DNA of 64,000 nt from an uncultured Alphaproteobacteria bacterium (lineage in GTDB: Bacteria > Pseudomonadota > Alphaproteobacteria > Puniceispirillales > Marisalimonadaceae): contig CAKZQZ010000017.1 of assembly GCA_937142855.1 (NCBI GenBank), forward strand, positions 1 through 64,000, in the 5' to 3' direction. The translations under genes were made by a program, and so were the position numbers. Shown in pieces: positions 1 through 64,000 of this stretch. The notes below the pieces were generated by a model. It saw only the letters and a program-made list of their open reading frames with translations, had not been told where the DNA came from and made no database searches. Position 1 is the first letter of the stretch; every line of letters starts with the position of its first letter.

Positions 1-2
1 AG

Positions 3-848
3 AAATATTTTTCACAATTTTTTGGTTATAAATTAAGTATAAAGATTACTAAGAATAGTAATAAAAAGGATGAAACCTTCACATCTTATCAGGTTGATAA
101 AAGTGTTTTAAATTATAGAAATATTCAACTTTTAAATATAGTTCGAAAATATTTAAAATATTTTAAATTAGAATGCTCAGATGTTAGGCTAAAAAAAATT
201 ATTCGAGATTATATTACAGTTTTTCACAATAGCCCTATTAAGGAATTAGGAAGTGGTTTTGGATTTAATGAAGGTCTGTTTTTATTTTGCGTAATAAGAA
301 TTATAAAACCGGATACAATAATTGAATCAGGTGTAATGAAAGGTTTTACAACTTATTTAATTGACAAAGCTTCTAAACATGATTGTACAATTTATTGTTA
401 TGATATTAATTTTGAGAATTTAGAGTACAAGTCCCAAAAAGCACTTTACTTCAATAACGATATTACAGTTAATAAACCAAGCCTAAAAAATAAAAATGTC
501 CTAGCATTTTGGGATGATCACACATCTCAATTAGATAGATTAGTTTTTTCACTTAATGAAGGTATAAAATATAATTTTTTTGACGATGATCTAAGCTTTT
601 TAAATTTTCATTCCGACGGCTGGCCCCCAATACCTACAATTTCTATGCTAAAAGAAATAAAACAGAATATTATAAGAGGAGAAGAAATTGAATGGATCTG
701 CAGAAAGAAAAAAGGTAAAATTTGGTTAAATATGTTTAATGATACTAATCCTATTGATGAAGTTATTTTTCATAAAGTTTTCCCAAATCTATTTGAAAAA
801 ACAGGGTATAAAAGTCATAGTCAATGCTCATTTTTAATAACTAAATGA
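3..848 (+). CDS. 5'-truncated CDS, SAM-methyltransferase-like / surface-polysaccharide-associated protein (partial at window edge)
   Basis: The frame of the 336..848 ORF stays open upstream to nt 3 (KYFSQFFGYKLSIKITKNSN...GLFLFCVIRIIKPDTIIESGVMKGFTTY). The listed Met lies inside an 'IIESGVxKGxxT' motif, so the true start is outside the window. Confidence 0.65.
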   Translation, partial: KYFSQFFGYKLSIKITKNSNKKDETFTSYQVDKSVLNYRNIQLLNIVRKYLKYFKLECSDVRLKKIIRDYITVFHNSPIKELGSGFGFNEGLFLFCVIRIIKPDTIIESGVMKGFTTYLIDKASKHDCTIYCYDINFENLEYKSQKALYFNNDITVNKPSLKNKNVLAFWDDHTSQLDRLVFSLNEGIKYNFFDDDLSFLNFHSDGWPPIPTISMLKEIKQNIIRGEEIEWICRKKKGKIWLNMFNDTNPIDEVIFHKVFPNLFEKTGYKSHSQCSFLITK

Positions 849-1937
849 AATTACAATTTTATTTCTATACATATCAAGCATGTTTGAAGATTTGATATTT
901 GAATGTGAAAAATTTTTCCAAGATAATTTTTGTAATTTTTGCATTTCCGAAGTATCTGATAATACATCTAACATACTTTTAAAAAGTTTTGTTTCATCAA
1001 TATCATCTATAACAACCCCATTTTTTCCTATTACCTCAGGTATACCTCCAACGTTTGAAGTAATTACTGCTATTCCATTACTCATAGCCTCAGCAACAAC
1101 TAGACCAAACGGTTCATCCCATATTGAAGGAACTGCTATTAAAGAAGCACGTTTCATAAATTTTTGCACCTTATAATTTGAAGTAAAGCCGTAATAAACA
1201 GCTCTATTACCAATATCTTTGTATTCTTCAATTATTTTCTTTGCAAAATTTGATTGCCTCTGATCATCACCTAAATGAGAAGAACCTATTAAAAAGAATT
1301 TATAATCAGGAAATTTTTTATATAATTTTTTTACAGCTTTTACGTACAATTGAACACCCTTATCATGAACTAATCTTCCAACATATAAAATTTCCTTATA
1401 TTTTTTTGGTAAATATTTAAGATTTCTGTCTACACCATTGTATAAAACAATCACTTTATTCTTATTAGATGAAATACCATTTAAAAATTTTGATTTTATA
1501 AATTTACTAACACAAAAAACAAAACTAACTTTATCCAAAATATTTTTTCTTTCTTCTATTGATTTAGAGCCTCTCATTTCAAGGGGGTTATTATGAAAAA
1601 AAATTGATATACGACCTGATCTTATCGTTTTATAAATATAATCTATTAGATATGGTCTATTATGTATTTCAATTATATTAATTGTATTTTTTTCTTTTAA
1701 AATTTTTCTACACATTATTTTTGCTATATGCATATTTTTACTAAAAAAGGGTAATAATGGTGGTTTTATCCCTATAAAGTTTTCTGATGACATTGGGTCT
1801 TCAACATCCTGTCCATATATAGATATATGCTTTTTAAATTTTGAGTGCTTGAGATTATTTTTAATAGTATTGGAAACTGCAGACGACTTAAGTTTGTCAA
1901 ACTTTTCTTTATAAGGAAGTATAATATTGATTTTCAT
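834..1937 (-). CDS. glycosyltransferase family 4/1-like
   Basis: GT-B signatures: EILYVGRLVHDKGVQLYVKAV, VPSIWDEPFGLVVAEAMSNGIAVITSNVGGIPEVI. Confidence 0.9.
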   Translation of the reverse strand: MKINIILPYKEKFDKLKSSAVSNTIKNNLKHSKFKKHISIYGQDVEDPMSSENFIGIKPPLLPFFSKNMHIAKIMCRKILKEKNTINIIEIHNRPYLIDYIYKTIRSGRISIFFHNNPLEMRGSKSIEERKNILDKVSFVFCVSKFIKSKFLNGISSNKNKVIVLYNGVDRNLKYLPKKYKEILYVGRLVHDKGVQLYVKAVKKLYKKFPDYKFFLIGSSHLGDDQRQSNFAKKIIEEYKDIGNRAVYYGFTSNYKVQKFMKRASLIAVPSIWDEPFGLVVAEAMSNGIAVITSNVGGIPEVIGKNGVVIDDIDETKLFKSMLDVLSDTSEMQKLQKLSWKNFSHSNIKSSNMLDMYRNKIVISFSY

Positions 1938-2018
1938 AATTTTTAATCTTCATAAAACTGAACTTAATGTTATAGGATAAATTTAATTTAATTAATATTG
2001 ATATTTTAAGGATTTGTT

Positions 2019-2756
2019 TTGCAAAATATAATTTGCATGAAGTGGGGTTCAAGATACGGTCACGAATACGTAAATAGACTTTATAAATCTATTAAGAAAC
2101 ATACCAAGCGTCCAACAAAGCTTTACTGTTTTACTGATAATACCGCAAATATTTTTAAGGATATAGTGTGTAAACCTCTACCCAAGATCACTTTGCCCGA
2201 TACAATTTCTTATACACCCTGGAGAAAATTAAGTTTGTGGCAACACCCTCTTTTTGGCTTAAAGGGAGATGTGTTATTTTTAGATTTAGACTTAGTTATT
2301 ACAGGAAATTTAGATCGCTTTTTTGACTTCAAGCCAGGTTTTTATTGTGTAATCGAAAATTGGACCCAATTAGGACAAAATATTGGAAATACAAGTTGTT
2401 TTAGGTTTCCTATTGGAAAATATGCTTCAATTTTTGAAGATTTTCAAAAAAATCCTGAATTATACTGGAAGAAATATCATATAGAACAAATTTATTTAAG
2501 TGCCCAAATAAAAGATCAAGTTTTTTGGCCAAATGAATGGTGTAAAAGTTTTAAACATAACCTTCTTCCTCGTTGGCCGCTTAGGATTTGGAAACCGGCA
2601 AAACTTCCCCAAGATACATCTATAGTTGCGTTTACAGGTAAACCTGATCCTGATGACGTTGTCAATGGGCACTGGCCGATAAAAAAATCACAATTTTATA
2701 AAATAATCTATAAGCAGCTAAAGACCCCTAAATGGGTTTCAGAGAATTGGTTATAA
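2019..2756 (+). CDS. putative glycosyltransferase (GT-A-like, DxD-type motif)
   Basis: DVLFLDLDLVITGNLDRFFDF resembles a GT8-like DxD region; TTG start; neighbour of a GT4 gene. Confidence 0.6.
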   Translation: MQNIICMKWGSRYGHEYVNRLYKSIKKHTKRPTKLYCFTDNTANIFKDIVCKPLPKITLPDTISYTPWRKLSLWQHPLFGLKGDVLFLDLDLVITGNLDRFFDFKPGFYCVIENWTQLGQNIGNTSCFRFPIGKYASIFEDFQKNPELYWKKYHIEQIYLSAQIKDQVFWPNEWCKSFKHNLLPRWPLRIWKPAKLPQDTSIVAFTGKPDPDDVVNGHWPIKKSQFYKIIYKQLKTPKWVSENWL

Positions 2757-2758
2757 TT

Positions 2759-3715
2759 TTAAGAAATTTGATTAACTGGTTTTTTTTCTATAAAACCTTC
2801 TATAGCTTTTAAGTAACCATTAAAGAATTTTTCGTATGCTTCCTCCGACACATAACCAATGTGGGGTGTAAGTATAAGGTTTTTTGTATTTCTTAAGATA
2901 TGATATTTAGGGAGAGGTTCTTGATCATAAACATCTAAAGCCGCACATGAAATAACGTCATTATTTAGGGCATCTATTAAATCTTGTTCTTTTATGATTG
3001 GGCCTCTACTAGTATTAACGATTACTGATCCTTTTTTCATTAAATTAATCTTTTTCTTGTCAATATAACCTATTGTTCTATCAGATAATCTAGTATGAAT
3101 TGTCAAAATATCTGACATTTTGAATAAATCAGTACTGCTTACATATTCAACGCCAGCTTTTTCACAATCCTCTTGTTTTAAATTATGGCTCCAAGCTATG
3201 ACCTTCATTCCAAAAGCTTTAGCATATTCAACAACTTGCAATCCTTGTTTACCAAGTCCAAAAATACCTAGGGTATTACCCTTCAATCCTCTTCCAATTG
3301 TGGTTTGCCAATTACCATCTTTCATGTTTTCTATTTCAGTCTGCAGTCCCCTCCAACTATTCATAATCAGCGCCCAAGCCAACTCAGCAGTTGAATGAAT
3401 TTTAGTTTCAGTACCACAATAAATTATATTTTTACCTTTTAAAATTTTTGAATCAACAGAGGCATTCCACATTCCACTTGTAATGACTAGTTTTAAATTT
3501 GGAAGTTTATTTATTAATGTTCCTGGAAGTGGGGTTCTCTCTCTCATCAAACACAAAATATCATAATCAGATAGTTTTTCTGATAAGTGAAGATCGTCTC
3601 CTATATATTCATTAAACACCTTAAGCTCTATTTTCTCACTAAGGGTTTCCCAATTAGCAAAATGATGAGTGACATTTTGATAATCGTCTAAAACTGCTAC
3701 CTTCAATTTTTTCAT
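2759..3715 (-). CDS. D-2-hydroxyacid dehydrogenase family protein
   Basis: GNTLGIFGLGKQGLQVVEYAKAFGM Rossmann motif; VNTSRGPIIKEQDLIDAL; LTPHIGY. Confidence 0.9.
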   Translation of the reverse strand: MKKLKVAVLDDYQNVTHHFANWETLSEKIELKVFNEYIGDDLHLSEKLSDYDILCLMRERTPLPGTLINKLPNLKLVITSGMWNASVDSKILKGKNIIYCGTETKIHSTAELAWALIMNSWRGLQTEIENMKDGNWQTTIGRGLKGNTLGIFGLGKQGLQVVEYAKAFGMKVIAWSHNLKQEDCEKAGVEYVSSTDLFKMSDILTIHTRLSDRTIGYIDKKKINLMKKGSVIVNTSRGPIIKEQDLIDALNNDVISCAALDVYDQEPLPKYHILRNTKNLILTPHIGYVSEEAYEKFFNGYLKAIEGFIEKKPVNQIS

Positions 3716-3718
3716 TGT

Positions 3719-5191
3719 CTATCCTTCTTGTACTGAACCATAACCAGCCATTCTTCCAAAAACAGCCCCCGATGTTAAACCCGAACCACCAGGGTAACCA
3801 TTAAAAAAAACGCCTCCCACTAACTCGCCACAAGCAAATAAACCATTTATGGGATTGTTCTTAGTGTCTAATACTGATCCATTTTTATCAACTTTTAATC
3901 CACCATAAGTAAAGGTTATTCCTCCTGTAACAGGAAATGCTCTATATGGACCTTTATCTATTTTTTGTGCCCAATTAGATTTTTCAATTTCAAGACCATT
4001 TGTTGATTTTCCATCAAGAATAGTAGGATCAAAAGAAGTGTTAATGTTTATTGAATTATTAAATTCGGTAATTGTTTTTTTTGTTTCTATTTTATCAACA
4101 CCATCCATTTTTGTAATTAGATCATCAATGGTGTCTGCCTCAACAAAGTGTGCGTCATGAAAAGTATATTCTTCATAAAGCAAATCAAAGACTTTACTAT
4201 CAAAAACCTGCCAAGCAAAATGACCAGGCTGATCTAAAACTATTTTCCCATATTGAGCGTAAGTGTAATTTCTAAAGTTCTTACCCTCATCCAAAAATCT
4301 TTTTCCTTTTGCATTAATCATAATTCCCAAGAAATAGCATATCTTTCTATAATTTTTTCTTTCACTTGGTTCCAAATCTAAACCACCATAATTTTTCATA
4401 TGCAAATCCATTGGAGTAGCATGACAACCATTATATAAACCGTGTTTTACTGCCCCAATTTCTAAGGCCATCTTCAATCCATCTCCCGTATTATGAGGAG
4501 TACCTCTTACTTTGGCATTAATCCAGTTATCGCCTATATAAGATTTACGAAGTTCGTCATTAGCCTCAAAGCCACCTGAGGCCAGAATAACGGAGTCAGC
4601 ATTTACTTTTTCTTCATTAACACAAACACCTTTTACCTTTCCAGATTCGTAGATAAGGTTTGTGACCGGACTATCGTAAAAAATAGTTCCACCCAATGAT
4701 AAAAATGCATCTAGTTCTTGATCAAACAAACCAACACCTTCATTTTCTGAAGCTAGCGTCAAGCCTCCCCAAAAAATATGTTTTCCATTTTTCAAAAAAC
4801 TCTGTCTTGAATAAATAGGCTCAAATTTAACATTGTGTGAAGAAAGCCATTGGATGGTCTCTAACGATTTAGAAACTAGTATTTTTTGTTCGTGACTTAA
4901 TGGTCGACCATCATTGAAATTTAGTAAATCTTTTTCAAATTTTTCTTGGGTATAAGAGCCAAAATCTGTATTTTTAATTCTTTTATCTTTAGGATTTTTT
5001 AAAAGACCCATTAATTGATCACCATTTTCATAAGAAAATCTCATTGCTCCTGCAGTATACTTTGTATTACCTCCTGACATTTTTTTTTCTGCTTTTTCGT
5101 AAATAGTTACTTCTGCTCCTTTTTCTAAGGCAGCTATACCTGCAGACAAAGCCGCATTACCAGAACCAACAATTACAACTTTTTTGGACAT
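3719..5191 (-). CDS. tcuA: FAD-dependent tricarballylate dehydrogenase-like (TcuA / fumarate-reductase flavoprotein family)
   Basis: N-terminal GSGNAALSAGIAALEKGAEVTIYEKA; C-terminal LFACGELVGGVFFNGYPGGSGLTSGAVFGRMAG. Confidence 0.75.
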   Translation of the reverse strand: MSKKVVIVGSGNAALSAGIAALEKGAEVTIYEKAEKKMSGGNTKYTAGAMRFSYENGDQLMGLLKNPKDKRIKNTDFGSYTQEKFEKDLLNFNDGRPLSHEQKILVSKSLETIQWLSSHNVKFEPIYSRQSFLKNGKHIFWGGLTLASENEGVGLFDQELDAFLSLGGTIFYDSPVTNLIYESGKVKGVCVNEEKVNADSVILASGGFEANDELRKSYIGDNWINAKVRGTPHNTGDGLKMALEIGAVKHGLYNGCHATPMDLHMKNYGGLDLEPSERKNYRKICYFLGIMINAKGKRFLDEGKNFRNYTYAQYGKIVLDQPGHFAWQVFDSKVFDLLYEEYTFHDAHFVEADTIDDLITKMDGVDKIETKKTITEFNNSININTSFDPTILDGKSTNGLEIEKSNWAQKIDKGPYRAFPVTGGITFTYGGLKVDKNGSVLDTKNNPINGLFACGELVGGVFFNGYPGGSGLTSGAVFGRMAGYGSVQEG

Positions 5192-5294
5192 ATAGTATTT
5201 TCCTTTTGGCGGTGGAATAATTAATTAGATTGTTTAAATCATTGTTATTCTCTAATGTTAATATTTTCAAGTTCAATTTAAAATTTGGCCCCAA

Positions 5295-6209
5295 ATGTCT
5301 TCAAACATAATTGGTTCTCTTATTTGGATCATTTTTATATTTTTATCGCTATTTACGCACATGATTATAAAATCTTTATCGGGTGATGTGGATTTTATAA
5401 TTACTTTATTTTCTAGGTTTGCATACTCATTACCTATTCTGTTCATACTAGCCTTCATAGCTAGAAAATCGCTTTTATTCCAAATTAACAATTGGAAAAA
5501 TATAGCTTTACGTTCATTTTTTGGTTTTGTGACAATGATAATGGTTTTTTCCTCACTACAACTAATTCCTATTGGCCTTACAACAGCTCTTGCTCAAAGC
5601 TCTGCAATATATGTCACTCTCTTATCTCCATTTGTTTTAGGCGAAAAAATTGGATTAATCAGATGGACAGCTGTTATCGCAGGTTTAATTGGTGTTTTTT
5701 TAATGATTAACCCTATTAGTATAATTAATGAAACATCAGATTTATCAGCTTTCGGTATTTATCTTGCCTTTGGAAGCGCAGTAACACATGCCGCACTTGC
5801 CCTTATTTTAAGAAAAATTGGAAAAACAGAGCACCCTGCCACAACAGCTCTAATACATAATTTAGTAACCACATTAGTTATTACATTTACTATTGTTTTC
5901 TTTGGAACTAAGTTTTATGGAAAAACTGGTGAATATGGATTAGAAATTCTTATAACTCCTAATAATCTTTTATACACTTTGGTATCTCTAGGAATTATAG
6001 GTTCATTTGTTCAGTATCTTATGGCCCAGAGTTATAAATATGCTGAAGCGACCATTTTGGTTACATTAAGATATTTAGCAATACCATTAGCCACGCTTTT
6101 TGGATTTATTATTTGGAATGAAATACCAACAATCAACCAAGTTATTGGCGGCTTAGTTGTTATTGGCTCTTGTCTTTTAATTACATACCGCGAAATTAAA
6201 AAAAAATAG
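5295..6209 (+). CDS. EamA/DMT-family transporter
   Basis: ~10 hydrophobic segments, duplicated EamA organisation; ends 2 nt before the opposing ggt-like stop. Confidence 0.85.
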   Translation: MSSNIIGSLIWIIFIFLSLFTHMIIKSLSGDVDFIITLFSRFAYSLPILFILAFIARKSLLFQINNWKNIALRSFFGFVTMIMVFSSLQLIPIGLTTALAQSSAIYVTLLSPFVLGEKIGLIRWTAVIAGLIGVFLMINPISIINETSDLSAFGIYLAFGSAVTHAALALILRKIGKTEHPATTALIHNLVTTLVITFTIVFFGTKFYGKTGEYGLEILITPNNLLYTLVSLGIIGSFVQYLMAQSYKYAEATILVTLRYLAIPLATLFGFIIWNEIPTINQVIGGLVVIGSCLLITYREIKKK

Positions 6210-6210
6210 A

Positions 6211-7818
6211 TTAATATCCTATTGCAAGACCATCTTTACGCCAATCACTTGCACCAATTAAAGTGTTTCTTTCTTCATCTATTAAAATCATTTGACCACC
6301 ACCAATAGGGGGAGCTGGGTAATTAATTTGGTGTCCCTTTAATTTTAATTCATTGATTACACCTAAATCAAAGTCATTTTCAATATCTAATATATTATTA
6401 TTTGGAAAAATCCTTGGATAATTTAAAGCAAGTTGAGGGTTTAATCCAAAATCAATCATTTGAGAAAGAACGTAAGCGTGACCAGCAGCTTGGTATTGGC
6501 CGCCCATAACACCAAATGAACTTATAAGTTTATTATCTTTGGAGATCATAGCAGGTATTATAGTGTGAACTGGCCTTTTATTTGGGTTTAATTCATTAGG
6601 ATGACCATCAATGGTATTAAAGGCTCTTCCTCTACAATGAAAAAGAACACCACTTTTGGGTGCTGTTATACCACTTCCAAATGCATCAAAAAGAGAGTTA
6701 ATAAATGAGATCACCATACCGTCTTTATCTCTTACAGTAAGGTAAATTGTATCAGGATGATCGGGAAAATCACTTAGGCTATATACCTTGGCCTTATTCA
6801 TATCAATGTTAGATGCATATTGATCTAATAATTTTGAGTCCAGAAAATGGCAAACAGATAACTTGTTTAAGTCTGGATCTGCTAAATACTGATCTCTTAG
6901 AAAATATCCTATTTTAGTTGCCTCACAAAATAGGTGAGTATAATTAGACTTAGAAAGTTTTTTTAAATCAAACTTTTCAAGAATTGATAAAATAATTAAT
7001 GCAACTAAACCCTGACCATTAGGAGGACATTCATGTACTTTAAATCCCCTATAGTCTGAAGAAATTGGTTTTACCCATTCAGCACTAGTATTACTAAAAT
7101 CATCCAAAGTGTGGTATCCACCGATTGATTCAAGTTTTTTGAACATGTCGTTTGCAATCCACCCATTATAGAAACCGTCACAACCTTCTAGAGAGATTGT
7201 ACGAAAAGTCTCTGATAAATTTTCATTCTTAAAATTATCCATAAATTCAAAAGATTTATCATCTTTTAGGAAAAGCTTCGATGTGTCGGGGTCTGATGAT
7301 AATTTTTGAATATTTTTTGACCAGTCCATGGCCACTCTTTCATGAATTTTTATGCCATGTTGAGCATATTTAATTGCTGGACCAAAGAGTTCTTGCCAAG
7401 GCATATAACCATGGTCTTTATGAAGCAAACTCCATGCAGCAACAGCCCCAGGTATTGTTATAGCTTCTGGCATTTCTGGAGTAATTACTGATATATTTCT
7501 TTTACGAAGTTTACTTGCCTTAGCTTTTGAAGAAGATTTGCCTGAACCATTAAGAGCTTTAATGTTGGCACTTCCATCAACAGAAAGCATCACAAAACAA
7601 TCTCCACCAACCCCTGTCATGTGGGGCTCAGCAACACAAAGAACGGCGTTCATGGCAATTGCAGCATCTACGGCATTACCACCATTTTTTAGAATTTCAA
7701 TTCCCACTGATGCAGCTATTGGATGAGACGAGGCTATCATTGCATGAGAGCTTAAAACGTTTGATTTACCTAGTTTGGAAAAATCTCTCTTATCAAAATA
7801 GTCCAAAATATTATTCAA
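6211..7818 (-). CDS. gamma-glutamyltransferase family protein
   Basis: GGNAVDAAIAMNAVLCVAEPHMTGVGGDCF; HPDTIYLTVRDKDGMVISFINSLFDAFGSG; SSFGVMGGQYQAAGH. Confidence 0.88.
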   Translation of the reverse strand: MNNILDYFDKRDFSKLGKSNVLSSHAMIASSHPIAASVGIEILKNGGNAVDAAIAMNAVLCVAEPHMTGVGGDCFVMLSVDGSANIKALNGSGKSSSKAKASKLRKRNISVITPEMPEAITIPGAVAAWSLLHKDHGYMPWQELFGPAIKYAQHGIKIHERVAMDWSKNIQKLSSDPDTSKLFLKDDKSFEFMDNFKNENLSETFRTISLEGCDGFYNGWIANDMFKKLESIGGYHTLDDFSNTSAEWVKPISSDYRGFKVHECPPNGQGLVALIILSILEKFDLKKLSKSNYTHLFCEATKIGYFLRDQYLADPDLNKLSVCHFLDSKLLDQYASNIDMNKAKVYSLSDFPDHPDTIYLTVRDKDGMVISFINSLFDAFGSGITAPKSGVLFHCRGRAFNTIDGHPNELNPNKRPVHTIIPAMISKDNKLISSFGVMGGQYQAAGHAYVLSQMIDFGLNPQLALNYPRIFPNNNILDIENDFDLGVINELKLKGHQINYPAPPIGGGQMILIDEERNTLIGASDWRKDGLAIGY

Positions 7819-7872
7819 GAATTTTTCTCCAGTGAAAACTCATATATTTTATGCTAATAAGTAAACTGATAT

Positions 7873-9063
7873 TTACAGTAGTATTTTTTTTATATTTTTA
7901 GCAGCCTGTCTTATTCGTTGTTCATTCTCAACCAAGCCAACCCTTACATAACCTTCCCCATATTCACCAAATGCCACCCCAGGAGCAACCGCTACATCCG
8001 CCTTAAGCATTAATTCTTTTGCGAACTCTAGTGAGCCTTTGCTCTTATATTTTTCAGGTAAAGGAGCCCATGCAAACATGCTTGCTTGTGGCTTTGGAAT
8101 ATCCCATCCAGACCTTGCCATTGATGTTATTAAAACGTCTCTTCTTCTTTGGTAAGTATTTCTAATGTCTTCAACACAACTTTGGGGTCCATTTAGAGCA
8201 GAAGCAGCTGCAACTTGAACAGGTGTAAAAGCACCATAATCTAAGTAAGATTTAATTCTGGTTAAAGCATGAACTAACTTTGTATTACCAACTGCAAAAC
8301 CAATTCTCCAACCAGCCATAGCATAAGTTTTAGACATTGAAGTAAATTCAACAGCTACTTCTTTTGCCCTAGAAACCTCTAAAATTGAAGGAGGCTTAAC
8401 ATTATCATAATAAATTTCTGCATAAGCTAAATCTGACAAAATATAAACATTATACTTAAGGGCAATCTTTACCAATTCTTCGTAAAAATCTAATGATACA
8501 ACTTGGGCTGTAGGGTTAGATGGAAAAGAAACTATTAAAGCTACTGGTGCTGGAACACTATCTTTTATAGAGTTTTCTAACCTTTCCAAATAGAGTTCAG
8601 GATTAAATATACCCTCATCCATAGCAGGCAAGTGCCTAAGAGAAGCACCCGCAATTATAAAACCATACGGATGAATTGGATAGGAAGGATTTGGAGATAA
8701 TATAATATCACCTGGAGAAGTTATTGCTTGCGCTAAATTTGCCAATCCTTCTTTAGAACCTAAGGTAACAATTACTTCATTTTCAGGATCTAAATCTACA
8801 TTAAAACGTCTTTTATAATAAGTTGACTGTGCCTTTCTTAATCCTGGAATACCTTTACTAGAGGAATACCTTCCCGTGCCAGGTTTCTCTACAGTCTCTT
8901 TTAATTTTTCTCTAATATGTTTAGGTGTAGGCATGTCAGGATTACCCATACCAAAATCTATAATGTCCTTGCCCTTAGCCCTTAATTCGGCTTTTAATCT
9001 ATTAACCTCTGCAAAAACATAGGGTGGCAATCTCTTTATTCTGTCAAATTCATCATTCATCAT
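7873..9063 (-). CDS. PLP-dependent class I/II aminotransferase (AlaC-like alanine transaminase)
   Basis: DFGMGNPDMPTPKHIREKL; SMSKTYAMAGWRIGFAVGN (PLP Lys); YVRVGLVENEQRIRQA. Confidence 0.85.
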   Translation of the reverse strand: MMNDEFDRIKRLPPYVFAEVNRLKAELRAKGKDIIDFGMGNPDMPTPKHIREKLKETVEKPGTGRYSSSKGIPGLRKAQSTYYKRRFNVDLDPENEVIVTLGSKEGLANLAQAITSPGDIILSPNPSYPIHPYGFIIAGASLRHLPAMDEGIFNPELYLERLENSIKDSVPAPVALIVSFPSNPTAQVVSLDFYEELVKIALKYNVYILSDLAYAEIYYDNVKPPSILEVSRAKEVAVEFTSMSKTYAMAGWRIGFAVGNTKLVHALTRIKSYLDYGAFTPVQVAAASALNGPQSCVEDIRNTYQRRRDVLITSMARSGWDIPKPQASMFAWAPLPEKYKSKGSLEFAKELMLKADVAVAPGVAFGEYGEGYVRVGLVENEQRIRQAAKNIKKILL

Positions 9064-9171
9064 TCATTCCAACAAAATTTGGTCTTTATAAATAATATCT
9101 TTCCCTAAAGAAATTTTAGGTTAAAATTCAATTAATACTATAAGCTCTAATATGTTTAATTTAAGGTATCA

Positions 9172-9570
9172 ATGCGTTTTTTTATCAAAACTGTTTTTTT
9201 TCTTTTAGGTGTATTGGTTATTGGGATGATGTTATGGTTTGGCATGCCCAATATTCAAAAGTCTTTTAAACCTGTTGAAGTGATTTCAGTTACTATAACT
9301 TTAAATAATAAATGCTCGGTGGATGATGATAGTTTTGTAGTTACCGTTCCAGGAACAAACTTAGAAGTACCTTTCAAAAAAGGTGTGGCAAGAATTAGAT
9401 TAAAATCTGATAGAAAAGTTCAGCTTAAATCAAATCCAAAATATGAAGCTGTTCGTTATACTGGTATACATGTTCCTGTTGAACCTAAAATGGTTTTAGA
9501 AGCTGACTGTTCTACATCACCTAGGTTAAAAGGAATATTTGGATCCATGAAAGACCAGTTTAAAAAATAA
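9172..9570 (+). CDS. uncharacterised membrane-anchored/secreted small protein
   Basis: Single N-terminal TM/signal segment (FFIKTVFFLLGVLVIGMMLWFG), two Cys in the soluble part; 10-nt gap to the amidase. Confidence 0.6.
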   Translation: MRFFIKTVFFLLGVLVIGMMLWFGMPNIQKSFKPVEVISVTITLNNKCSVDDDSFVVTVPGTNLEVPFKKGVARIRLKSDRKVQLKSNPKYEAVRYTGIHVPVEPKMVLEADCSTSPRLKGIFGSMKDQFKK

Positions 9571-9580
9571 GGAAATTAAA

Positions 9581-10996
9581 ATGAAAAATGTTAACATAAA
9601 ATTACCTGACGACCCACTAAAAGGGTCAAGCATTCAAGAGATAGGAAAAAAGCTAAGAGATGGCTCAATATCATGCCTTAATCTCACTAAAATATATTAT
9701 AAACGCATTAATATTTTGAATTCTTATCTTCATGCCTATATTCATCTTGACGAAAGCTTAGCTCTCTCATGGGCAGAAGGTATTGATAAATTATTTAAAA
9801 GTGGGGTTGATCTAGGCCCATTAATGGGGATCCCTGTTGCTATAAAAGATATTTGCTCTGTTGAGGGTATGCCAACAACTAATGGATCACAAATTATTTC
9901 TGATGATATAACAGGTCCTGAGGGAAGTTTAGTGAAGAGATTAAAATCACTTGGATGTGTAATCTTAGGAAAAACACATACTGTTGAATTTGCACTAGGA
10001 GCAACTGGCTTAAATAAATATAAAGGTACACCTTGGAACCCATGGGATAGTAAAACTCATAGAATGCCTGGTGGTTCTAGTAGTGGCTCAGCAGTTGCTG
10101 TTGCATCTGGTTTAGCAGCTTTTGCAATTGGCACAGATACCGGAGGTTCAGTTAGAATTCCAGCAGCATTGAATGGAATAATCGGTTTAAAAACAACAAA
10201 AAATAGATGGCCAACAGATGGTATTTTCCCACTTTCTCCAACATTGGATACACCTGGGCCAATTGCTAGGAATGTAAAAGATACTAATCTAATATTTAAT
10301 ACTTATAATAGTATAAATAACCCTAAAAAGAGCCTTGATATTAAAAACTTGTCTTTTGGAAAACTTAAAGAACCATTCACCTTAAACTTAGATCCTGACG
10401 TCAAAGAAGCCTATGAAAATATTTGTCATCAACTCAAAATGGAGGGTGCAAAAATCGAAGATGTAGTCATTCCTGAGGCTAACGAGAAAGTCACTTTATT
10501 TCCCAAAATAGTTGGATCAGAAATAATTAGTGCCTTCGGAATAGATCGTTTCAAGGAAAATGTAGATAAAATGGATCCTGTTACTGGAAACAGAGCTAAA
10601 TTAGGCCTAGATATTTCCTCTTATGACTACATTGCTGCAAAACAAAGAGTTATAGAATTAGAGCATATTGCAGATCAATATTTTACCCAATATGACGCAC
10701 TTCTATCTCCAACTACAGTAATGCAACCGCTTGATGTTAAAAAGGCTGAGATTGGTAAAGAGCTACATGAAAGAAGTCTTCTTGCATCAGCAAACACGCA
10801 ACCAGTTAATATTTTTGGCATATGCGGCATCACATATCCAATACAAAAATTTGTAAAAACTAATAACAACTCTTTACCTATTGGATTACAAATAATTTGT
10901 AATAAAAATGATGATGAAAAAGCATTAGAAATTGCATTAGCGTTAGAAAAACAGTATGGGGAGCCTGAACTTCCTGATATTAATAAATTTTTATGA
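9581..10996 (+). CDS. amidase (amidase signature family)
   Basis: GIPVAIKDICSVEGMPTTNGS; MPGGSSSGSAVAVASGLAAFAIGTDTGGSVRIPAALNGIIGLK. Confidence 0.93.
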   Translation: MKNVNIKLPDDPLKGSSIQEIGKKLRDGSISCLNLTKIYYKRINILNSYLHAYIHLDESLALSWAEGIDKLFKSGVDLGPLMGIPVAIKDICSVEGMPTTNGSQIISDDITGPEGSLVKRLKSLGCVILGKTHTVEFALGATGLNKYKGTPWNPWDSKTHRMPGGSSSGSAVAVASGLAAFAIGTDTGGSVRIPAALNGIIGLKTTKNRWPTDGIFPLSPTLDTPGPIARNVKDTNLIFNTYNSINNPKKSLDIKNLSFGKLKEPFTLNLDPDVKEAYENICHQLKMEGAKIEDVVIPEANEKVTLFPKIVGSEIISAFGIDRFKENVDKMDPVTGNRAKLGLDISSYDYIAAKQRVIELEHIADQYFTQYDALLSPTTVMQPLDVKKAEIGKELHERSLLASANTQPVNIFGICGITYPIQKFVKTNNNSLPIGLQIICNKNDDEKALEIALALEKQYGEPELPDINKFL

Positions 10997-11098
10997 TATT
11001 AATCATCATTGAAATAGGGTAACAATAAAAAAGATTGTTGTAGATCTTGAATTTTATTATTGAAAAATTACCTAACTTAAAATAATTAAAAATAATTT

Positions 11099-12076
11099 TT
11101 GAACTTTAGTAAGGGATATCAAGTCTTGCCTTTAAAATTAATAGACGCAAATAACTTAAAAAAGTCATTCGGAAATTTTATAGCTGTCGATAATATTGAT
11201 TTAGCCGTACACCGTGGAGAAGTTGTAGGTTTTTTAGGTCCAAATGGAGCCGGTAAATCAACAACTATGAAAATGTTAACAGGTTTTCTAGAACCTGATA
11301 GTGGTGATATATTAATTAACAATATTGACCTTAAATCTTATCCTTTAGAGGCAAAGCAATTCATTGGATATCTTCCTGAAGGTGCACCGTCTTATTCAGA
11401 CATGGAGGTATCAGAGTTTTTATCATTTGTTGGTAAAATGAGAGGAATTAACAATAAAAATATTTTAAACCGTCGTTTAGACGATATGGCTAACCAAATA
11501 AACCTTAAAGATGTTTGGAATCGTCCAATCGAAACTCTTTCTAAGGGTTTTAAAAGAAGAGTTGGTATTGCCCAAGCACTGATACACGACCCAGATATTT
11601 TAATTCTTGATGAACCAACTGACGGCTTGGATCCTAATCAAAAACATGAAATGAGAGATTTAATAAAAAATATATCTAAAAATAAGGCTATAGTTATATC
11701 AACCCATATACTAGAAGAAGTTGAAGCCGTTTGCTCTAGAGCTGTTATTATAGCAAATGGAAAGCTCCTAGCTAATGAAAAACCAGTAAACCTTGGTAAT
11801 AATCTAAAACAAAAGAGTGTGTTGTGTATTTTATTATCTAATAAAATTAATAGTACAATTTCAAAAGAGATAAAAGCTAACCTAAATTATAAGAATGTAG
11901 AAATCCAATCCGTGAGCAACACATCGGGTAAAATCTTAATGCAAGGAGACGAAAAAAGTTTGGATTTAAATAAAATCATAGCTCAATTAAAAAAACAGAA
12001 ACTCCATGTGGTTGAGGCTTATTTTATAAAACCTACTTTAGATGAGATATTTAGAAAAATTACTCAAGGTGAATAG
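11099..12076 (+). CDS. ABC transporter ATP-binding protein (GldA-like)
   Basis: Walker A GPNGAGKST; signature LSKGFKRRVGIAQAL; Walker B ILILDEPTDGLD. Start is TTG; an alternative in-frame TTG lies at 11126. Confidence 0.92.
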   Translation: MNFSKGYQVLPLKLIDANNLKKSFGNFIAVDNIDLAVHRGEVVGFLGPNGAGKSTTMKMLTGFLEPDSGDILINNIDLKSYPLEAKQFIGYLPEGAPSYSDMEVSEFLSFVGKMRGINNKNILNRRLDDMANQINLKDVWNRPIETLSKGFKRRVGIAQALIHDPDILILDEPTDGLDPNQKHEMRDLIKNISKNKAIVISTHILEEVEAVCSRAVIIANGKLLANEKPVNLGNNLKQKSVLCILLSNKINSTISKEIKANLNYKNVEIQSVSNTSGKILMQGDEKSLDLNKIIAQLKKQKLHVVEAYFIKPTLDEIFRKITQGE

Positions 12077-12099
12077 TAGTTAATACAGTTGGATAAATT

Positions 12100-12846
12100 A
12101 TGAATACATATTTTAATAAAACATATATTATATTTGATAGAGAATTAAGAGGATATTTCAGGACTCCCCTAGCTTCAATATTTTTATTAGTTTTTTTAGC
12201 TCTATCTTCAGGGATGACTTTCTTTTTGGGAAGGTTTTTTGAACGTGACCAAGCAGATCTGATTGCCTTCTTTTCATGGCATCCATGGTTATTTCTAATT
12301 TTAATGCCTGCAATTGGCATGCGTTTATGGGCTGAAGAACGAAGATCAGGAACAATCGAATTACTAATCACATTACCAGTTACAAACACTCAATTAGTTG
12401 TAGGCAAATTTTTAGCTAGTTGGGTTTTTACACTTATTGCCCTCGTTTTATCTATGCCAATTTGGATAACTGTTAATTACCTTGGCGATCCTGATAATAA
12501 TGTAATTTTAATCTCATACATTGGAAGTTGGTTAATGGCTGGGGCCTTCTTGGCTCTTACTTCTTGCCTTTCAACTCTCACTAAAAACCAAGTTATTGCA
12601 TTTATAATTTCATCTATTAGTGGTTTTATTTTGATTATGGCTGGCTTTAGCTTGATTTTATCTGCAGTTCGATCTTGGGCACCAGTTTGGATTACAGAGA
12701 CTATAAGTTCAATGTCTTTTCTTTCTCACTTTAGTAGAATTCAGATGGGTGTATTTGACTTAAACTCTCTTATATTCTTTCTATCAATGATTATTTTGTG
12801 TCTTTGGATCAACATACAGCTTGTTCAAATAAAAAAAGCCGACTGA
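12100..12846 (+). CDS. ABC transporter permease (GldF-like)
   Basis: ABC-2 type: DRELRGYFRTPLASIFL, MRLWAEERRSGTIELLITLPVT; six hydrophobic segments. Confidence 0.88.
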   Translation: MNTYFNKTYIIFDRELRGYFRTPLASIFLLVFLALSSGMTFFLGRFFERDQADLIAFFSWHPWLFLILMPAIGMRLWAEERRSGTIELLITLPVTNTQLVVGKFLASWVFTLIALVLSMPIWITVNYLGDPDNNVILISYIGSWLMAGAFLALTSCLSTLTKNQVIAFIISSISGFILIMAGFSLILSAVRSWAPVWITETISSMSFLSHFSRIQMGVFDLNSLIFFLSMIILCLWINIQLVQIKKAD

Positions 12847-12853
12847 GGGTAAA

Positions 12854-14677
12854 ATGAATTTCTTAAATCAGATTAAACCTAAAAACCTTGTAAAATTATC
12901 AATATTTTTATCTATAATTATATTTTTTTGTGTAAACATAATTATAAATAATATTCTTGGATACTCACGAATAGATTTCACAGAAAATAAACTATATTCA
13001 CTATCAGACGGAACGAAATCACTCTTAGAAAATCTTAAAGAGCCAATCCACCTCAGGTTATTTATTTCAAGCAATCTAGTTAAAGATGTACCTCAGTTTT
13101 CAACCTATGCAAATAGAGTTGAGACAATTTTGAAAACATATAGCAACCTTTCTAGTGGTAAAATAACAATTGAAACAATTGACCCAAAGCCGTTTTCTGA
13201 TGCTGAAGACAGAGCCGTCGGAATGGGTATCAATCCATTTAACGCAACTGAAATGTCAGATTCATTATATTTTGGACTTGCTGCCACTAATTCTACAAAC
13301 GGTCAAAAAAACATTCCTTTGTTTTCGCCTGAAAGAGAAACCTTTCTTGAATATGACTTAACGAGTTTAATTTCAGAACTAAGTCAAACAAAAAAACCTG
13401 TAGTTAGCATCATAGATAATCTTGGTCTCAGCTCTGATGCAAGAATAGGTAAACCTGAGCAACAAATACTGAAACAAATGAAAGAAATGTTTCAGGTAGA
13501 AATGATTAATGAGAGTACAAATGAGCTGAATGAAAATACAAAAGTTCTTATGATTATCCATCCTAAATTTCTTTCTGACGAAACTCTTTACATGATAGAT
13601 CAATGGGTGCTTGATGGTGGAGCAACTTTGATTTTTTTAGACCCTTATGCGGAAACTGAACTAAGTCGTCAACAGGGCATGCCTCCTATGAACCCCCGAT
13701 CAGATTTAAAGAAATTACTAGACACTTGGGGTGTTAAGTTTGATAACAAGAAAGCCGTATTAGATTCTGAATTTGGCTTTCGTATAGCCAGGAAGATTAA
13801 TGGCAGAGATATACAGGTTACAAATTATCCATGGCTAAATATTAGAGGTGACGGTCTGAACCGAAATGATAGCTCACTCTCGAACCTTAGTACCATTGTA
13901 ATGACTACCGCAGGGTCTATCGAAGATACCAATAAAGATCCAATCCTAGAACCCATAATTAGAAGTAGCAATAAATCTGGATTGGGAGACGCACAGAAAG
14001 CAGGGAACCCCGAAGGTGATCCAAGAGACCTCTTATCTAATATAAAATCAGAAAATGAGAATTATGTATTAGCTGGTTGGATTAAAGGAGATTTAAACTC
14101 TTCTTTTATTGATAATGAGAATAAAAGAGACAAACAAATAATTAAGTCAAAAAAGACATCAAATGTTTTGCTAATTACTGATGCTGACATGTTAATGGAC
14201 AGAAACTGGCTAACTCAAAGAGGTGCATTCGCAAATAATGGCGACTTTGTTTTAAATGTTGTTGAAAAAATGATTGGTGGCAATGCCTTATCTGATCTTA
14301 GGGGTAAAAGCACATCATGGAGGCCATTTGAAAAAATCATAGCTTTAGAAAAAGTTGCAGAAGAAAAATTCCTTATAGAAGAGCAAATGCTTGCTAAAAA
14401 GTTAGAGGGTATGGAAGATAAAATAAGAAATTTAACTCAGAATAATGATAAGAATTCAGATGTATTATCCCCAGAGACCATTAAAGCAATTGATGGCTTT
14501 AAAGCGGAAATGATGGCTACAAGATCTCAGTTAAGAAATGTAAAATTTGACTTAAGAAGAGACGTGGAGTTGTTAAAAAAATGGATCATATCATTAAATG
14601 TAGCAATTTTACCAATTATGTTTGCTGCTGCTTCATTAATTATTTCGTTAAGAAGAAAAAGAAAAAATTCCTATTAG
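12854..14677 (+). CDS. GldG-like ABC-type auxiliary transport protein
   Basis: N-terminal TM, LYSLSDGTKSLLENLKEPIHLRLFIS, ITIETIDPKPFSDAEDRAVGMGI, C-terminal TM. Confidence 0.85.
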   Translation: MNFLNQIKPKNLVKLSIFLSIIIFFCVNIIINNILGYSRIDFTENKLYSLSDGTKSLLENLKEPIHLRLFISSNLVKDVPQFSTYANRVETILKTYSNLSSGKITIETIDPKPFSDAEDRAVGMGINPFNATEMSDSLYFGLAATNSTNGQKNIPLFSPERETFLEYDLTSLISELSQTKKPVVSIIDNLGLSSDARIGKPEQQILKQMKEMFQVEMINESTNELNENTKVLMIIHPKFLSDETLYMIDQWVLDGGATLIFLDPYAETELSRQQGMPPMNPRSDLKKLLDTWGVKFDNKKAVLDSEFGFRIARKINGRDIQVTNYPWLNIRGDGLNRNDSSLSNLSTIVMTTAGSIEDTNKDPILEPIIRSSNKSGLGDAQKAGNPEGDPRDLLSNIKSENENYVLAGWIKGDLNSSFIDNENKRDKQIIKSKKTSNVLLITDADMLMDRNWLTQRGAFANNGDFVLNVVEKMIGGNALSDLRGKSTSWRPFEKIIALEKVAEEKFLIEEQMLAKKLEGMEDKIRNLTQNNDKNSDVLSPETIKAIDGFKAEMMATRSQLRNVKFDLRRDVELLKKWIISLNVAILPIMFAAASLIISLRRKRKNSY

Positions 14678-14697
14678 AAATTTAGGCGGATAGAAGT

Positions 14698-15729
14698 ATG
14701 ACTAACAAAAAGTTTATAAGTTTAATTGTTATTTCAATTTTATTGGCAGTATCAGCTGCAGTGTCAATAAACATGAATACTCAAAACTATAGTTTTCAAA
14801 ATAGGGGCGAAGTTTTTTTAAAAGGTTTTACTCAAAATATAAATAATGTAAATCGTATTTCAATTGAGTCTTTTGACAATACGATTGACCTAGTTAAAAA
14901 AGATAATAGTTACATATCAGAATCTGGTTACCCTTTAAAAAAGGGTATGTGGGAAAATTTAATAACAAGTCTTTCTCTCCTCAGAATAGAAGAGAAGAAA
15001 ACTGAAGACCCAGAAAGACATGATGACCTTAATTTAAAATCACCGGAACTCAATCAAAGTGAGGATGAGAGTGAGGGGTATGCCACAAAAATAACTTTAA
15101 AAAAGAATGATGGCACAGTTTATTCTTCAATCCTTTTTGGAAAAACTGATCCTAGTGTTGGAGGACTAAGTGGCGGCCAATTTGCAAGAATGAATGGAAT
15201 TAATCAAAGCTATCTTCTCAAGGGAGCTATCAGGATGCCAGGTAGCAAGTCTGATTGGTTTGAAAGCCTTCTTTTTACAATTAAAAATGAAAACTTTGAA
15301 AAAGTTAGTCTGCTGAAAAATAATAAAGTTTTTGAGATTAAAAATATTAAAAACTCTTTAAAAATTACCTATCCTCAAATTGTAGGTTTCAAAGCTGATC
15401 AAGAGAAGTTGAGTGATGTCAGAGATGTTATCGAAAGTTTTTATTTTTATGACGTAAAAAAATCTTTAGATAGTTATCCAGATAATTTGCCAACTCTTTC
15501 TTATGTCACAAAGGATGGAATGATTTTATCGATATCTTCTGTAAGCCCTGAAACAAAAGGGGAAAGTTGGGTAATCATCAAGGCTCAATCAAACAACTCT
15601 AATTCAAAGAAATTAGCAGAAGAGATTAGAAACAAAACATCAGGATTTCAATTTTTAGCAAATATTAACACTAGTAATATTTTAAGATGGGAAGCTTCCG
15701 ACTTAAGAGCTCAAAAAGTAAAAAATTAA
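14698..15729 (+). CDS. DUF4340-like protein
   Basis: Follows the gldA/F/G-like genes; N-terminal TM then DUF4340-style repeats (GQFARMNGINQSYLLKG). Confidence 0.7.
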   Translation: MTNKKFISLIVISILLAVSAAVSINMNTQNYSFQNRGEVFLKGFTQNINNVNRISIESFDNTIDLVKKDNSYISESGYPLKKGMWENLITSLSLLRIEEKKTEDPERHDDLNLKSPELNQSEDESEGYATKITLKKNDGTVYSSILFGKTDPSVGGLSGGQFARMNGINQSYLLKGAIRMPGSKSDWFESLLFTIKNENFEKVSLLKNNKVFEIKNIKNSLKITYPQIVGFKADQEKLSDVRDVIESFYFYDVKKSLDSYPDNLPTLSYVTKDGMILSISSVSPETKGESWVIIKAQSNNSNSKKLAEEIRNKTSGFQFLANINTSNILRWEASDLRAQKVKN

Positions 15730-16916
15730 TAAGATCGAGGCATTCCTAAAACATGCTCTGCGAGATATGATAATATCAAGTTTGTTGATATTGGAGCAAC
15801 TTGGTATAATCTAGCTTCTCGAAACTTTCGTTCCACATCATACTCTTCTGCGAAGCCAAAGCCACCATGTGTTTGAACACATGCCTCTGCGGCAGCCCAC
15901 GATGCATCGGCAGCGAGCAATTTTGCAGTATTAGCTTCCTCACCAATGGGCTTTCCTGCCTCATACAACCTCGCGGCATGATAGACCATTAACTCAGCCG
16001 CCTTCATCTGAGCATATGCTTTTGCGATTGGAAACTGAATTCCCTGATTTTTTCCGATAGCCCTTCCAAAAATATTTCTATCATTGGCATAGTTAGTAGA
16101 TTTTTTAGTGAACCATTTTGCATCGCCAATACATTCAGCTGCAATTAAAATTCTTTCCGCATTCATCCCGGATAAAATATATCTAAAACCCTTATTTTCT
16201 TCACCAACAAGACTAGAAGCAGGTATTCTTAAGTTATCAAAGAAGACTTCTGTTGTGGAATGGTTCATCATAGTTCTAATTGGACGAATGGTAAGACCAT
16301 TTCCCTTAGCTTTCCTCATATCTAAAAGAAAAACCGACAAACCCTCTGTTTTTTTATTAACCTCACTCAGGGGGGTTGTCCTTGCTAACAATAGCATTAA
16401 ATCAGAATGTTCTGCTCTACTTGTCCATATTTTTTGACCATTTATTATATAATCATCACCATCACGTACAGCTACAGTTCTTAAACTCGTAGTGTCAGTT
16501 CCACTAGTTGGCTCGGTCACTCCAAATGCTTGCAATCTGAGAGATCCATCTGCAATTTTAGGTAAGTACTCTTTCTTTTGTTGATCTGAGCCATGTCTTA
16601 GTACTGTGCCCATAGTATACATCTGAGCATGACACGCAGCTGCATTACACCCTTGATGATGTATCTCTTCAAGAATAACCGAAGCTGCTACCATTCCTAG
16701 TCCTACCCCACCATATTCTTCGGGTATTAAAGCACCTAAAAAGCCTGCATCAGTTAGAGCCTTAACAAATTCAGTTGGATAACCTTGTTCTCTATCGAGC
16801 TTTCTCCAATATTCTCCTTGATAATCTCCACAAAGTTTGGAAACAGACTCTCTGACCTCAGATATCACATCATCTTGGGCATCTAATTTATCAGGTTGTA
16901 TGGTAGTATCTGGCAT
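15726..16916 (-). CDS. acyl-CoA dehydrogenase family protein
   Basis: FGVTEPTSGTDTTSLRT; GQKIWTSRAEHSD; QTHGGFGFAEEYDVERKFREARL. Confidence 0.93.
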   Translation of the reverse strand: MPDTTIQPDKLDAQDDVISEVRESVSKLCGDYQGEYWRKLDREQGYPTEFVKALTDAGFLGALIPEEYGGVGLGMVAASVILEEIHHQGCNAAACHAQMYTMGTVLRHGSDQQKKEYLPKIADGSLRLQAFGVTEPTSGTDTTSLRTVAVRDGDDYIINGQKIWTSRAEHSDLMLLLARTTPLSEVNKKTEGLSVFLLDMRKAKGNGLTIRPIRTMMNHSTTEVFFDNLRIPASSLVGEENKGFRYILSGMNAERILIAAECIGDAKWFTKKSTNYANDRNIFGRAIGKNQGIQFPIAKAYAQMKAAELMVYHAARLYEAGKPIGEEANTAKLLAADASWAAAEACVQTHGGFGFAEEYDVERKFREARLYQVAPISTNLILSYLAEHVLGMPRSY

Positions 16917-17051
16917 TCTTTACCTCGTAAATTTTAGTTGCTCTTTATATATATATTAAATAAATTTTATATTACTAGTTTATTCATCTTAAATAATAGT
17001 AATTATTTAATACTATCAAAATGCTTACAAGAAAACTTTGGAGATTTTATA

Positions 17052-17471
17052 ATGAAGTTAGAATTCCATCATATAAATTTTGTATCAAAAGACGTAGAAA
17101 AAATGAATAATTTTTATAAAAATATTCTTGATATGGACAGTATACCAATAGAAAACTTTCCTAGAACAGAAGAAACTATTGAAAGTGGTTATAGTGGTAA
17201 AATTAACTTTGTTACCGAAGGTAAAATAGAAATGCATCTTGCAGAGCGTGATTTAAATGTCGCTTTTAAAAACAAACAAACCATCAACCCGGTTGATCAA
17301 GGTCATATTGCCTTTAGAACAGATAATATAAAATTATTCATAGAAAGACTTACAGAAAAGGGAATCCCGTTTTCTGATTATGGGACGACTTTTGCCAAAG
17401 AATGGCATCAAGTTTTTTTCCACGACCCAGAAGGAAACGTAATAGAAGTCCACCAAAAAATAAATTGTTAA
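17052..17471 (+). CDS. VOC-family (glyoxalase/bleomycin-resistance) protein
   Basis: MKLEFHHINFVSKDVEKMNNFYKNIL...HQVFFHDPEGNVIEVHQ. The track start at 16938 adds a non-homologous leader; ATG at 17052 preferred. Confidence 0.85.
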   Translation: MKLEFHHINFVSKDVEKMNNFYKNILDMDSIPIENFPRTEETIESGYSGKINFVTEGKIEMHLAERDLNVAFKNKQTINPVDQGHIAFRTDNIKLFIERLTEKGIPFSDYGTTFAKEWHQVFFHDPEGNVIEVHQKINC

Positions 17472-18719
17472 ATGATTAGTCAATGTTTTAGAAACCTAGA
17501 CTTCAAAATTCTTTGGAGTGCTGGTTGTATGACTGGCATTGCGAGAGCTATGGAGTTCTTGGCTTTAAGTCTATATGCACTCCAAGAACTTGGATTGCCT
17601 TATTTGGTTACTATAATTTTTGCAGCACGAATGTTACCAATGAGCCTTTTAGGTATAGTGATAGGAACAATATCTGAGAGAGTTTCTCCAATTTCAGTTA
17701 TAAAATTTATTTATGCAACATCTAATATTTTTACCGGAATAGCTGTCTTAATGGTTTTCACTGGGGTTTTTAATGTTTTTTTTGCATTTATGCTTGCATT
17801 TATAAATGGGATCACCTGGGTTGTTGACCTTGCTGTAAGAAGAAGAGTTCTGGCAGATCATATTGATAAAAAGCTTCTCAGTTCTTCTCTCGCCATGGAA
17901 ACTTTATCTAATAATGCAACTAGGTTAATTGGGCCATTATTTGCTGGTTTACTATATACTCTTGTAGGATTGACTGGAATATTCAGTCTACAGTTGTTGA
18001 TGTATATTGTAGCCTTTGGCTTAATCCTAAAATTTCAGAAGAATGAAAGACAAAAATCTTCTATATATTTAAAAAAATCCGACGACACAAATATTAAAGA
18101 TCATTGGGCTCACGGTTTATTAGACGAGATTCTTAAAACTGGGAAAAATGCTTATAATATAGTTAGTCTTAGATTGGTATTAATAACCACACTAATTTTT
18201 AACGTTTTTGGTTTTCCCCTAGTATCTCTAATACCTGTGTTAGGAAGAGAGAAATTAGCTCTGTCTGAATTTGACATAGGTATATTGGCCTCATCCGAAG
18301 GATTTGGAGCTTTAATTGGAGCTCTAATAATCGGAAACCTGTCTCCTCAAAAATACTTGTCGGTAATTTTTGTAACTGGTGTTTCAGGATTTTTTATAGG
18401 TATGTTTATGTTTTCCTTTTCTCCAAATTTATTGTTAGGGTTCATTAGCTTAACTTTTGGGGGTATTTTTTTATCCGGCTTTAGCACGATGCAAGGAGCG
18501 CTAGTGTATCAGGCATCTTCTAGTTCAAAAGGAAATAATTTTGGAATATTAGCAACATGTATAGGGACAGCACCACTTGGCTTAGTTAATTTATCTTGGA
18601 TAATAACAGTGATCCCAGTGGATCAAACAATTAAACTAAATGTTTATTTAGGGCTTATTTGTATAATTATAACTGTTTTGTATTTTTTACTTAAAAAAAA
18701 TAAAACTAAACTGGAATAG
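17472..18719 (+). CDS. MFS transporter
   Basis: ~12 hydrophobic segments; abuts the VOC gene; 3' end overlaps htpG by 14 bp. Confidence 0.85.
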   Translation: MISQCFRNLDFKILWSAGCMTGIARAMEFLALSLYALQELGLPYLVTIIFAARMLPMSLLGIVIGTISERVSPISVIKFIYATSNIFTGIAVLMVFTGVFNVFFAFMLAFINGITWVVDLAVRRRVLADHIDKKLLSSSLAMETLSNNATRLIGPLFAGLLYTLVGLTGIFSLQLLMYIVAFGLILKFQKNERQKSSIYLKKSDDTNIKDHWAHGLLDEILKTGKNAYNIVSLRLVLITTLIFNVFGFPLVSLIPVLGREKLALSEFDIGILASSEGFGALIGALIIGNLSPQKYLSVIFVTGVSGFFIGMFMFSFSPNLLLGFISLTFGGIFLSGFSTMQGALVYQASSSSKGNNFGILATCIGTAPLGLVNLSWIITVIPVDQTIKLNVYLGLICIIITVLYFLLKKNKTKLE

Positions 18720-20604
18720 CCTTTAGTAAAAATTGGTTCATTATTTTACTGAATTGTGCTGGGTCAGCAGGCATTTTACCTTCCATTAACCTGGCTTGCT
18801 CAAATAAAAGTGTGCCTGCGTCACTAACCAAATCATTATTATCTTTCTTTTCTATCAAAGATTTCATGTTCTTAATAAGCAAGTGATCTCCATTAATTTC
18901 TAAAATTCTTGGTGCCCCTTTATAATTTGTATCTCTTTGAGCCATCAAATGTTCCATTGCGATATCCATGTCACCGTCATCAGCAACTAAACAAACAGGA
19001 CTATCAGTTAATTTAGATGACAGCCTAATATCTTTAACTTGATCACCTAAAACAACCTTCAATTGAGCAATCAGGTCAACGAATTGTTTGTCTTGTTTTT
19101 CTTTTTCTTCTTTATCATTAGGTTTCTTATCTTTAGTTTTAGCATCTAAATCATCTAAATTTATTTGACCTTGAGTGATTGAGGTAAACTTCTTTTCTTT
19201 AAACGAACCAATCATAGGTAACCAAAACTGGTCAATTGCATCAGTCATTATTAATACAGGAATATTTTTTGATTTAAACCCTTCCAAGTGAGGACTTGCT
19301 AAAGCTTGGGCATTCGTTTCTGCAGCAATGTAATATATATCTTTTTGTGTTTCAGGCATTTTCTCTAAATATTCAGCTAATGAAATAGTATCTTCACTTT
19401 CGTTAGTTGAAAACCTACACAAATCTAATAAATTATCTTTCCTTTCAGCATCTTCATAAAGGCCTTCCTTAAGAACAGCTCCATATTCCTTCCAGAAATT
19501 ATTATATCCCTCCTTATTCTTCTCACTAACTTTTTTAAGTTCGCGGATTATCTTTCCTACTAAAGATTTACTGATTTTAGCGACGGCTGGGTTGTTCTGT
19601 AACATTTCTCTACTTACGTTCAAATCAATATCTTGAGTGTCTACTAAACCTTTGACAAATCTTAAATAACTAGGAATTAAGGCGTCACACTTATCGGTGA
19701 TGAAAACTCTATTTATATATAATTTTAATGAAGATTTTCTGTCTGGATTAAATAAATCAAACGGTCTAGTTGATGGAATACAAATAAGATTTGTGTAACT
19801 AGTTGTACCCTCAGTATTATTATGCATAGTTAACAGTGGCTTTCCGTAACCTGCTCCAATATGAGAAAAAAATTCCTGATACTGTTCTTCTGTAATTTCT
19901 TTTGTAGGCCTTGTCCAAAGTGCAGACGCTTCATTCAAGGTTTTGACTTCAGCATCCTTTTTATCAATTTCTAAAAATTTAACTGGGTATGAAATATGAT
20001 CAGAGTATTTTCTTACAATAAATTGTACTCTAGTCTCCCCCAAAAATTCCTTAGCATCTTTTTTTAAAGATAATGTAATGGAGGTACCAATGTTATCTTT
20101 ATTGCTCTTTTCTAAATTAAAACCTGTTTTCCCATCAGAAAACCATTTCCAAGCTTGTTCTTCACCTGCCTTTTTAGAAACTACTTCGACATTATCAGCC
20201 ACCATAAACGATGCATAAAAACCTACACCAAATTGTCCAATCATTGACATGTCTGATTTTTTTTCTTTCGAATTTTTAGAAATCTGTTCTAGGAAAGCTT
20301 TTGTTCCTGATCTAGCAATAGTACCTAAAGATGATTTTAAGTCTTCTTCATTCATACCTATTCCATTATCTGAAATAGTTAGGGTTTTCTCTTTATTATT
20401 AATTTCAATTTTAATTTCTGGTGCCTCTGATGAACCAGCTATCTTTTTATCTGTTAAGCTCAGATATTTTCTTTTATCAAGAGCGTCAGAAGCATTTGAT
20501 ATTAATTCACGAAGAAATATTTCTCTTTCAGAGTAAAGAGAATTAATAACTATATCTAAAATTTTACCAGTATCTGCTTCAAATTGATTACTCATGTTAG
20601 ACAT
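18706..20604 (-). CDS. htpG: molecular chaperone HtpG (Hsp90)
   Basis: FLRELISNASDALDKRKYLSL; DNGIGMNEEDL; GQFGVGFYASFMVAD. Confidence 0.98.
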   Translation of the reverse strand: MSNMSNQFEADTGKILDIVINSLYSEREIFLRELISNASDALDKRKYLSLTDKKIAGSSEAPEIKIEINNKEKTLTISDNGIGMNEEDLKSSLGTIARSGTKAFLEQISKNSKEKKSDMSMIGQFGVGFYASFMVADNVEVVSKKAGEEQAWKWFSDGKTGFNLEKSNKDNIGTSITLSLKKDAKEFLGETRVQFIVRKYSDHISYPVKFLEIDKKDAEVKTLNEASALWTRPTKEITEEQYQEFFSHIGAGYGKPLLTMHNNTEGTTSYTNLICIPSTRPFDLFNPDRKSSLKLYINRVFITDKCDALIPSYLRFVKGLVDTQDIDLNVSREMLQNNPAVAKISKSLVGKIIRELKKVSEKNKEGYNNFWKEYGAVLKEGLYEDAERKDNLLDLCRFSTNESEDTISLAEYLEKMPETQKDIYYIAAETNAQALASPHLEGFKSKNIPVLIMTDAIDQFWLPMIGSFKEKKFTSITQGQINLDDLDAKTKDKKPNDKEEKEKQDKQFVDLIAQLKVVLGDQVKDIRLSSKLTDSPVCLVADDGDMDIAMEHLMAQRDTNYKGAPRILEINGDHLLIKNMKSLIEKKDNNDLVSDAGTLLFEQARLMEGKMPADPAQFSKIMNQFLLKAIPV

Positions 20605-20711
20605 TTTGGGACCCTTGATTTAATGTTAATTATGTAAAGTTAATTGGGTATTTCATACTGTATTTTCAAGAGAAAATTATAATTTTTAATATTAATTAAG
20701 GAGAAATTTAT

Positions 20712-21608
20712 ATGTTTAAAATTGGTATTTGTGGAATAGGGAAAATGGGGTCTGAAATTACCAAAAGATTATTAGAATGTAATCAGACTATATCTGTATG
20801 GAACAGAACAAAAGGGAAAACTAAAGAGCTTGAAAAAATAGGAGCAAAAGTTACAGATGAGGTAAAAGAATTAATAAATATAAGCGATATAATAATAATA
20901 ATAATGGGTAATGATATTGCTCTAGACTATATTTATAATAGTCCAGAAGGTCTCAAAAATATTAACTTAAATAATAAAATAATTGTTGAGATGAGTACTA
21001 CAAGTATTAGCAAGATTAAATCTCTAGAAAAAATAGTAATTGCATCTAATGGAGAATTTGTAGAATGTCCCGTTGGCGGCTCTACCCAACCTGCAAGAGA
21101 AGGAAAACTTTTAGGATTAATTGGTGGTAAGTATGAAGTATTTAAAAAATTAGAAGGTCTTTTAAAATTAATCTGTCGCAGATATGAATATCTAGGAGTT
21201 GTTGGAAAAGGTTCTGCAATGAAATTAGCTATTAATCTTCCATTAATGGTCTATTGGCAATCCTTAGGAGAAGCATTGGCTATCACTACTAACAATGGAA
21301 TAGATTTTGATAAAGCCCTAGATATTATGATGGACAGTTCAGGCGCAGCAAAAATAGCACACTTAAAAACAAAATCTATCTCTGATGCTATGGAAAATAT
21401 TCATAATATAAAATCTTCATTTAACGTTTCTTCATCTCTTAAAGATATGGAACTAATGATTGAAGAAATTAAAAAACTGAACAAAGAATTTCATGTTATT
21501 AACGGCGCAACAAAGTATGTCGCAGAAGCAGCAAAAGAGGGTTGGTCTGATTGTGATGCCTCATTACTTAGCGTCTACATCAATAAGAAACTAAATAATT
21601 ATTTGTAG
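20712..21608 (+). CDS. NAD(P)-dependent oxidoreductase, 3-hydroxyisobutyrate dehydrogenase family
   Basis: GICGIGKMGSEITKRLLE; ECPVGGSTQPAREGKLLGLIGG; GKGSAMKLAINL. Confidence 0.88.
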   Translation: MFKIGICGIGKMGSEITKRLLECNQTISVWNRTKGKTKELEKIGAKVTDEVKELINISDIIIIIMGNDIALDYIYNSPEGLKNINLNNKIIVEMSTTSISKIKSLEKIVIASNGEFVECPVGGSTQPAREGKLLGLIGGKYEVFKKLEGLLKLICRRYEYLGVVGKGSAMKLAINLPLMVYWQSLGEALAITTNNGIDFDKALDIMMDSSGAAKIAHLKTKSISDAMENIHNIKSSFNVSSSLKDMELMIEEIKKLNKEFHVINGATKYVAEAAKEGWSDCDASLLSVYINKKLNNYL

Positions 21609-22375
21609 TAGTCAGAGCCTTCATCATCCAAAATTAATTTAATCTCTCTCAAGAAGGCTGTGCCTGCAGGCAATGGATGTTCTTCATCATCAAGTTCTTG
21701 AGCGGTTTTTTCTGCAATTTCATCGTTTAATATACTTATAGTCTTTCCTGATTGAAGAGCATTAATGTATACTTTTGCTGCTCTTTCAAAATAATAAAGT
21801 CTATTAAATGTTTCGGCTACATTTTGACCAAAAATCAATATCCCATGGTTACCCATTATAAAGGTATGTTTTTTTGGATCTGAAAGTAAGTTTGCACATC
21901 TCTCACCTTCTTCTTCAAATGCCAAACCTCCATAGTTTTTGTCTACTACTTGTCTTCCAAAAAACATAGACGCCACCTGATTAATTGGTGGAAGAATACA
22001 GTCCTCTAATGAGGCTAAGGTTGTGGCATATATTGAATGAACATGCATTATGCATCTAGCATGAGGACACATTTTATGAATAGCTCCATGCAAACCCCAG
22101 GCAGTAGCATCGGGTGGATTTTCTTTACTTAATACAGATTTATCATTTGTATTTAGTAATAAAAGATCCGAGGCCTTTATCCTTGAAAAGTGCCACATGT
22201 TGGGGTTCATTAAAAAGTCAGTCCCATCGGAATTGACCGCTAAACTAAAATGATTTGCTACAGCTTCATGCAAATCACTTCTCTCAGCCCACCTAAAAGC
22301 CGCTGCGAGATCCTTCCTTTCTTCATAAAAATTATCGTTAGAGATATATCCTGATGATGGTTTAATTTCATTCAT
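21599..22375 (-). CDS. class II aldolase/adducin family protein
   Basis: CIMHVHSIYATTLASL and IMGNHGILIFGQNVAETFNRLYYFERAAKV. Confidence 0.9.
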   Translation of the reverse strand: MNEIKPSSGYISNDNFYEERKDLAAAFRWAERSDLHEAVANHFSLAVNSDGTDFLMNPNMWHFSRIKASDLLLLNTNDKSVLSKENPPDATAWGLHGAIHKMCPHARCIMHVHSIYATTLASLEDCILPPINQVASMFFGRQVVDKNYGGLAFEEEGERCANLLSDPKKHTFIMGNHGILIFGQNVAETFNRLYYFERAAKVYINALQSGKTISILNDEIAEKTAQELDDEEHPLPAGTAFLREIKLILDDEGSDYYK

Positions 22376-22468
22376 GTTGATGCTTTCCCCAAAATTTTAA
22401 TAATCTCATATTGTATTTAGTTTAGTCAATTACTATAAATACCTAATTAATTAACATAGAGATTTATA

Positions 22469-22798
22469 TTGGGATACTTATACCTTTTAATAGCAATAAT
22501 TGGAGAAGTTGTTGCCACAACATATCTAAAGAGCACTAATAATTTTTCAGAAGTTATGCCAACTACTTATGTTGTTACAGGTTATGGAATTGCTTTTTAT
22601 TTTATGATGCTTGCAATGAAAACAATTCCTATTGCAATCACTTACTCTATATGGGCGGGCGTTGGAATTTCTGCAATTACAATATTAGGTGCTCTTAAAT
22701 ATAAAGAAGTTCCAGACCTAATGGCTCTAATAGGTCTAGGTTTAATAATTGTTGGAGTAATAATACTAGTTTTTTATAGTAAAATGGGTACCAATTAA
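22469..22798 (+). CDS. SMR-family multidrug efflux transporter (EmrE/QacC-like)
   Basis: 109 aa, 4 TM, YLLIAIIGEVVATTYLKST (conserved Glu), AITYSIWAGVGISAITILG; TTG start. Confidence 0.92.
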   Translation: MGYLYLLIAIIGEVVATTYLKSTNNFSEVMPTTYVVTGYGIAFYFMMLAMKTIPIAITYSIWAGVGISAITILGALKYKEVPDLMALIGLGLIIVGVIILVFYSKMGTN

Positions 22799-24207
22799 AA
22801 ATGTATAGCCTTAGAGTAAGTTGCTAGGGCAGCTTCCTTTATAGCTTCGTTAACGGTAGGGTGACCATGACAAATTCTGGCAACATCTTCTGAAGATGCA
22901 CCAAAACCCATTGCCATAGATAATTCGTGTATTACTGTACCAGCCTCGTGACCTATCATATGGGCGCCCAAAATTTTATCTGTTGATTTATCTGATAGTA
23001 TTTTTACAAAGCCTTCAGTATGATTTATTGCCTTAGCTCGACTATTAGCTGACAAAGGAAAAACTCCTTTATTATAAGAAACTCCATTTTCTTTTAGTTC
23101 TTCTTCAGTTTTTCCAATAACAGCAACTTCCGGAGACGTATAAATAATTCCTGGTACCAGGTTATAATCAACATGACCTGCCTCACCATTAATAATTTCA
23201 ACAGCAGCTACGCCATCTTCTTCTGCCTTATGAGCTAACATTGGGCCCCGTATAACATCTCCAATAGCGTATATATTAGGAATAGATGTTTGAAAATTCT
23301 TATTAGTATTAATAAAACCTTGTTTGTCTATGTCTAAATTTATATTTTCTAAACCTAAACCGTCAGTATTTGGTTTTCTTCCTACAGCCACCAAAACAAC
23401 ATCCGCTTCTAGTTTTTTGATAGAACCAGTGACTACATCCTTTACAGATAGCAAAACTGCTTTATCATTTATTTGTGCACTCTCAACAGCATGATTTAAT
23501 TTGAAGGTTATTCCTTGTTTTTGTACAATTTTTAAAAACTTTTCTGCTACTTCATTATCCATTCCAGGTAAAATTCTTGGTAAATACTCTAAAACTTCAA
23601 CATCAGACCCAAGTCTTCTCCATATAGTTCCCATTTCCAGACCGATAATGCCTCCTCCAATAACAATCATCTTCTTGGGAACGTGACTAAGATTCAAGGC
23701 TCCAGTTGAGGTAACAATTCTTTTTTCATCAATATCAATTTTAGGAAGGCTTGTAGGTTTTGAGCCGGTAGCTATTATTATTTTTTCAGAATAAATCGTA
23801 TCTTTTTTCCCATTATTCATAATTTCAATTGAATTTGATGAAATTAATTTTGCTTCTCCAAAATATTTAGTGACCTTGTTTTTTTTAAAAAGAAAATCTA
23901 TTCCCTTTGTTAACTCTTCAACGATACTTGATTTTTTATTTAAAAGTTTAGGCAAATCTAAGCTTACTTGATTGTAGTTTATACCCCAATCTTCATTTCC
24001 ATTTTTTTTCGTGGAATTTTCATATTGTTCAGATGCGTATAGCATTGCCTTTGATGGAATACATCCTACATTTAAGCATGTACCGCCCAATGTCTGGCTT
24101 TTTTCTATATTGGCAACTTTCATACCTTTCTGTGCTGCTACAATTGAAGCCACATATCCACCTGGCCCAGAACCAATTACAACAAGATCGAATTTTTTTT
24201 CAGACAT
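22795..24207 (-). CDS. lpdA: dihydrolipoyl dehydrogenase (E3)
   Basis: GGTCLNVGCIPSKAMLYASE redox-Cys motif; HGHPTVNEAIKEAAL; last gene of the suc cluster. Confidence 0.97.
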   Translation of the reverse strand: MSEKKFDLVVIGSGPGGYVASIVAAQKGMKVANIEKSQTLGGTCLNVGCIPSKAMLYASEQYENSTKKNGNEDWGINYNQVSLDLPKLLNKKSSIVEELTKGIDFLFKKNKVTKYFGEAKLISSNSIEIMNNGKKDTIYSEKIIIATGSKPTSLPKIDIDEKRIVTSTGALNLSHVPKKMIVIGGGIIGLEMGTIWRRLGSDVEVLEYLPRILPGMDNEVAEKFLKIVQKQGITFKLNHAVESAQINDKAVLLSVKDVVTGSIKKLEADVVLVAVGRKPNTDGLGLENINLDIDKQGFINTNKNFQTSIPNIYAIGDVIRGPMLAHKAEEDGVAAVEIINGEAGHVDYNLVPGIIYTSPEVAVIGKTEEELKENGVSYNKGVFPLSANSRAKAINHTEGFVKILSDKSTDKILGAHMIGHEAGTVIHELSMAMGFGASSEDVARICHGHPTVNEAIKEAALATYSKAIHF

Positions 24208-24226
24208 TTTAACCTACTATTTATAT

Positions 24227-25516
24227 TTAAGCCCCAACTACTAAACGACTAGGATCTTCTATTATTTCTTTAATTCTTACTAAAAAGGAAACTGCTTCAC
24301 GACCATCTATAATGCGGTGATCATAGGATAAAGCCAAGTACATCATTGGTCTAATTTCAATTTTATCATCAATAACTACCGCTCTTTTTTCAATTTTGTG
24401 CATCCCCAATATACCCGATTGTGGAGGATTTAATATCGGAGAAGACATTAATGAGCCATATACTCCACCGTTTGAAATTGTAAAAGTTCCTCCGGCCATA
24501 TCAGATATACCTAAGCTTCCATCTTTTGCCTTTTTTCCAAAATCAGCTATACTTAATTCAGTTTCTCCAAATGACATTTTATCAGCATCTTTTAAAACGG
24601 GAACCACCAAACCCTGAGAAGTGCCAACGGCAACTCCAATATTATAATAATTTTTATATACTATATCATTACCATCTATTTCTGCGTTAACTGCAGGAAA
24701 CTGTCTTAAAGCATCAATCGATGCTTTTACAAAAAAACTCATGTAGCCAAGCCTTACACCATTTTTCTTTTCAAAACTATCTTGATAATTTTTTCTCATC
24801 TCTATAAGGGCTGTCATATCTACTTCATTATAAGTCGTAAGCATAGCCGCAGTGTTTTGAGCCTCTTTTAATCGACGTGCTATTGCTTGACGCAAACGCG
24901 ACATTGGAATTCTTTCTTCTAAACTTTCATTATGACTCTTTGATGAAATCACCTCATTGTTGATATTCTTGGATGTATCTCTAGTTTGAACTGGCTTAGC
25001 AATTTCTTCTTCTAACTTATTAGAACTCTCAATATTTGCTACTTTAGGAGCTTCACTTTTTCCTTCTCCTTCAACAATTATTCCTAATAGAGCTCCGACT
25101 TCTACTGTGTCGCCCTCAGACACAATGACACTATCTATTATACCAGAAACGGATGCAGGAACTTCTAGAGTTACCTTATCAGTTTCCAACTCAACAATAG
25201 GATCGTCAACTTCAACAAAATCTCCCTGCTTTTTTATCCATTTAGAAACAGTTGCTTCTACAACAGATTCTCCTAAAACTGGAACTAGAATATCCATTCC
25301 ATTATCCTTTCGATTATTTTTTGTATTTTCATTATTAGAATTTTGAATCACTGAATTTTTACTGATATTAGATTTCGTTAAGTATAAGAGCACATCACCT
25401 TTTGTAACTCGTCCATCAACACCTGTACCTTCTATATCTGAAATATTTAAATTTTTTTCTTCAATAATTTTTGCAGCTGAAGGCATAGCCATTTTTTTAT
25501 TGTTATTATCAACCAT
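24227..25516 (-). CDS. odhB: 2-oxoglutarate dehydrogenase E2 (dihydrolipoyllysine succinyltransferase), atypical order: E3-binding domain - lipoyl - catalytic
   Basis: Lipoyl [14 protein letters not shown]; catalytic [15 protein letters not shown]3-binding [35 protein letters not shown] at the N-terminus, ahead of the lipoyl domain. Confidence 0.96.
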
Positions 25517-25524
25517 ATTAAGAT

Positions 25525-28419
25525 CTATTCAGCTGCCTCTCTTTTTATTTTTTTTGATTCTGTTTCAAGAGCTTGGTTTACTAAATCTAATTGTTCTTTT
25601 GTATGCCTAGAAAAGGATCCTGTTGCCGGGGAGGCGGCTTCAGATCTACCTACATATACCGGACGATTAAATTTAGATTTATACTTTTTAAGTACTTCCT
25701 CTATTCTTCTATCTACAAAAAACCAAGCACCCATATTTTTAGGCTCTTCTTGGCACCAGACAATTTCTGCATTAGGTGTATCGGATAAAATTTTCTTAAG
25801 AGTGTTAGCAGGAAAAGGGTATATTTGTTCAAGCCTTAAGAGTTTAATGTTGTATAATTTACGTTTGTCTCTTTCCTCAAGTAAATCATAAAAGACTTTA
25901 CCTGAACAAATAACAACTCTTTCGATTTCTTTATCCTTAATTTTCGAATTAGGGTCTCTTATTACTCTTCTAAAGGCGGTATTTTCTGACATTTCAGCTA
26001 GTTTAGATGTACACATTTTATGCCTGAGAAGACTTTTAGGAGTCATGATAATTAAAGGTTTTCTAAAATCTCTTTTGAGCTGTCTTCTTAAAGCATGAAA
26101 GTAATTAGCTGGCGTACTGCAATTTAATACTTGCATATTGTCTTCACCACATAATTGCAAGTATCTTTCTAGCCTTGCAGATGAGTGCTCTGGGCCTTGG
26201 CCCTCATATCCATGAGGCAGTAACATGACTAGCCCTGACATTCTTAACCATTTTGCCTCCCCACTCGAAATAAACTGATCTACAATAACCTGAGCACCAT
26301 TGGCAAAATCACCAAATTGTGCCTCCCACATTACTAGAGCAGTTGGTTCAGTAAGAGAATAACCATATTCAAAACCCAAAACAGAAGCTTCTGATAAAGG
26401 TGAATCTATTACCTCAAAAGTTTCTTGTCTTTCATTTATATTATTTAGAGGTGTATATCTTTCTTCGGTGACCTGATCAATAAACACAGAATGTCTTTGA
26501 GAAAAAGTACCTCTACAACTATCTTGACCTGACAATCTAACGGGGTAGCCTTCTAATAATAATGATCCAAACGCGAGATGCTCTGCAGTTGACCAATCTA
26601 TACCTTCTCCAGCCTCAATAGCCTTTTTCCTAGCCTCAACAATTCGAAAAAGTTTTTTATTTAGTTCAAATTTTTCAGGTATTGTCGTTATTGCTTTTCC
26701 AATTAATTTTAGATTGTCTGTAGATACAGATGTTTCACCTCTACGATCATCTCCATGAGCAGCTCTCAAACTTGACCACTGCCCCTCTAACCAATCAGCC
26801 TTATTAGGCTTATAATTTGTCCCAGCCTGAAACTCTGTCTCAAGAAATTTATTATGATTATTTACTTCATCTTTAGCTTCTTGTTGAGACAAAATCCCTT
26901 CGTTTATAAGTTTGGAGGCATATATTTTACTAATACTGTCATGAGATCCAATAGTTTTGTACATAACTGGCTGTGTAAAAGCAGGTTCGTCACCCTCGTT
27001 ATGACCATATCTTCTATAACTAATAACATCTAAGACGACGTCACACGCAAATTTTTGTCTAAACTCGATAGCAATTCTAGAAGCATGAACCACGGCTTCA
27101 GGATCATCTCCATTAATGTGCATAATTGGCGCCATAACCATTTTTGCAACATCTGTACAATATGGGCTGGAACGAGAATAGTTAGGACTAGTCGTAAATC
27201 CAATCTGATTGTTTACGACTATGTGAATTGTTCCACCCGTTCTATAACCCCTAAGACCAGAGAAATCAAAGGTTTCTGCAACAATACCTTGTCCGGCAAA
27301 AGCAGCATCACCATGCAAAACAATTCCAAGAACTGATAATCTGTCACTAGTATCATTATGCTGGTTTTGCTTAGCTCTAACCCTTCCAATTACAACAGGA
27401 GCCACAACCTCTAAATGTGAAGGGTTAGCCTGCAATGACAAGTGAACATTCTTACCATCAAACTCTCTGTCGGCAGATGCTCCCATATGGTATTTAACAT
27501 CGCCTGATCCACCAGCCTCTTCTGGGTTTGACTGATTGCCTAAAAATTCTGAAATAATAGCTCTAAAAGGTTTATTTAAAATATTATATAAAAGGTTCAG
27601 CCTACCCCTATGCGCCATCGCAATGACAACTTCTTTCATTCCTAGTTGACTACCACGCTTTAAGATTTGTTCAATTGCAGGAACGACAGACTCTGAGCCA
27701 TCTAAACCAAATCTTTTAGTGCCGGCGTATTTCTTGTGGAGAAATTGCTCAAATGTTTCAGCACCGACCAATCTTTCATAGATAGCTTTTTTACCTCTTT
27801 TTGTAAATTGAGTTGTATTGCGAATAGATTCTATCCTCTCTTGTATCCAAGCTTTTTGAGCTGGATCTTGGACATGCATAAACTCTATTCCTATTGAGCT
27901 ACAATATGTTTCTTTAACTATCTCCATTATTTGTCTTAGGGTTGCTGATTCCATACCTAAAACATTATCTATAAATATTGGCCTATCCCAGTCGTTATCA
28001 CTAAACCCATATGTTTTAGGGTTAAGTTCTGGGTGAACATCTCTCTCTTGAAGGTTCAAGGGATCTAAGTTAGCTAAGAGGTGTCCATTAATCCTATATG
28101 CTCTAATTAACATAATGGCCCTAATAGAGTCTGTTGTAGCAGCTCTCAAATCTGATGCTGATATTACACCTTTACCGACAATACCCCTTGCAACAGCCTT
28201 GACACTCTCAACCGTATCTATGGCTCCAATAACCTGACTATTTTTTCTAGCCCAACTAGGGCCATTATCTAAGACAACATCATCACCGTTGCTCTTAAAC
28301 CAAATGTCCCACTCTTTTGGAACTGAGTTTGGGTTTGATTTCCATTCTTTATGTAAATCATTAATAAAGGTTGCATTGGTGCCAGAAAGAAAACTTTGAT
28401 CAGAGTTTTGATCATCCAT
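25525..28419 (-). CDS. sucA: 2-oxoglutarate dehydrogenase E1 component
   Basis: 964 aa; [65 protein letters not shown]. Confidence 0.98.
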
Positions 28420-28485
28420 TGTTATTAGTCCTTTTTAGAGTAATAATTTAAATATATTTCACAAAAACTTAAAGATTAAATCAAG

Positions 28486-29367
28486 TTATTTCCATTCATT
28501 AATGGCTTTTACAACAGCTTCACCTAAACCGGAGGGGGATTCAGACATAACAAAACCACAATCACTCATTTTTTTTACTTTTGAAGCAGCGTCTCCTCTT
28601 CCACCACTTACAATTGCACCAGCATGACCCATTGTTCTTCCTGGGGGAGCAGTCTTTCCTGCAATAAATCCAGCAATTGGTTTTTTTATTCTATGATTAT
28701 CTATAAAAGATGCTGCATCTTCTTCTGCACTACCACCAATTTCACCAATCATTAAAATTGCTTCTGTTTGATCATCATTTAAAAACATCTCTAAACAATC
28801 AATAAAATTAGTTCCATTGATAGGGTCACCGCCAATTCCTATACATGTAGACTGTCCCAATCCTGCCGCAGTAGTTTGAGCGACAGCTTCGTATGTTAGG
28901 GTACCTGATCTAGATACTATTCCAATTTTTCCAGGAGTATGAATGTGACCAGGCATTATCCCAATTTTACATTCACCTGGGGTTATTACACCAGGACAAT
29001 TAGGTCCAATCAATCTGGAATTTGATTGTTTAAGGTACTGCTTAACCTTTATCATGTCTTGAACGGGAATACCTTCAGTTATACAAATAATCAAAGAAAT
29101 CTCTGAAGATATTGCCTCTATAATTGAGTCTGCTGCAAATGGGGGAGGAACATAAATAACAGATGCGTCTGGTTGAACCTCCTTAACACACTCTTGTACG
29201 GTGTTAAAAACTGGAAGATCAAGATGCGTCGTTCCTCCTTTTCCAGGTGTTACACCACCAACCATTTTTGTGCCGTAAGCAATTGCCTGTTCTGAGTGAA
29301 AGGTACCCTGACCACCTGTAAAACCCTGACAAATTACTCTAGTATCTTTATTAATTAAAACAGACAT
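28486..29367 (-). CDS. sucD: succinate-CoA ligase subunit alpha
   Basis: [50 protein letters not shown] (phospho-His region). Confidence 0.98.
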
Positions 29368-30537
29368 TTAAGCACTCTCCTTAACAGCACTTACAATTTT
29401 AACAGCAGCATCATCTAAATCATCAGCAGGAGTTATTTTTAAGCCAGAATCATTAAGAATTTTTTTACCTTCCTCTACATTGGTTCCAGCCAACCTTACA
29501 ACAAGTGGCTTAGATAAAGAAAGGGCTTTAGCAGCAGCAACAACACCAGCAGCAATAATGTCACATCTCATAATACCACCAAAAATATTGACAAGAATAC
29601 CTTCTACAGCCTTGTCAGATAGAATTATTTTAAACGCTTCTGTAACTTTTTCTTTAGTGGCACTACCTCCAACGTCTAGAAAATTGGCCGGCGATGAGCC
29701 TTTTAACTTTATAATATCCATTGTCGCCATAGCTAATCCAGCTCCATTGACTAAACATCCAATAGTTCCATCCAATTTGATATAGGCGAGGTCAAATTTA
29801 CTGGCAATTATTTCGGCAGGATCTTCTTCTGTCTCATCTCTTAAGCTCAAAATTTCAGGATGCCTATACAAAGCATTATTATCAAAAGACATTTTAGCAT
29901 CTAAAGCAATTAAGTTATTATTTGCCGTTAGTACCAATGGATTTATCTCTAATAAACTTGCGTCTTTTTCCGTGAAAAGTTTATATAATTGACTAAAAAA
30001 CTGCCCTGCCTGCTTAAAACTTTGTCCTTCTAATTGAAGACTATTTGCTATTAATCTAGAATGAAACGGTTGGAAACCAATAGTTGGGTCTATATTAAAA
30101 GATAATATTTTTTCTGGTGTTTCTTCGGCTACTTTTTCAATATCCATTCCACCTTCTGTCGACGCAATAACAGAAACTCTACTAGAAGCTCTATCTACAA
30201 CCATTGAAAAATAAAATTCTGAACTTATTTCACATCCATCTTCAATATAAAGTCTTTGAACTAGTTTCCCTTGGGGTCCAGTTTGATGTGTAACTAATTT
30301 TTTACCTAGAATTTCATCAGCTGCCGATTTTAATGCATTAAGATCTTTAACTACCTTAACGCCACCTGCTTTACCTCGACCACCAGCGTGAATTTGAGCC
30401 TTTACCACATATACTGGACCAGGCAAATCTTTTGCTACCTGCAACGCTTCGTCAACAGAGAAAGCGGGCTTTCCAGTTGGAGTAGGTATATCATACTGTT
30501 TTAATAACTGTTTTGCTTGATGTTCGTGTATATCCAA
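29368..30537 (-). CDS. sucC: succinate-CoA ligase subunit beta
   Basis: [44 protein letters not shown]-grasp architecture with [17 protein letters not shown]. Confidence 0.98.
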
Positions 30538-30558
30538 GACTACAACCTTCCCTCAAAA

Positions 30559-31521
<963 letters not shown>

Positions 31522-31669
31522 CTATATTAATTTTAAATTTTTGTAGATAACGATGCTAGTTATTATAAAAAAATCTAACTTTAAAACCAATTAAATGTAA
31601 TCTTTTAGACTTTTTTTTCTTTGCTATCAAGGTAAGAATAATTATATAATTTTATTCTATAGAATTGTC

Positions 31670-32752
31670 TTATAATTGGGTCATTTCTGTAATTCTAGAA
31701 ACTGTTCTTTGAAATTCGAACTCCCATTCTTGACCATTATAAAGGGTTGCAAAATTTGTTTGAGAACTAGCTATTAAAAAACAATTTTTGTCGTATAAAG
31801 CGTCAATTAACCAAATAAATCGTCGCGTTTCATTCCTCATTTCATCGTTTAAAGTAGGTATATTATCTAATATTATACCTTTGTACCTTAGTGCTATTTC
31901 AATATAATCTGAAGCTGCTAAAGGCTTATTACACAAATCATTAAAATCAATTCTAGCAATACTCGCAGCCACTTTGGGAATAAATATTTTTCTTCCAGCA
32001 ATATCTATTGATTCTGCTCTTATTTCAAAACCTATACTCAATGTTTCAAAAATTTTATCAATTTTTTCATAATTAGTTTTGCTAATTGGAGACAACCACA
32101 TTCTATTTCCACTAAGTGACCTGTTCCTCCAATCATTTCCATCTGGAATTTCTATAATATCTGTATTCACTTTTAGATTTTCTATAAATGGTAAAATTCT
32201 ATCTCTATGTAATCCATTTTTATAGAGACCGTCTGGTGGTTGATTGGACGTAGTAACAAGGATGGTTCCTTCATTAAACATAACGTCAAATAATCTTGAT
32301 AAAATCATTGCATCAGCAATATCTTTTACTTCCATTTCATCAAAACATAGAAGCTTTGCGGATTTAGCTAAATCTTGCCCAACTAAAACAACACTATCTT
32401 TATCTTTTTCAACTTTACTTTTCTCTAAAATTCTTTGATGGACCTCCTTCATAAAATCATGAAAATGAAGTCTTCTTTTATTTTTTATGTCAAGGTTTTG
32501 AAAGAATAAATCCATTATCATGGATTTGCCCCTTCCTACACCGCCATGAAGATATATGCCTTTAACTTTTTTAACGTTTTTATTAGCAAATATCTTAGTA
32601 AATATATTATTTCTTCTAGAATTGTTAGTCTTACTAAGTAGAGTGTCAAAAAATCTAGAAACATAGATTTGACCATCGTCAAAAACTATTGATTTACTCT
32701 CTGCAATTAGTTCAAGGCTTTTATTTTGATAATTTTTTAAGGTGCCTGTCAT
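31670..32752 (-). CDS. zapE: cell division ATPase ZapE (AFG1-like)
   Basis: KGIYLHGGVGRGKSMIMDLFF; LLCFDEMEVKDIADAMILSRLF. Confidence 0.93.
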   Translation of the reverse strand: MTGTLKNYQNKSLELIAESKSIVFDDGQIYVSRFFDTLLSKTNNSRRNNIFTKIFANKNVKKVKGIYLHGGVGRGKSMIMDLFFQNLDIKNKRRLHFHDFMKEVHQRILEKSKVEKDKDSVVLVGQDLAKSAKLLCFDEMEVKDIADAMILSRLFDVMFNEGTILVTTSNQPPDGLYKNGLHRDRILPFIENLKVNTDIIEIPDGNDWRNRSLSGNRMWLSPISKTNYEKIDKIFETLSIGFEIRAESIDIAGRKIFIPKVAASIARIDFNDLCNKPLAASDYIEIALRYKGIILDNIPTLNDEMRNETRRFIWLIDALYDKNCFLIASSQTNFATLYNGQEWEFEFQRTVSRITEMTQL

Positions 32753-32767
32753 GTAAGAGTTTAAAAA

Positions 32768-33547
32768 TTATTTTCGTTCAAGTTGTAATTTCTTTATCTC
32801 TCCAATTGCTTTTGCTGGATTTAAGCCTTTAGGGCACGTTTTCGTACAATTCATTATGGTATGGCATCGGTATAATTTAAATGAATCTTCTAGATCATCT
32901 AACCGTTCATTTGTATTTTCATCTCTACTGTCAGCTATCCATCTATAAGCCTGAAGCAAAACAGCTGGCCCTAAATATTTATCTCCATTCCACCAATATG
33001 ATGGGCACGAAGTTGAACAAGAAAAACATAACACACATTCCCACAAACCATCTATTTTCTCTCTTTGATTTGGAGTTTGTTTTCTTGATTTACCTTCCTC
33101 AGGATTAGAGTTGCTCTGTAACCATGGTTTAATAGATGTTAGTTGCTCATAGGCTTTTGAGAGATCAGGAACCAAATCTTTAACCACTTCCATATGAGGA
33201 AGGGGATATATATTTATTTCACCTTCAATATCTTCAATAGATTTTAAACATGCTAAGGTATTTGTTCCATCAATATTCATAGAGCAGGATCCACAAATGC
33301 CTTCTCTACATGAACGTCTAAAAGTTAAACTCGAGTCAATTTCTTGCTTGATTTTAATCAAGGCGTCCAGCACCATTGGGCCACATTTATCTAAATCTAT
33401 TGTATAACTATCTAATCTTGGGTTTTCATCATCATCAGGAGACCATCTGTAGACATTTACTTTTCTAGTATTTGTAGAATCAGTATCTAGAGGATAATCA
33501 ATACCCTTGACTACTTTAGAATGTTTTGGAAGGGCAAATTCAGCCAC
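32768..33547 (-). CDS. sdhB: succinate dehydrogenase iron-sulfur subunit
   Basis: [52 protein letters not shown]. Confidence 0.98.
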
Positions 33548-33564
33548 AAATATCTCCTTTTAAA

Positions 33565-35355
33565 CTAATATACTCTTGCAGCAGGCGGAACAGACGCCAC
33601 CTCATTTGTTAATGTATTAAGATGAACATCTCTGTAGTCAACTTTAGTTTGCATCTTGTTGTTTAACCACATTATGGTATGCTTCATCCATTCCTTATCA
33701 TCTCTTTCCGGAAAATCTTCATGAGAATGTGCTCCCCTAGATTCTTTTCTTTGTTCAGCTGATTTGATAGTTACTATAGCTTGTTGCATCAAATTTTCTA
33801 ATTCTAATGCCTCAACTAAGTCAGTATTAAAAATCATTGATCTATCCTTTATGCCAACTCCATCGAGACTGCTTGCAATAGTATCAACTTTTTTAACACC
33901 CTCACTCATTGAAGAATTAGACCTGAAAACTGCAGCGTGCTTCTGCATCGCATTTTGCATAGAATTTCTAATTTCACCGACAGAAACGTCTCCATTAGCA
34001 TGTCTCATTTTATCTAATCTAGCTAAAATTTTATCAGTTACACTCTTGGATAAAGGTGCATGAGAACTTCCCTTTTGAACCGTTTTCAACGCTCTTTGTG
34101 CAGCGGCTCTTCCAAAAACAACTATATCTAATAATGAGTTAGTACCTAACCTGTTTGCGCCGTGTACAGAAACACACGCCGCTTCACCTATTGCCATTAA
34201 GCCTGATACAACTGCATTTTGATCGTTACCCTTTCGAGTAACAACCTCCCCATGGTAATTAGTAGGGATACCCCCCATGTTATAGTGAACTGTTGGTAAA
34301 ACTGGGATTGGTTCTTTTGTTACATCAACACCACAAAATATTTTTGCAGTCTCACTAATGCCAGGCAATCTCATATGTAAGGTAGCAGGATCAATGTGCT
34401 CTAGATGCATAAATATATGATCTTTATTGGGTCCTACACCCCTTCCTTCATTGATCTCAATAGTCATTGATCTGGACACAACATCCCTACTTGCTAAATC
34501 TTTAGCAGTAGGGGCATATCTCTCCATAAATCTCTCACCTTCAGAGTTTGTTAAATAACCGCCTTCTCCTCTTGAACCTTCGGTAATTAGAACCCCAGCA
34601 CCGTATACGCCAGTTGGGTGAAATTGGACAAACTCCATATCTTGTAGAGGTAACCCAGCTCTTAACACCATAGCATTTCCATCACCAGTACAAGTATGAG
34701 CAGAAGTACAAGAAAAGTAAACTCTTCCATATCCGCCAGTAGCTAAAACAGTTTGGTGACCTCTGAATCTATGAATTTTTCCATCTTCCATACATAAGGC
34801 AAGCACTCCAACACATGATCCATTATCGTCCATTAATAAATCTAGAGCAATATACTCCACGAAGAACTCTGCTTGATGCTTTAAACATTGTTGATAAAGA
34901 GTATGTAAAATTGCGTGACCAGTTCTGTCTGCTGCGGCACATGCTCTTCTAGCCATTTTTTTTCCATAGTCGAGGGTGTGACCTCCAAAAGGACGCTGAT
35001 ATACTTCGCCATCGTCTGTTCTTGAAAACGGAACACCAAAATTTTCTAATTCTGTTACTGACGGAATTGCTTCCTTGCACATATACTCAATTGCGTCTTG
35101 ATCACCTAACCAATCAGATCCTTTAATAGTATCATACATGTGAAATTGCCAACTATCATTTTCACCCATGTTATTTAATGCAGCACCTATTCCACCTTGG
35201 GCTGCAACCGTATGGCTTCTAGTTGGAAAAACTTTTGTAATACAAGCGGTTTTAAGGCCGCCTGAAACCATGCCAAGAGTCGCTCTTAAGCCAGCTCCAC
35301 CAGCTCCAACAACAACAACATCGTGTTCATGATCAATAATTTCGTATTCAGACAT
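33565..35355 (-). CDS. sdhA: succinate dehydrogenase flavoprotein subunit
   Basis: [34 protein letters not shown]. Start moved from 35412 to the ATG at 35355 ([12 protein letters not shown]), removing overlap with sdhD. Confidence 0.97.
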
Positions 35356-35368
35356 TAATTTTCTTTCT

Positions 35369-35713
35369 CTAAGACAAGTAAATTTTAAGGACACACAATA
35401 GAGATAGCACACCCAAAAGGATAGATAATAATTTTATAAGTATTATGGATGCGATTTTCAACCCCTCGTTATGAACATAGTCTTCAATTACCACTTGCAG
35501 ACCTAAAGAAGCATGAAAAAATAAAGTTATGAAAAGTAAAAACAATCCAGTCGTATTGAAAGGGCTTTGGAACCAAACCAATGCATCAGCATAATTGCCT
35601 AACAAAGAAAAAAGTAAAGATGGTATGAACCACATGACAAGGGGTATCATAGCTAGAGCTGATATTCTTTGTAATTTCCAATGTCCTAAAGCGGGGGATT
35701 TAACAGAGTTCAT
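35369..35713 (-). CDS. sdhD: succinate dehydrogenase membrane anchor subunit
   Basis: [21 protein letters not shown]...D residues in [17 protein letters not shown]; position in sdhCDAB. Confidence 0.92.
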
Positions 35714-35766
35714 AACTTAAGCCCTTTAAAATAATAACATACCAATTTTTATTCATAAATTTAATC

Positions 35767-36147
35767 TCATACAAACAAAACTATAAACCATGTTACAATG
35801 GTTAAAGTTAAAGAAGAAATAATTACTAATGTACCTGAAGTGTAAGCAACCTTTAAATCATAACCATATCCTGCATCCCAAAATAGATGCCTAATACCAT
35901 TAGAAAGATGATAAAAAAGACCAAAAGTAAATCCAAAAAGAACAAGTTTTCCAAACCAGTTATTTATAATCATTGAGTATGATGAGTAAGCAGTTTCACC
36001 TAAAGATAAAGCCACAACCCAGGATACTAAAATTACACTTCCAATAGACAAAGCAACTCCTGTAGCTCTATGAAGTATTGAAAGTAAAGAAGTTAACTGA
36101 GGTTTATAAATTTGAAGATGTGGAGATAGCGGTCTTTGTCTACTCAT
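35767..36147 (-). CDS. sdhC: succinate dehydrogenase cytochrome b556 subunit
   Basis: MSRQRPLSPHLQIYKPQLTSLLSILHRATGVALSIG; FYHLSNGIRHLFWDAGYG. Canonical start at 36147, not 36174. Confidence 0.95.
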   Translation of the reverse strand: MSRQRPLSPHLQIYKPQLTSLLSILHRATGVALSIGSVILVSWVVALSLGETAYSSYSMIINNWFGKLVLFGFTFGLFYHLSNGIRHLFWDAGYGYDLKVAYTSGTLVIISSLTLTIVTWFIVLFV

Positions 36148-36236
36148 ATTAGTCCCATTCTTTAAATTATACATATTTGAATTATAAATGAACTAATTGG
36201 CTTAAAATTTCAATTATAAATTATAAAATTAATTTA

Positions 36237-37151
36237 TTATTGGTAAATAATAATCAAAATAGAAATTGCTAGAAGAATGATGCCAATTAATTCTGTTTTT
36301 TTAATTTTTTCTTTAAATATTATCATTGATATTAAAATTGAGAATATTAACTCGGTTTGACCAACAGCCCTTACCTCCGCAGCGGTAGCAAGGCCAAAAG
36401 CAACAAACCATCCAAAAGTAGCGCCTGTTCCACATATACCCGCAGGCAAACTTGGTTTCCAATACTTAAACACTGCTAAAAACTGATTTTTTTGGAAACG
36501 GAATAAATATAATCCTACAATTACGGTTTGAAAAATAATGGCTATTACAGATATTAGTAATGATTTATCTAAGAGAGGGGCCTCAACAGATATTATAGAC
36601 ATTCTAAACGCTACAACAGATGCAGCTAGAAGAAGGCCAGATAAAAGACCTATCAAGGTACCAAGTGAAGTGATTGATTTAAGTAAAAGGGTAATAGCCT
36701 CAAATAAACTTTCTGCCTTCTTAGCATATGATAATAATAAAACAGATATTACTCCAAGAACAATTCCCATAGTTATTGGCAAAGAAAAGTTCACACTTAA
36801 TATTATTGTTTCAAGAAAAGCTATTAATATTACTTCTGTCTTAGAAAAAGCTATTCCGGCGGCAAAGCTCTTATGAGAGAAAACCTTCATTAAAACATAG
36901 GTAAATAATACCTGAAAAATTGAACCTAAAAAACATAGTAAGATAGAATAAGTAGATAAAATAGGGATTGAGTTGCCAGGTATATTAATCCAAACTAACC
37001 AAATAAGTGATGTAAAAGGTAAAGCATAACAGAACCTTATATAAGCAGCGCCATAGTCTCCCAGTCTTGATATCATATTTTTTTGAAAAGCAGACCTGGC
37101 TGTTTGACATGCTGCAGCAAAAATTGCTGATAAAATCCAAATAAATTCCAT
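36237..37151 (-). CDS. EamA/DMT-family transporter
   Basis: ~10 TM segments, EamA repeat architecture. Confidence 0.82.
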   Translation of the reverse strand: MEFIWILSAIFAAACQTARSAFQKNMISRLGDYGAAYIRFCYALPFTSLIWLVWINIPGNSIPILSTYSILLCFLGSIFQVLFTYVLMKVFSHKSFAAGIAFSKTEVILIAFLETIILSVNFSLPITMGIVLGVISVLLLSYAKKAESLFEAITLLLKSITSLGTLIGLLSGLLLAASVVAFRMSIISVEAPLLDKSLLISVIAIIFQTVIVGLYLFRFQKNQFLAVFKYWKPSLPAGICGTGATFGWFVAFGLATAAEVRAVGQTELIFSILISMIIFKEKIKKTELIGIILLAISILIIIYQ

Positions 37152-37185
37152 TAATTACTAAATGAAGAATATAGAATATAAAACA

Positions 37186-38214
37186 TTAAAGCTTACTTCC
37201 TTTAAGATTTTTACTAGCAATAAGCTCAGCAATTTGGACAGTGTTTAAGGCGGCACCTTTACGAAGATTATCCCCAACACACCAAAAAACCATGCCATTT
37301 TTTACCGTGGGGTCTTTTCTAATCCTGCTTATAAAGACATCATCTTCCCCAGCAACCTCGTCTGGTGTCACATATCCCTCATCTGCTCTATGATCGATAA
37401 CAGTAACTCCATTGGCATCTCTTAGAAGACTTCTAACCTGTTTTTCTTCAATCTTCTTTTTACATTCAAAAAACACTGCTTCACTATGACCTATAAAAAC
37501 TGGTACCCTTACACAATGAGCGACTAATTCAATATTTGGATCAAGTATTTTTTTCGTTTCAGCCCTCATTTTCCATTCTTCTTTGGTAAAGCCATCGTCC
37601 ATAAAGACATCAATATGAGGAATTACATTGAAAGCAATTTTTTTTGTAAACTGTTCTGGGGTAGCTTGATCATGAACAAAAACACCTTTTGTTTGATTAA
37701 ATAATTCATCCATTGCAGGTTTACCTGCGCCAGAAACAGCTTGATATGTTGAGACAACAACTCTTGTTATTTCAAAGTTATCATGAAGTGGCTTTAATGC
37801 GACTACCAACTGAATAGTTGAGCAATTAGGATTAGCAATTATATTTTTTTTACTAAAGCTATTAACTGCATCAGGATTTACCTCAGGAACAATTAAAGGA
37901 ACATCTTCATCCATTCTAAAACATGAGGAGTTGTCTATAACAATACAACCTTTTTTTCCAGCAATTGGAGCAAACTTCTTTGCTGTTTCTGATCCCGCTG
38001 AAAAAAGGGCAATATCTGCATTTTGAAAATCAAAATTATCAACAGAGCTAACTTTTAAAACTTTATCCTCTCCAAAAGATACCTCTCTACCTATAGAAGA
38101 TTTTGATGCAAGTGCATAAACGTTACCAACAGGAAACTTTCGTTCCGATAATGTTTGAAGCATTTCTCTTCCGACGGCACCTGTTGCACCAACTATAGCA
38201 ATATTATAAGACAT
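37186..38214 (-). CDS. asd: aspartate-semialdehyde dehydrogenase
   Basis: AIVGATGAVGREMLQTLSER; NPNCSTIQLVVAL (catalytic Cys). Confidence 0.97.
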   Translation of the reverse strand: MSYNIAIVGATGAVGREMLQTLSERKFPVGNVYALASKSSIGREVSFGEDKVLKVSSVDNFDFQNADIALFSAGSETAKKFAPIAGKKGCIVIDNSSCFRMDEDVPLIVPEVNPDAVNSFSKKNIIANPNCSTIQLVVALKPLHDNFEITRVVVSTYQAVSGAGKPAMDELFNQTKGVFVHDQATPEQFTKKIAFNVIPHIDVFMDDGFTKEEWKMRAETKKILDPNIELVAHCVRVPVFIGHSEAVFFECKKKIEEKQVRSLLRDANGVTVIDHRADEGYVTPDEVAGEDDVFISRIRKDPTVKNGMVFWCVGDNLRKGAALNTVQIAELIASKNLKGSKL

Positions 38215-39330
38215 CTATTTAGATAATTCCTCTAACTTTCTTATAACTAAATCCATCATTCCTTTTGTTCCTGTCTTCTCTCTACCTGGAGCAAATATAT
38301 CAGGTGTTCTTGGTCCAGCATCTAAAGCCTTGGATACAGCTTCATCGATTAGGTCAGCTTCTTCTTTCATATCAAAAGAATAACGGAGCATCATTGAAAA
38401 ACTTAATAACTCAGCTAATGGGTTTGCCAAACCCTTCCCAGCAATATCTGGAGCTGAACCATGAACAGGTTCATACATTGCAAATCTTTTACCTGTATTT
38501 TTATCAACAGCTCCTAAACTAGCTGACGGGAGCATTCCGAGCGATCCTGTTAACATTGCTGCACAATCGGATAATATATCACCAAACAAATTATCAGTTA
38601 CAATAACATCAAACTGTTTAGGATCTCTGACGAGTTGCATTGCACAGTTATCAGCATACATGTGTGACATCTCTATTTCTTTACCTTCTTTATCAAAAAG
38701 ATTAGTCATTACCTCACGCCACAAAACACCTGACATCATCACATTAGCTTTTTCAACTGATGTTACCTTTCCTTTTCTAGCCCTAGCTAAATCAAATGCA
38801 ACTCTTCCAATTCTTTCTATCTCTGGAGTAGTATATAGATTGGTGTCATAACCTTTTTTGGTATCTTTATTAACTTGCTCTATACCTCTAGGCTCAGCGA
38901 AGTAGATACCACCTGTTAGCTCTCTTACAATTAAGATATCTAAGCCAGAAATTATATTAGGTTTTAATGATGATGCATCAACAAGAGCAGGGAAAACCAT
39001 GGCAGGTCTTAAATTTGCAAACAAGTCCATTTCTTTTCTTAATTTTAATAAACCATTTTCTGGCCTTTTCTCAAACTCAACACCGTCATATTTTGGCCCC
39101 CCAACAGCTCCAAATAATATTGCGTCTGCATTTATAGAATCTGCAAGTGTCTCGTCAGAAAGAGGCGTACCATATTTGTCATAAGAGGCTCCACCAACTA
39201 AACCTTCTTTAATATTAAAAGTAACACTTTTGTTTTTTGCTAACCAGTCAACAACACGAAGAGTTTCCTTAACAACTTCAGGACCCACACCATCTCCTGG
39301 CAAGACCATTAATGTTTTGTTTGATAACAT
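38215..39330 (-). CDS. leuB: 3-isopropylmalate dehydrogenase
   Basis: LPGDGVGPEVVKETLRV; VTDNLFGDILSDCAAMLTGSLGMLPSASLG. Confidence 0.98.
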   Translation of the reverse strand: MLSNKTLMVLPGDGVGPEVVKETLRVVDWLAKNKSVTFNIKEGLVGGASYDKYGTPLSDETLADSINADAILFGAVGGPKYDGVEFEKRPENGLLKLRKEMDLFANLRPAMVFPALVDASSLKPNIISGLDILIVRELTGGIYFAEPRGIEQVNKDTKKGYDTNLYTTPEIERIGRVAFDLARARKGKVTSVEKANVMMSGVLWREVMTNLFDKEGKEIEMSHMYADNCAMQLVRDPKQFDVIVTDNLFGDILSDCAAMLTGSLGMLPSASLGAVDKNTGKRFAMYEPVHGSAPDIAGKGLANPLAELLSFSMMLRYSFDMKEEADLIDEAVSKALDAGPRTPDIFAPGREKTGTKGMMDLVIRKLEELSK

Positions 39331-39353
39331 GAAATATCCTTAGTTTTTAACTT

Positions 39354-39959
39354 TTATAACCATGGTCTTTGGGATGACATATTTGTCTCAAAAACTTTAA
39401 TTTCTTCGGCTTTTTGCATTGTTAAACCTATATCGTCCAAACCCTCTAAAAGACACTTTTTCCTAAATGGGTCAATTTCAAACTTAATTATTGATCCATT
39501 AGGCCTTCTAATTTCTTGTGACGGGAGGTCTATTTCAAGCTCAGGGTTTTCTCTATCTTTTGCATCAGCCATCAAAGCTTCTCTATCTTCAACTGAAACT
39601 TTTATAGGCAAGAGACCATTTTTAAAAGAATTATTATAGAAAATATCAGCAAAGGAAGTAGAAATAATACACTTAATACCAAAGTCTGACAAAGCCCAAG
39701 GGGCATGCTCACGGCTTGAACCACAGCCAAAATTATCACCTGCGACAATTATATTACTAGATCTGTAAGGATCCTGATTCAGGATAAAGTCTTTTTTTTC
39801 TGAGCCATCATCATTAAATCTCATCTCATCAAAAAGATGCTTGCCGAGGCCTGTTCTTTTGATAGTTTTTAAAAATTGTTTAGGTATTATTTTGTCTGTA
39901 TCTACATTCATAAAATTAAATGGGGCAGCTACACCCTTAAGATTATTAAATTTTTCCAT
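39354..39959 (-). CDS. leuD: 3-isopropylmalate dehydratase small subunit
   Basis: [31 protein letters not shown]. Confidence 0.98.
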
Positions 39960-39979
39960 AGCCTATCCTTCTTAAAGAA

Positions 39980-41383
39980 TTAGATTATTTCATTAAAATC
40001 AGTTAATTTTCCTGTTATAGCAGAGGCTGCTGCTATTTCAGGACTTACCAGGTGTGTCCTTCCACCTTTGCCTTGTCTACCCTCAAAATTTCTATTTGAA
40101 GTACTAGCGCACCGTTCCCCAGGCTGCAGTTTGTCTTCGTTCATAGCAAGGCACATTGAACAACCTGGCTCTCTCCACTCAAAGCCTGCTTCTGTAAAGA
40201 TTTCATTTAAACCCTCATCTTCTGCTTGGCTTTTGACAAGGCCAGATCCTGGAACTACCATGGCTCTTATACCATGTTTAATTTTTTTACCTTTAATTAC
40301 TTTTGCAGCAGATCTTAAGTCTTCTATTCTTGAATTAGTACATGAGCCAATAAACACTGTATTGATCTCCACTTCAGATATTTTTTGACCTCCTGTTAAG
40401 CCCATATATTCAAGTGATCTTTCAATTTTTGCTCGCGCATCATCATCTTTTATTTTAGTTGGATCAGGAATAATACCATCAATAGGTACAACATCTTCTG
40501 GACTAGTGCCCCAAGTAACTGTTGGTTTAATTTTGTTAGCATCAATTATAATTTTTTTGTCATAAAATGCACCTTGATCTGAAGGTAATGATTTCCACCA
40601 TTCAACAGCAAGGTCCCAATCTTTGCCTTTGGGTGACATTGGCTTGTCTTGCAAATAGTCAAATGTAATCTGGTCTGGGGCAATCATTCCAGCCCTAGCT
40701 CCTGCTTCAATTGACATATTGCATAGGGTCATTCTACCTTCCATTGAAAGTTTTTTTATAGCTTCTCCTGAATACTCTATAACATGACCAGTTCCACCAG
40801 CGGTTCCAATTTCACCTATAATAGCTAAAATTAAATCTTTAGAAGAAACGCCTGATTGAAGCTGACCATCTACACTAATAAGCATATTTTTTGCGGGTTT
40901 CTGAATCAAAGTTTGTGTTGCCAAAACATGTTCAACTTCAGAAGTTCCAATTCCAAATGCAAGCGCTCCAAATGCACCATGTGTTGCGGTGTGACTATCA
41001 CCACAAACTATAGTCATCCCAGGTTGTGTGAAACCTTGTTCTGGACCTATAACGTGAACGATACCTTGTCTTTTATCCATCATATTAAAATAAGGGATAC
41101 CAAAGTCTTTGACATTTTTGTCTAATGCCTCAACTTGGATTCTAGATTCTTCTTCATCTATACCTCCAGCCCTGTCGGTTGTAGGTACGTTATGATCAGC
41201 AACTGCCAAAGTTCTTTGTGGTGAGTTAACCTTTCTACCAGCCAACCTTAGTCCTTCAAAGGCTTGTGGACTTGTAACTTCGTGAACTAAATGTCTATCA
41301 ATGTATATGAGAGACGCTCCGTCATCTTGAGTGCTTATAAGATGATGATCCCAAATCTTATCAAAAAGAGTTCTAGGCTTCAT
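39980..41383 (-). CDS. leuC: 3-isopropylmalate dehydratase large subunit
   Basis: [57 protein letters not shown]. Confidence 0.98.
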
Positions 41384-41452
41384 TCTATTTCTCCATCAAG
41401 TTAGAAATCGATGTGTGTATATAAAATTTATGCTTAAACGAAAAAACTTTAC

Positions 41453-41884
41453 CTAGGAATTAGCTTCTTCTGCTGTTTCTTTGACATCAGATTGCTCAAC
41501 CTTAGGTTTATTGTCTTTTTTTGACACCTGAATTTTTTCAACAATACGAGCTGATTTTCCTCTTCTATCCCTAAGATAGTATAATTTTGCTCTTCTGACT
41601 TTACCTCTTTTTAGAAGTGTAATTCCTGCGATTTTAGGTGAGAAGATAGGAAATATTCTTTCTACGCCTTCACCATAGGAGATTTTCCTAACAGTAAAAC
41701 TTTCATTCAATCCACCACCACTTCGAGCAATACATAAACCTTCAAAAGCCTGAATTCTTTCTTTGTCACCCTCAACAATTTTTACATCAACTTTGATAGT
41801 ATCTCCGGCACCAAATTCTGGGATATTTCTTTCAGAAGATATTTTATCCATCTGATTTTTTTCAATTTTATCTATCACATTCAT
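41453..41884 (-). CDS. rplS: 50S ribosomal protein L19
   Basis: [53 protein letters not shown]; charged C-terminal extension. Confidence 0.97.
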
Positions 41885-41938
41885 TTTATTACCCTTTCAT
41901 GAAACATACTCATAACAAATTATCATTTTTTTTTCTAG

Positions 41939-42625
41939 TTAAGATTTAATATATTTTGTCCACAGATCTGGTCTTTTTGATTTAGTTATTATTTCTGACA
42001 TCTTTGTTTTCCATAACTTTATTTTTTTGTGGTCTCCTGATAACAAAACCTCTGGAACCTCTAAACCTTTCCAAATTCTTGGTTGTGTGTATAAAGGGTA
42101 CTCCAACAAACCAGTCTCAAAACTTTCATCCAGTAAAGCTTCAGATTTAGCAACTACATTAGGAAGCAAACGGATCACAGAATCCATTATTATTTGTGCC
42201 GCTAATTCACCACCAGATAAGATAAAGTCACCGATACTTACCTCTTCAATTTTGTTATGAACTAGAAACCTTTCATCAACCCCCTCATATCTTCCACAGA
42301 TTAAAACCACACCCTTTTCTTGAGACAATGTTTTAGCCCGTTGGTGATCAAATTTTTTTCCCCTAGGTGACAAGTAAATTCTTGGACCATCATCATTTGA
42401 AACAGACTGTAAAGCCATATCGAGAACGTCTGGCTTTATTACCATTCCATGACCTCCGCCAAAAGGTACATCATCAACTTTACCATTCTTATCATTCGAA
42501 AAATCTCTAATATTCACCTTTTTTAGAGACCACATACCACTTTTTAAAGCTTTCCCTGCTAATGAATAACCCAAAGCACCTGGAAACATTTCTGGAAACA
42601 GTGATAAGACTGTTGCTCTCCACAC
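41939..42625 (-). CDS. trmD: tRNA (guanine37-N1)-methyltransferase
   Basis: DVPFGGGHGMVIKPDVL; CGRYEGVDERF; SIGDFILSGGELAAQIIMD. Confidence 0.97.
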   Translation of the reverse strand: MWRATVLSLFPEMFPGALGYSLAGKALKSGMWSLKKVNIRDFSNDKNGKVDDVPFGGGHGMVIKPDVLDMALQSVSNDDGPRIYLSPRGKKFDHQRAKTLSQEKGVVLICGRYEGVDERFLVHNKIEEVSIGDFILSGGELAAQIIMDSVIRLLPNVVAKSEALLDESFETGLLEYPLYTQPRIWKGLEVPEVLLSGDHKKIKLWKTKMSEIITKSKRPDLWTKYIKS

Positions 42626-42639
42626 AAGAAATACCTTTC

Positions 42640-43149
42640 TTAACTTTCAATAAAACCTGGATCAATATTTAAAATAACTTCTTTATCTTTATAATTTATA
42701 TCCTTCAAAAAAGGTTTTCCTATCGGCAAATAAAATCTTTTTTTATTTTTTTCTACTTCGACTAACAGTCCACCACCAAAATCGTTGAAAGAAGTAACAA
42801 AACCTAAATTATGCCTTTCAAGGTTATAAACTTGAAAGTCTAACAAATCTCTTTGGTAAAACTCATCATCTTTAAGTAATGGTAAGTTATCTCTTCTAAC
42901 GTAAAGGATTAAGTTTTTAAACTTTTCAGCCTCATTTCTTGTTTTAATGTCTTCAACGATACAAATAAGATTTTGTTTAATCTTTCTAACCAATTTTAAT
43001 TTAATTGGTTTAGTTTGGTTACCTAAAAAAAATTCTTCATAAACAAAGAGGTTTTCCGGTATCTCTGTGAAACTTTTTACCTTGACCTCACCCTTAATGC
43101 CGTGAGGACCAATAAATAAACCAATTTCTACAAAACCCTGCCTGTCCAA
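42640..43149 (-). CDS. rimM: 16S rRNA processing protein RimM
   Basis: IGPHGIKGEVKVKSFT; position between trmD and rpsP. Confidence 0.93.
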   Translation of the reverse strand: MDRQGFVEIGLFIGPHGIKGEVKVKSFTEIPENLFVYEEFFLGNQTKPIKLKLVRKIKQNLICIVEDIKTRNEAEKFKNLILYVRRDNLPLLKDDEFYQRDLLDFQVYNLERHNLGFVTSFNDFGGGLLVEVEKNKKRFYLPIGKPFLKDINYKDKEVILNIDPGFIES

Positions 43150-43154
43150 TTGAT

Positions 43155-43670
43155 TTATTCTTTTTTACCCTCTTCTGCTGGAGCTTCTGCTGCTGGAGCC
43201 TCTTCTGCTGGAACTTCTGCTACTGGAGCTTCTGCTGCTGGAGCCTCTTCTGCTGGAGCTTCTGCTACTGGAGCTTCTGCTGCTGGAGCCTCTTCTGCTG
43301 GAGCTTCTGCTGCTGGAGTCTCTGCTGCAGCTGCTAATTTTTCTGCAGCTTCTGCTTCTCGCTCTTGTCTTTTCTTACCTGGTGCGCTTTTAATTGGTTG
43401 CTCTCTAATTACAGGTGCTTTAACCAAGCCATCAGAAGAAAGCATTTTTGCAACCCTAAGAGTGGGCTGTGCGCCTTTTGAAATCCAATATTTAGCTCTT
43501 TCTACGTTTAATACCATTCTCTCAGCATGATCTTTTGCAACCATTGGATTATAAGAACCTAACCTTTCAATAAATTTTCCATCACGAGGTGATAAAGCCT
43601 CTGCAACTACTATTTTATAAAAAGGTCTCTTTTTAGATCCACCTCTGGATAATCTTATTTTTAGCGCCAT
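43155..43670 (-). CDS. rpsP: 30S ribosomal protein S16 with Ala/Pro/Glu repeat tail
   Basis: [42 protein letters not shown] core; ~70-aa low-complexity C-terminus. Confidence 0.97.
43171..43320. repeat. Tandem repeat, ten 15-nt units arranged 30+45+45+30 nt, inside the rpsP 3' end
   Basis: 45-nt copies 43201-43245 and 43246-43290 differ at one position (A at 43213 vs G at 43258); flanked by 30-nt versions 43171-43200 and 43291-43320. Confidence 0.95.
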
Positions 43671-43695
43671 TTTTTTTCCTTATTTTAAATTAAAT

Positions 43696-45216
43696 TTATC
43701 TTCTTTTTTTGGATGGTTTCCCACCTAAACCAGGAAGCCCCATACCCCCAAATCTATTTGCCATATTTCCTAGGTTTGGCATATTTCCTCCCATCATTTT
43801 TTGGAGTTCAGCTATTTTACTTGGATCCAAAGCTGAGTTCTGTCCTTCACCAGGGTTTGGCATGCCACCACCTAGTGAGGACATCATATTTTTCAAACCA
43901 CCCAGGCCGCCCATCTTACCCATTTTTTTCATCATTCGGGCCATATCCTGTTGCTGTTTTACCAGTCTATTTACATCCGAAACAGCAGTCCCTGATCCAG
44001 CTGCAATTCTTTTTCTTCTCGATGCGTTTAGCAAAGCAACATTTACCCTTTCTTTTTTTGTCATTGAATAAATTATTGCTTCTTGTTTGGAAATAGCTTT
44101 GTCATTAAAATTATTTGCCGCCATTTGTTTTTGGAGTTTTCCGATACCTGGAAGCATTGACATTATACCACCTAAGCCACCCATTTTTTTAAGTTGTCCA
44201 ATTTGTTTCAACATATCATTCATATCAAAGCTACCCTGAGACATTCTTTTCATCATGTGGGCTGCATCTTCTTCAGCAATTGTCTCAGCAGCTTTTTCAA
44301 CTAGAGATACAACGTCTCCCATGTCGAGAATTCTACCTGCCGCTCGATCTGGATGGAAAGGCTCTAGTCCGTCTAGTTTTTCAGAAACACCAACAAATTT
44401 TATGGGGCAACCAGTAACAGATCTCATTGAGAGCGCCGCACCACCTCTAGCGTCGCCATCAGACCTTGTAAGAACCACTCCTGAAATTTTTATTAACTCT
44501 GAGAAAGATTTAGCCGTTTGGACTGCATCCTGACCTGTCATAGCATCGGCTACTAGCAATGTTTCAGAAGGTTTTGATATTTTGAAGACCTCTTTTGCTT
44601 CAGACATCATCGCGGTATCTAAGGTAGTTCTTCCTGCAGTATCAAGTATCAAAACATCAATTGCCTGAACTTTTGAAGCGGCCATAGCTCTTTTAGCAAT
44701 TTGTTCTGGACTTTCGCCATCTATTTCCGGCAGAACTGAAACTTCAGCTTGCTCACCAAGAATTCTAAGTTGCTCTCTTGCTGCAGGCCTGTAAATATCT
44801 AATGAGGCTAACATCACTTTTTTTCTTTTTTTATTTTTTAAGTGAAGTGCTAGCTTACCTGCTGTCGTCGTTTTACCAGACCCTTGCAAACCAACTAGTA
44901 AGATTATCGCAGGTGGAGTGTGGTCTATCAAGAGCTCTGCTTCATTAGAACCAAGAACCTCAATTAACACGTCATTAACTATTTTAATAACTTGTTGACC
45001 AGGTGTAACTGACCTTAGTACTTCTTCACCTACAGCTCTTACTCTAACTTTATCAATAAATTCTTTTACTACAGACAAAGCCACGTCAGCTTCTAATAAA
45101 GCAGACCTGACTTCCCTTAAGGCTTCATCTACATCCTTTTCTGATAAGGCTCCTCGTTTTGTTAAGCCTTTAAAAACATTACCAAGTTTATCAGTTAAAT
45201 TCTCAAACATATTCAA
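43696..45216 (-). CDS. ffh: signal recognition particle protein Ffh
   Basis: GLQGSGKTTTAGKLALHL; DTAGRTTLDTAMM; Met-rich M domain; ends KPSKKRR. Confidence 0.98.
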   Translation of the reverse strand: MNMFENLTDKLGNVFKGLTKRGALSEKDVDEALREVRSALLEADVALSVVKEFIDKVRVRAVGEEVLRSVTPGQQVIKIVNDVLIEVLGSNEAELLIDHTPPAIILLVGLQGSGKTTTAGKLALHLKNKKRKKVMLASLDIYRPAAREQLRILGEQAEVSVLPEIDGESPEQIAKRAMAASKVQAIDVLILDTAGRTTLDTAMMSEAKEVFKISKPSETLLVADAMTGQDAVQTAKSFSELIKISGVVLTRSDGDARGGAALSMRSVTGCPIKFVGVSEKLDGLEPFHPDRAAGRILDMGDVVSLVEKAAETIAEEDAAHMMKRMSQGSFDMNDMLKQIGQLKKMGGLGGIMSMLPGIGKLQKQMAANNFNDKAISKQEAIIYSMTKKERVNVALLNASRRKRIAAGSGTAVSDVNRLVKQQQDMARMMKKMGKMGGLGGLKNMMSSLGGGMPNPGEGQNSALDPSKIAELQKMMGGNMPNLGNMANRFGGMGLPGLGGKPSKKRR

Positions 45217-45242
45217 ACCTAATCTTAAACCAAACCAAAAAT

Positions 45243-45273
45243 GCGCCCGTGCTTGAAACTCAAGGACGCGCGC
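45243..45273 (-). terminator. candidate intrinsic terminator / attenuator between ftsY and ffh
   Basis: Minus strand: GCGC-g-CGT-c-CTTGA-gtt-TCAAG-c-ACG-g-GCGC followed by ATTTTTGG; 12 paired positions with two symmetric mismatches, GC-rich against the local AT background. Confidence 0.65.
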
Positions 45274-45342
45274 TAAAATTTATACCTTTTTAAATATTGT
45301 GAAGTGTCTATATAAAATTAGAGTGTAAGTCAAGTTAAAGTC

Positions 45343-46278
45343 TTAATCATCTAGTCCCACAAGAGCTTTGGAAAAGGATACCGCTTCAAAAGACTGCAGA
45401 TCATCAAGTCCTTCTCCAACTCCGACTGCATGTATGGGAATTTTAAACTTTTCAGCAAGTGAAACTACAACACCGCCTTTCGCACTTCCATCCAACTTAG
45501 TAATTATCATACCAGTTAAGCCGATAGCCTCATCAAAACTTTTTAGCTGTGAGTGGGCATTTTGTCCAACTGTACCGTCTAATACAACAACCTTTTGGTG
45601 AGGGGCATTTGGATCTAATTTAGACAGCACTCTGCATGTTTTAGTTAACTCTTCCATAAGATCTTTTTTATTTTGCAATCTTCCAGCAGTATCAATAATA
45701 ACGATGTCAACACCCTTGTCTTTTGCTAGTTGAAAAGCTTTATAGGCAACTGCAGCAGAGTCACCCCCATCTGTCCCAAAAACAACCTCGGCTCCCACTC
45801 TATTGCCCCAGGTTTTTAATTGTTCAACCGCTGCTGCTCTGAAAGTATCAGAAGCAGCTAAAATAACTGATTTATTTTGCAGTCTAAATTGTTCTGCAAT
45901 CTTACCAGCTGTGGTTGTCTTTCCTGAGCCATTTACTCCTGCTAAAAATAAAACATGAGGGCTAGACGAAATATCTTCGTAAAGATTTTTTTCACAAGGA
46001 ATAAGAATTTGTTCAATTTCAGAAGCCAACGTTGTAGAGATATCTAATTGATTGATTTCTTTTTTATCTTTTATTTCAAATTTTTGATCTTTAATTTTCT
46101 TGGTAATTCTGGCAGCAACTTCTATACCGAGATCAGCCAATATTAGCTGTTCCTCAATATTATCTAAAGTTTCCTGATCTACTGTTTTTTTACCAGTTAT
46201 TGAAGCAATCGCACCTTCAACTTTTGATGCAGACTTACTTAGTCCTGACTTTAATTTTTTAAACCAATTTAATGCCAT
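45343..46278 (-). CDS. ftsY: signal recognition particle receptor FtsY
   Basis: LAGVNGSGKTTTAGKIAEQF; ASDTFRAAAVEQL; DTAGRLQNKKDLMEEL. Confidence 0.97.
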   Translation of the reverse strand: MALNWFKKLKSGLSKSASKVEGAIASITGKKTVDQETLDNIEEQLILADLGIEVAARITKKIKDQKFEIKDKKEINQLDISTTLASEIEQILIPCEKNLYEDISSSPHVLFLAGVNGSGKTTTAGKIAEQFRLQNKSVILAASDTFRAAAVEQLKTWGNRVGAEVVFGTDGGDSAAVAYKAFQLAKDKGVDIVIIDTAGRLQNKKDLMEELTKTCRVLSKLDPNAPHQKVVVLDGTVGQNAHSQLKSFDEAIGLTGMIITKLDGSAKGGVVVSLAEKFKIPIHAVGVGEGLDDLQSFEAVSFSKALVGLDD

Positions 46279-46304
46279 AAATTCTTACTCTCATTTTAGC
46301 TGAT

Positions 46305-47594
46305 TTAGTTTTTAATAGTCCCAATAAGATGATCTGAGTTAACATCTAATATCTGAGTTGAAACTATCTCACTTGTTTGAATAGTTTCTTGCAATTTTAT
46401 TTTAGCAAAATTTGCTGAATGCCCTGTAGAATTTTTTTCTACTAATACGTTCTGCATAGTGCCAATTTGGGATTTTAAAAAATGTCTATGTTGTTTTTCT
46501 GCAAGGTTTCTTAATTCTTTAGCGCGATATCTTATATCTTTTTTTAATACTTTCGGCATTTTCGATGCAGCCGTATTTTCTCTATCAGAATAAGGAAAAA
46601 CGTGTACATATGTGATTTCAGCTTCTTTAATTAACTTTAAACTTTGTTGGTGAGCAGCTTCGTCCTCTGTAGGGAACCCAGCAATAAAATCACCTCCAAA
46701 AACAACATCACTTCGTCTACGCCGAGCCTCTAAAACAAAATTCATCACATCTCTATATAAGTGCCTTCTTTTCATTCTTTTTAATATAAGGTCATCACCA
46801 TGTTGAATTGATAAATGCAGATGTGGCATTAACCTTTTTTCGTTCTCCAATGCATCCATTAATTCATAATCAACTTCAGCAGGGTCAATTGAGGATAATC
46901 TCAATCTTGGTAAATCCGGTATGTTTTTTAAAATCTTCTTTACTAACAAGCCTAAACTTGGCTTTCCAAATATATCATTTCCCCAAGAGGTTAAATCCAC
47001 CCCTGTAAGAACCACTTCTTTAACACCATTTTTTAAGAGAGAGTTAATTGAATTTATTATGCTTTGGGTAGAAACTGACCTACTGGGGCCTCTTCCAAAA
47101 GGGATTATACAAAACGTACACCTATGATCACATCCATTTTGAACTTGGACAAAACCTCGGGTATGTTTATTGAAAGTTTCAACAATATGATTGGCAGTAC
47201 TCTTTGTTTCCATTATGTCTTCTACAAAAATATTATTTTTATCAACAAGATCACTATAAGGACTGAAATTTTTCCAAAACGTTGACTCTAATTTCTCTTT
47301 GTTTCCTACAACAAAGCTTACCTCAGGCATTGAATTCCATTTTTTAGGATCAACTTGAGCGGCACAACCAGTAACTAAAATTTTGGCGTCTGGTCTCTTT
47401 TTTTTTGCTGATCTAATCGCTTGTCTAGCCTGACGTTCTGCCTCACTAGTCACAGCGCATGTATTAAAAATAATTAAATCACTGTGACCATTTTTGCTTG
47501 CATGATCAGAGATAACCTGGCTCTCCCAAATATTTAACCTACAGCCAAAGGTTTTTATATCTGGAATAGAGTTCTTTTGTTTATGAGATGTCAC
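46305..47594 (-). CDS. mtaB: tRNA t6A37 methylthiotransferase MtaB-like
   Basis: TFGCRLNIWESQ; radical-SAM QNGCDHRCTFCIIPFGRGPSRS; directly after dapF. Confidence 0.92.
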   Translation of the reverse strand: MTSHKQKNSIPDIKTFGCRLNIWESQVISDHASKNGHSDLIIFNTCAVTSEAERQARQAIRSAKKKRPDAKILVTGCAAQVDPKKWNSMPEVSFVVGNKEKLESTFWKNFSPYSDLVDKNNIFVEDIMETKSTANHIVETFNKHTRGFVQVQNGCDHRCTFCIIPFGRGPSRSVSTQSIINSINSLLKNGVKEVVLTGVDLTSWGNDIFGKPSLGLLVKKILKNIPDLPRLRLSSIDPAEVDYELMDALENEKRLMPHLHLSIQHGDDLILKRMKRRHLYRDVMNFVLEARRRRSDVVFGGDFIAGFPTEDEAAHQQSLKLIKEAEITYVHVFPYSDRENTAASKMPKVLKKDIRYRAKELRNLAEKQHRHFLKSQIGTMQNVLVEKNSTGHSANFAKIKLQETIQTSEIVSTQILDVNSDHLIGTIKN

Positions 47595-47597
47595 TTA

Positions 47598-48410
47598 CTA
47601 TTCACCTATGGTACCTTCAAATACTTTTTCTACGTCTCCAGAAAGCGTTACCGTACTGTCATTAAGCCAATTTATTAATAAATGCCCCCCGTCTAAAATA
47701 ATTTTATTTTCTTTAGGACTTTTGTTTAAAACCGATGCAGCAACTAGCGTAGCACACGCTCCAGACCCACAAGCCAATGTTATTCCTGAACCTCTTTCCC
47801 AAACTTTCATTCTAATTGTGTTATTTTTTAAAACGCACGCAAATTCTATATTCGCGAACTCAGGAAATAGGGTATCTTTTTCTAATTTTGGACCAACAGA
47901 ATTTAAGTCCAAACTTTCAAGTTCTTCTAAGTTTTGCAAAAAGATAACAGCGTGAGGGTTTCCCATCGAAAGACAAAACGCTTCAAAATCACCCAATTTT
48001 ACTTTTTGAGGATCTATGTTTTTAGATAAAGGAATATCAGACCATCCAAATTTTGGCTTGCCCATATTAACAGTTACTAAATTGTCATTCTTAAAACATT
48101 TTAAATTACCTGATATAGATTCAATATTTAAATAGGTTATATCATCTCTTTCCATCAAATAATCAGCAACACACCTCGTTCCGTTTCCACATGCTCCAAC
48201 CTCTAAGCCGTTTGAGTTATACATCTTTATCTTATAATTTTCTGGAATTGGAGTGTCTTCAATAATCATTACTTGATCACAACCAATACCAAACCTCCTA
48301 TCACTTATTTTCTGTAAAAAATTCTTATCATGAATTTTAGGGTTTTTTTGATTATCAAAAATAATAAAATCATTACCCAAACCATGCATTTTAATAAAAG
48401 GTATTTTCAA
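47598..48410 (-). CDS. dapF: diaminopimelate epimerase
   Basis: KMHGLGNDFIIFD; GACGNGTRCVADYL and ACGSGACATLVAA catalytic Cys motifs. Confidence 0.97.
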   Translation of the reverse strand: MKIPFIKMHGLGNDFIIFDNQKNPKIHDKNFLQKISDRRFGIGCDQVMIIEDTPIPENYKIKMYNSNGLEVGACGNGTRCVADYLMERDDITYLNIESISGNLKCFKNDNLVTVNMGKPKFGWSDIPLSKNIDPQKVKLGDFEAFCLSMGNPHAVIFLQNLEELESLDLNSVGPKLEKDTLFPEFANIEFACVLKNNTIRMKVWERGSGITLACGSGACATLVAASVLNKSPKENKIILDGGHLLINWLNDSTVTLSGDVEKVFEGTIGE

Positions 48411-48440
48411 ATTTCTATCTCTAAGTTTTAGTAATAATAG

Positions 48441-49226
48441 TTAAATATCTATATCTATTACAATGGGCACATGATCAGATGGCCTTTCCCATGACCTTGT
48501 TTCATTATAAATAACACCAGATTTAACTTGTGGGAATATTTTTTTAGAAACCCAGACGTGGTCTAATCTTCTTCCCCTATTAGAAATCTCCCAGTTTCTA
48601 TTTCTATAGGACCACCACGAATATAATTTCTCATTATGAGGCGTAATTGCTCTCATCACATCAACCCATTCACCAGAATCGATTATATCTAACAGGGTTT
48701 CTGTTTCTATTGGGGTGTGTGATACTACGTTGAGAAGTTGTTTATGAGACCATACATCATGCTCCAAAGGTGCTATATTTAAATCTCCAACTAAAATTTT
48801 TTTGGTTTTTGTATCATTTGTAAAATGGGATTTCATCTCATTTAAGAAATCAATCTTATGAGCAAACTTTGGGTTAGTTATTATATCAGGTTCATCACCT
48901 CCAGCTGGAACATAGAAATTATGAAGTTCTATTTTTTCTCCCAATTGGACTGAGACATGTCTACAGTCTCCTTTATTACACCAATTTATATGTTCTTTCT
49001 CTTGAAATTTTATTTTAGATAAGATTGCAACGCCATTATAAGATTTTTCACCTCTAAAATATTGATACTTCATACCAATTTTTAAAAAATCATTTGATGG
49101 AAAGAATTGATCTTCAGTTTTTGTTTCTTGTAAACATAGTAAATCTATATTTTTATCATTCGTAAATTTTAAAACTTGCTCTATTCTTAATCTTACTGAA
49201 TTTATATTCCAAGTTGCAATTTTCAT
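48441..49226 (-). CDS. xth: exodeoxyribonuclease III family protein
   Basis: MKIATWNINSVRLRIEQVL; LCLQETKTED; GDLNIAPLEHDVW; RRLDHVWVS. Confidence 0.95.
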   Translation of the reverse strand: MKIATWNINSVRLRIEQVLKFTNDKNIDLLCLQETKTEDQFFPSNDFLKIGMKYQYFRGEKSYNGVAILSKIKFQEKEHINWCNKGDCRHVSVQLGEKIELHNFYVPAGGDEPDIITNPKFAHKIDFLNEMKSHFTNDTKTKKILVGDLNIAPLEHDVWSHKQLLNVVSHTPIETETLLDIIDSGEWVDVMRAITPHNEKLYSWWSYRNRNWEISNRGRRLDHVWVSKKIFPQVKSGVIYNETRSWERPSDHVPIVIDIDI

Positions 49227-49395
49227 TAATTTAAGTCCAAAGTTTTATTTGTAGTTGAAGTTTATTTTATTGGATTATTATTATTTTCCTAATTGATCAT
49301 AGATTTTTAATCCTTGTAAATAATCTTGATTAAAAAAAAAAGAGCTTGTTTGCTTTGTTGAATAATTCGTTAACTGACATTTTTGACAATAGTAC

Positions 49396-50022
49396 CTAGT
49401 TAGTTGGATCAGGAAAATCATCCGGAAAAAATAATAAATGTGATAGTTTTTTATTATATTTTGCATTTTGGATTAAGACGGTTGTTATATTGCCAAAAGC
49501 GTCCTTGATTATCCATTTTTTTAAATGGAGAGGGTTTTCAGAAAACTCCAAAATTAATTCTCCTCCCTCATTATTGTTAGAACTTTTAATAGTAAATGAA
49601 ATTATACCTGATTTATTTTGAATTTCAGTCTTAATAGTTTTATTAGATAAACTCATTTTCTTTTCTAACAAGATAGAAAACGGAGAGTTTTTAAGTGGAA
49701 TATTATTTGTAGTTTTTAAGTTTCTATCTTGTAAAACTATCCAAAATCCTTTGCATGTAATAAGAAGGCTATTAGGGTTATGATAATCAATTCTAAGTTT
49801 ACCTGGTAAGTCAAAATAAACTTTGCCATTACTTAAATTCCCAGATGGACCTACTTGTATAAAATCTGCCTCTAGAGTGTTGAGATTTTCAAAGAAAGTA
49901 TTTACTTGAGACCTATTTGTAGCATTTGTAATTGAAGGGTTCAAAAACCAAACGCTCAGTAATAATATCATTGTTAAATAACGTAACGATAAAAGAATTG
50001 GATTACTCTCTCTTAAGCTCAA
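49396..50022 (-). CDS. outer-membrane lipoprotein carrier protein LolA-like
   Basis: N-terminal hydrophobic signal; FFENLNTLEADFIQVGPSGNLSNGKVYFDLPGKLRIDYHNPNSLLI; adjacent to ftsK. Confidence 0.85.
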   Translation of the reverse strand: MSLRESNPILLSLRYLTMILLLSVWFLNPSITNATNRSQVNTFFENLNTLEADFIQVGPSGNLSNGKVYFDLPGKLRIDYHNPNSLLITCKGFWIVLQDRNLKTTNNIPLKNSPFSILLEKKMSLSNKTIKTEIQNKSGIISFTIKSSNNNEGGELILEFSENPLHLKKWIIKDAFGNITTVLIQNAKYNKKLSHLLFFPDDFPDPTN

Positions 50023-52404
50023 CTATCTATCCTCTATTAAAACTTCTCGTTTACCAGCTCTGCCTGGTTTTGAAACAACATTATTTTCTTCCATTTTCTC
50101 TATTATAGTTGCAGCTCTATTATAACCTATTTTAAAATGTCTTTGAATAAATGAAGTGCTTGCCCTTCCTTCTCTTGCAATTAAAGCTACTGCTTGATCA
50201 TATAATTCATCGTGCTGATTATTATTACTTTTAAAGCCATTTATATCAAAATCATTAGAGTTTTCTGGCTCTTCTGTAATCGTTTCATCATATTCAGGAA
50301 CTGATTGATTTGACAAAAATTTTGCAACTTTTTCAACTTCTGTGTCTTCAACAAAGGGCCCGTGAACCCTTGTTACCTTTCCCCCTCCAGCCATGTAAAG
50401 CATGTCTCCTCTTCCAAGAAGTTGTTCTGCCCCTTGCTCACCCAAAATTGTTCTACTATCAATTTTACTTGTTACTTGAAATGATATTCTTGTAGGAAAA
50501 TTAGCTTTGATGGTACCAGTAATAACATCTACAGATGGTCTTTGAGTAGCCATAACAACATGAATTCCTGCGGCTCTTGCCATTTGAGCTAATCTTTGAA
50601 CAGCTGCTTCAATATCCTTGCCTGCAACTAGCATTAAATCAGCAACTTCGTCTATTACAACGACTATAAAGGGTAAAGGGGTTAAACTAATTTGCTGATC
50701 TTCAAATATAGGTTGACCTGTTTCTGGGTCAAATCCTACTTGTGTGCTCTTCGATAAAACTTCTCCTTTTCTTCTAGCTTCAATTAACCTCTCATTATAG
50801 CTATCGATATTTCTAACCCCTAATTTACTCATAGCCATGTACCTGGTTTCCATTTCTCTTACTGCCCATTTCAGAGCTACCACTGCCTTTTTAGGGTCAG
50901 TTACTACTGGTGTAAGTAAATGAGGTATGCCATCATATACTGATAGTTCTAGCATTTTAGGATCTATCATTATCATCCTACAAGTTTCTGGAGTGTGTTT
51001 GTATAGTAATGACAAAATCATAGCATTTATGCCTACTGATTTTCCTGAACCAGTTGTTCCTGCTACCAATAAATGAGGCATTTTTGCTAAGTCAACAACA
51101 ATGGGAAATCCAGCAATATTCTTTCCCAAACAGACTGGTAAACTAAATGCTGAACTTTTAAACTCATCATGCTCTAAAATATTTCTAAGTATTACCGTTT
51201 CTCTATCTTTGTTTGGTAGTTCTATTCCAATTACGTTTTGTCCTGGAACCATGGCAACTCTGACCGCTTCAACAGACATTGATCTGGCTATATCGTCTGC
51301 CAAAGAAATTACTCTTTGACTTCTTAACCCTGGCGCAGGCTCAAGATCGTATCTAGTTACTACAGGGCCATATCTGACAGAATCTATGTTCCCATTAATT
51401 GAGTAGTCAGATAGAACTCCTTCGAGAACTTTTGCATTCAGATCTAAGGTCTCTTTACTTGGTGGCTTGATATCTTCTGTCAAAATTTTTAATAATTTAA
51501 TCGAAGGCAGGACAAAGCCGTTTTCAGAACCCAAAGGTAAATCATCTTGTAAAAAACTTTTTTTATTCCTTAATACTTTTTCGTCACTGTTAATCTTATT
51601 ATTAATTGAAATGTTATTTTTTCTAATTTTTGGAATTTTTCTCTGAATAGAAATATCGTCCTGTTTAAGAAATTTATTTTTAAATTTACTTATTAAGTTG
51701 AAAACTTTATTGCTAACAATTTCTTTTTCATTATTTTTTTGAACTACGAAAAATAAATTATAAAGCATAGTAGTTAACCAAATTAATGGTTTAATTACTG
51801 GACCCAATATAAATTTGAAAAAGTTTATTTCTGCAGGGCTAAAAGAAGAAATCCATACAAATATAGCTACTGAAATTGATAAGGAAATAATGCCTAAAAT
51901 ATGTCTACTGTTGAGGCTATCTGTTCCAAGTAAATTAGAAACATTGTCAGTAAAGAAAATGAAAAGCCAATCCGAGTAACCTTCTTGAAAAAAAGTAGAA
52001 ATTTGAGAAGTTATAAATTCAGATATTAATATTTCCAAATAAGCATCACCTAAGGAGCCTGAAATTATCATCAAAAGTAAACTTAAGATTTTAAGTTTTA
52101 TAAAATTTATAGTTGAACGATTAAATAATTTTAAGGACCAAATGAATAAAACAAAAACTAACAACAACCCAGGAATAAAACCAAATTCTCTTATAATTAA
52201 ACCTGAAACCCATGCTCCTGTCTCACCAAAAAAATTTGTTGATTCGTTTACAGAAACAACCCCCCAACCTTGATCATCAGGGTTAAAAGTTGCCAAAGAT
52301 AAAAATATTGTAACTGATAAAGAAAAAAGAAGCATAAACATACTTTTTTTTACTACTTTATCTGATAATATACTTTCTAACATATCATTTTTTGTTTCAT
52401 TCAT
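50023..52404 (-). CDS. ftsK: DNA translocase FtsK
   Basis: N-terminal TM segments; PHLLVAGTTGSGKSVGINAMILSLLYK; C-terminal gamma winged helix ASTSFIQRHFKIGYNRAATIIEKME. Confidence 0.97.
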   Translation of the reverse strand: MNETKNDMLESILSDKVVKKSMFMLLFSLSVTIFLSLATFNPDDQGWGVVSVNESTNFFGETGAWVSGLIIREFGFIPGLLLVFVLFIWSLKLFNRSTINFIKLKILSLLLMIISGSLGDAYLEILISEFITSQISTFFQEGYSDWLFIFFTDNVSNLLGTDSLNSRHILGIISLSISVAIFVWISSFSPAEINFFKFILGPVIKPLIWLTTMLYNLFFVVQKNNEKEIVSNKVFNLISKFKNKFLKQDDISIQRKIPKIRKNNISINNKINSDEKVLRNKKSFLQDDLPLGSENGFVLPSIKLLKILTEDIKPPSKETLDLNAKVLEGVLSDYSINGNIDSVRYGPVVTRYDLEPAPGLRSQRVISLADDIARSMSVEAVRVAMVPGQNVIGIELPNKDRETVILRNILEHDEFKSSAFSLPVCLGKNIAGFPIVVDLAKMPHLLVAGTTGSGKSVGINAMILSLLYKHTPETCRMIMIDPKMLELSVYDGIPHLLTPVVTDPKKAVVALKWAVREMETRYMAMSKLGVRNIDSYNERLIEARRKGEVLSKSTQVGFDPETGQPIFEDQQISLTPLPFIVVVIDEVADLMLVAGKDIEAAVQRLAQMARAAGIHVVMATQRPSVDVITGTIKANFPTRISFQVTSKIDSRTILGEQGAEQLLGRGDMLYMAGGGKVTRVHGPFVEDTEVEKVAKFLSNQSVPEYDETITEEPENSNDFDINGFKSNNNQHDELYDQAVALIAREGRASTSFIQRHFKIGYNRAATIIEKMEENNVVSKPGRAGKREVLIEDR

Positions 52405-52418
52405 TAATATAATTCTAT

Positions 52419-53627
52419 TTATGGAGAGTTATAATTTTTTAAAAACGAACTAAGCCTCTTCATTGTCTCTTCAATAATTTCACTACTATCCACAAGGGAG
52501 ATTCTTAAAAAGCCACTTCCAGGATTAAAGCCATTAATATTTTTTCCCATAAAGCTTCCAGGCATTACCCTCAATGAGAATTTGTTCCACAGAATTTTAG
52601 CTGCTTTCTCATCATCTTCAACTTTCAGCCATAAGAAAAATCCCCCTGCAGGGATTTCAAACTTATCAAAAAAAGGTTTTAAGTATTTCTCAGCTATTTG
52701 AAAGTTTTTGTCGTAGTGCAAGCAGGCATTAATATGGTGTTCTTCATCTTCGTATAATGCTGCAGCAACTTTTTGAACTGGAATAGGCACCGGAGAGGCA
52801 CCATTAGATACGATTAATTTATAACTTTCTATTATTTTTTCATCACCGGCTATAAAACCTGCTCTCATTCCGCTTATATTACTTCTCTTAGATAAAGAAT
52901 TGAAAACCACTAAATTATCTAAAGTTTTTCCTAAGCTTGCAGCTGCTTCTAAGCCTCCAGCTGGTTTTGGCTTGTTCATTCTAAAAATATCAGCATAACA
53001 CTCATCAAGTGCTAAAATAAAATCATATTTTCTAGCCAGCAAGATTGCCTTTTTTAGATAATCAATTCCTGCTACACTTCCATGAGGGTTAGAAGGTGAA
53101 CAAACATACATAATAACAGACGACTTTAGAATATTTTCAGGAATATTTGATAGATCTGGTAAATAATTGTTTTCTGGAAGTGCATCTATCCAATAAATCT
53201 CAGAACCACTAGTTATACTACCTGCTCTCCAAGCATGATAGAATGGGTTTGTGACTATAGCTTTGGACTGACCCTTTTTAAGATTTTTTGCTAATAAACC
53301 AATTAAATGTAAAGGTTCTCTAGTTCCAGGGACTGGGACGATATTTTTATTTAATTCTACTAAACCTTTTGCTCCTGGGTATCTTCTTTCTACATACCTC
53401 ATAATACTTTCTCCATAAGAAGGTATAGGAGTGCTTGGAGGATATTTGCCCCATTCTTCGTAACTAGTTTCTAAAATATCTTTCACAAAGTTTGGAATTT
53501 TAAGAGAAGGTTCTCCAATTGACATCTTTAAAACTGAGTATTCTGGATTAGGCTCTAAGTTTTCTAAAAGAGTATTTAATTTTCCAAACATCCAATCCTT
53601 TAAGACATTATATTCTGGATTAACCAT
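52419..53627 (-). CDS. PLP aminotransferase, DapC-like (N-succinyldiaminopimelate aminotransferase family)
   Basis: SIGEPSLKIPNFVKD; FNSLSKRSNISGMRAGFIAGD; GGFFLWLKVEDDEKAA. Confidence 0.8.
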   Translation of the reverse strand: MVNPEYNVLKDWMFGKLNTLLENLEPNPEYSVLKMSIGEPSLKIPNFVKDILETSYEEWGKYPPSTPIPSYGESIMRYVERRYPGAKGLVELNKNIVPVPGTREPLHLIGLLAKNLKKGQSKAIVTNPFYHAWRAGSITSGSEIYWIDALPENNYLPDLSNIPENILKSSVIMYVCSPSNPHGSVAGIDYLKKAILLARKYDFILALDECYADIFRMNKPKPAGGLEAAASLGKTLDNLVVFNSLSKRSNISGMRAGFIAGDEKIIESYKLIVSNGASPVPIPVQKVAAALYEDEEHHINACLHYDKNFQIAEKYLKPFFDKFEIPAGGFFLWLKVEDDEKAAKILWNKFSLRVMPGSFMGKNINGFNPGSGFLRISLVDSSEIIEETMKRLSSFLKNYNSP

Positions 53628-53718
53628 CTTAAACCTTTAAATTATTAATTAATCAGTTATTTCTATATTATAACGTTTAATTTTAAAACTAATAGGTCAA
53701 AGTAAAATTGAAAATAAC

Positions 53719-54933
53719 ATGAAATCATCAAAAGATAGTAAAGAAACACACCAAGAATATTTCCACAAAATCTGTGTTGTGGGTGGAGGGCTAACAGGAG
53801 CCATAATGGTGTTATTGTTAAAACAATCAAAACTTTTCAAAAAAAATGAAATTGCTTGGATTAAGCCAAAAGAAAAAAAACACGCTGACTTTAGAACAAC
53901 CTTTTACAACTCAACAAGTATAGAATTATTAAAAAGTCTTCATCTAATTGATAATTTAAACTTTGATGATTATTCAACAGTAAATCAGATAGAGGTGTTT
54001 GGAGCCAAAGGGTCTTCCCCTCTTATTTGGAACAATTCAAGTTCAAATAGCCCTTTGGGTATAGTAATTAAAAATGAAATTATTTTAAATGCTCTTATTA
54101 AATTATTAAACGATATTCCAAAATATAGTGGTACGGTTACTAATACTGATATTAACGAATATGAGAGAACTTTATACCTAGACAACAAAAAAACTATTAA
54201 AACACATTTAGTATTATCGGCAGATGGTAAAAGCTCATATATGAGGAAATTATTATCAATTAATACAATTGAAAAAAATACAAATCACATTGCCGTTTCT
54301 GGTTTTCTTGAACAGTCAAAAAAGCACAGTTCGAAGGCCATTCAAGCTTTTACTGAACTAGGCCCTATAGGGATCCTTCCATTTGAAAATAAGAATATTA
54401 TAAATTTTGTTCAGAGTATTGAAAAAAACAAGTTAAATAGCATTCTATCTCAAAAAGAGCCTGAACAATATTTATGTCAGAACCTTAATGATTTTTTTTC
54501 ACATACTGAACTATCCTTTATGCCCTTAAAAAAAATTAAAAATACTGAAAACAAACTATCTGTCTGGGATCTTGGTTTAAACTTAATAGTTAACCCAACC
54601 GCTAAAAGAATAATTTTAATTGGGGACGCCGCACACTCAATTCATCCTCTTGCAGGGCAAGGTTTAAACTTAGCACTTCGTGACTGTCTTTCAGTCATAA
54701 AAGCTATAAAAAACAGCGTTGAATTTGGCAATGACCTAAGTGATAAGGCTATTTTAGAATATTATAAATCAGATAGATTACCTTATACACTTTCAATGAC
54801 CGCATTTACTGATTTTCTTTTTTACGGTTTTACGTCAACTTCAGCTAAAACAAAGTCGTTGTTGAGTAAAGGAATGGAAAACTTAAATAAAAGTAAATTC
54901 AAAGATATTTTTAAAGTATTTGCTTCAAATTAA
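53719..54933 (+). CDS. UbiH/UbiF/VisC-family FAD-dependent hydroxylase
   Basis: ICVVGGGLTGAIMVLLLKQS; LIGDAAHSIHPLAGQGLNLALRD. Confidence 0.88.
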   Translation: MKSSKDSKETHQEYFHKICVVGGGLTGAIMVLLLKQSKLFKKNEIAWIKPKEKKHADFRTTFYNSTSIELLKSLHLIDNLNFDDYSTVNQIEVFGAKGSSPLIWNNSSSNSPLGIVIKNEIILNALIKLLNDIPKYSGTVTNTDINEYERTLYLDNKKTIKTHLVLSADGKSSYMRKLLSINTIEKNTNHIAVSGFLEQSKKHSSKAIQAFTELGPIGILPFENKNIINFVQSIEKNKLNSILSQKEPEQYLCQNLNDFFSHTELSFMPLKKIKNTENKLSVWDLGLNLIVNPTAKRIILIGDAAHSIHPLAGQGLNLALRDCLSVIKAIKNSVEFGNDLSDKAILEYYKSDRLPYTLSMTAFTDFLFYGFTSTSAKTKSLLSKGMENLNKSKFKDIFKVFASN

Positions 54934-55260
54934 GTTTAAGGATTTATAATACTTATTGAGATACAAATCATGGTTTTTTCCATAATCATGCAATAAATCC
55001 CAACTAAAAAGGCCAGAGCTATGATCGTCTGAAAAGATTATTCTAATTGCGTAATTACCAATTTGCTCAATTGAATTGATGACTACATCACTCTTATTTC
55101 TTACAATTATTTTTGGTCCACCATGACCCTGAACATCAGCTGACGGGCATTCAACTCTCAGTAATTCTGCAGAAACCGTAAATTCATCATTATTCTCAAA
55201 TTTTATTAATAAATTTTTGCCACTGTCTATTTTTTTTATGGTTGTCGGCCAAATACTCAT
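54925..55260 (-). CDS. DUF971 / gamma-butyrobetaine hydroxylase-like N-terminal domain protein
   Basis: ELLRVECPSADVQGH...IEQIGNYAIRIIFSDDHSSGLFSWDLLHDYG. Confidence 0.9.
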   Translation of the reverse strand: MSIWPTTIKKIDSGKNLLIKFENNDEFTVSAELLRVECPSADVQGHGGPKIIVRNKSDVVINSIEQIGNYAIRIIFSDDHSSGLFSWDLLHDYGKNHDLYLNKYYKSLNLI

Positions 55261-55288
55261 TTTTATTTTTCTTTTTTATAAATAATAA

Positions 55289-55924
55289 TTAATGCTTTAC
55301 AGTGTTTGTGATGTTTTGTTCACTAGAATAACTCTCGATAATTGATCTTAATAAATTATTTCTTTTGGTAATGGATTTTGTTTCCAATAGTAATTGCTTT
55401 TCTTCTAGAGCTAATGGACAAATCATTGTAATTTGGTCAACAAAATTATAATCATTACAAGCATCTATAATTTCCATATTAACTTTCATTTTTTTTAATT
55501 TAAAAAAATCTTTTAAGGCTTTTTTTAAACTAACAAAACTCTCCTTAGACCCTTCTTGATTTAGGTCTTCTGTAAATTCATTCCAACTAACTTTAGCCTC
55601 TTTAAAATTATCTTTATTTGTTATATTTGAAAGTAAATTGAACCTGCTCACACCTTTCAAAGTTACTAAATATCTTGAATCTTCTGTTTCCTCAAACTTA
55701 ATAATTCTTCCAGCACAACCTACATTGTAAAGATCTATATCTTCATCTTTATCTCTAGTTTTCTTTGGCTGTATCATGCCAATCAATCGGTTTTTTTGAG
55801 ACATAGAATAATCTATCATTTTGAGATACCGTGGCTCAAAAATATTTAATGGTAAATATGTGTTTGGAAACATAACTACGCCCTCAAGAGGGAAAACAGG
55901 CATTATCTGTGGTAGGTTTTTCAT
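55289..55924 (-). CDS. LON peptidase substrate-binding domain protein
   Basis: MPVFPLEGVVMFPNTYLPLNIFEPRYLKMI; no ATPase or protease domain. Confidence 0.92.
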   Translation of the reverse strand: MKNLPQIMPVFPLEGVVMFPNTYLPLNIFEPRYLKMIDYSMSQKNRLIGMIQPKKTRDKDEDIDLYNVGCAGRIIKFEETEDSRYLVTLKGVSRFNLLSNITNKDNFKEAKVSWNEFTEDLNQEGSKESFVSLKKALKDFFKLKKMKVNMEIIDACNDYNFVDQITMICPLALEEKQLLLETKSITKRNNLLRSIIESYSSEQNITNTVKH

Positions 55925-55961
55925 AATTTATCAATTCTGTAATGAACTTATTAACTTCGTT

Positions 55962-56873
55962 TTAAAATAAGAGTGTAGCAAGTTTTCTTCTTGCGCTAAT
56001 TGTTTCTTTTGCATCGAAGCCAACAGATGAGAAGAACTCTAATAATTGTTTTCTAGCTGCTTGTTCTTTCCATTCTTTATCAATTTTGATTGATTTCAAG
56101 AGCATTTCAAAAGAAGCCTCTATCTCTCCATTCCCAAATAATGCTATAGCAATCTCAAGTAAATATTCTAAGTTATCTGGGTCTTTGTCTAATTTCAATT
56201 TTAAACCTTCTAAGCTTTCTTTTGCTTTAAAAGCTTTTTCAGCAACGTCAATAGTAAGTAAAATTTCTGAAATAACCTTTGATTTTTTAATGTCAGGTTC
56301 AAGCGCTTCCTCAAGTTCTCTAACTTCTACAAATTTGTTTAACCCTATAAGTGATTTTATAAGAAATCCAAACCCCTCCTCATTCTTAGGATCAACGGAT
56401 AAAATATTTTGGGCAATTTCACCTGCTTCATTCCAGTTTCTAATTTCAATTGCGTCTTTTCCCATAGTAATTAAATTTTCAACTTCCTCTCCTGGACCAG
56501 ACAAACTTGCAGATTTTTTTACGTAATCCAGAATTTCACTATTGGATTTTGCACCCTGAAAACCGTCAACAACTTTTCCTTCATAAAAAGTATAAACAGT
56601 AGGTATTGATTGAATTCTCAATTGGGCTGCAATTTCTTGGTTTTCATCAATATTAACCTTGGCTAAAGTTATATTTTCCTTGTACTTAATAACCGTGTTT
56701 TCTAATAGAGGGGTTAATTGTTTACAGGGCTCACACCAAGGTGCCCAAAAATCAACTATAATTGGTTTTTCACTTGAGGCCTCAATTACATCCGCCATGA
56801 ATTCGTTGGCATTTATATCTTTAATATTGCTTGTTGATTGCAAATCTTCGCTGCTTTTAATTTCCATATTCAT
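55962..56873 (-). CDS. thioredoxin with TPR-like tail (CnoX/YbbN-like)
   Basis: VDFWAPWCEPCKQLTPLLE; TPR-like C-terminus. Preferred start ATG 56873 (MNMEIKSSEDL), not 56993, which would overlap the divergent Gfo/Idh gene. Confidence 0.9.
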   Translation of the reverse strand: MNMEIKSSEDLQSTSNIKDINANEFMADVIEASSEKPIIVDFWAPWCEPCKQLTPLLENTVIKYKENITLAKVNIDENQEIAAQLRIQSIPTVYTFYEGKVVDGFQGAKSNSEILDYVKKSASLSGPGEEVENLITMGKDAIEIRNWNEAGEIAQNILSVDPKNEEGFGFLIKSLIGLNKFVEVRELEEALEPDIKKSKVISEILLTIDVAEKAFKAKESLEGLKLKLDKDPDNLEYLLEIAIALFGNGEIEASFEMLLKSIKIDKEWKEQAARKQLLEFFSSVGFDAKETISARRKLATLLF

Positions 56874-56979
56874 ATTACCTCTATTTATTAAGACATATGG
56901 TGCCGTTAAACGAATTTTCAACAAATTATTACAAAATACAACAATTGACCAATGATTCGGGTGAGTATAATGATATAAT

Positions 56980-57942
56980 ATGATTAAAACCAAAAAAATT
57001 GCATTACTCGGTTGTGGTAATTGGGGAAAAAATATAGCAAGAAACTTGTCTAAGTTAGGATACTTGTATTGTGTTTATGATTTAAACAAAAATATCTCAG
57101 ATCAATTTAATAAAAATTATGGGTTACCTAAACTTTCAATTGATGAAATTATAAAAAGCCAAGAAATAGTCGCCGTTGTTATAGCTTCCTCAGCTATCAC
57201 GCATAAAGATTTAGCCAAAAGAGCGCTATTAAATAATAAGGATGTGTTAATAGAAAAACCTTTTTGTCTATCTTTATCTGATGCTAATGATTTATCAAAA
57301 CTGGCAATAGATAAAAAAAAAATTTTAATGGTTGGCCATCTCCTAAACTATCACAACGCTTTTATTAAAATGAAAAAGCTTATTCATGAGGGTCTAATAG
57401 GGGATGTTATAAACATAAGAGCACACCGGCTTGCACTAGGTTCTATCCGTTCCAGTGAATCAGTAACATATGACTTAGCAGCCCATGACATTTCTATGGT
57501 ATTATCTATCCTCGGAAGCATGCCCGATGACATTGAGGCTCAATCTATTCACCATAACAACAATGAAGGTCCTGATGCAATTTCTGTAAAGCTAACTTTT
57601 AAGAAAGGGATTACTGCCTTAATCAATTCTGATTGGATGTGTCCTTACAAGGAGCATAAATTTTCAGTCATAGGTAAAACTGGAGGCTTAGTTTTTAATG
57701 ACACTGAAGAATGGCCTAATAAACTTATTTATAATCCATCTTTAATAAATTCTAATAATACTATCACTTCCTCTCCACTGCAAAAATTGAACGTTGAGCC
57801 AAACGAACCACTCAAGACAGAATTAGAAGAATTTATTAACTGCATAAATTCCAGACAAAGCCCATTAACTGATCACAGAGAGGCTGTTAATGTACAGACT
57901 GTGATGGAAATGATAGAAGAGAGTGTCAAACATGTTAGGTAA
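56980..57942 (+). CDS. Gfo/Idh/MocA-family oxidoreductase
   Basis: KIALLGCGNWGKNIARNLSKLG; DVLIEKPFCLSLSDANDL; VTYDLAAHDISMVL. Confidence 0.92.
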   Translation: MIKTKKIALLGCGNWGKNIARNLSKLGYLYCVYDLNKNISDQFNKNYGLPKLSIDEIIKSQEIVAVVIASSAITHKDLAKRALLNNKDVLIEKPFCLSLSDANDLSKLAIDKKKILMVGHLLNYHNAFIKMKKLIHEGLIGDVINIRAHRLALGSIRSSESVTYDLAAHDISMVLSILGSMPDDIEAQSIHHNNNEGPDAISVKLTFKKGITALINSDWMCPYKEHKFSVIGKTGGLVFNDTEEWPNKLIYNPSLINSNNTITSSPLQKLNVEPNEPLKTELEEFINCINSRQSPLTDHREAVNVQTVMEMIEESVKHVR

Positions 57943-57945
57943 ATT

Positions 57946-59088
57946 ATGATACCGTTTATTGATTTAAAAGCTCAACAGAAACAAATCCGATCTAAGATTG
58001 ATAATCGAATAAAGAAAGTTTTAGACCATGGTCAATACATACTAGGACCAGAGGTTAAAGAACTTGAAAATAAACTAGCTAAATTTACGGGCTCAAAGCA
58101 TGTCCTTTGTTGTTCAAGTGGAACTGATGCCTTATTATTAGCCTTATTAGGTCTTAAACTACAGCCAGGTGAAGGAGTAATTGTCCCGTCATTTACGTTT
58201 GCGTCATCAGCAGAAGTGATGCCATTACTCGGTGCAATCCCGATCTTCATTGATGTTGAAGCCGACACTTTTAATTTAGATCCAGCGAAATTAGAGGATA
58301 CCTTACAAACAGGTAATCAATTGGGGATTAATGTAAAGGGAATAATGTCGGTCGGTTTATTTGGACAACCCGCAAATATGAAACCAATTAAGGATTTTGC
58401 TGCCAAAAACAGCCTATGGGTTCTTGATGATGCGGCACAATCATTTGGAGGAAAATACAATAATCAGACAGTAGGAAACCTTTGCGAAGTAACAGCAACT
58501 TCATTCTTCCCTGCAAAACCTCTTGGTTGTTATGGAGATGGGGGGGCAATTTTTACTAATAATAAAGAAATTTATGAAATAGCTAATTCTTCTCATGTTC
58601 ATGGTATGGGTAACAACCGATATGAATATGACAGGATCGGCATGAATGCCCGCATATCTACCATTCAGGCTGCTATTTTGCTGGAAAAATTAGAAATTTT
58701 TCCTGATGAAATAAACAAACGACAAAAAATTGCTGACAGTTACAACCAACATCTTAGTAAATTAAATCTTAACCTTAAGTTACCTTATTTAGAGAAAAAA
58801 TTTCAAAGTAGTTGGGCTCAATATACAATTATATTACCCAGTGAGGTCAAAAGAGAATTATTACAAGAAAACTTAAAACTTAGAAACATTCCTACTGCTG
58901 TATACTATCCTATTCCTCTAAATGAGCATAAACCATATAAGCATTATCCCGTATCCAAGGCTGGTTTGAAAGTAACTTATGAGTTGTCAAAGAATGTTTT
59001 GTCTTTACCAATGCACCCATATCTAGAAGAAAAAGATATTGTTTACATTACTGAAAATATTGGTGAAGCTATAAAGTCAATTTCGTAA
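57946..59088 (+). CDS. DegT/DnrJ/EryC1/StrS-family sugar aminotransferase
   Basis: MIPFIDLKAQQKQIR; SSGTDALLLALLGL; DDAAQSFGGKYNNQTVGNL; SFFPAKPLGCYGDGGAIFTN. Confidence 0.95.
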   Translation: MIPFIDLKAQQKQIRSKIDNRIKKVLDHGQYILGPEVKELENKLAKFTGSKHVLCCSSGTDALLLALLGLKLQPGEGVIVPSFTFASSAEVMPLLGAIPIFIDVEADTFNLDPAKLEDTLQTGNQLGINVKGIMSVGLFGQPANMKPIKDFAAKNSLWVLDDAAQSFGGKYNNQTVGNLCEVTATSFFPAKPLGCYGDGGAIFTNNKEIYEIANSSHVHGMGNNRYEYDRIGMNARISTIQAAILLEKLEIFPDEINKRQKIADSYNQHLSKLNLNLKLPYLEKKFQSSWAQYTIILPSEVKRELLQENLKLRNIPTAVYYPIPLNEHKPYKHYPVSKAGLKVTYELSKNVLSLPMHPYLEEKDIVYITENIGEAIKSIS

Positions 59089-59149
59089 AATACATTTTGA
59101 ATAATTTTTCTTGATACTACAAGAGAGAATGTTATATTCCTTTCACAGT

Positions 59150-59224
59150 GCGGGCGTAGCTCAGTGGTAGAGCATCTCGTTGCCAACGAGAATGTCGAGA
59201 GTTCGAATCTCTTCGCCCGCTCCA
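59150..59224 (+). tRNA. tRNA-Gly(GCC), 3' CCA encoded
   Basis: Acceptor GCGGGCG/CGCCCGC, D arm GCTC-AGTGGTA-GAGC, anticodon stem TCTCG-ttGCCaa-CGAGA, T arm GAGAG-TTCGAAT-CTCTT, discriminator T then CCA. Confidence 0.97.
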
Positions 59225-59243
59225 AATATCTATTATAAACTAC

Positions 59244-60344
59244 TTAATTTATTTCTATTATATCGAAGGACACTTCATTATGTATGGAGTAGTTCTTTTG
59301 ATTTTGTACAAGATCTTTGTTTGCAATTAGAAAACCTAAATATTTGTTATACTTCGGAGACCATACAACTGAAGTTACTCTACCGTCTTCTTTACCTTCA
59401 TTAAATACGGGTAAATTATTGAAAAAAGGTGGGCGGGGAAGGATATCCAAATCAAACTTAACTTGGTAGATAGATTTATTAAAGCCCTTATCTCTTTGTT
59501 TTAACAAAGCTGATTTTCCTACAAAATCAAAGTCAACATCTAAACTACAAAACTTTCCTAATCCACAATCTTGTGGAAAGTTCTTATTTGTCATTTCATT
59601 ACCATAACTTAGAAGGTGATTTTCAACTCTTTCTATCATATTTGGACAGCCAACTCTTATGTTTAAATCCACGCCTTCTTTCATTATCAAATCCCATAAG
59701 ATGACCCCTGTTTGATTTTTAGAAAGTATAATTTCATAACCTGTTTGCTTACTAAAACCAGTTTTGGAAACTAAAACGTTGTCATTATTAAAAACATAGT
59801 TTTCAAACCTAAAATATTTTAATTTTTCAATTTCCTTACCAAAAACTTTGCACAAAAGTAGCTCTGACTTAGGTCCTTGGATGGCAATAGTTATTCTATC
59901 AGACTCAAAGACATCAGCATTAAAATTCATTGTGTGATTAATCGCAGAAACCCAGTTAAATAAGTCAGAGTCAGATAGTGAAATTAAAAAATGGTTTTCA
60001 CTCAAACAAAATACTACTGGGTCGTTTAATATGCCTCCTTCAAAGTTTACTATTGGCGAGTAATAAGCTCTACCAGGAATAATATTACTTAGGTCTCTAC
60101 AAAATAAATATTTTAGTAGGTCATGAGATTTTTTGCCTTTGATCTCTATTATTTTTTGGCAACACACATCCCATAACTGGACATGTTTAGTAAGATGTAA
60201 GTAATCATTTTTTAGGGATTTAAAAACAGTGGGTATTAATGTGTTATTATAAACACTATATTTTTTTACCCCAGCCTCATTATTCCTAGACGTAAAAGGT
60301 GTTTCCTTAATTCTGTTAGACGTAGAAAAAAATTCATTAGACAT
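59244..60344 (-). CDS. dmdA: DmdA-like protein (dimethylsulfoniopropionate demethylase clade of the GcvT/aminomethyltransferase family)
   Basis: 366 aa; ETPFTSRNNEAGVKKYSVYNNTLIPTVFKSLKNDYLHLTKHVQLWDV; CRDLSNIIPGRAYYSPIVN; GFSKQTGYEI; GCPNMIERVENHLLSYGN. Fits recalled DmdA rather than GcvT (RTGYTGEDGxE). Confidence 0.72.
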   Translation of the reverse strand: MSNEFFSTSNRIKETPFTSRNNEAGVKKYSVYNNTLIPTVFKSLKNDYLHLTKHVQLWDVCCQKIIEIKGKKSHDLLKYLFCRDLSNIIPGRAYYSPIVNFEGGILNDPVVFCLSENHFLISLSDSDLFNWVSAINHTMNFNADVFESDRITIAIQGPKSELLLCKVFGKEIEKLKYFRFENYVFNNDNVLVSKTGFSKQTGYEIILSKNQTGVILWDLIMKEGVDLNIRVGCPNMIERVENHLLSYGNEMTNKNFPQDCGLGKFCSLDVDFDFVGKSALLKQRDKGFNKSIYQVKFDLDILPRPPFFNNLPVFNEGKEDGRVTSVVWSPKYNKYLGFLIANKDLVQNQKNYSIHNEVSFDIIEIN

Positions 60345-60397
60345 TTTTTATACCCCCATATAAAAAACAATAACCTTAATCACTTTGGATATTTTTT

Positions 60398-61288
60398 ATG
60401 AAAAGTAAATTAAGAAAATCATTAGATGAAAAAAAATTTGTTTACACGGCAGAGACATCACCCCCAGACTCAGGAAGTAAAATCGATATTATTAACCAAG
60501 TTAAGTGTTTAAAAAATCTTGCTGATGCAATAAATGTTACTGATGGAGCAGGAGCTAATTCTCATATGTCAGCCTTGGCAACAGCCGCGGTTATTGCTGA
60601 AAACCATATTGAGCCTATATTACAATTTACAACAAGGGACCGTAATAGATTGGCTATTCAAGGAGATTTACTAGGTGGATGGGCATTAAATATCCCAAAT
60701 ATACTTTGCCTATATGGCGATGAAGTTAAAGGAGGCGATCAACCTGAAGCAAAAGAAGTTCGAGACCTTGATACTATAGGTTTACTAAAAACAGCTAATG
60801 ATATCAAAATTAATAAAACTTATCCCTCAGGTAGAAAGATAGCCAATGCCCCAGATTTTTTTATTGGAGGTGCAGACACACCTTTTAAAATAAAAGATGA
60901 TTTTGACGGAGCAAATTTATTTAAAAAAATTAAGGTTGGAGTTGAATTTTTTCAAACTCAATATGCTTTTGATGAGGTTATTCTTGAAAGATATATGGGA
61001 AAACTAAATCAGCTTGGTATCACAAGTAAAGCATATTTTATAGTTGGTTTAGGTATTATTAAATCTGCTAAAAGTGCACGTTGGATGAACGATAATTTAT
61101 TTGGGATAAGTATTCCTGAAAATATAATAAACAGGATTGAAAACTCTGATAATGAGAAAGAAGAAGGAACGAAAATTTGTATTGAATTGATTGAAAAATA
61201 TAAATCAATTGAAGGGGTGAGTGGTGTGCACTTAATGGGATATAAACAAGAGGAAGATATAGCTTCCGTTATTTCTCATTTCAAATAA
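60398..61288 (+). CDS. methylenetetrahydrofolate reductase-like protein
   Basis: FVYTAETSPPDSGSKIDIINQVKCLKNLADAINVTDGAGANSHMSALA; EPILQFTTRDRNRLAIQGDLLGGWALNIPNILCLYGD. Confidence 0.82.
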   Translation: MKSKLRKSLDEKKFVYTAETSPPDSGSKIDIINQVKCLKNLADAINVTDGAGANSHMSALATAAVIAENHIEPILQFTTRDRNRLAIQGDLLGGWALNIPNILCLYGDEVKGGDQPEAKEVRDLDTIGLLKTANDIKINKTYPSGRKIANAPDFFIGGADTPFKIKDDFDGANLFKKIKVGVEFFQTQYAFDEVILERYMGKLNQLGITSKAYFIVGLGIIKSAKSARWMNDNLFGISIPENIINRIENSDNEKEEGTKICIELIEKYKSIEGVSGVHLMGYKQEEDIASVISHFK

Positions 61289-61312
61289 TTCTAGTAATAT
61301 TGGAGATTAAAA

Positions 61313-62134
61313 TTGCAAATATCTCAAGAACTATATTCAAAGGCGCAAAAACTAGATAATGATCAACTCAGATCAATAATTAGATCAGAAAAGTTTAAGG
61401 GACAAACATCTGGGCTTTCTAAGAATTATTTGCAAACAAATCTTATTATTTTGGATAAAAAATATGCCTTAGATTTCATGATTTTTTGTCAAAGAAACCC
61501 TAAAGCTTGCCCGCTAGTTGGTGTTACTGACGTGGGAGATCCATTTTTCAGGACTTTAGGAAATGATGTAGATGTTAGGTCTGACGTTCCTTCATATAAC
61601 ATCTATAAAAATGGTAAGCTTTTTAAATTAGTTAATAATATAATTAATTTATGGAATGAGGATCTTGTGGCTTTTGCAATTGGTTGCTCATTTACATTTG
61701 AACACTCTCTTATCAAAAAGGGTTTTCAAATTGACCACATTGAAAATAACAAAGTGGTCCCAATGTATAAAACTAATATTAAAAACAAAGTTTCTGGGGC
61801 GTTTAAAGATACGATGGTGGTATCCATGAGAATTTTTAAAAAAAATCAAGTCAACGAAGTAATCAAAATTTGTAAATCATTTCATTGGGCACACGGGACA
61901 CCTATTCACGTTGGAAATCCAAAAGAGATTGGAATACTTGATATAAACAATCCTGAATGGGGAGATAAACCAAAAGCACTGTTAGAAGATGAAGAGTATG
62001 TCTTTTGGGCTTGTGGTGTTACACCACAAAATGCAATTTTAAGTTCCGATATCCCCTTTTGTATTTCTCATACCCCAGGTCACATGCTTATTACAGATGT
62101 CCCAGAAGATGCAGAGGTTCCTATTCTGCAGTAA
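61313..62134 (+). CDS. DUF1445 / D-glutamate cyclase-like putative hydro-lyase
   Basis: FCQRNPKACPLVGVTDVGDPFFRTLGNDVDVRSDVPSYNIYKNGKL; FAIGCSFTFEHSLIKKG; FCISHTPGHMLITDV; TTG start after GGAG. Confidence 0.85.
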   Translation: MQISQELYSKAQKLDNDQLRSIIRSEKFKGQTSGLSKNYLQTNLIILDKKYALDFMIFCQRNPKACPLVGVTDVGDPFFRTLGNDVDVRSDVPSYNIYKNGKLFKLVNNIINLWNEDLVAFAIGCSFTFEHSLIKKGFQIDHIENNKVVPMYKTNIKNKVSGAFKDTMVVSMRIFKKNQVNEVIKICKSFHWAHGTPIHVGNPKEIGILDINNPEWGDKPKALLEDEEYVFWACGVTPQNAILSSDIPFCISHTPGHMLITDVPEDAEVPILQ

Positions 62135-62136
62135 CT

Positions 62137-63279
62137 TTACTCTATAGACACCACTGATATTTTTTTTGCTGCTTTTTGAGCCTTGTCTAAGCTTGAAGCC
62201 AAGACTACTCCCATGCGCCTATAAGATTTTAAAGTTGGTTTACCAAAAATCCTGAAATCCACATTTTCATCTTCTAAAGCTTTTTCGATACCCTCTATAG
62301 TATAATTACCTGTTGCATTTTCTTCAGCAAGTATGACATGACTTGCTCCGGCCTGCATGAGTTTTATCTCAGGTAAAGGCATTCCTGTAAGCACTCTTGC
62401 GTGTATGTCAAATTGACTATAATTTTGAGTGAACATAGTTACCATACCAGTGTCATGAGGGCGGGGGCTTAATTCACTAAAGATAACACCACCTTTTTTA
62501 TCAACAAAAAATTCCACGCCAAAAATTCCTGATCCACCTAAGTCCAATACCATGGTTTTAGCAGCTTCTTGGGCTTTCTTTATCACTTCTTTTGAACATG
62601 CTGCAGGTTGCCAGCTATATTGATAATCTCCCCTTTTTTGAAAATGCCCGATTGGATCACAAAATGAGACCTTTCCTGACTTCTCTAAAATTGTTAATAA
62701 TGTTATTTCGTAATCAAAATCAATGAATTCTTCTACAATGACCCTCTTTCTGTTTCCCCTCATGCCGTCAATAGCAAATTTCCAGGATTTCCTTAGTTCT
62801 TCTTGAGAACTTGCATAACTTTGCCCTTTGCCCGATGAACTCATAACTGGTTTTACAGCTACCTTGGCACCTATTTTTTTAGCTTCTGATAGGAGCTCTT
62901 CTTCTGTTTCAGCATATGCAAACCTTGCCGTTGTTAATCCTAAACTTTTTGCTCTATCTCTAATTCTATCCCTATTCATAGTTAAGTTGACAGCCTTCGC
63001 AGAGGGTATAACAGTATACCCGTTAGTTTCCGCTTCCAACAAGACTTCTGTTTCAATCGCCTCAACTTCAGGAACAATGAAGTCAGGCTTATGTTTATTT
63101 ATAATTTCAAAAAGTTTTTCTTTATCAAGCATATTAAAAACTTCCGCCATATCACTAACCTGCATTGCTGGGGCATTTTCATAAGCATCACAAGTAATTA
63201 CATAGCAACCCATTCTTTTCAGACTAATGGTCAATTCTTTACCTAACTCTCCACTACCAAGTAATAAAATTTTTTTCAT
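62137..63279 (-). CDS. purT: formate-dependent phosphoribosylglycinamide formyltransferase
   Basis: LLLGSGELGKELTISLKRMGCYVITCDAYENAPAMQVSD; PVMSSSGKGQSYASS; ELSPRPHDTGMVTMFTQNYSQFDIHARVLTGMPLP. Confidence 0.96.
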   Translation of the reverse strand: MKKILLLGSGELGKELTISLKRMGCYVITCDAYENAPAMQVSDMAEVFNMLDKEKLFEIINKHKPDFIVPEVEAIETEVLLEAETNGYTVIPSAKAVNLTMNRDRIRDRAKSLGLTTARFAYAETEEELLSEAKKIGAKVAVKPVMSSSGKGQSYASSQEELRKSWKFAIDGMRGNRKRVIVEEFIDFDYEITLLTILEKSGKVSFCDPIGHFQKRGDYQYSWQPAACSKEVIKKAQEAAKTMVLDLGGSGIFGVEFFVDKKGGVIFSELSPRPHDTGMVTMFTQNYSQFDIHARVLTGMPLPEIKLMQAGASHVILAEENATGNYTIEGIEKALEDENVDFRIFGKPTLKSYRRMGVVLASSLDKAQKAAKKISVVSIE

Positions 63280-63331
63280 ATGACGGCCTTTTAAAGTTTA
63301 AAAACATTATTTTTAGATTATCATTCAGGAT

Positions 63332-63982
63332 ATGTCTTTTATTAAAAATCTTATTTACAAATTTTTAAACAAAAAAATTTCTATAATTTATAACAAAAGA
63401 TTTTCACAGCACCAAAATACGCCCAAAGGCGTATTTTGGAATAGTAAATTATCTCAAGATTTAAGATTAAATATCATACTAGATAAAATGATAGATAATT
63501 CAAAATCTGATACTTTCACGATGGCTGACATTGGGTGTGGTTATGGACGCTGTTTTGAGATAATCAAAGAAAGAAATCTACAAGATAAAATTAAGTATTC
63601 AGGATTTGATATTAATAAAAATTTTATATCCTTTTGTAAAAATAACATAAAATTGAAACAGGCTAACTTCTACGTAGACATTAGTCCATCCCAACAGTTT
63701 GATTATGTAGTTATGTCAGGAACTTATAATTTATCACCAACTAATAACCTGAAATTATGGGAAAGCTATATTACAAAAAACCTAAAGTCTAATTGGAAAA
63801 ACGTAGATAAAGCGATGATTTTTAATTGCCTAGTAGATAAAAAGCGCAAGATAAAAAATAAATTATATTACACAGAAATCTCTTGGATAAAAAAGTTATG
63901 TGAAGAAAATTTAAATAAACCTGTATTTTCTAAACATAATTTACTTGAAGAGGATGTAACAGTTTTTATAGAAAAGAATTAA
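63332..63982 (+). CDS. class I SAM-dependent methyltransferase
   Basis: MADIGCGYGRCFEIIKERNLQDKIKYSGFDINKNFI; NTPKGVFWNSKLSQDLRLNI. Confidence 0.75.
   Translation: MSFIKNLIYKFLNKKISIIYNKRFSQHQNTPKGVFWNSKLSQDLRLNIILDKMIDNSKSDTFTMADIGCGYGRCFEIIKERNLQDKIKYSGFDINKNFISFCKNNIKLKQANFYVDISPSQQFDYVVMSGTYNLSPTNNLKLWESYITKNLKSNWKNVDKAMIFNCLVDKKRKIKNKLYYTEISWIKKLCEENLNKPVFSKHNLLEEDVTVFIEKN
63412..63439. repeat. perfect 12-bp inverted repeat, 4-nt loop, inside the 63332 CDS
   Basis: CCAAAATACGCC-CAAA-GGCGTATTTTGG. Confidence 0.97.
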
Positions 63983-64000
63983 GTTATATTACTTCCAAAC

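Follow-up and report, generated by a model that had tools for sequence, protein, structure and literature searches.

A conserved divergent gene pair of low-GC SAR116 bacteria couples a DmdA-lineage protein with a MetF2-type methylenetetrahydrofolate reductase in a predicted demethylation and C1-oxidation unit

Our analysis of a low-GC SAR116 alphaproteobacterium suggests that two divergently oriented genes form a demethylation and C1-oxidation pair, in which a DmdA, most likely acting on DMSP, is joined to an oxidizing methylenetetrahydrofolate reductase (MTHFR) of the MetF2 type; we hold this explanation to be moderately probable. Within the window, i.e., the whole stretch of 64,000 nucleotides that was analyzed, the minus-strand gene at positions 59244 to 60344 (366 amino acids [aa]) encodes a GCV_T-fold protein of the DmdA lineage, a putative tetrahydrofolate (THF)-dependent DMSP demethylase, and the plus-strand gene at positions 60398 to 61288 (296 aa) encodes the MTHFR, a predicted oxidizer of methyl-THF. 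The two start codons are separated by a spacer of 53 bp (60345 to 60397). A third gene, encoding a PF07286 (DUF1445/D-glutamate cyclase family) protein (61313 to 62134, plus strand; 273 aa, TTG start), follows the MTHFR gene after 24 bp and is a facultative neighbor outside the conserved unit. All three reading frames are intact, and rederivation of the coordinates reproduced the genes and both gaps as originally predicted. The source genome (2.32 Mb, listed as 100% complete) belongs to the SAR116 order, with a GC content of 31 to 37% in 8-kb blocks, and its nearest named relatives are SAR116 single-cell genomes with ~82% identity in MTHFR. A tRNA-Gly(GCC) gene at 59150 to 59224 separates the 3' end of the dmdA-like gene from a sugar-aminotransferase-like gene.

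The minus-strand protein was classified from its score against the NCBI DmdA profile NF009133, its nearest solved structure, and a tree. It also matches Pfam GCV_T, and it scored 380 bits on NF009133 (E value, 9.5e-114), which is below the cutoff of 410 bits; this cutoff was passed by no DmdA-like member across the 58 genomes of the GTDB family. Other members of the class include true DmdAs at 414 to 698 bits and a group of paralogous AMTs at about 336 to 395 bits, so that the score alone is indecisive and the tree decides. When 21 paralogous AMTs served as the outgroup, the sequences of the family formed a clade (100/100) inside DmdA, separated from the paralogs with bootstrap/SH-aLRT support of 100/100 and sister to seven DmdAs, six of them from the same order (95/86); several of these order-mate DmdA genes adjoin a dmdB-like gene. 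The AU test retained placement as sister to all DmdA as an alternative (P = 0.052), and the family clade has a very long stem, with 1.16 changes per site. Identity was 40% to the DmdA of the Phaeobacter inhibens dmd cluster versus 31 to 34% to the AMT paralogs of that species, and the DmdA of P. ubique (3tfh) was the closest solved relative both by sequence and by fold search. An AlphaFold model built with 13 sequences was poor (pLDDT, 63.7), with 3tfh as its best PDB match at a TM score of only 0.58, and adds little. The phylogeny thus bears out the original assignment to DmdA: on this evidence the protein is a fast-evolving member of the DmdA lineage, and its substrate is likely to be DMSP. 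Identities as GcvT, as a sarcosine or DMG demethylase, or as LigM/DesA were ruled out by the profile scores and the tree.

Among 90 DmdA-conserved positions, 58 are kept in the family, including Q56, H50, the CPN-IER block, and N249, which separate DmdA from the AMT paralogs, and E204 is kept in the window protein. Other positions have changed: Y206, present in 51/51 DmdAs, is L, M, or I in 37 of 38 family members (I in the window protein), Q65 is lost across all family members, and W120 is lost in the genus of the window organism. At position 197, where DmdA has W or Y, the window protein has F. The W197 equivalent has been named as DMSP specific (PMC7487153; numbering mapped onto our alignment), but we dismissed its loss as an argument against DmdA, given that 21 of 51 DmdAs carry Tyr there. 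Compared with the DmdAs of P. ubique (3tfh) and P. inhibens (pPGA1_262), the window protein thus shares clade, length, and domain, but it differs in its identity of 36 to 41%, its score below the cutoff, its long stem, and the changes at Y206, Q65, and W120, and its gene does not stand in an operon with dmdB, dmdC, or dmdD.

The head-to-head arrangement is not due to chance. It was found in 37 of the 58 family genomes and is conserved in each of the three genera with the pair (g1, g2, and g4); in two genomes the dmdA-like gene stands alone and is either incomplete or located at the start of a contig, and none of the 58 has the MTHFR gene without the dmdA-like gene. A P value for this co-occurrence is inflated, because adjacent genes vanish together with missing contigs. 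The divergent gap, as taken from first-start reading frame calls, measures 49 to 53 bp for most members of the genus and 21 to 29 bp for the sister genera; in some congeners, alternative upstream starts shorten it on paper. Within the genus, a conserved TTTGGAYATT-like block lies 5' of the MTHFR ATG. As to the proposal of a shared promoter region, the spacing makes shared regulation of the pair plausible, but a promoter scan of the spacer found no sigma-70-like site and nothing above shuffled sequences.

The plus-strand protein is an MTHFR of the MetF2 type rather than a housekeeping MetF, a kinship assigned by genomic context. It matches PF02219 with 109 bits (gathering score, 24) but reaches only 68 bits on the MetF equivalog model TIGR00676, far below the cutoff of 294, and it represents the sole PF02219 protein in the family genomes carrying the pair (58 searched). 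E19, D108, and Q186 are invariant among 17 relatives, and E19 and D108 align to identical letters in human MTHFR; presumably, the three residues are the counterparts of the catalytic E28, D120, and Q183 of Escherichia coli MetF. Relatives with about 40 to 43% identity are found in Sinorhizobium, Paracoccus, and Azoarcus, in clusters with genes for trimethylamine-methyltransferase-family (MtgB-like), corrinoid, pterin-binding, and RACo proteins, and the demethylation-type cluster of Azoarcus also has purU. In a further genome of the class (G299), the neighbors of an MTHFR relative are a dmdB-like gene and genes for an AMT paralog and an enoyl-CoA hydratase. MetF2 of R. pomeroyi (SPO1862), encoded downstream of mtgD, has been proposed to oxidize methyl-H4F (PMC12478193). 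The window MTHFR is of the same paralogous type, tied to catabolic methyl-THF, as this protein and the MTHFR of the MtgBCD glycine-betaine cluster, but it lacks their adjoining DUF5981 (MTHFR C-terminal) gene, and its partner is DmdA-like instead of a corrinoid methyltransferase.

Homologs with 53% identity occur in SAR11 in the order dmdC-MTHFR-dmdB-mhpC-dmdA, so that the pairing put forward as biochemically sensible in the original prediction is both conserved in the family and found again within a dmd cluster. The gene order differs, however, and the SAR11 DmdA comes from a different DmdA subclade. The two branches that diverge first beside the SAR11 group in the MTHFR tree are not located in the dmd cluster, so SAR11 and SAR116 probably acquired the linkage to dmdA independently. 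Some SAR11 genomes keep MTHFR-dmdB-mhpC without dmdA at its usual place (L012, 8603 to 9301; L022, 8603 to 9304), and in Alphaproteobacteria of family f38 (L325 and L326), two MTHFR-like genes of this type lie in tandem, each falling in a different one of two subclades of the tree. By its published description, the SAR11 pair SAR11_1264 (metF) and SAR11_1265 (DmdA-related AMT) is likewise an MTHFR beside a THF methyltransferase, for which C1 oxidation has been proposed (Sun 2011, PMC3160333). In the AMT neighborhoods of two small, probably SAR11-type genomes, no MTHFR gene adjoined the paralogous AMT gene, and SAR11_1264/1265 was not recovered.

In the pathway that we envisage, the fast-evolving DmdA would methylate THF, with DMSP as the most likely methyl donor; the MetF2-type MTHFR would oxidize the resulting 5-methyl-THF to 5,10-methylene-THF, which would enter the folate-linked oxidation route to formate and CO2, so that the methyl group would be burned for energy by both enzymes together. 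The MMPA left over from DMSP could pass to the products of a dmdB-like gene (50% identity to SAR11) and a dmdC-like gene (36%), which are adjacent to each other on a different contig of the source genome. Their presence is in line with the report that the SAR116 subgroup LGC2 has dmdA, low-identity dmdB and dmdC, no DMSP lyase gene, and an exclusive demethylation route (PMC8547437). SAR11 cells have been shown to oxidize DMSP methyl groups to CO2 (PMC3160333). The placement in the DmdA clade, the conserved linkage, the sole MTHFR, the absence of MetH, and the dmdB/dmdC-like genes speak for such a C1-oxidation pair; the NF009133 scores below the cutoff, the stem of 1.16, the losses of Y206, Q65, and W120, and a core-MetE protein in the source genome speak against it.

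The direction of the MTHFR reaction bears on one competing explanation, in which an ordinary biosynthetic enzyme would reduce methylene-THF to methyl-THF and the DMSP methyl group, through a shared methyl-THF pool, would end in methionine. That the genome has no other MTHFR agrees with this, as does the core-MetE protein, a methionine-synthase-type PRK09121 match over the cutoff, which means that methyl-THF may also feed methionine synthesis there. However, the MetH B12 domain (PF02607) was found in 0 of the 58 family genomes, with positive controls detected, and PF02574 homocysteine methyltransferase occurs in the family only as a stand-alone protein of ~300 aa. Moreover, one relative (G040, 99% complete) has the pair without a PF01717 MetE-type protein and another (G004, 95% complete) has a PF01717 protein without MTHFR, so that the occurrence of the MTHFR does not parallel methionine synthesis. 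Together with the shortfall on the MetF equivalog model and the kinship with catabolic demethylation clusters, these patterns make a biosynthetic role rather improbable. The sole MTHFR, the lack of the MetH B12 domain, and the relative without MetE instead favor, as far as gene content can tell, oxidation of DmdA-derived methyl-THF, and the oxidative direction originally predicted is in keeping with both the lack of MetH and the kinship to MetF2.

A different methyl donor would leave the C1-oxidation pair in place but shift the DmdA-like enzyme to another sulfonium compound, betaine, or MMPA. The long stem, the loss of DmdA-invariant residues such as Y206 and Q65, and the position of every family member below the DmdA cutoff could all be read in this way, and a second demethylation was proposed for the DmdA-like AMT beside metF, with MMPA as the substrate of SAR11_1265 (Sun 2011, PMC3160333). 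Against this stand the 58 retained positions with their AMT-distinguishing residues, the dmdB/dmdC-like genes, and the dmdA-positive, lyase-negative LGC2 subgroup (PMC8547437), and we consider the shift possible but unlikely. The corresponding scenario, a neofunctionalized DmdA acting on a non-DMSP compound together with an oxidative MetF2, such that "dmdA" counts in SAR116 metagenomes would partly reflect another methyl-oxidation pathway, is similarly doubtful. It is very improbable that the minus-strand protein replaces the glycine-cleavage T protein. The source genome, although listed as 100% complete, has no canonical GcvT among its GCV_T matches, which are only three (a sarcosine-oxidase-like protein, the DmdA-like protein, and a weak YgfZ-looking match of 302 aa), but the DmdA-like protein scores 130 to 160 bits on GcvT models versus 380 on the DmdA model and is nested in the DmdA tree.

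The PF07286 gene had been suggested to be an accessory of the pair, and its distribution rules out membership in the unit: of the three genes, only dmdA and MTHFR recur together across the family, and the DUF1445 gene was confined to one genus, in which 11 of 40 genomes carry it, directly 3' of the MTHFR gene and nowhere else in those genomes. In the remaining congeners, purT follows MTHFR with no gene between, and in the sister genera the slot is taken by a gene for an unrelated HTH_65 methyltransferase. The nearest DUF1445 sequence (82.5% versus 75%) does not come from the closest genome by dmdA or MTHFR, which hints at loss and recombination. The protein matches PF07286 (formerly DUF1445, now named D-glutamate cyclase) with 187 bits and PRK05463, the NCBI "putative hydro-lyase," with 357 bits (cutoff, 324), and its match to the PF07286/UPF0317 structures 3db9 and 2pif covers nearly the full length. 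Elsewhere in bacteria, PF07286 genes lie beside those for the 5-oxoprolinase PxpA, a glutamate cyclase-domain protein, or TRAP/oxoprolinase-type proteins, in contrast to the metF2/purT context seen here; the role of the gene is probably in D-glutamate/5-oxoproline metabolism. PurT, a formate-dependent GAR transformylase (62137 to 63279), is a convergent neighbor of the pair genus-wide and not in the sister genera; a connection to C1 oxidation through formate is possible.

SAR116 dmdA, an oxidative MetF2, and the SAR11 metF-AMT pair (2011, PMC3160333) were each known separately; neither the dmdA-metF2 pair in divergent orientation nor the marked divergence of its DmdA was found in the literature searched. 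Low-GC SAR116 bacteria occur widely in the surface ocean, and DMSP degradation by demethylation only is reported for one subgroup. A dedicated dmdA-metF2 unit in cells that lack MetH points to the fate of the methyl carbon, which would be oxidation for energy rather than methionine synthesis, and the divergence of the low-GC SAR116 DmdA calls for caution in assuming that DMSP is its substrate.
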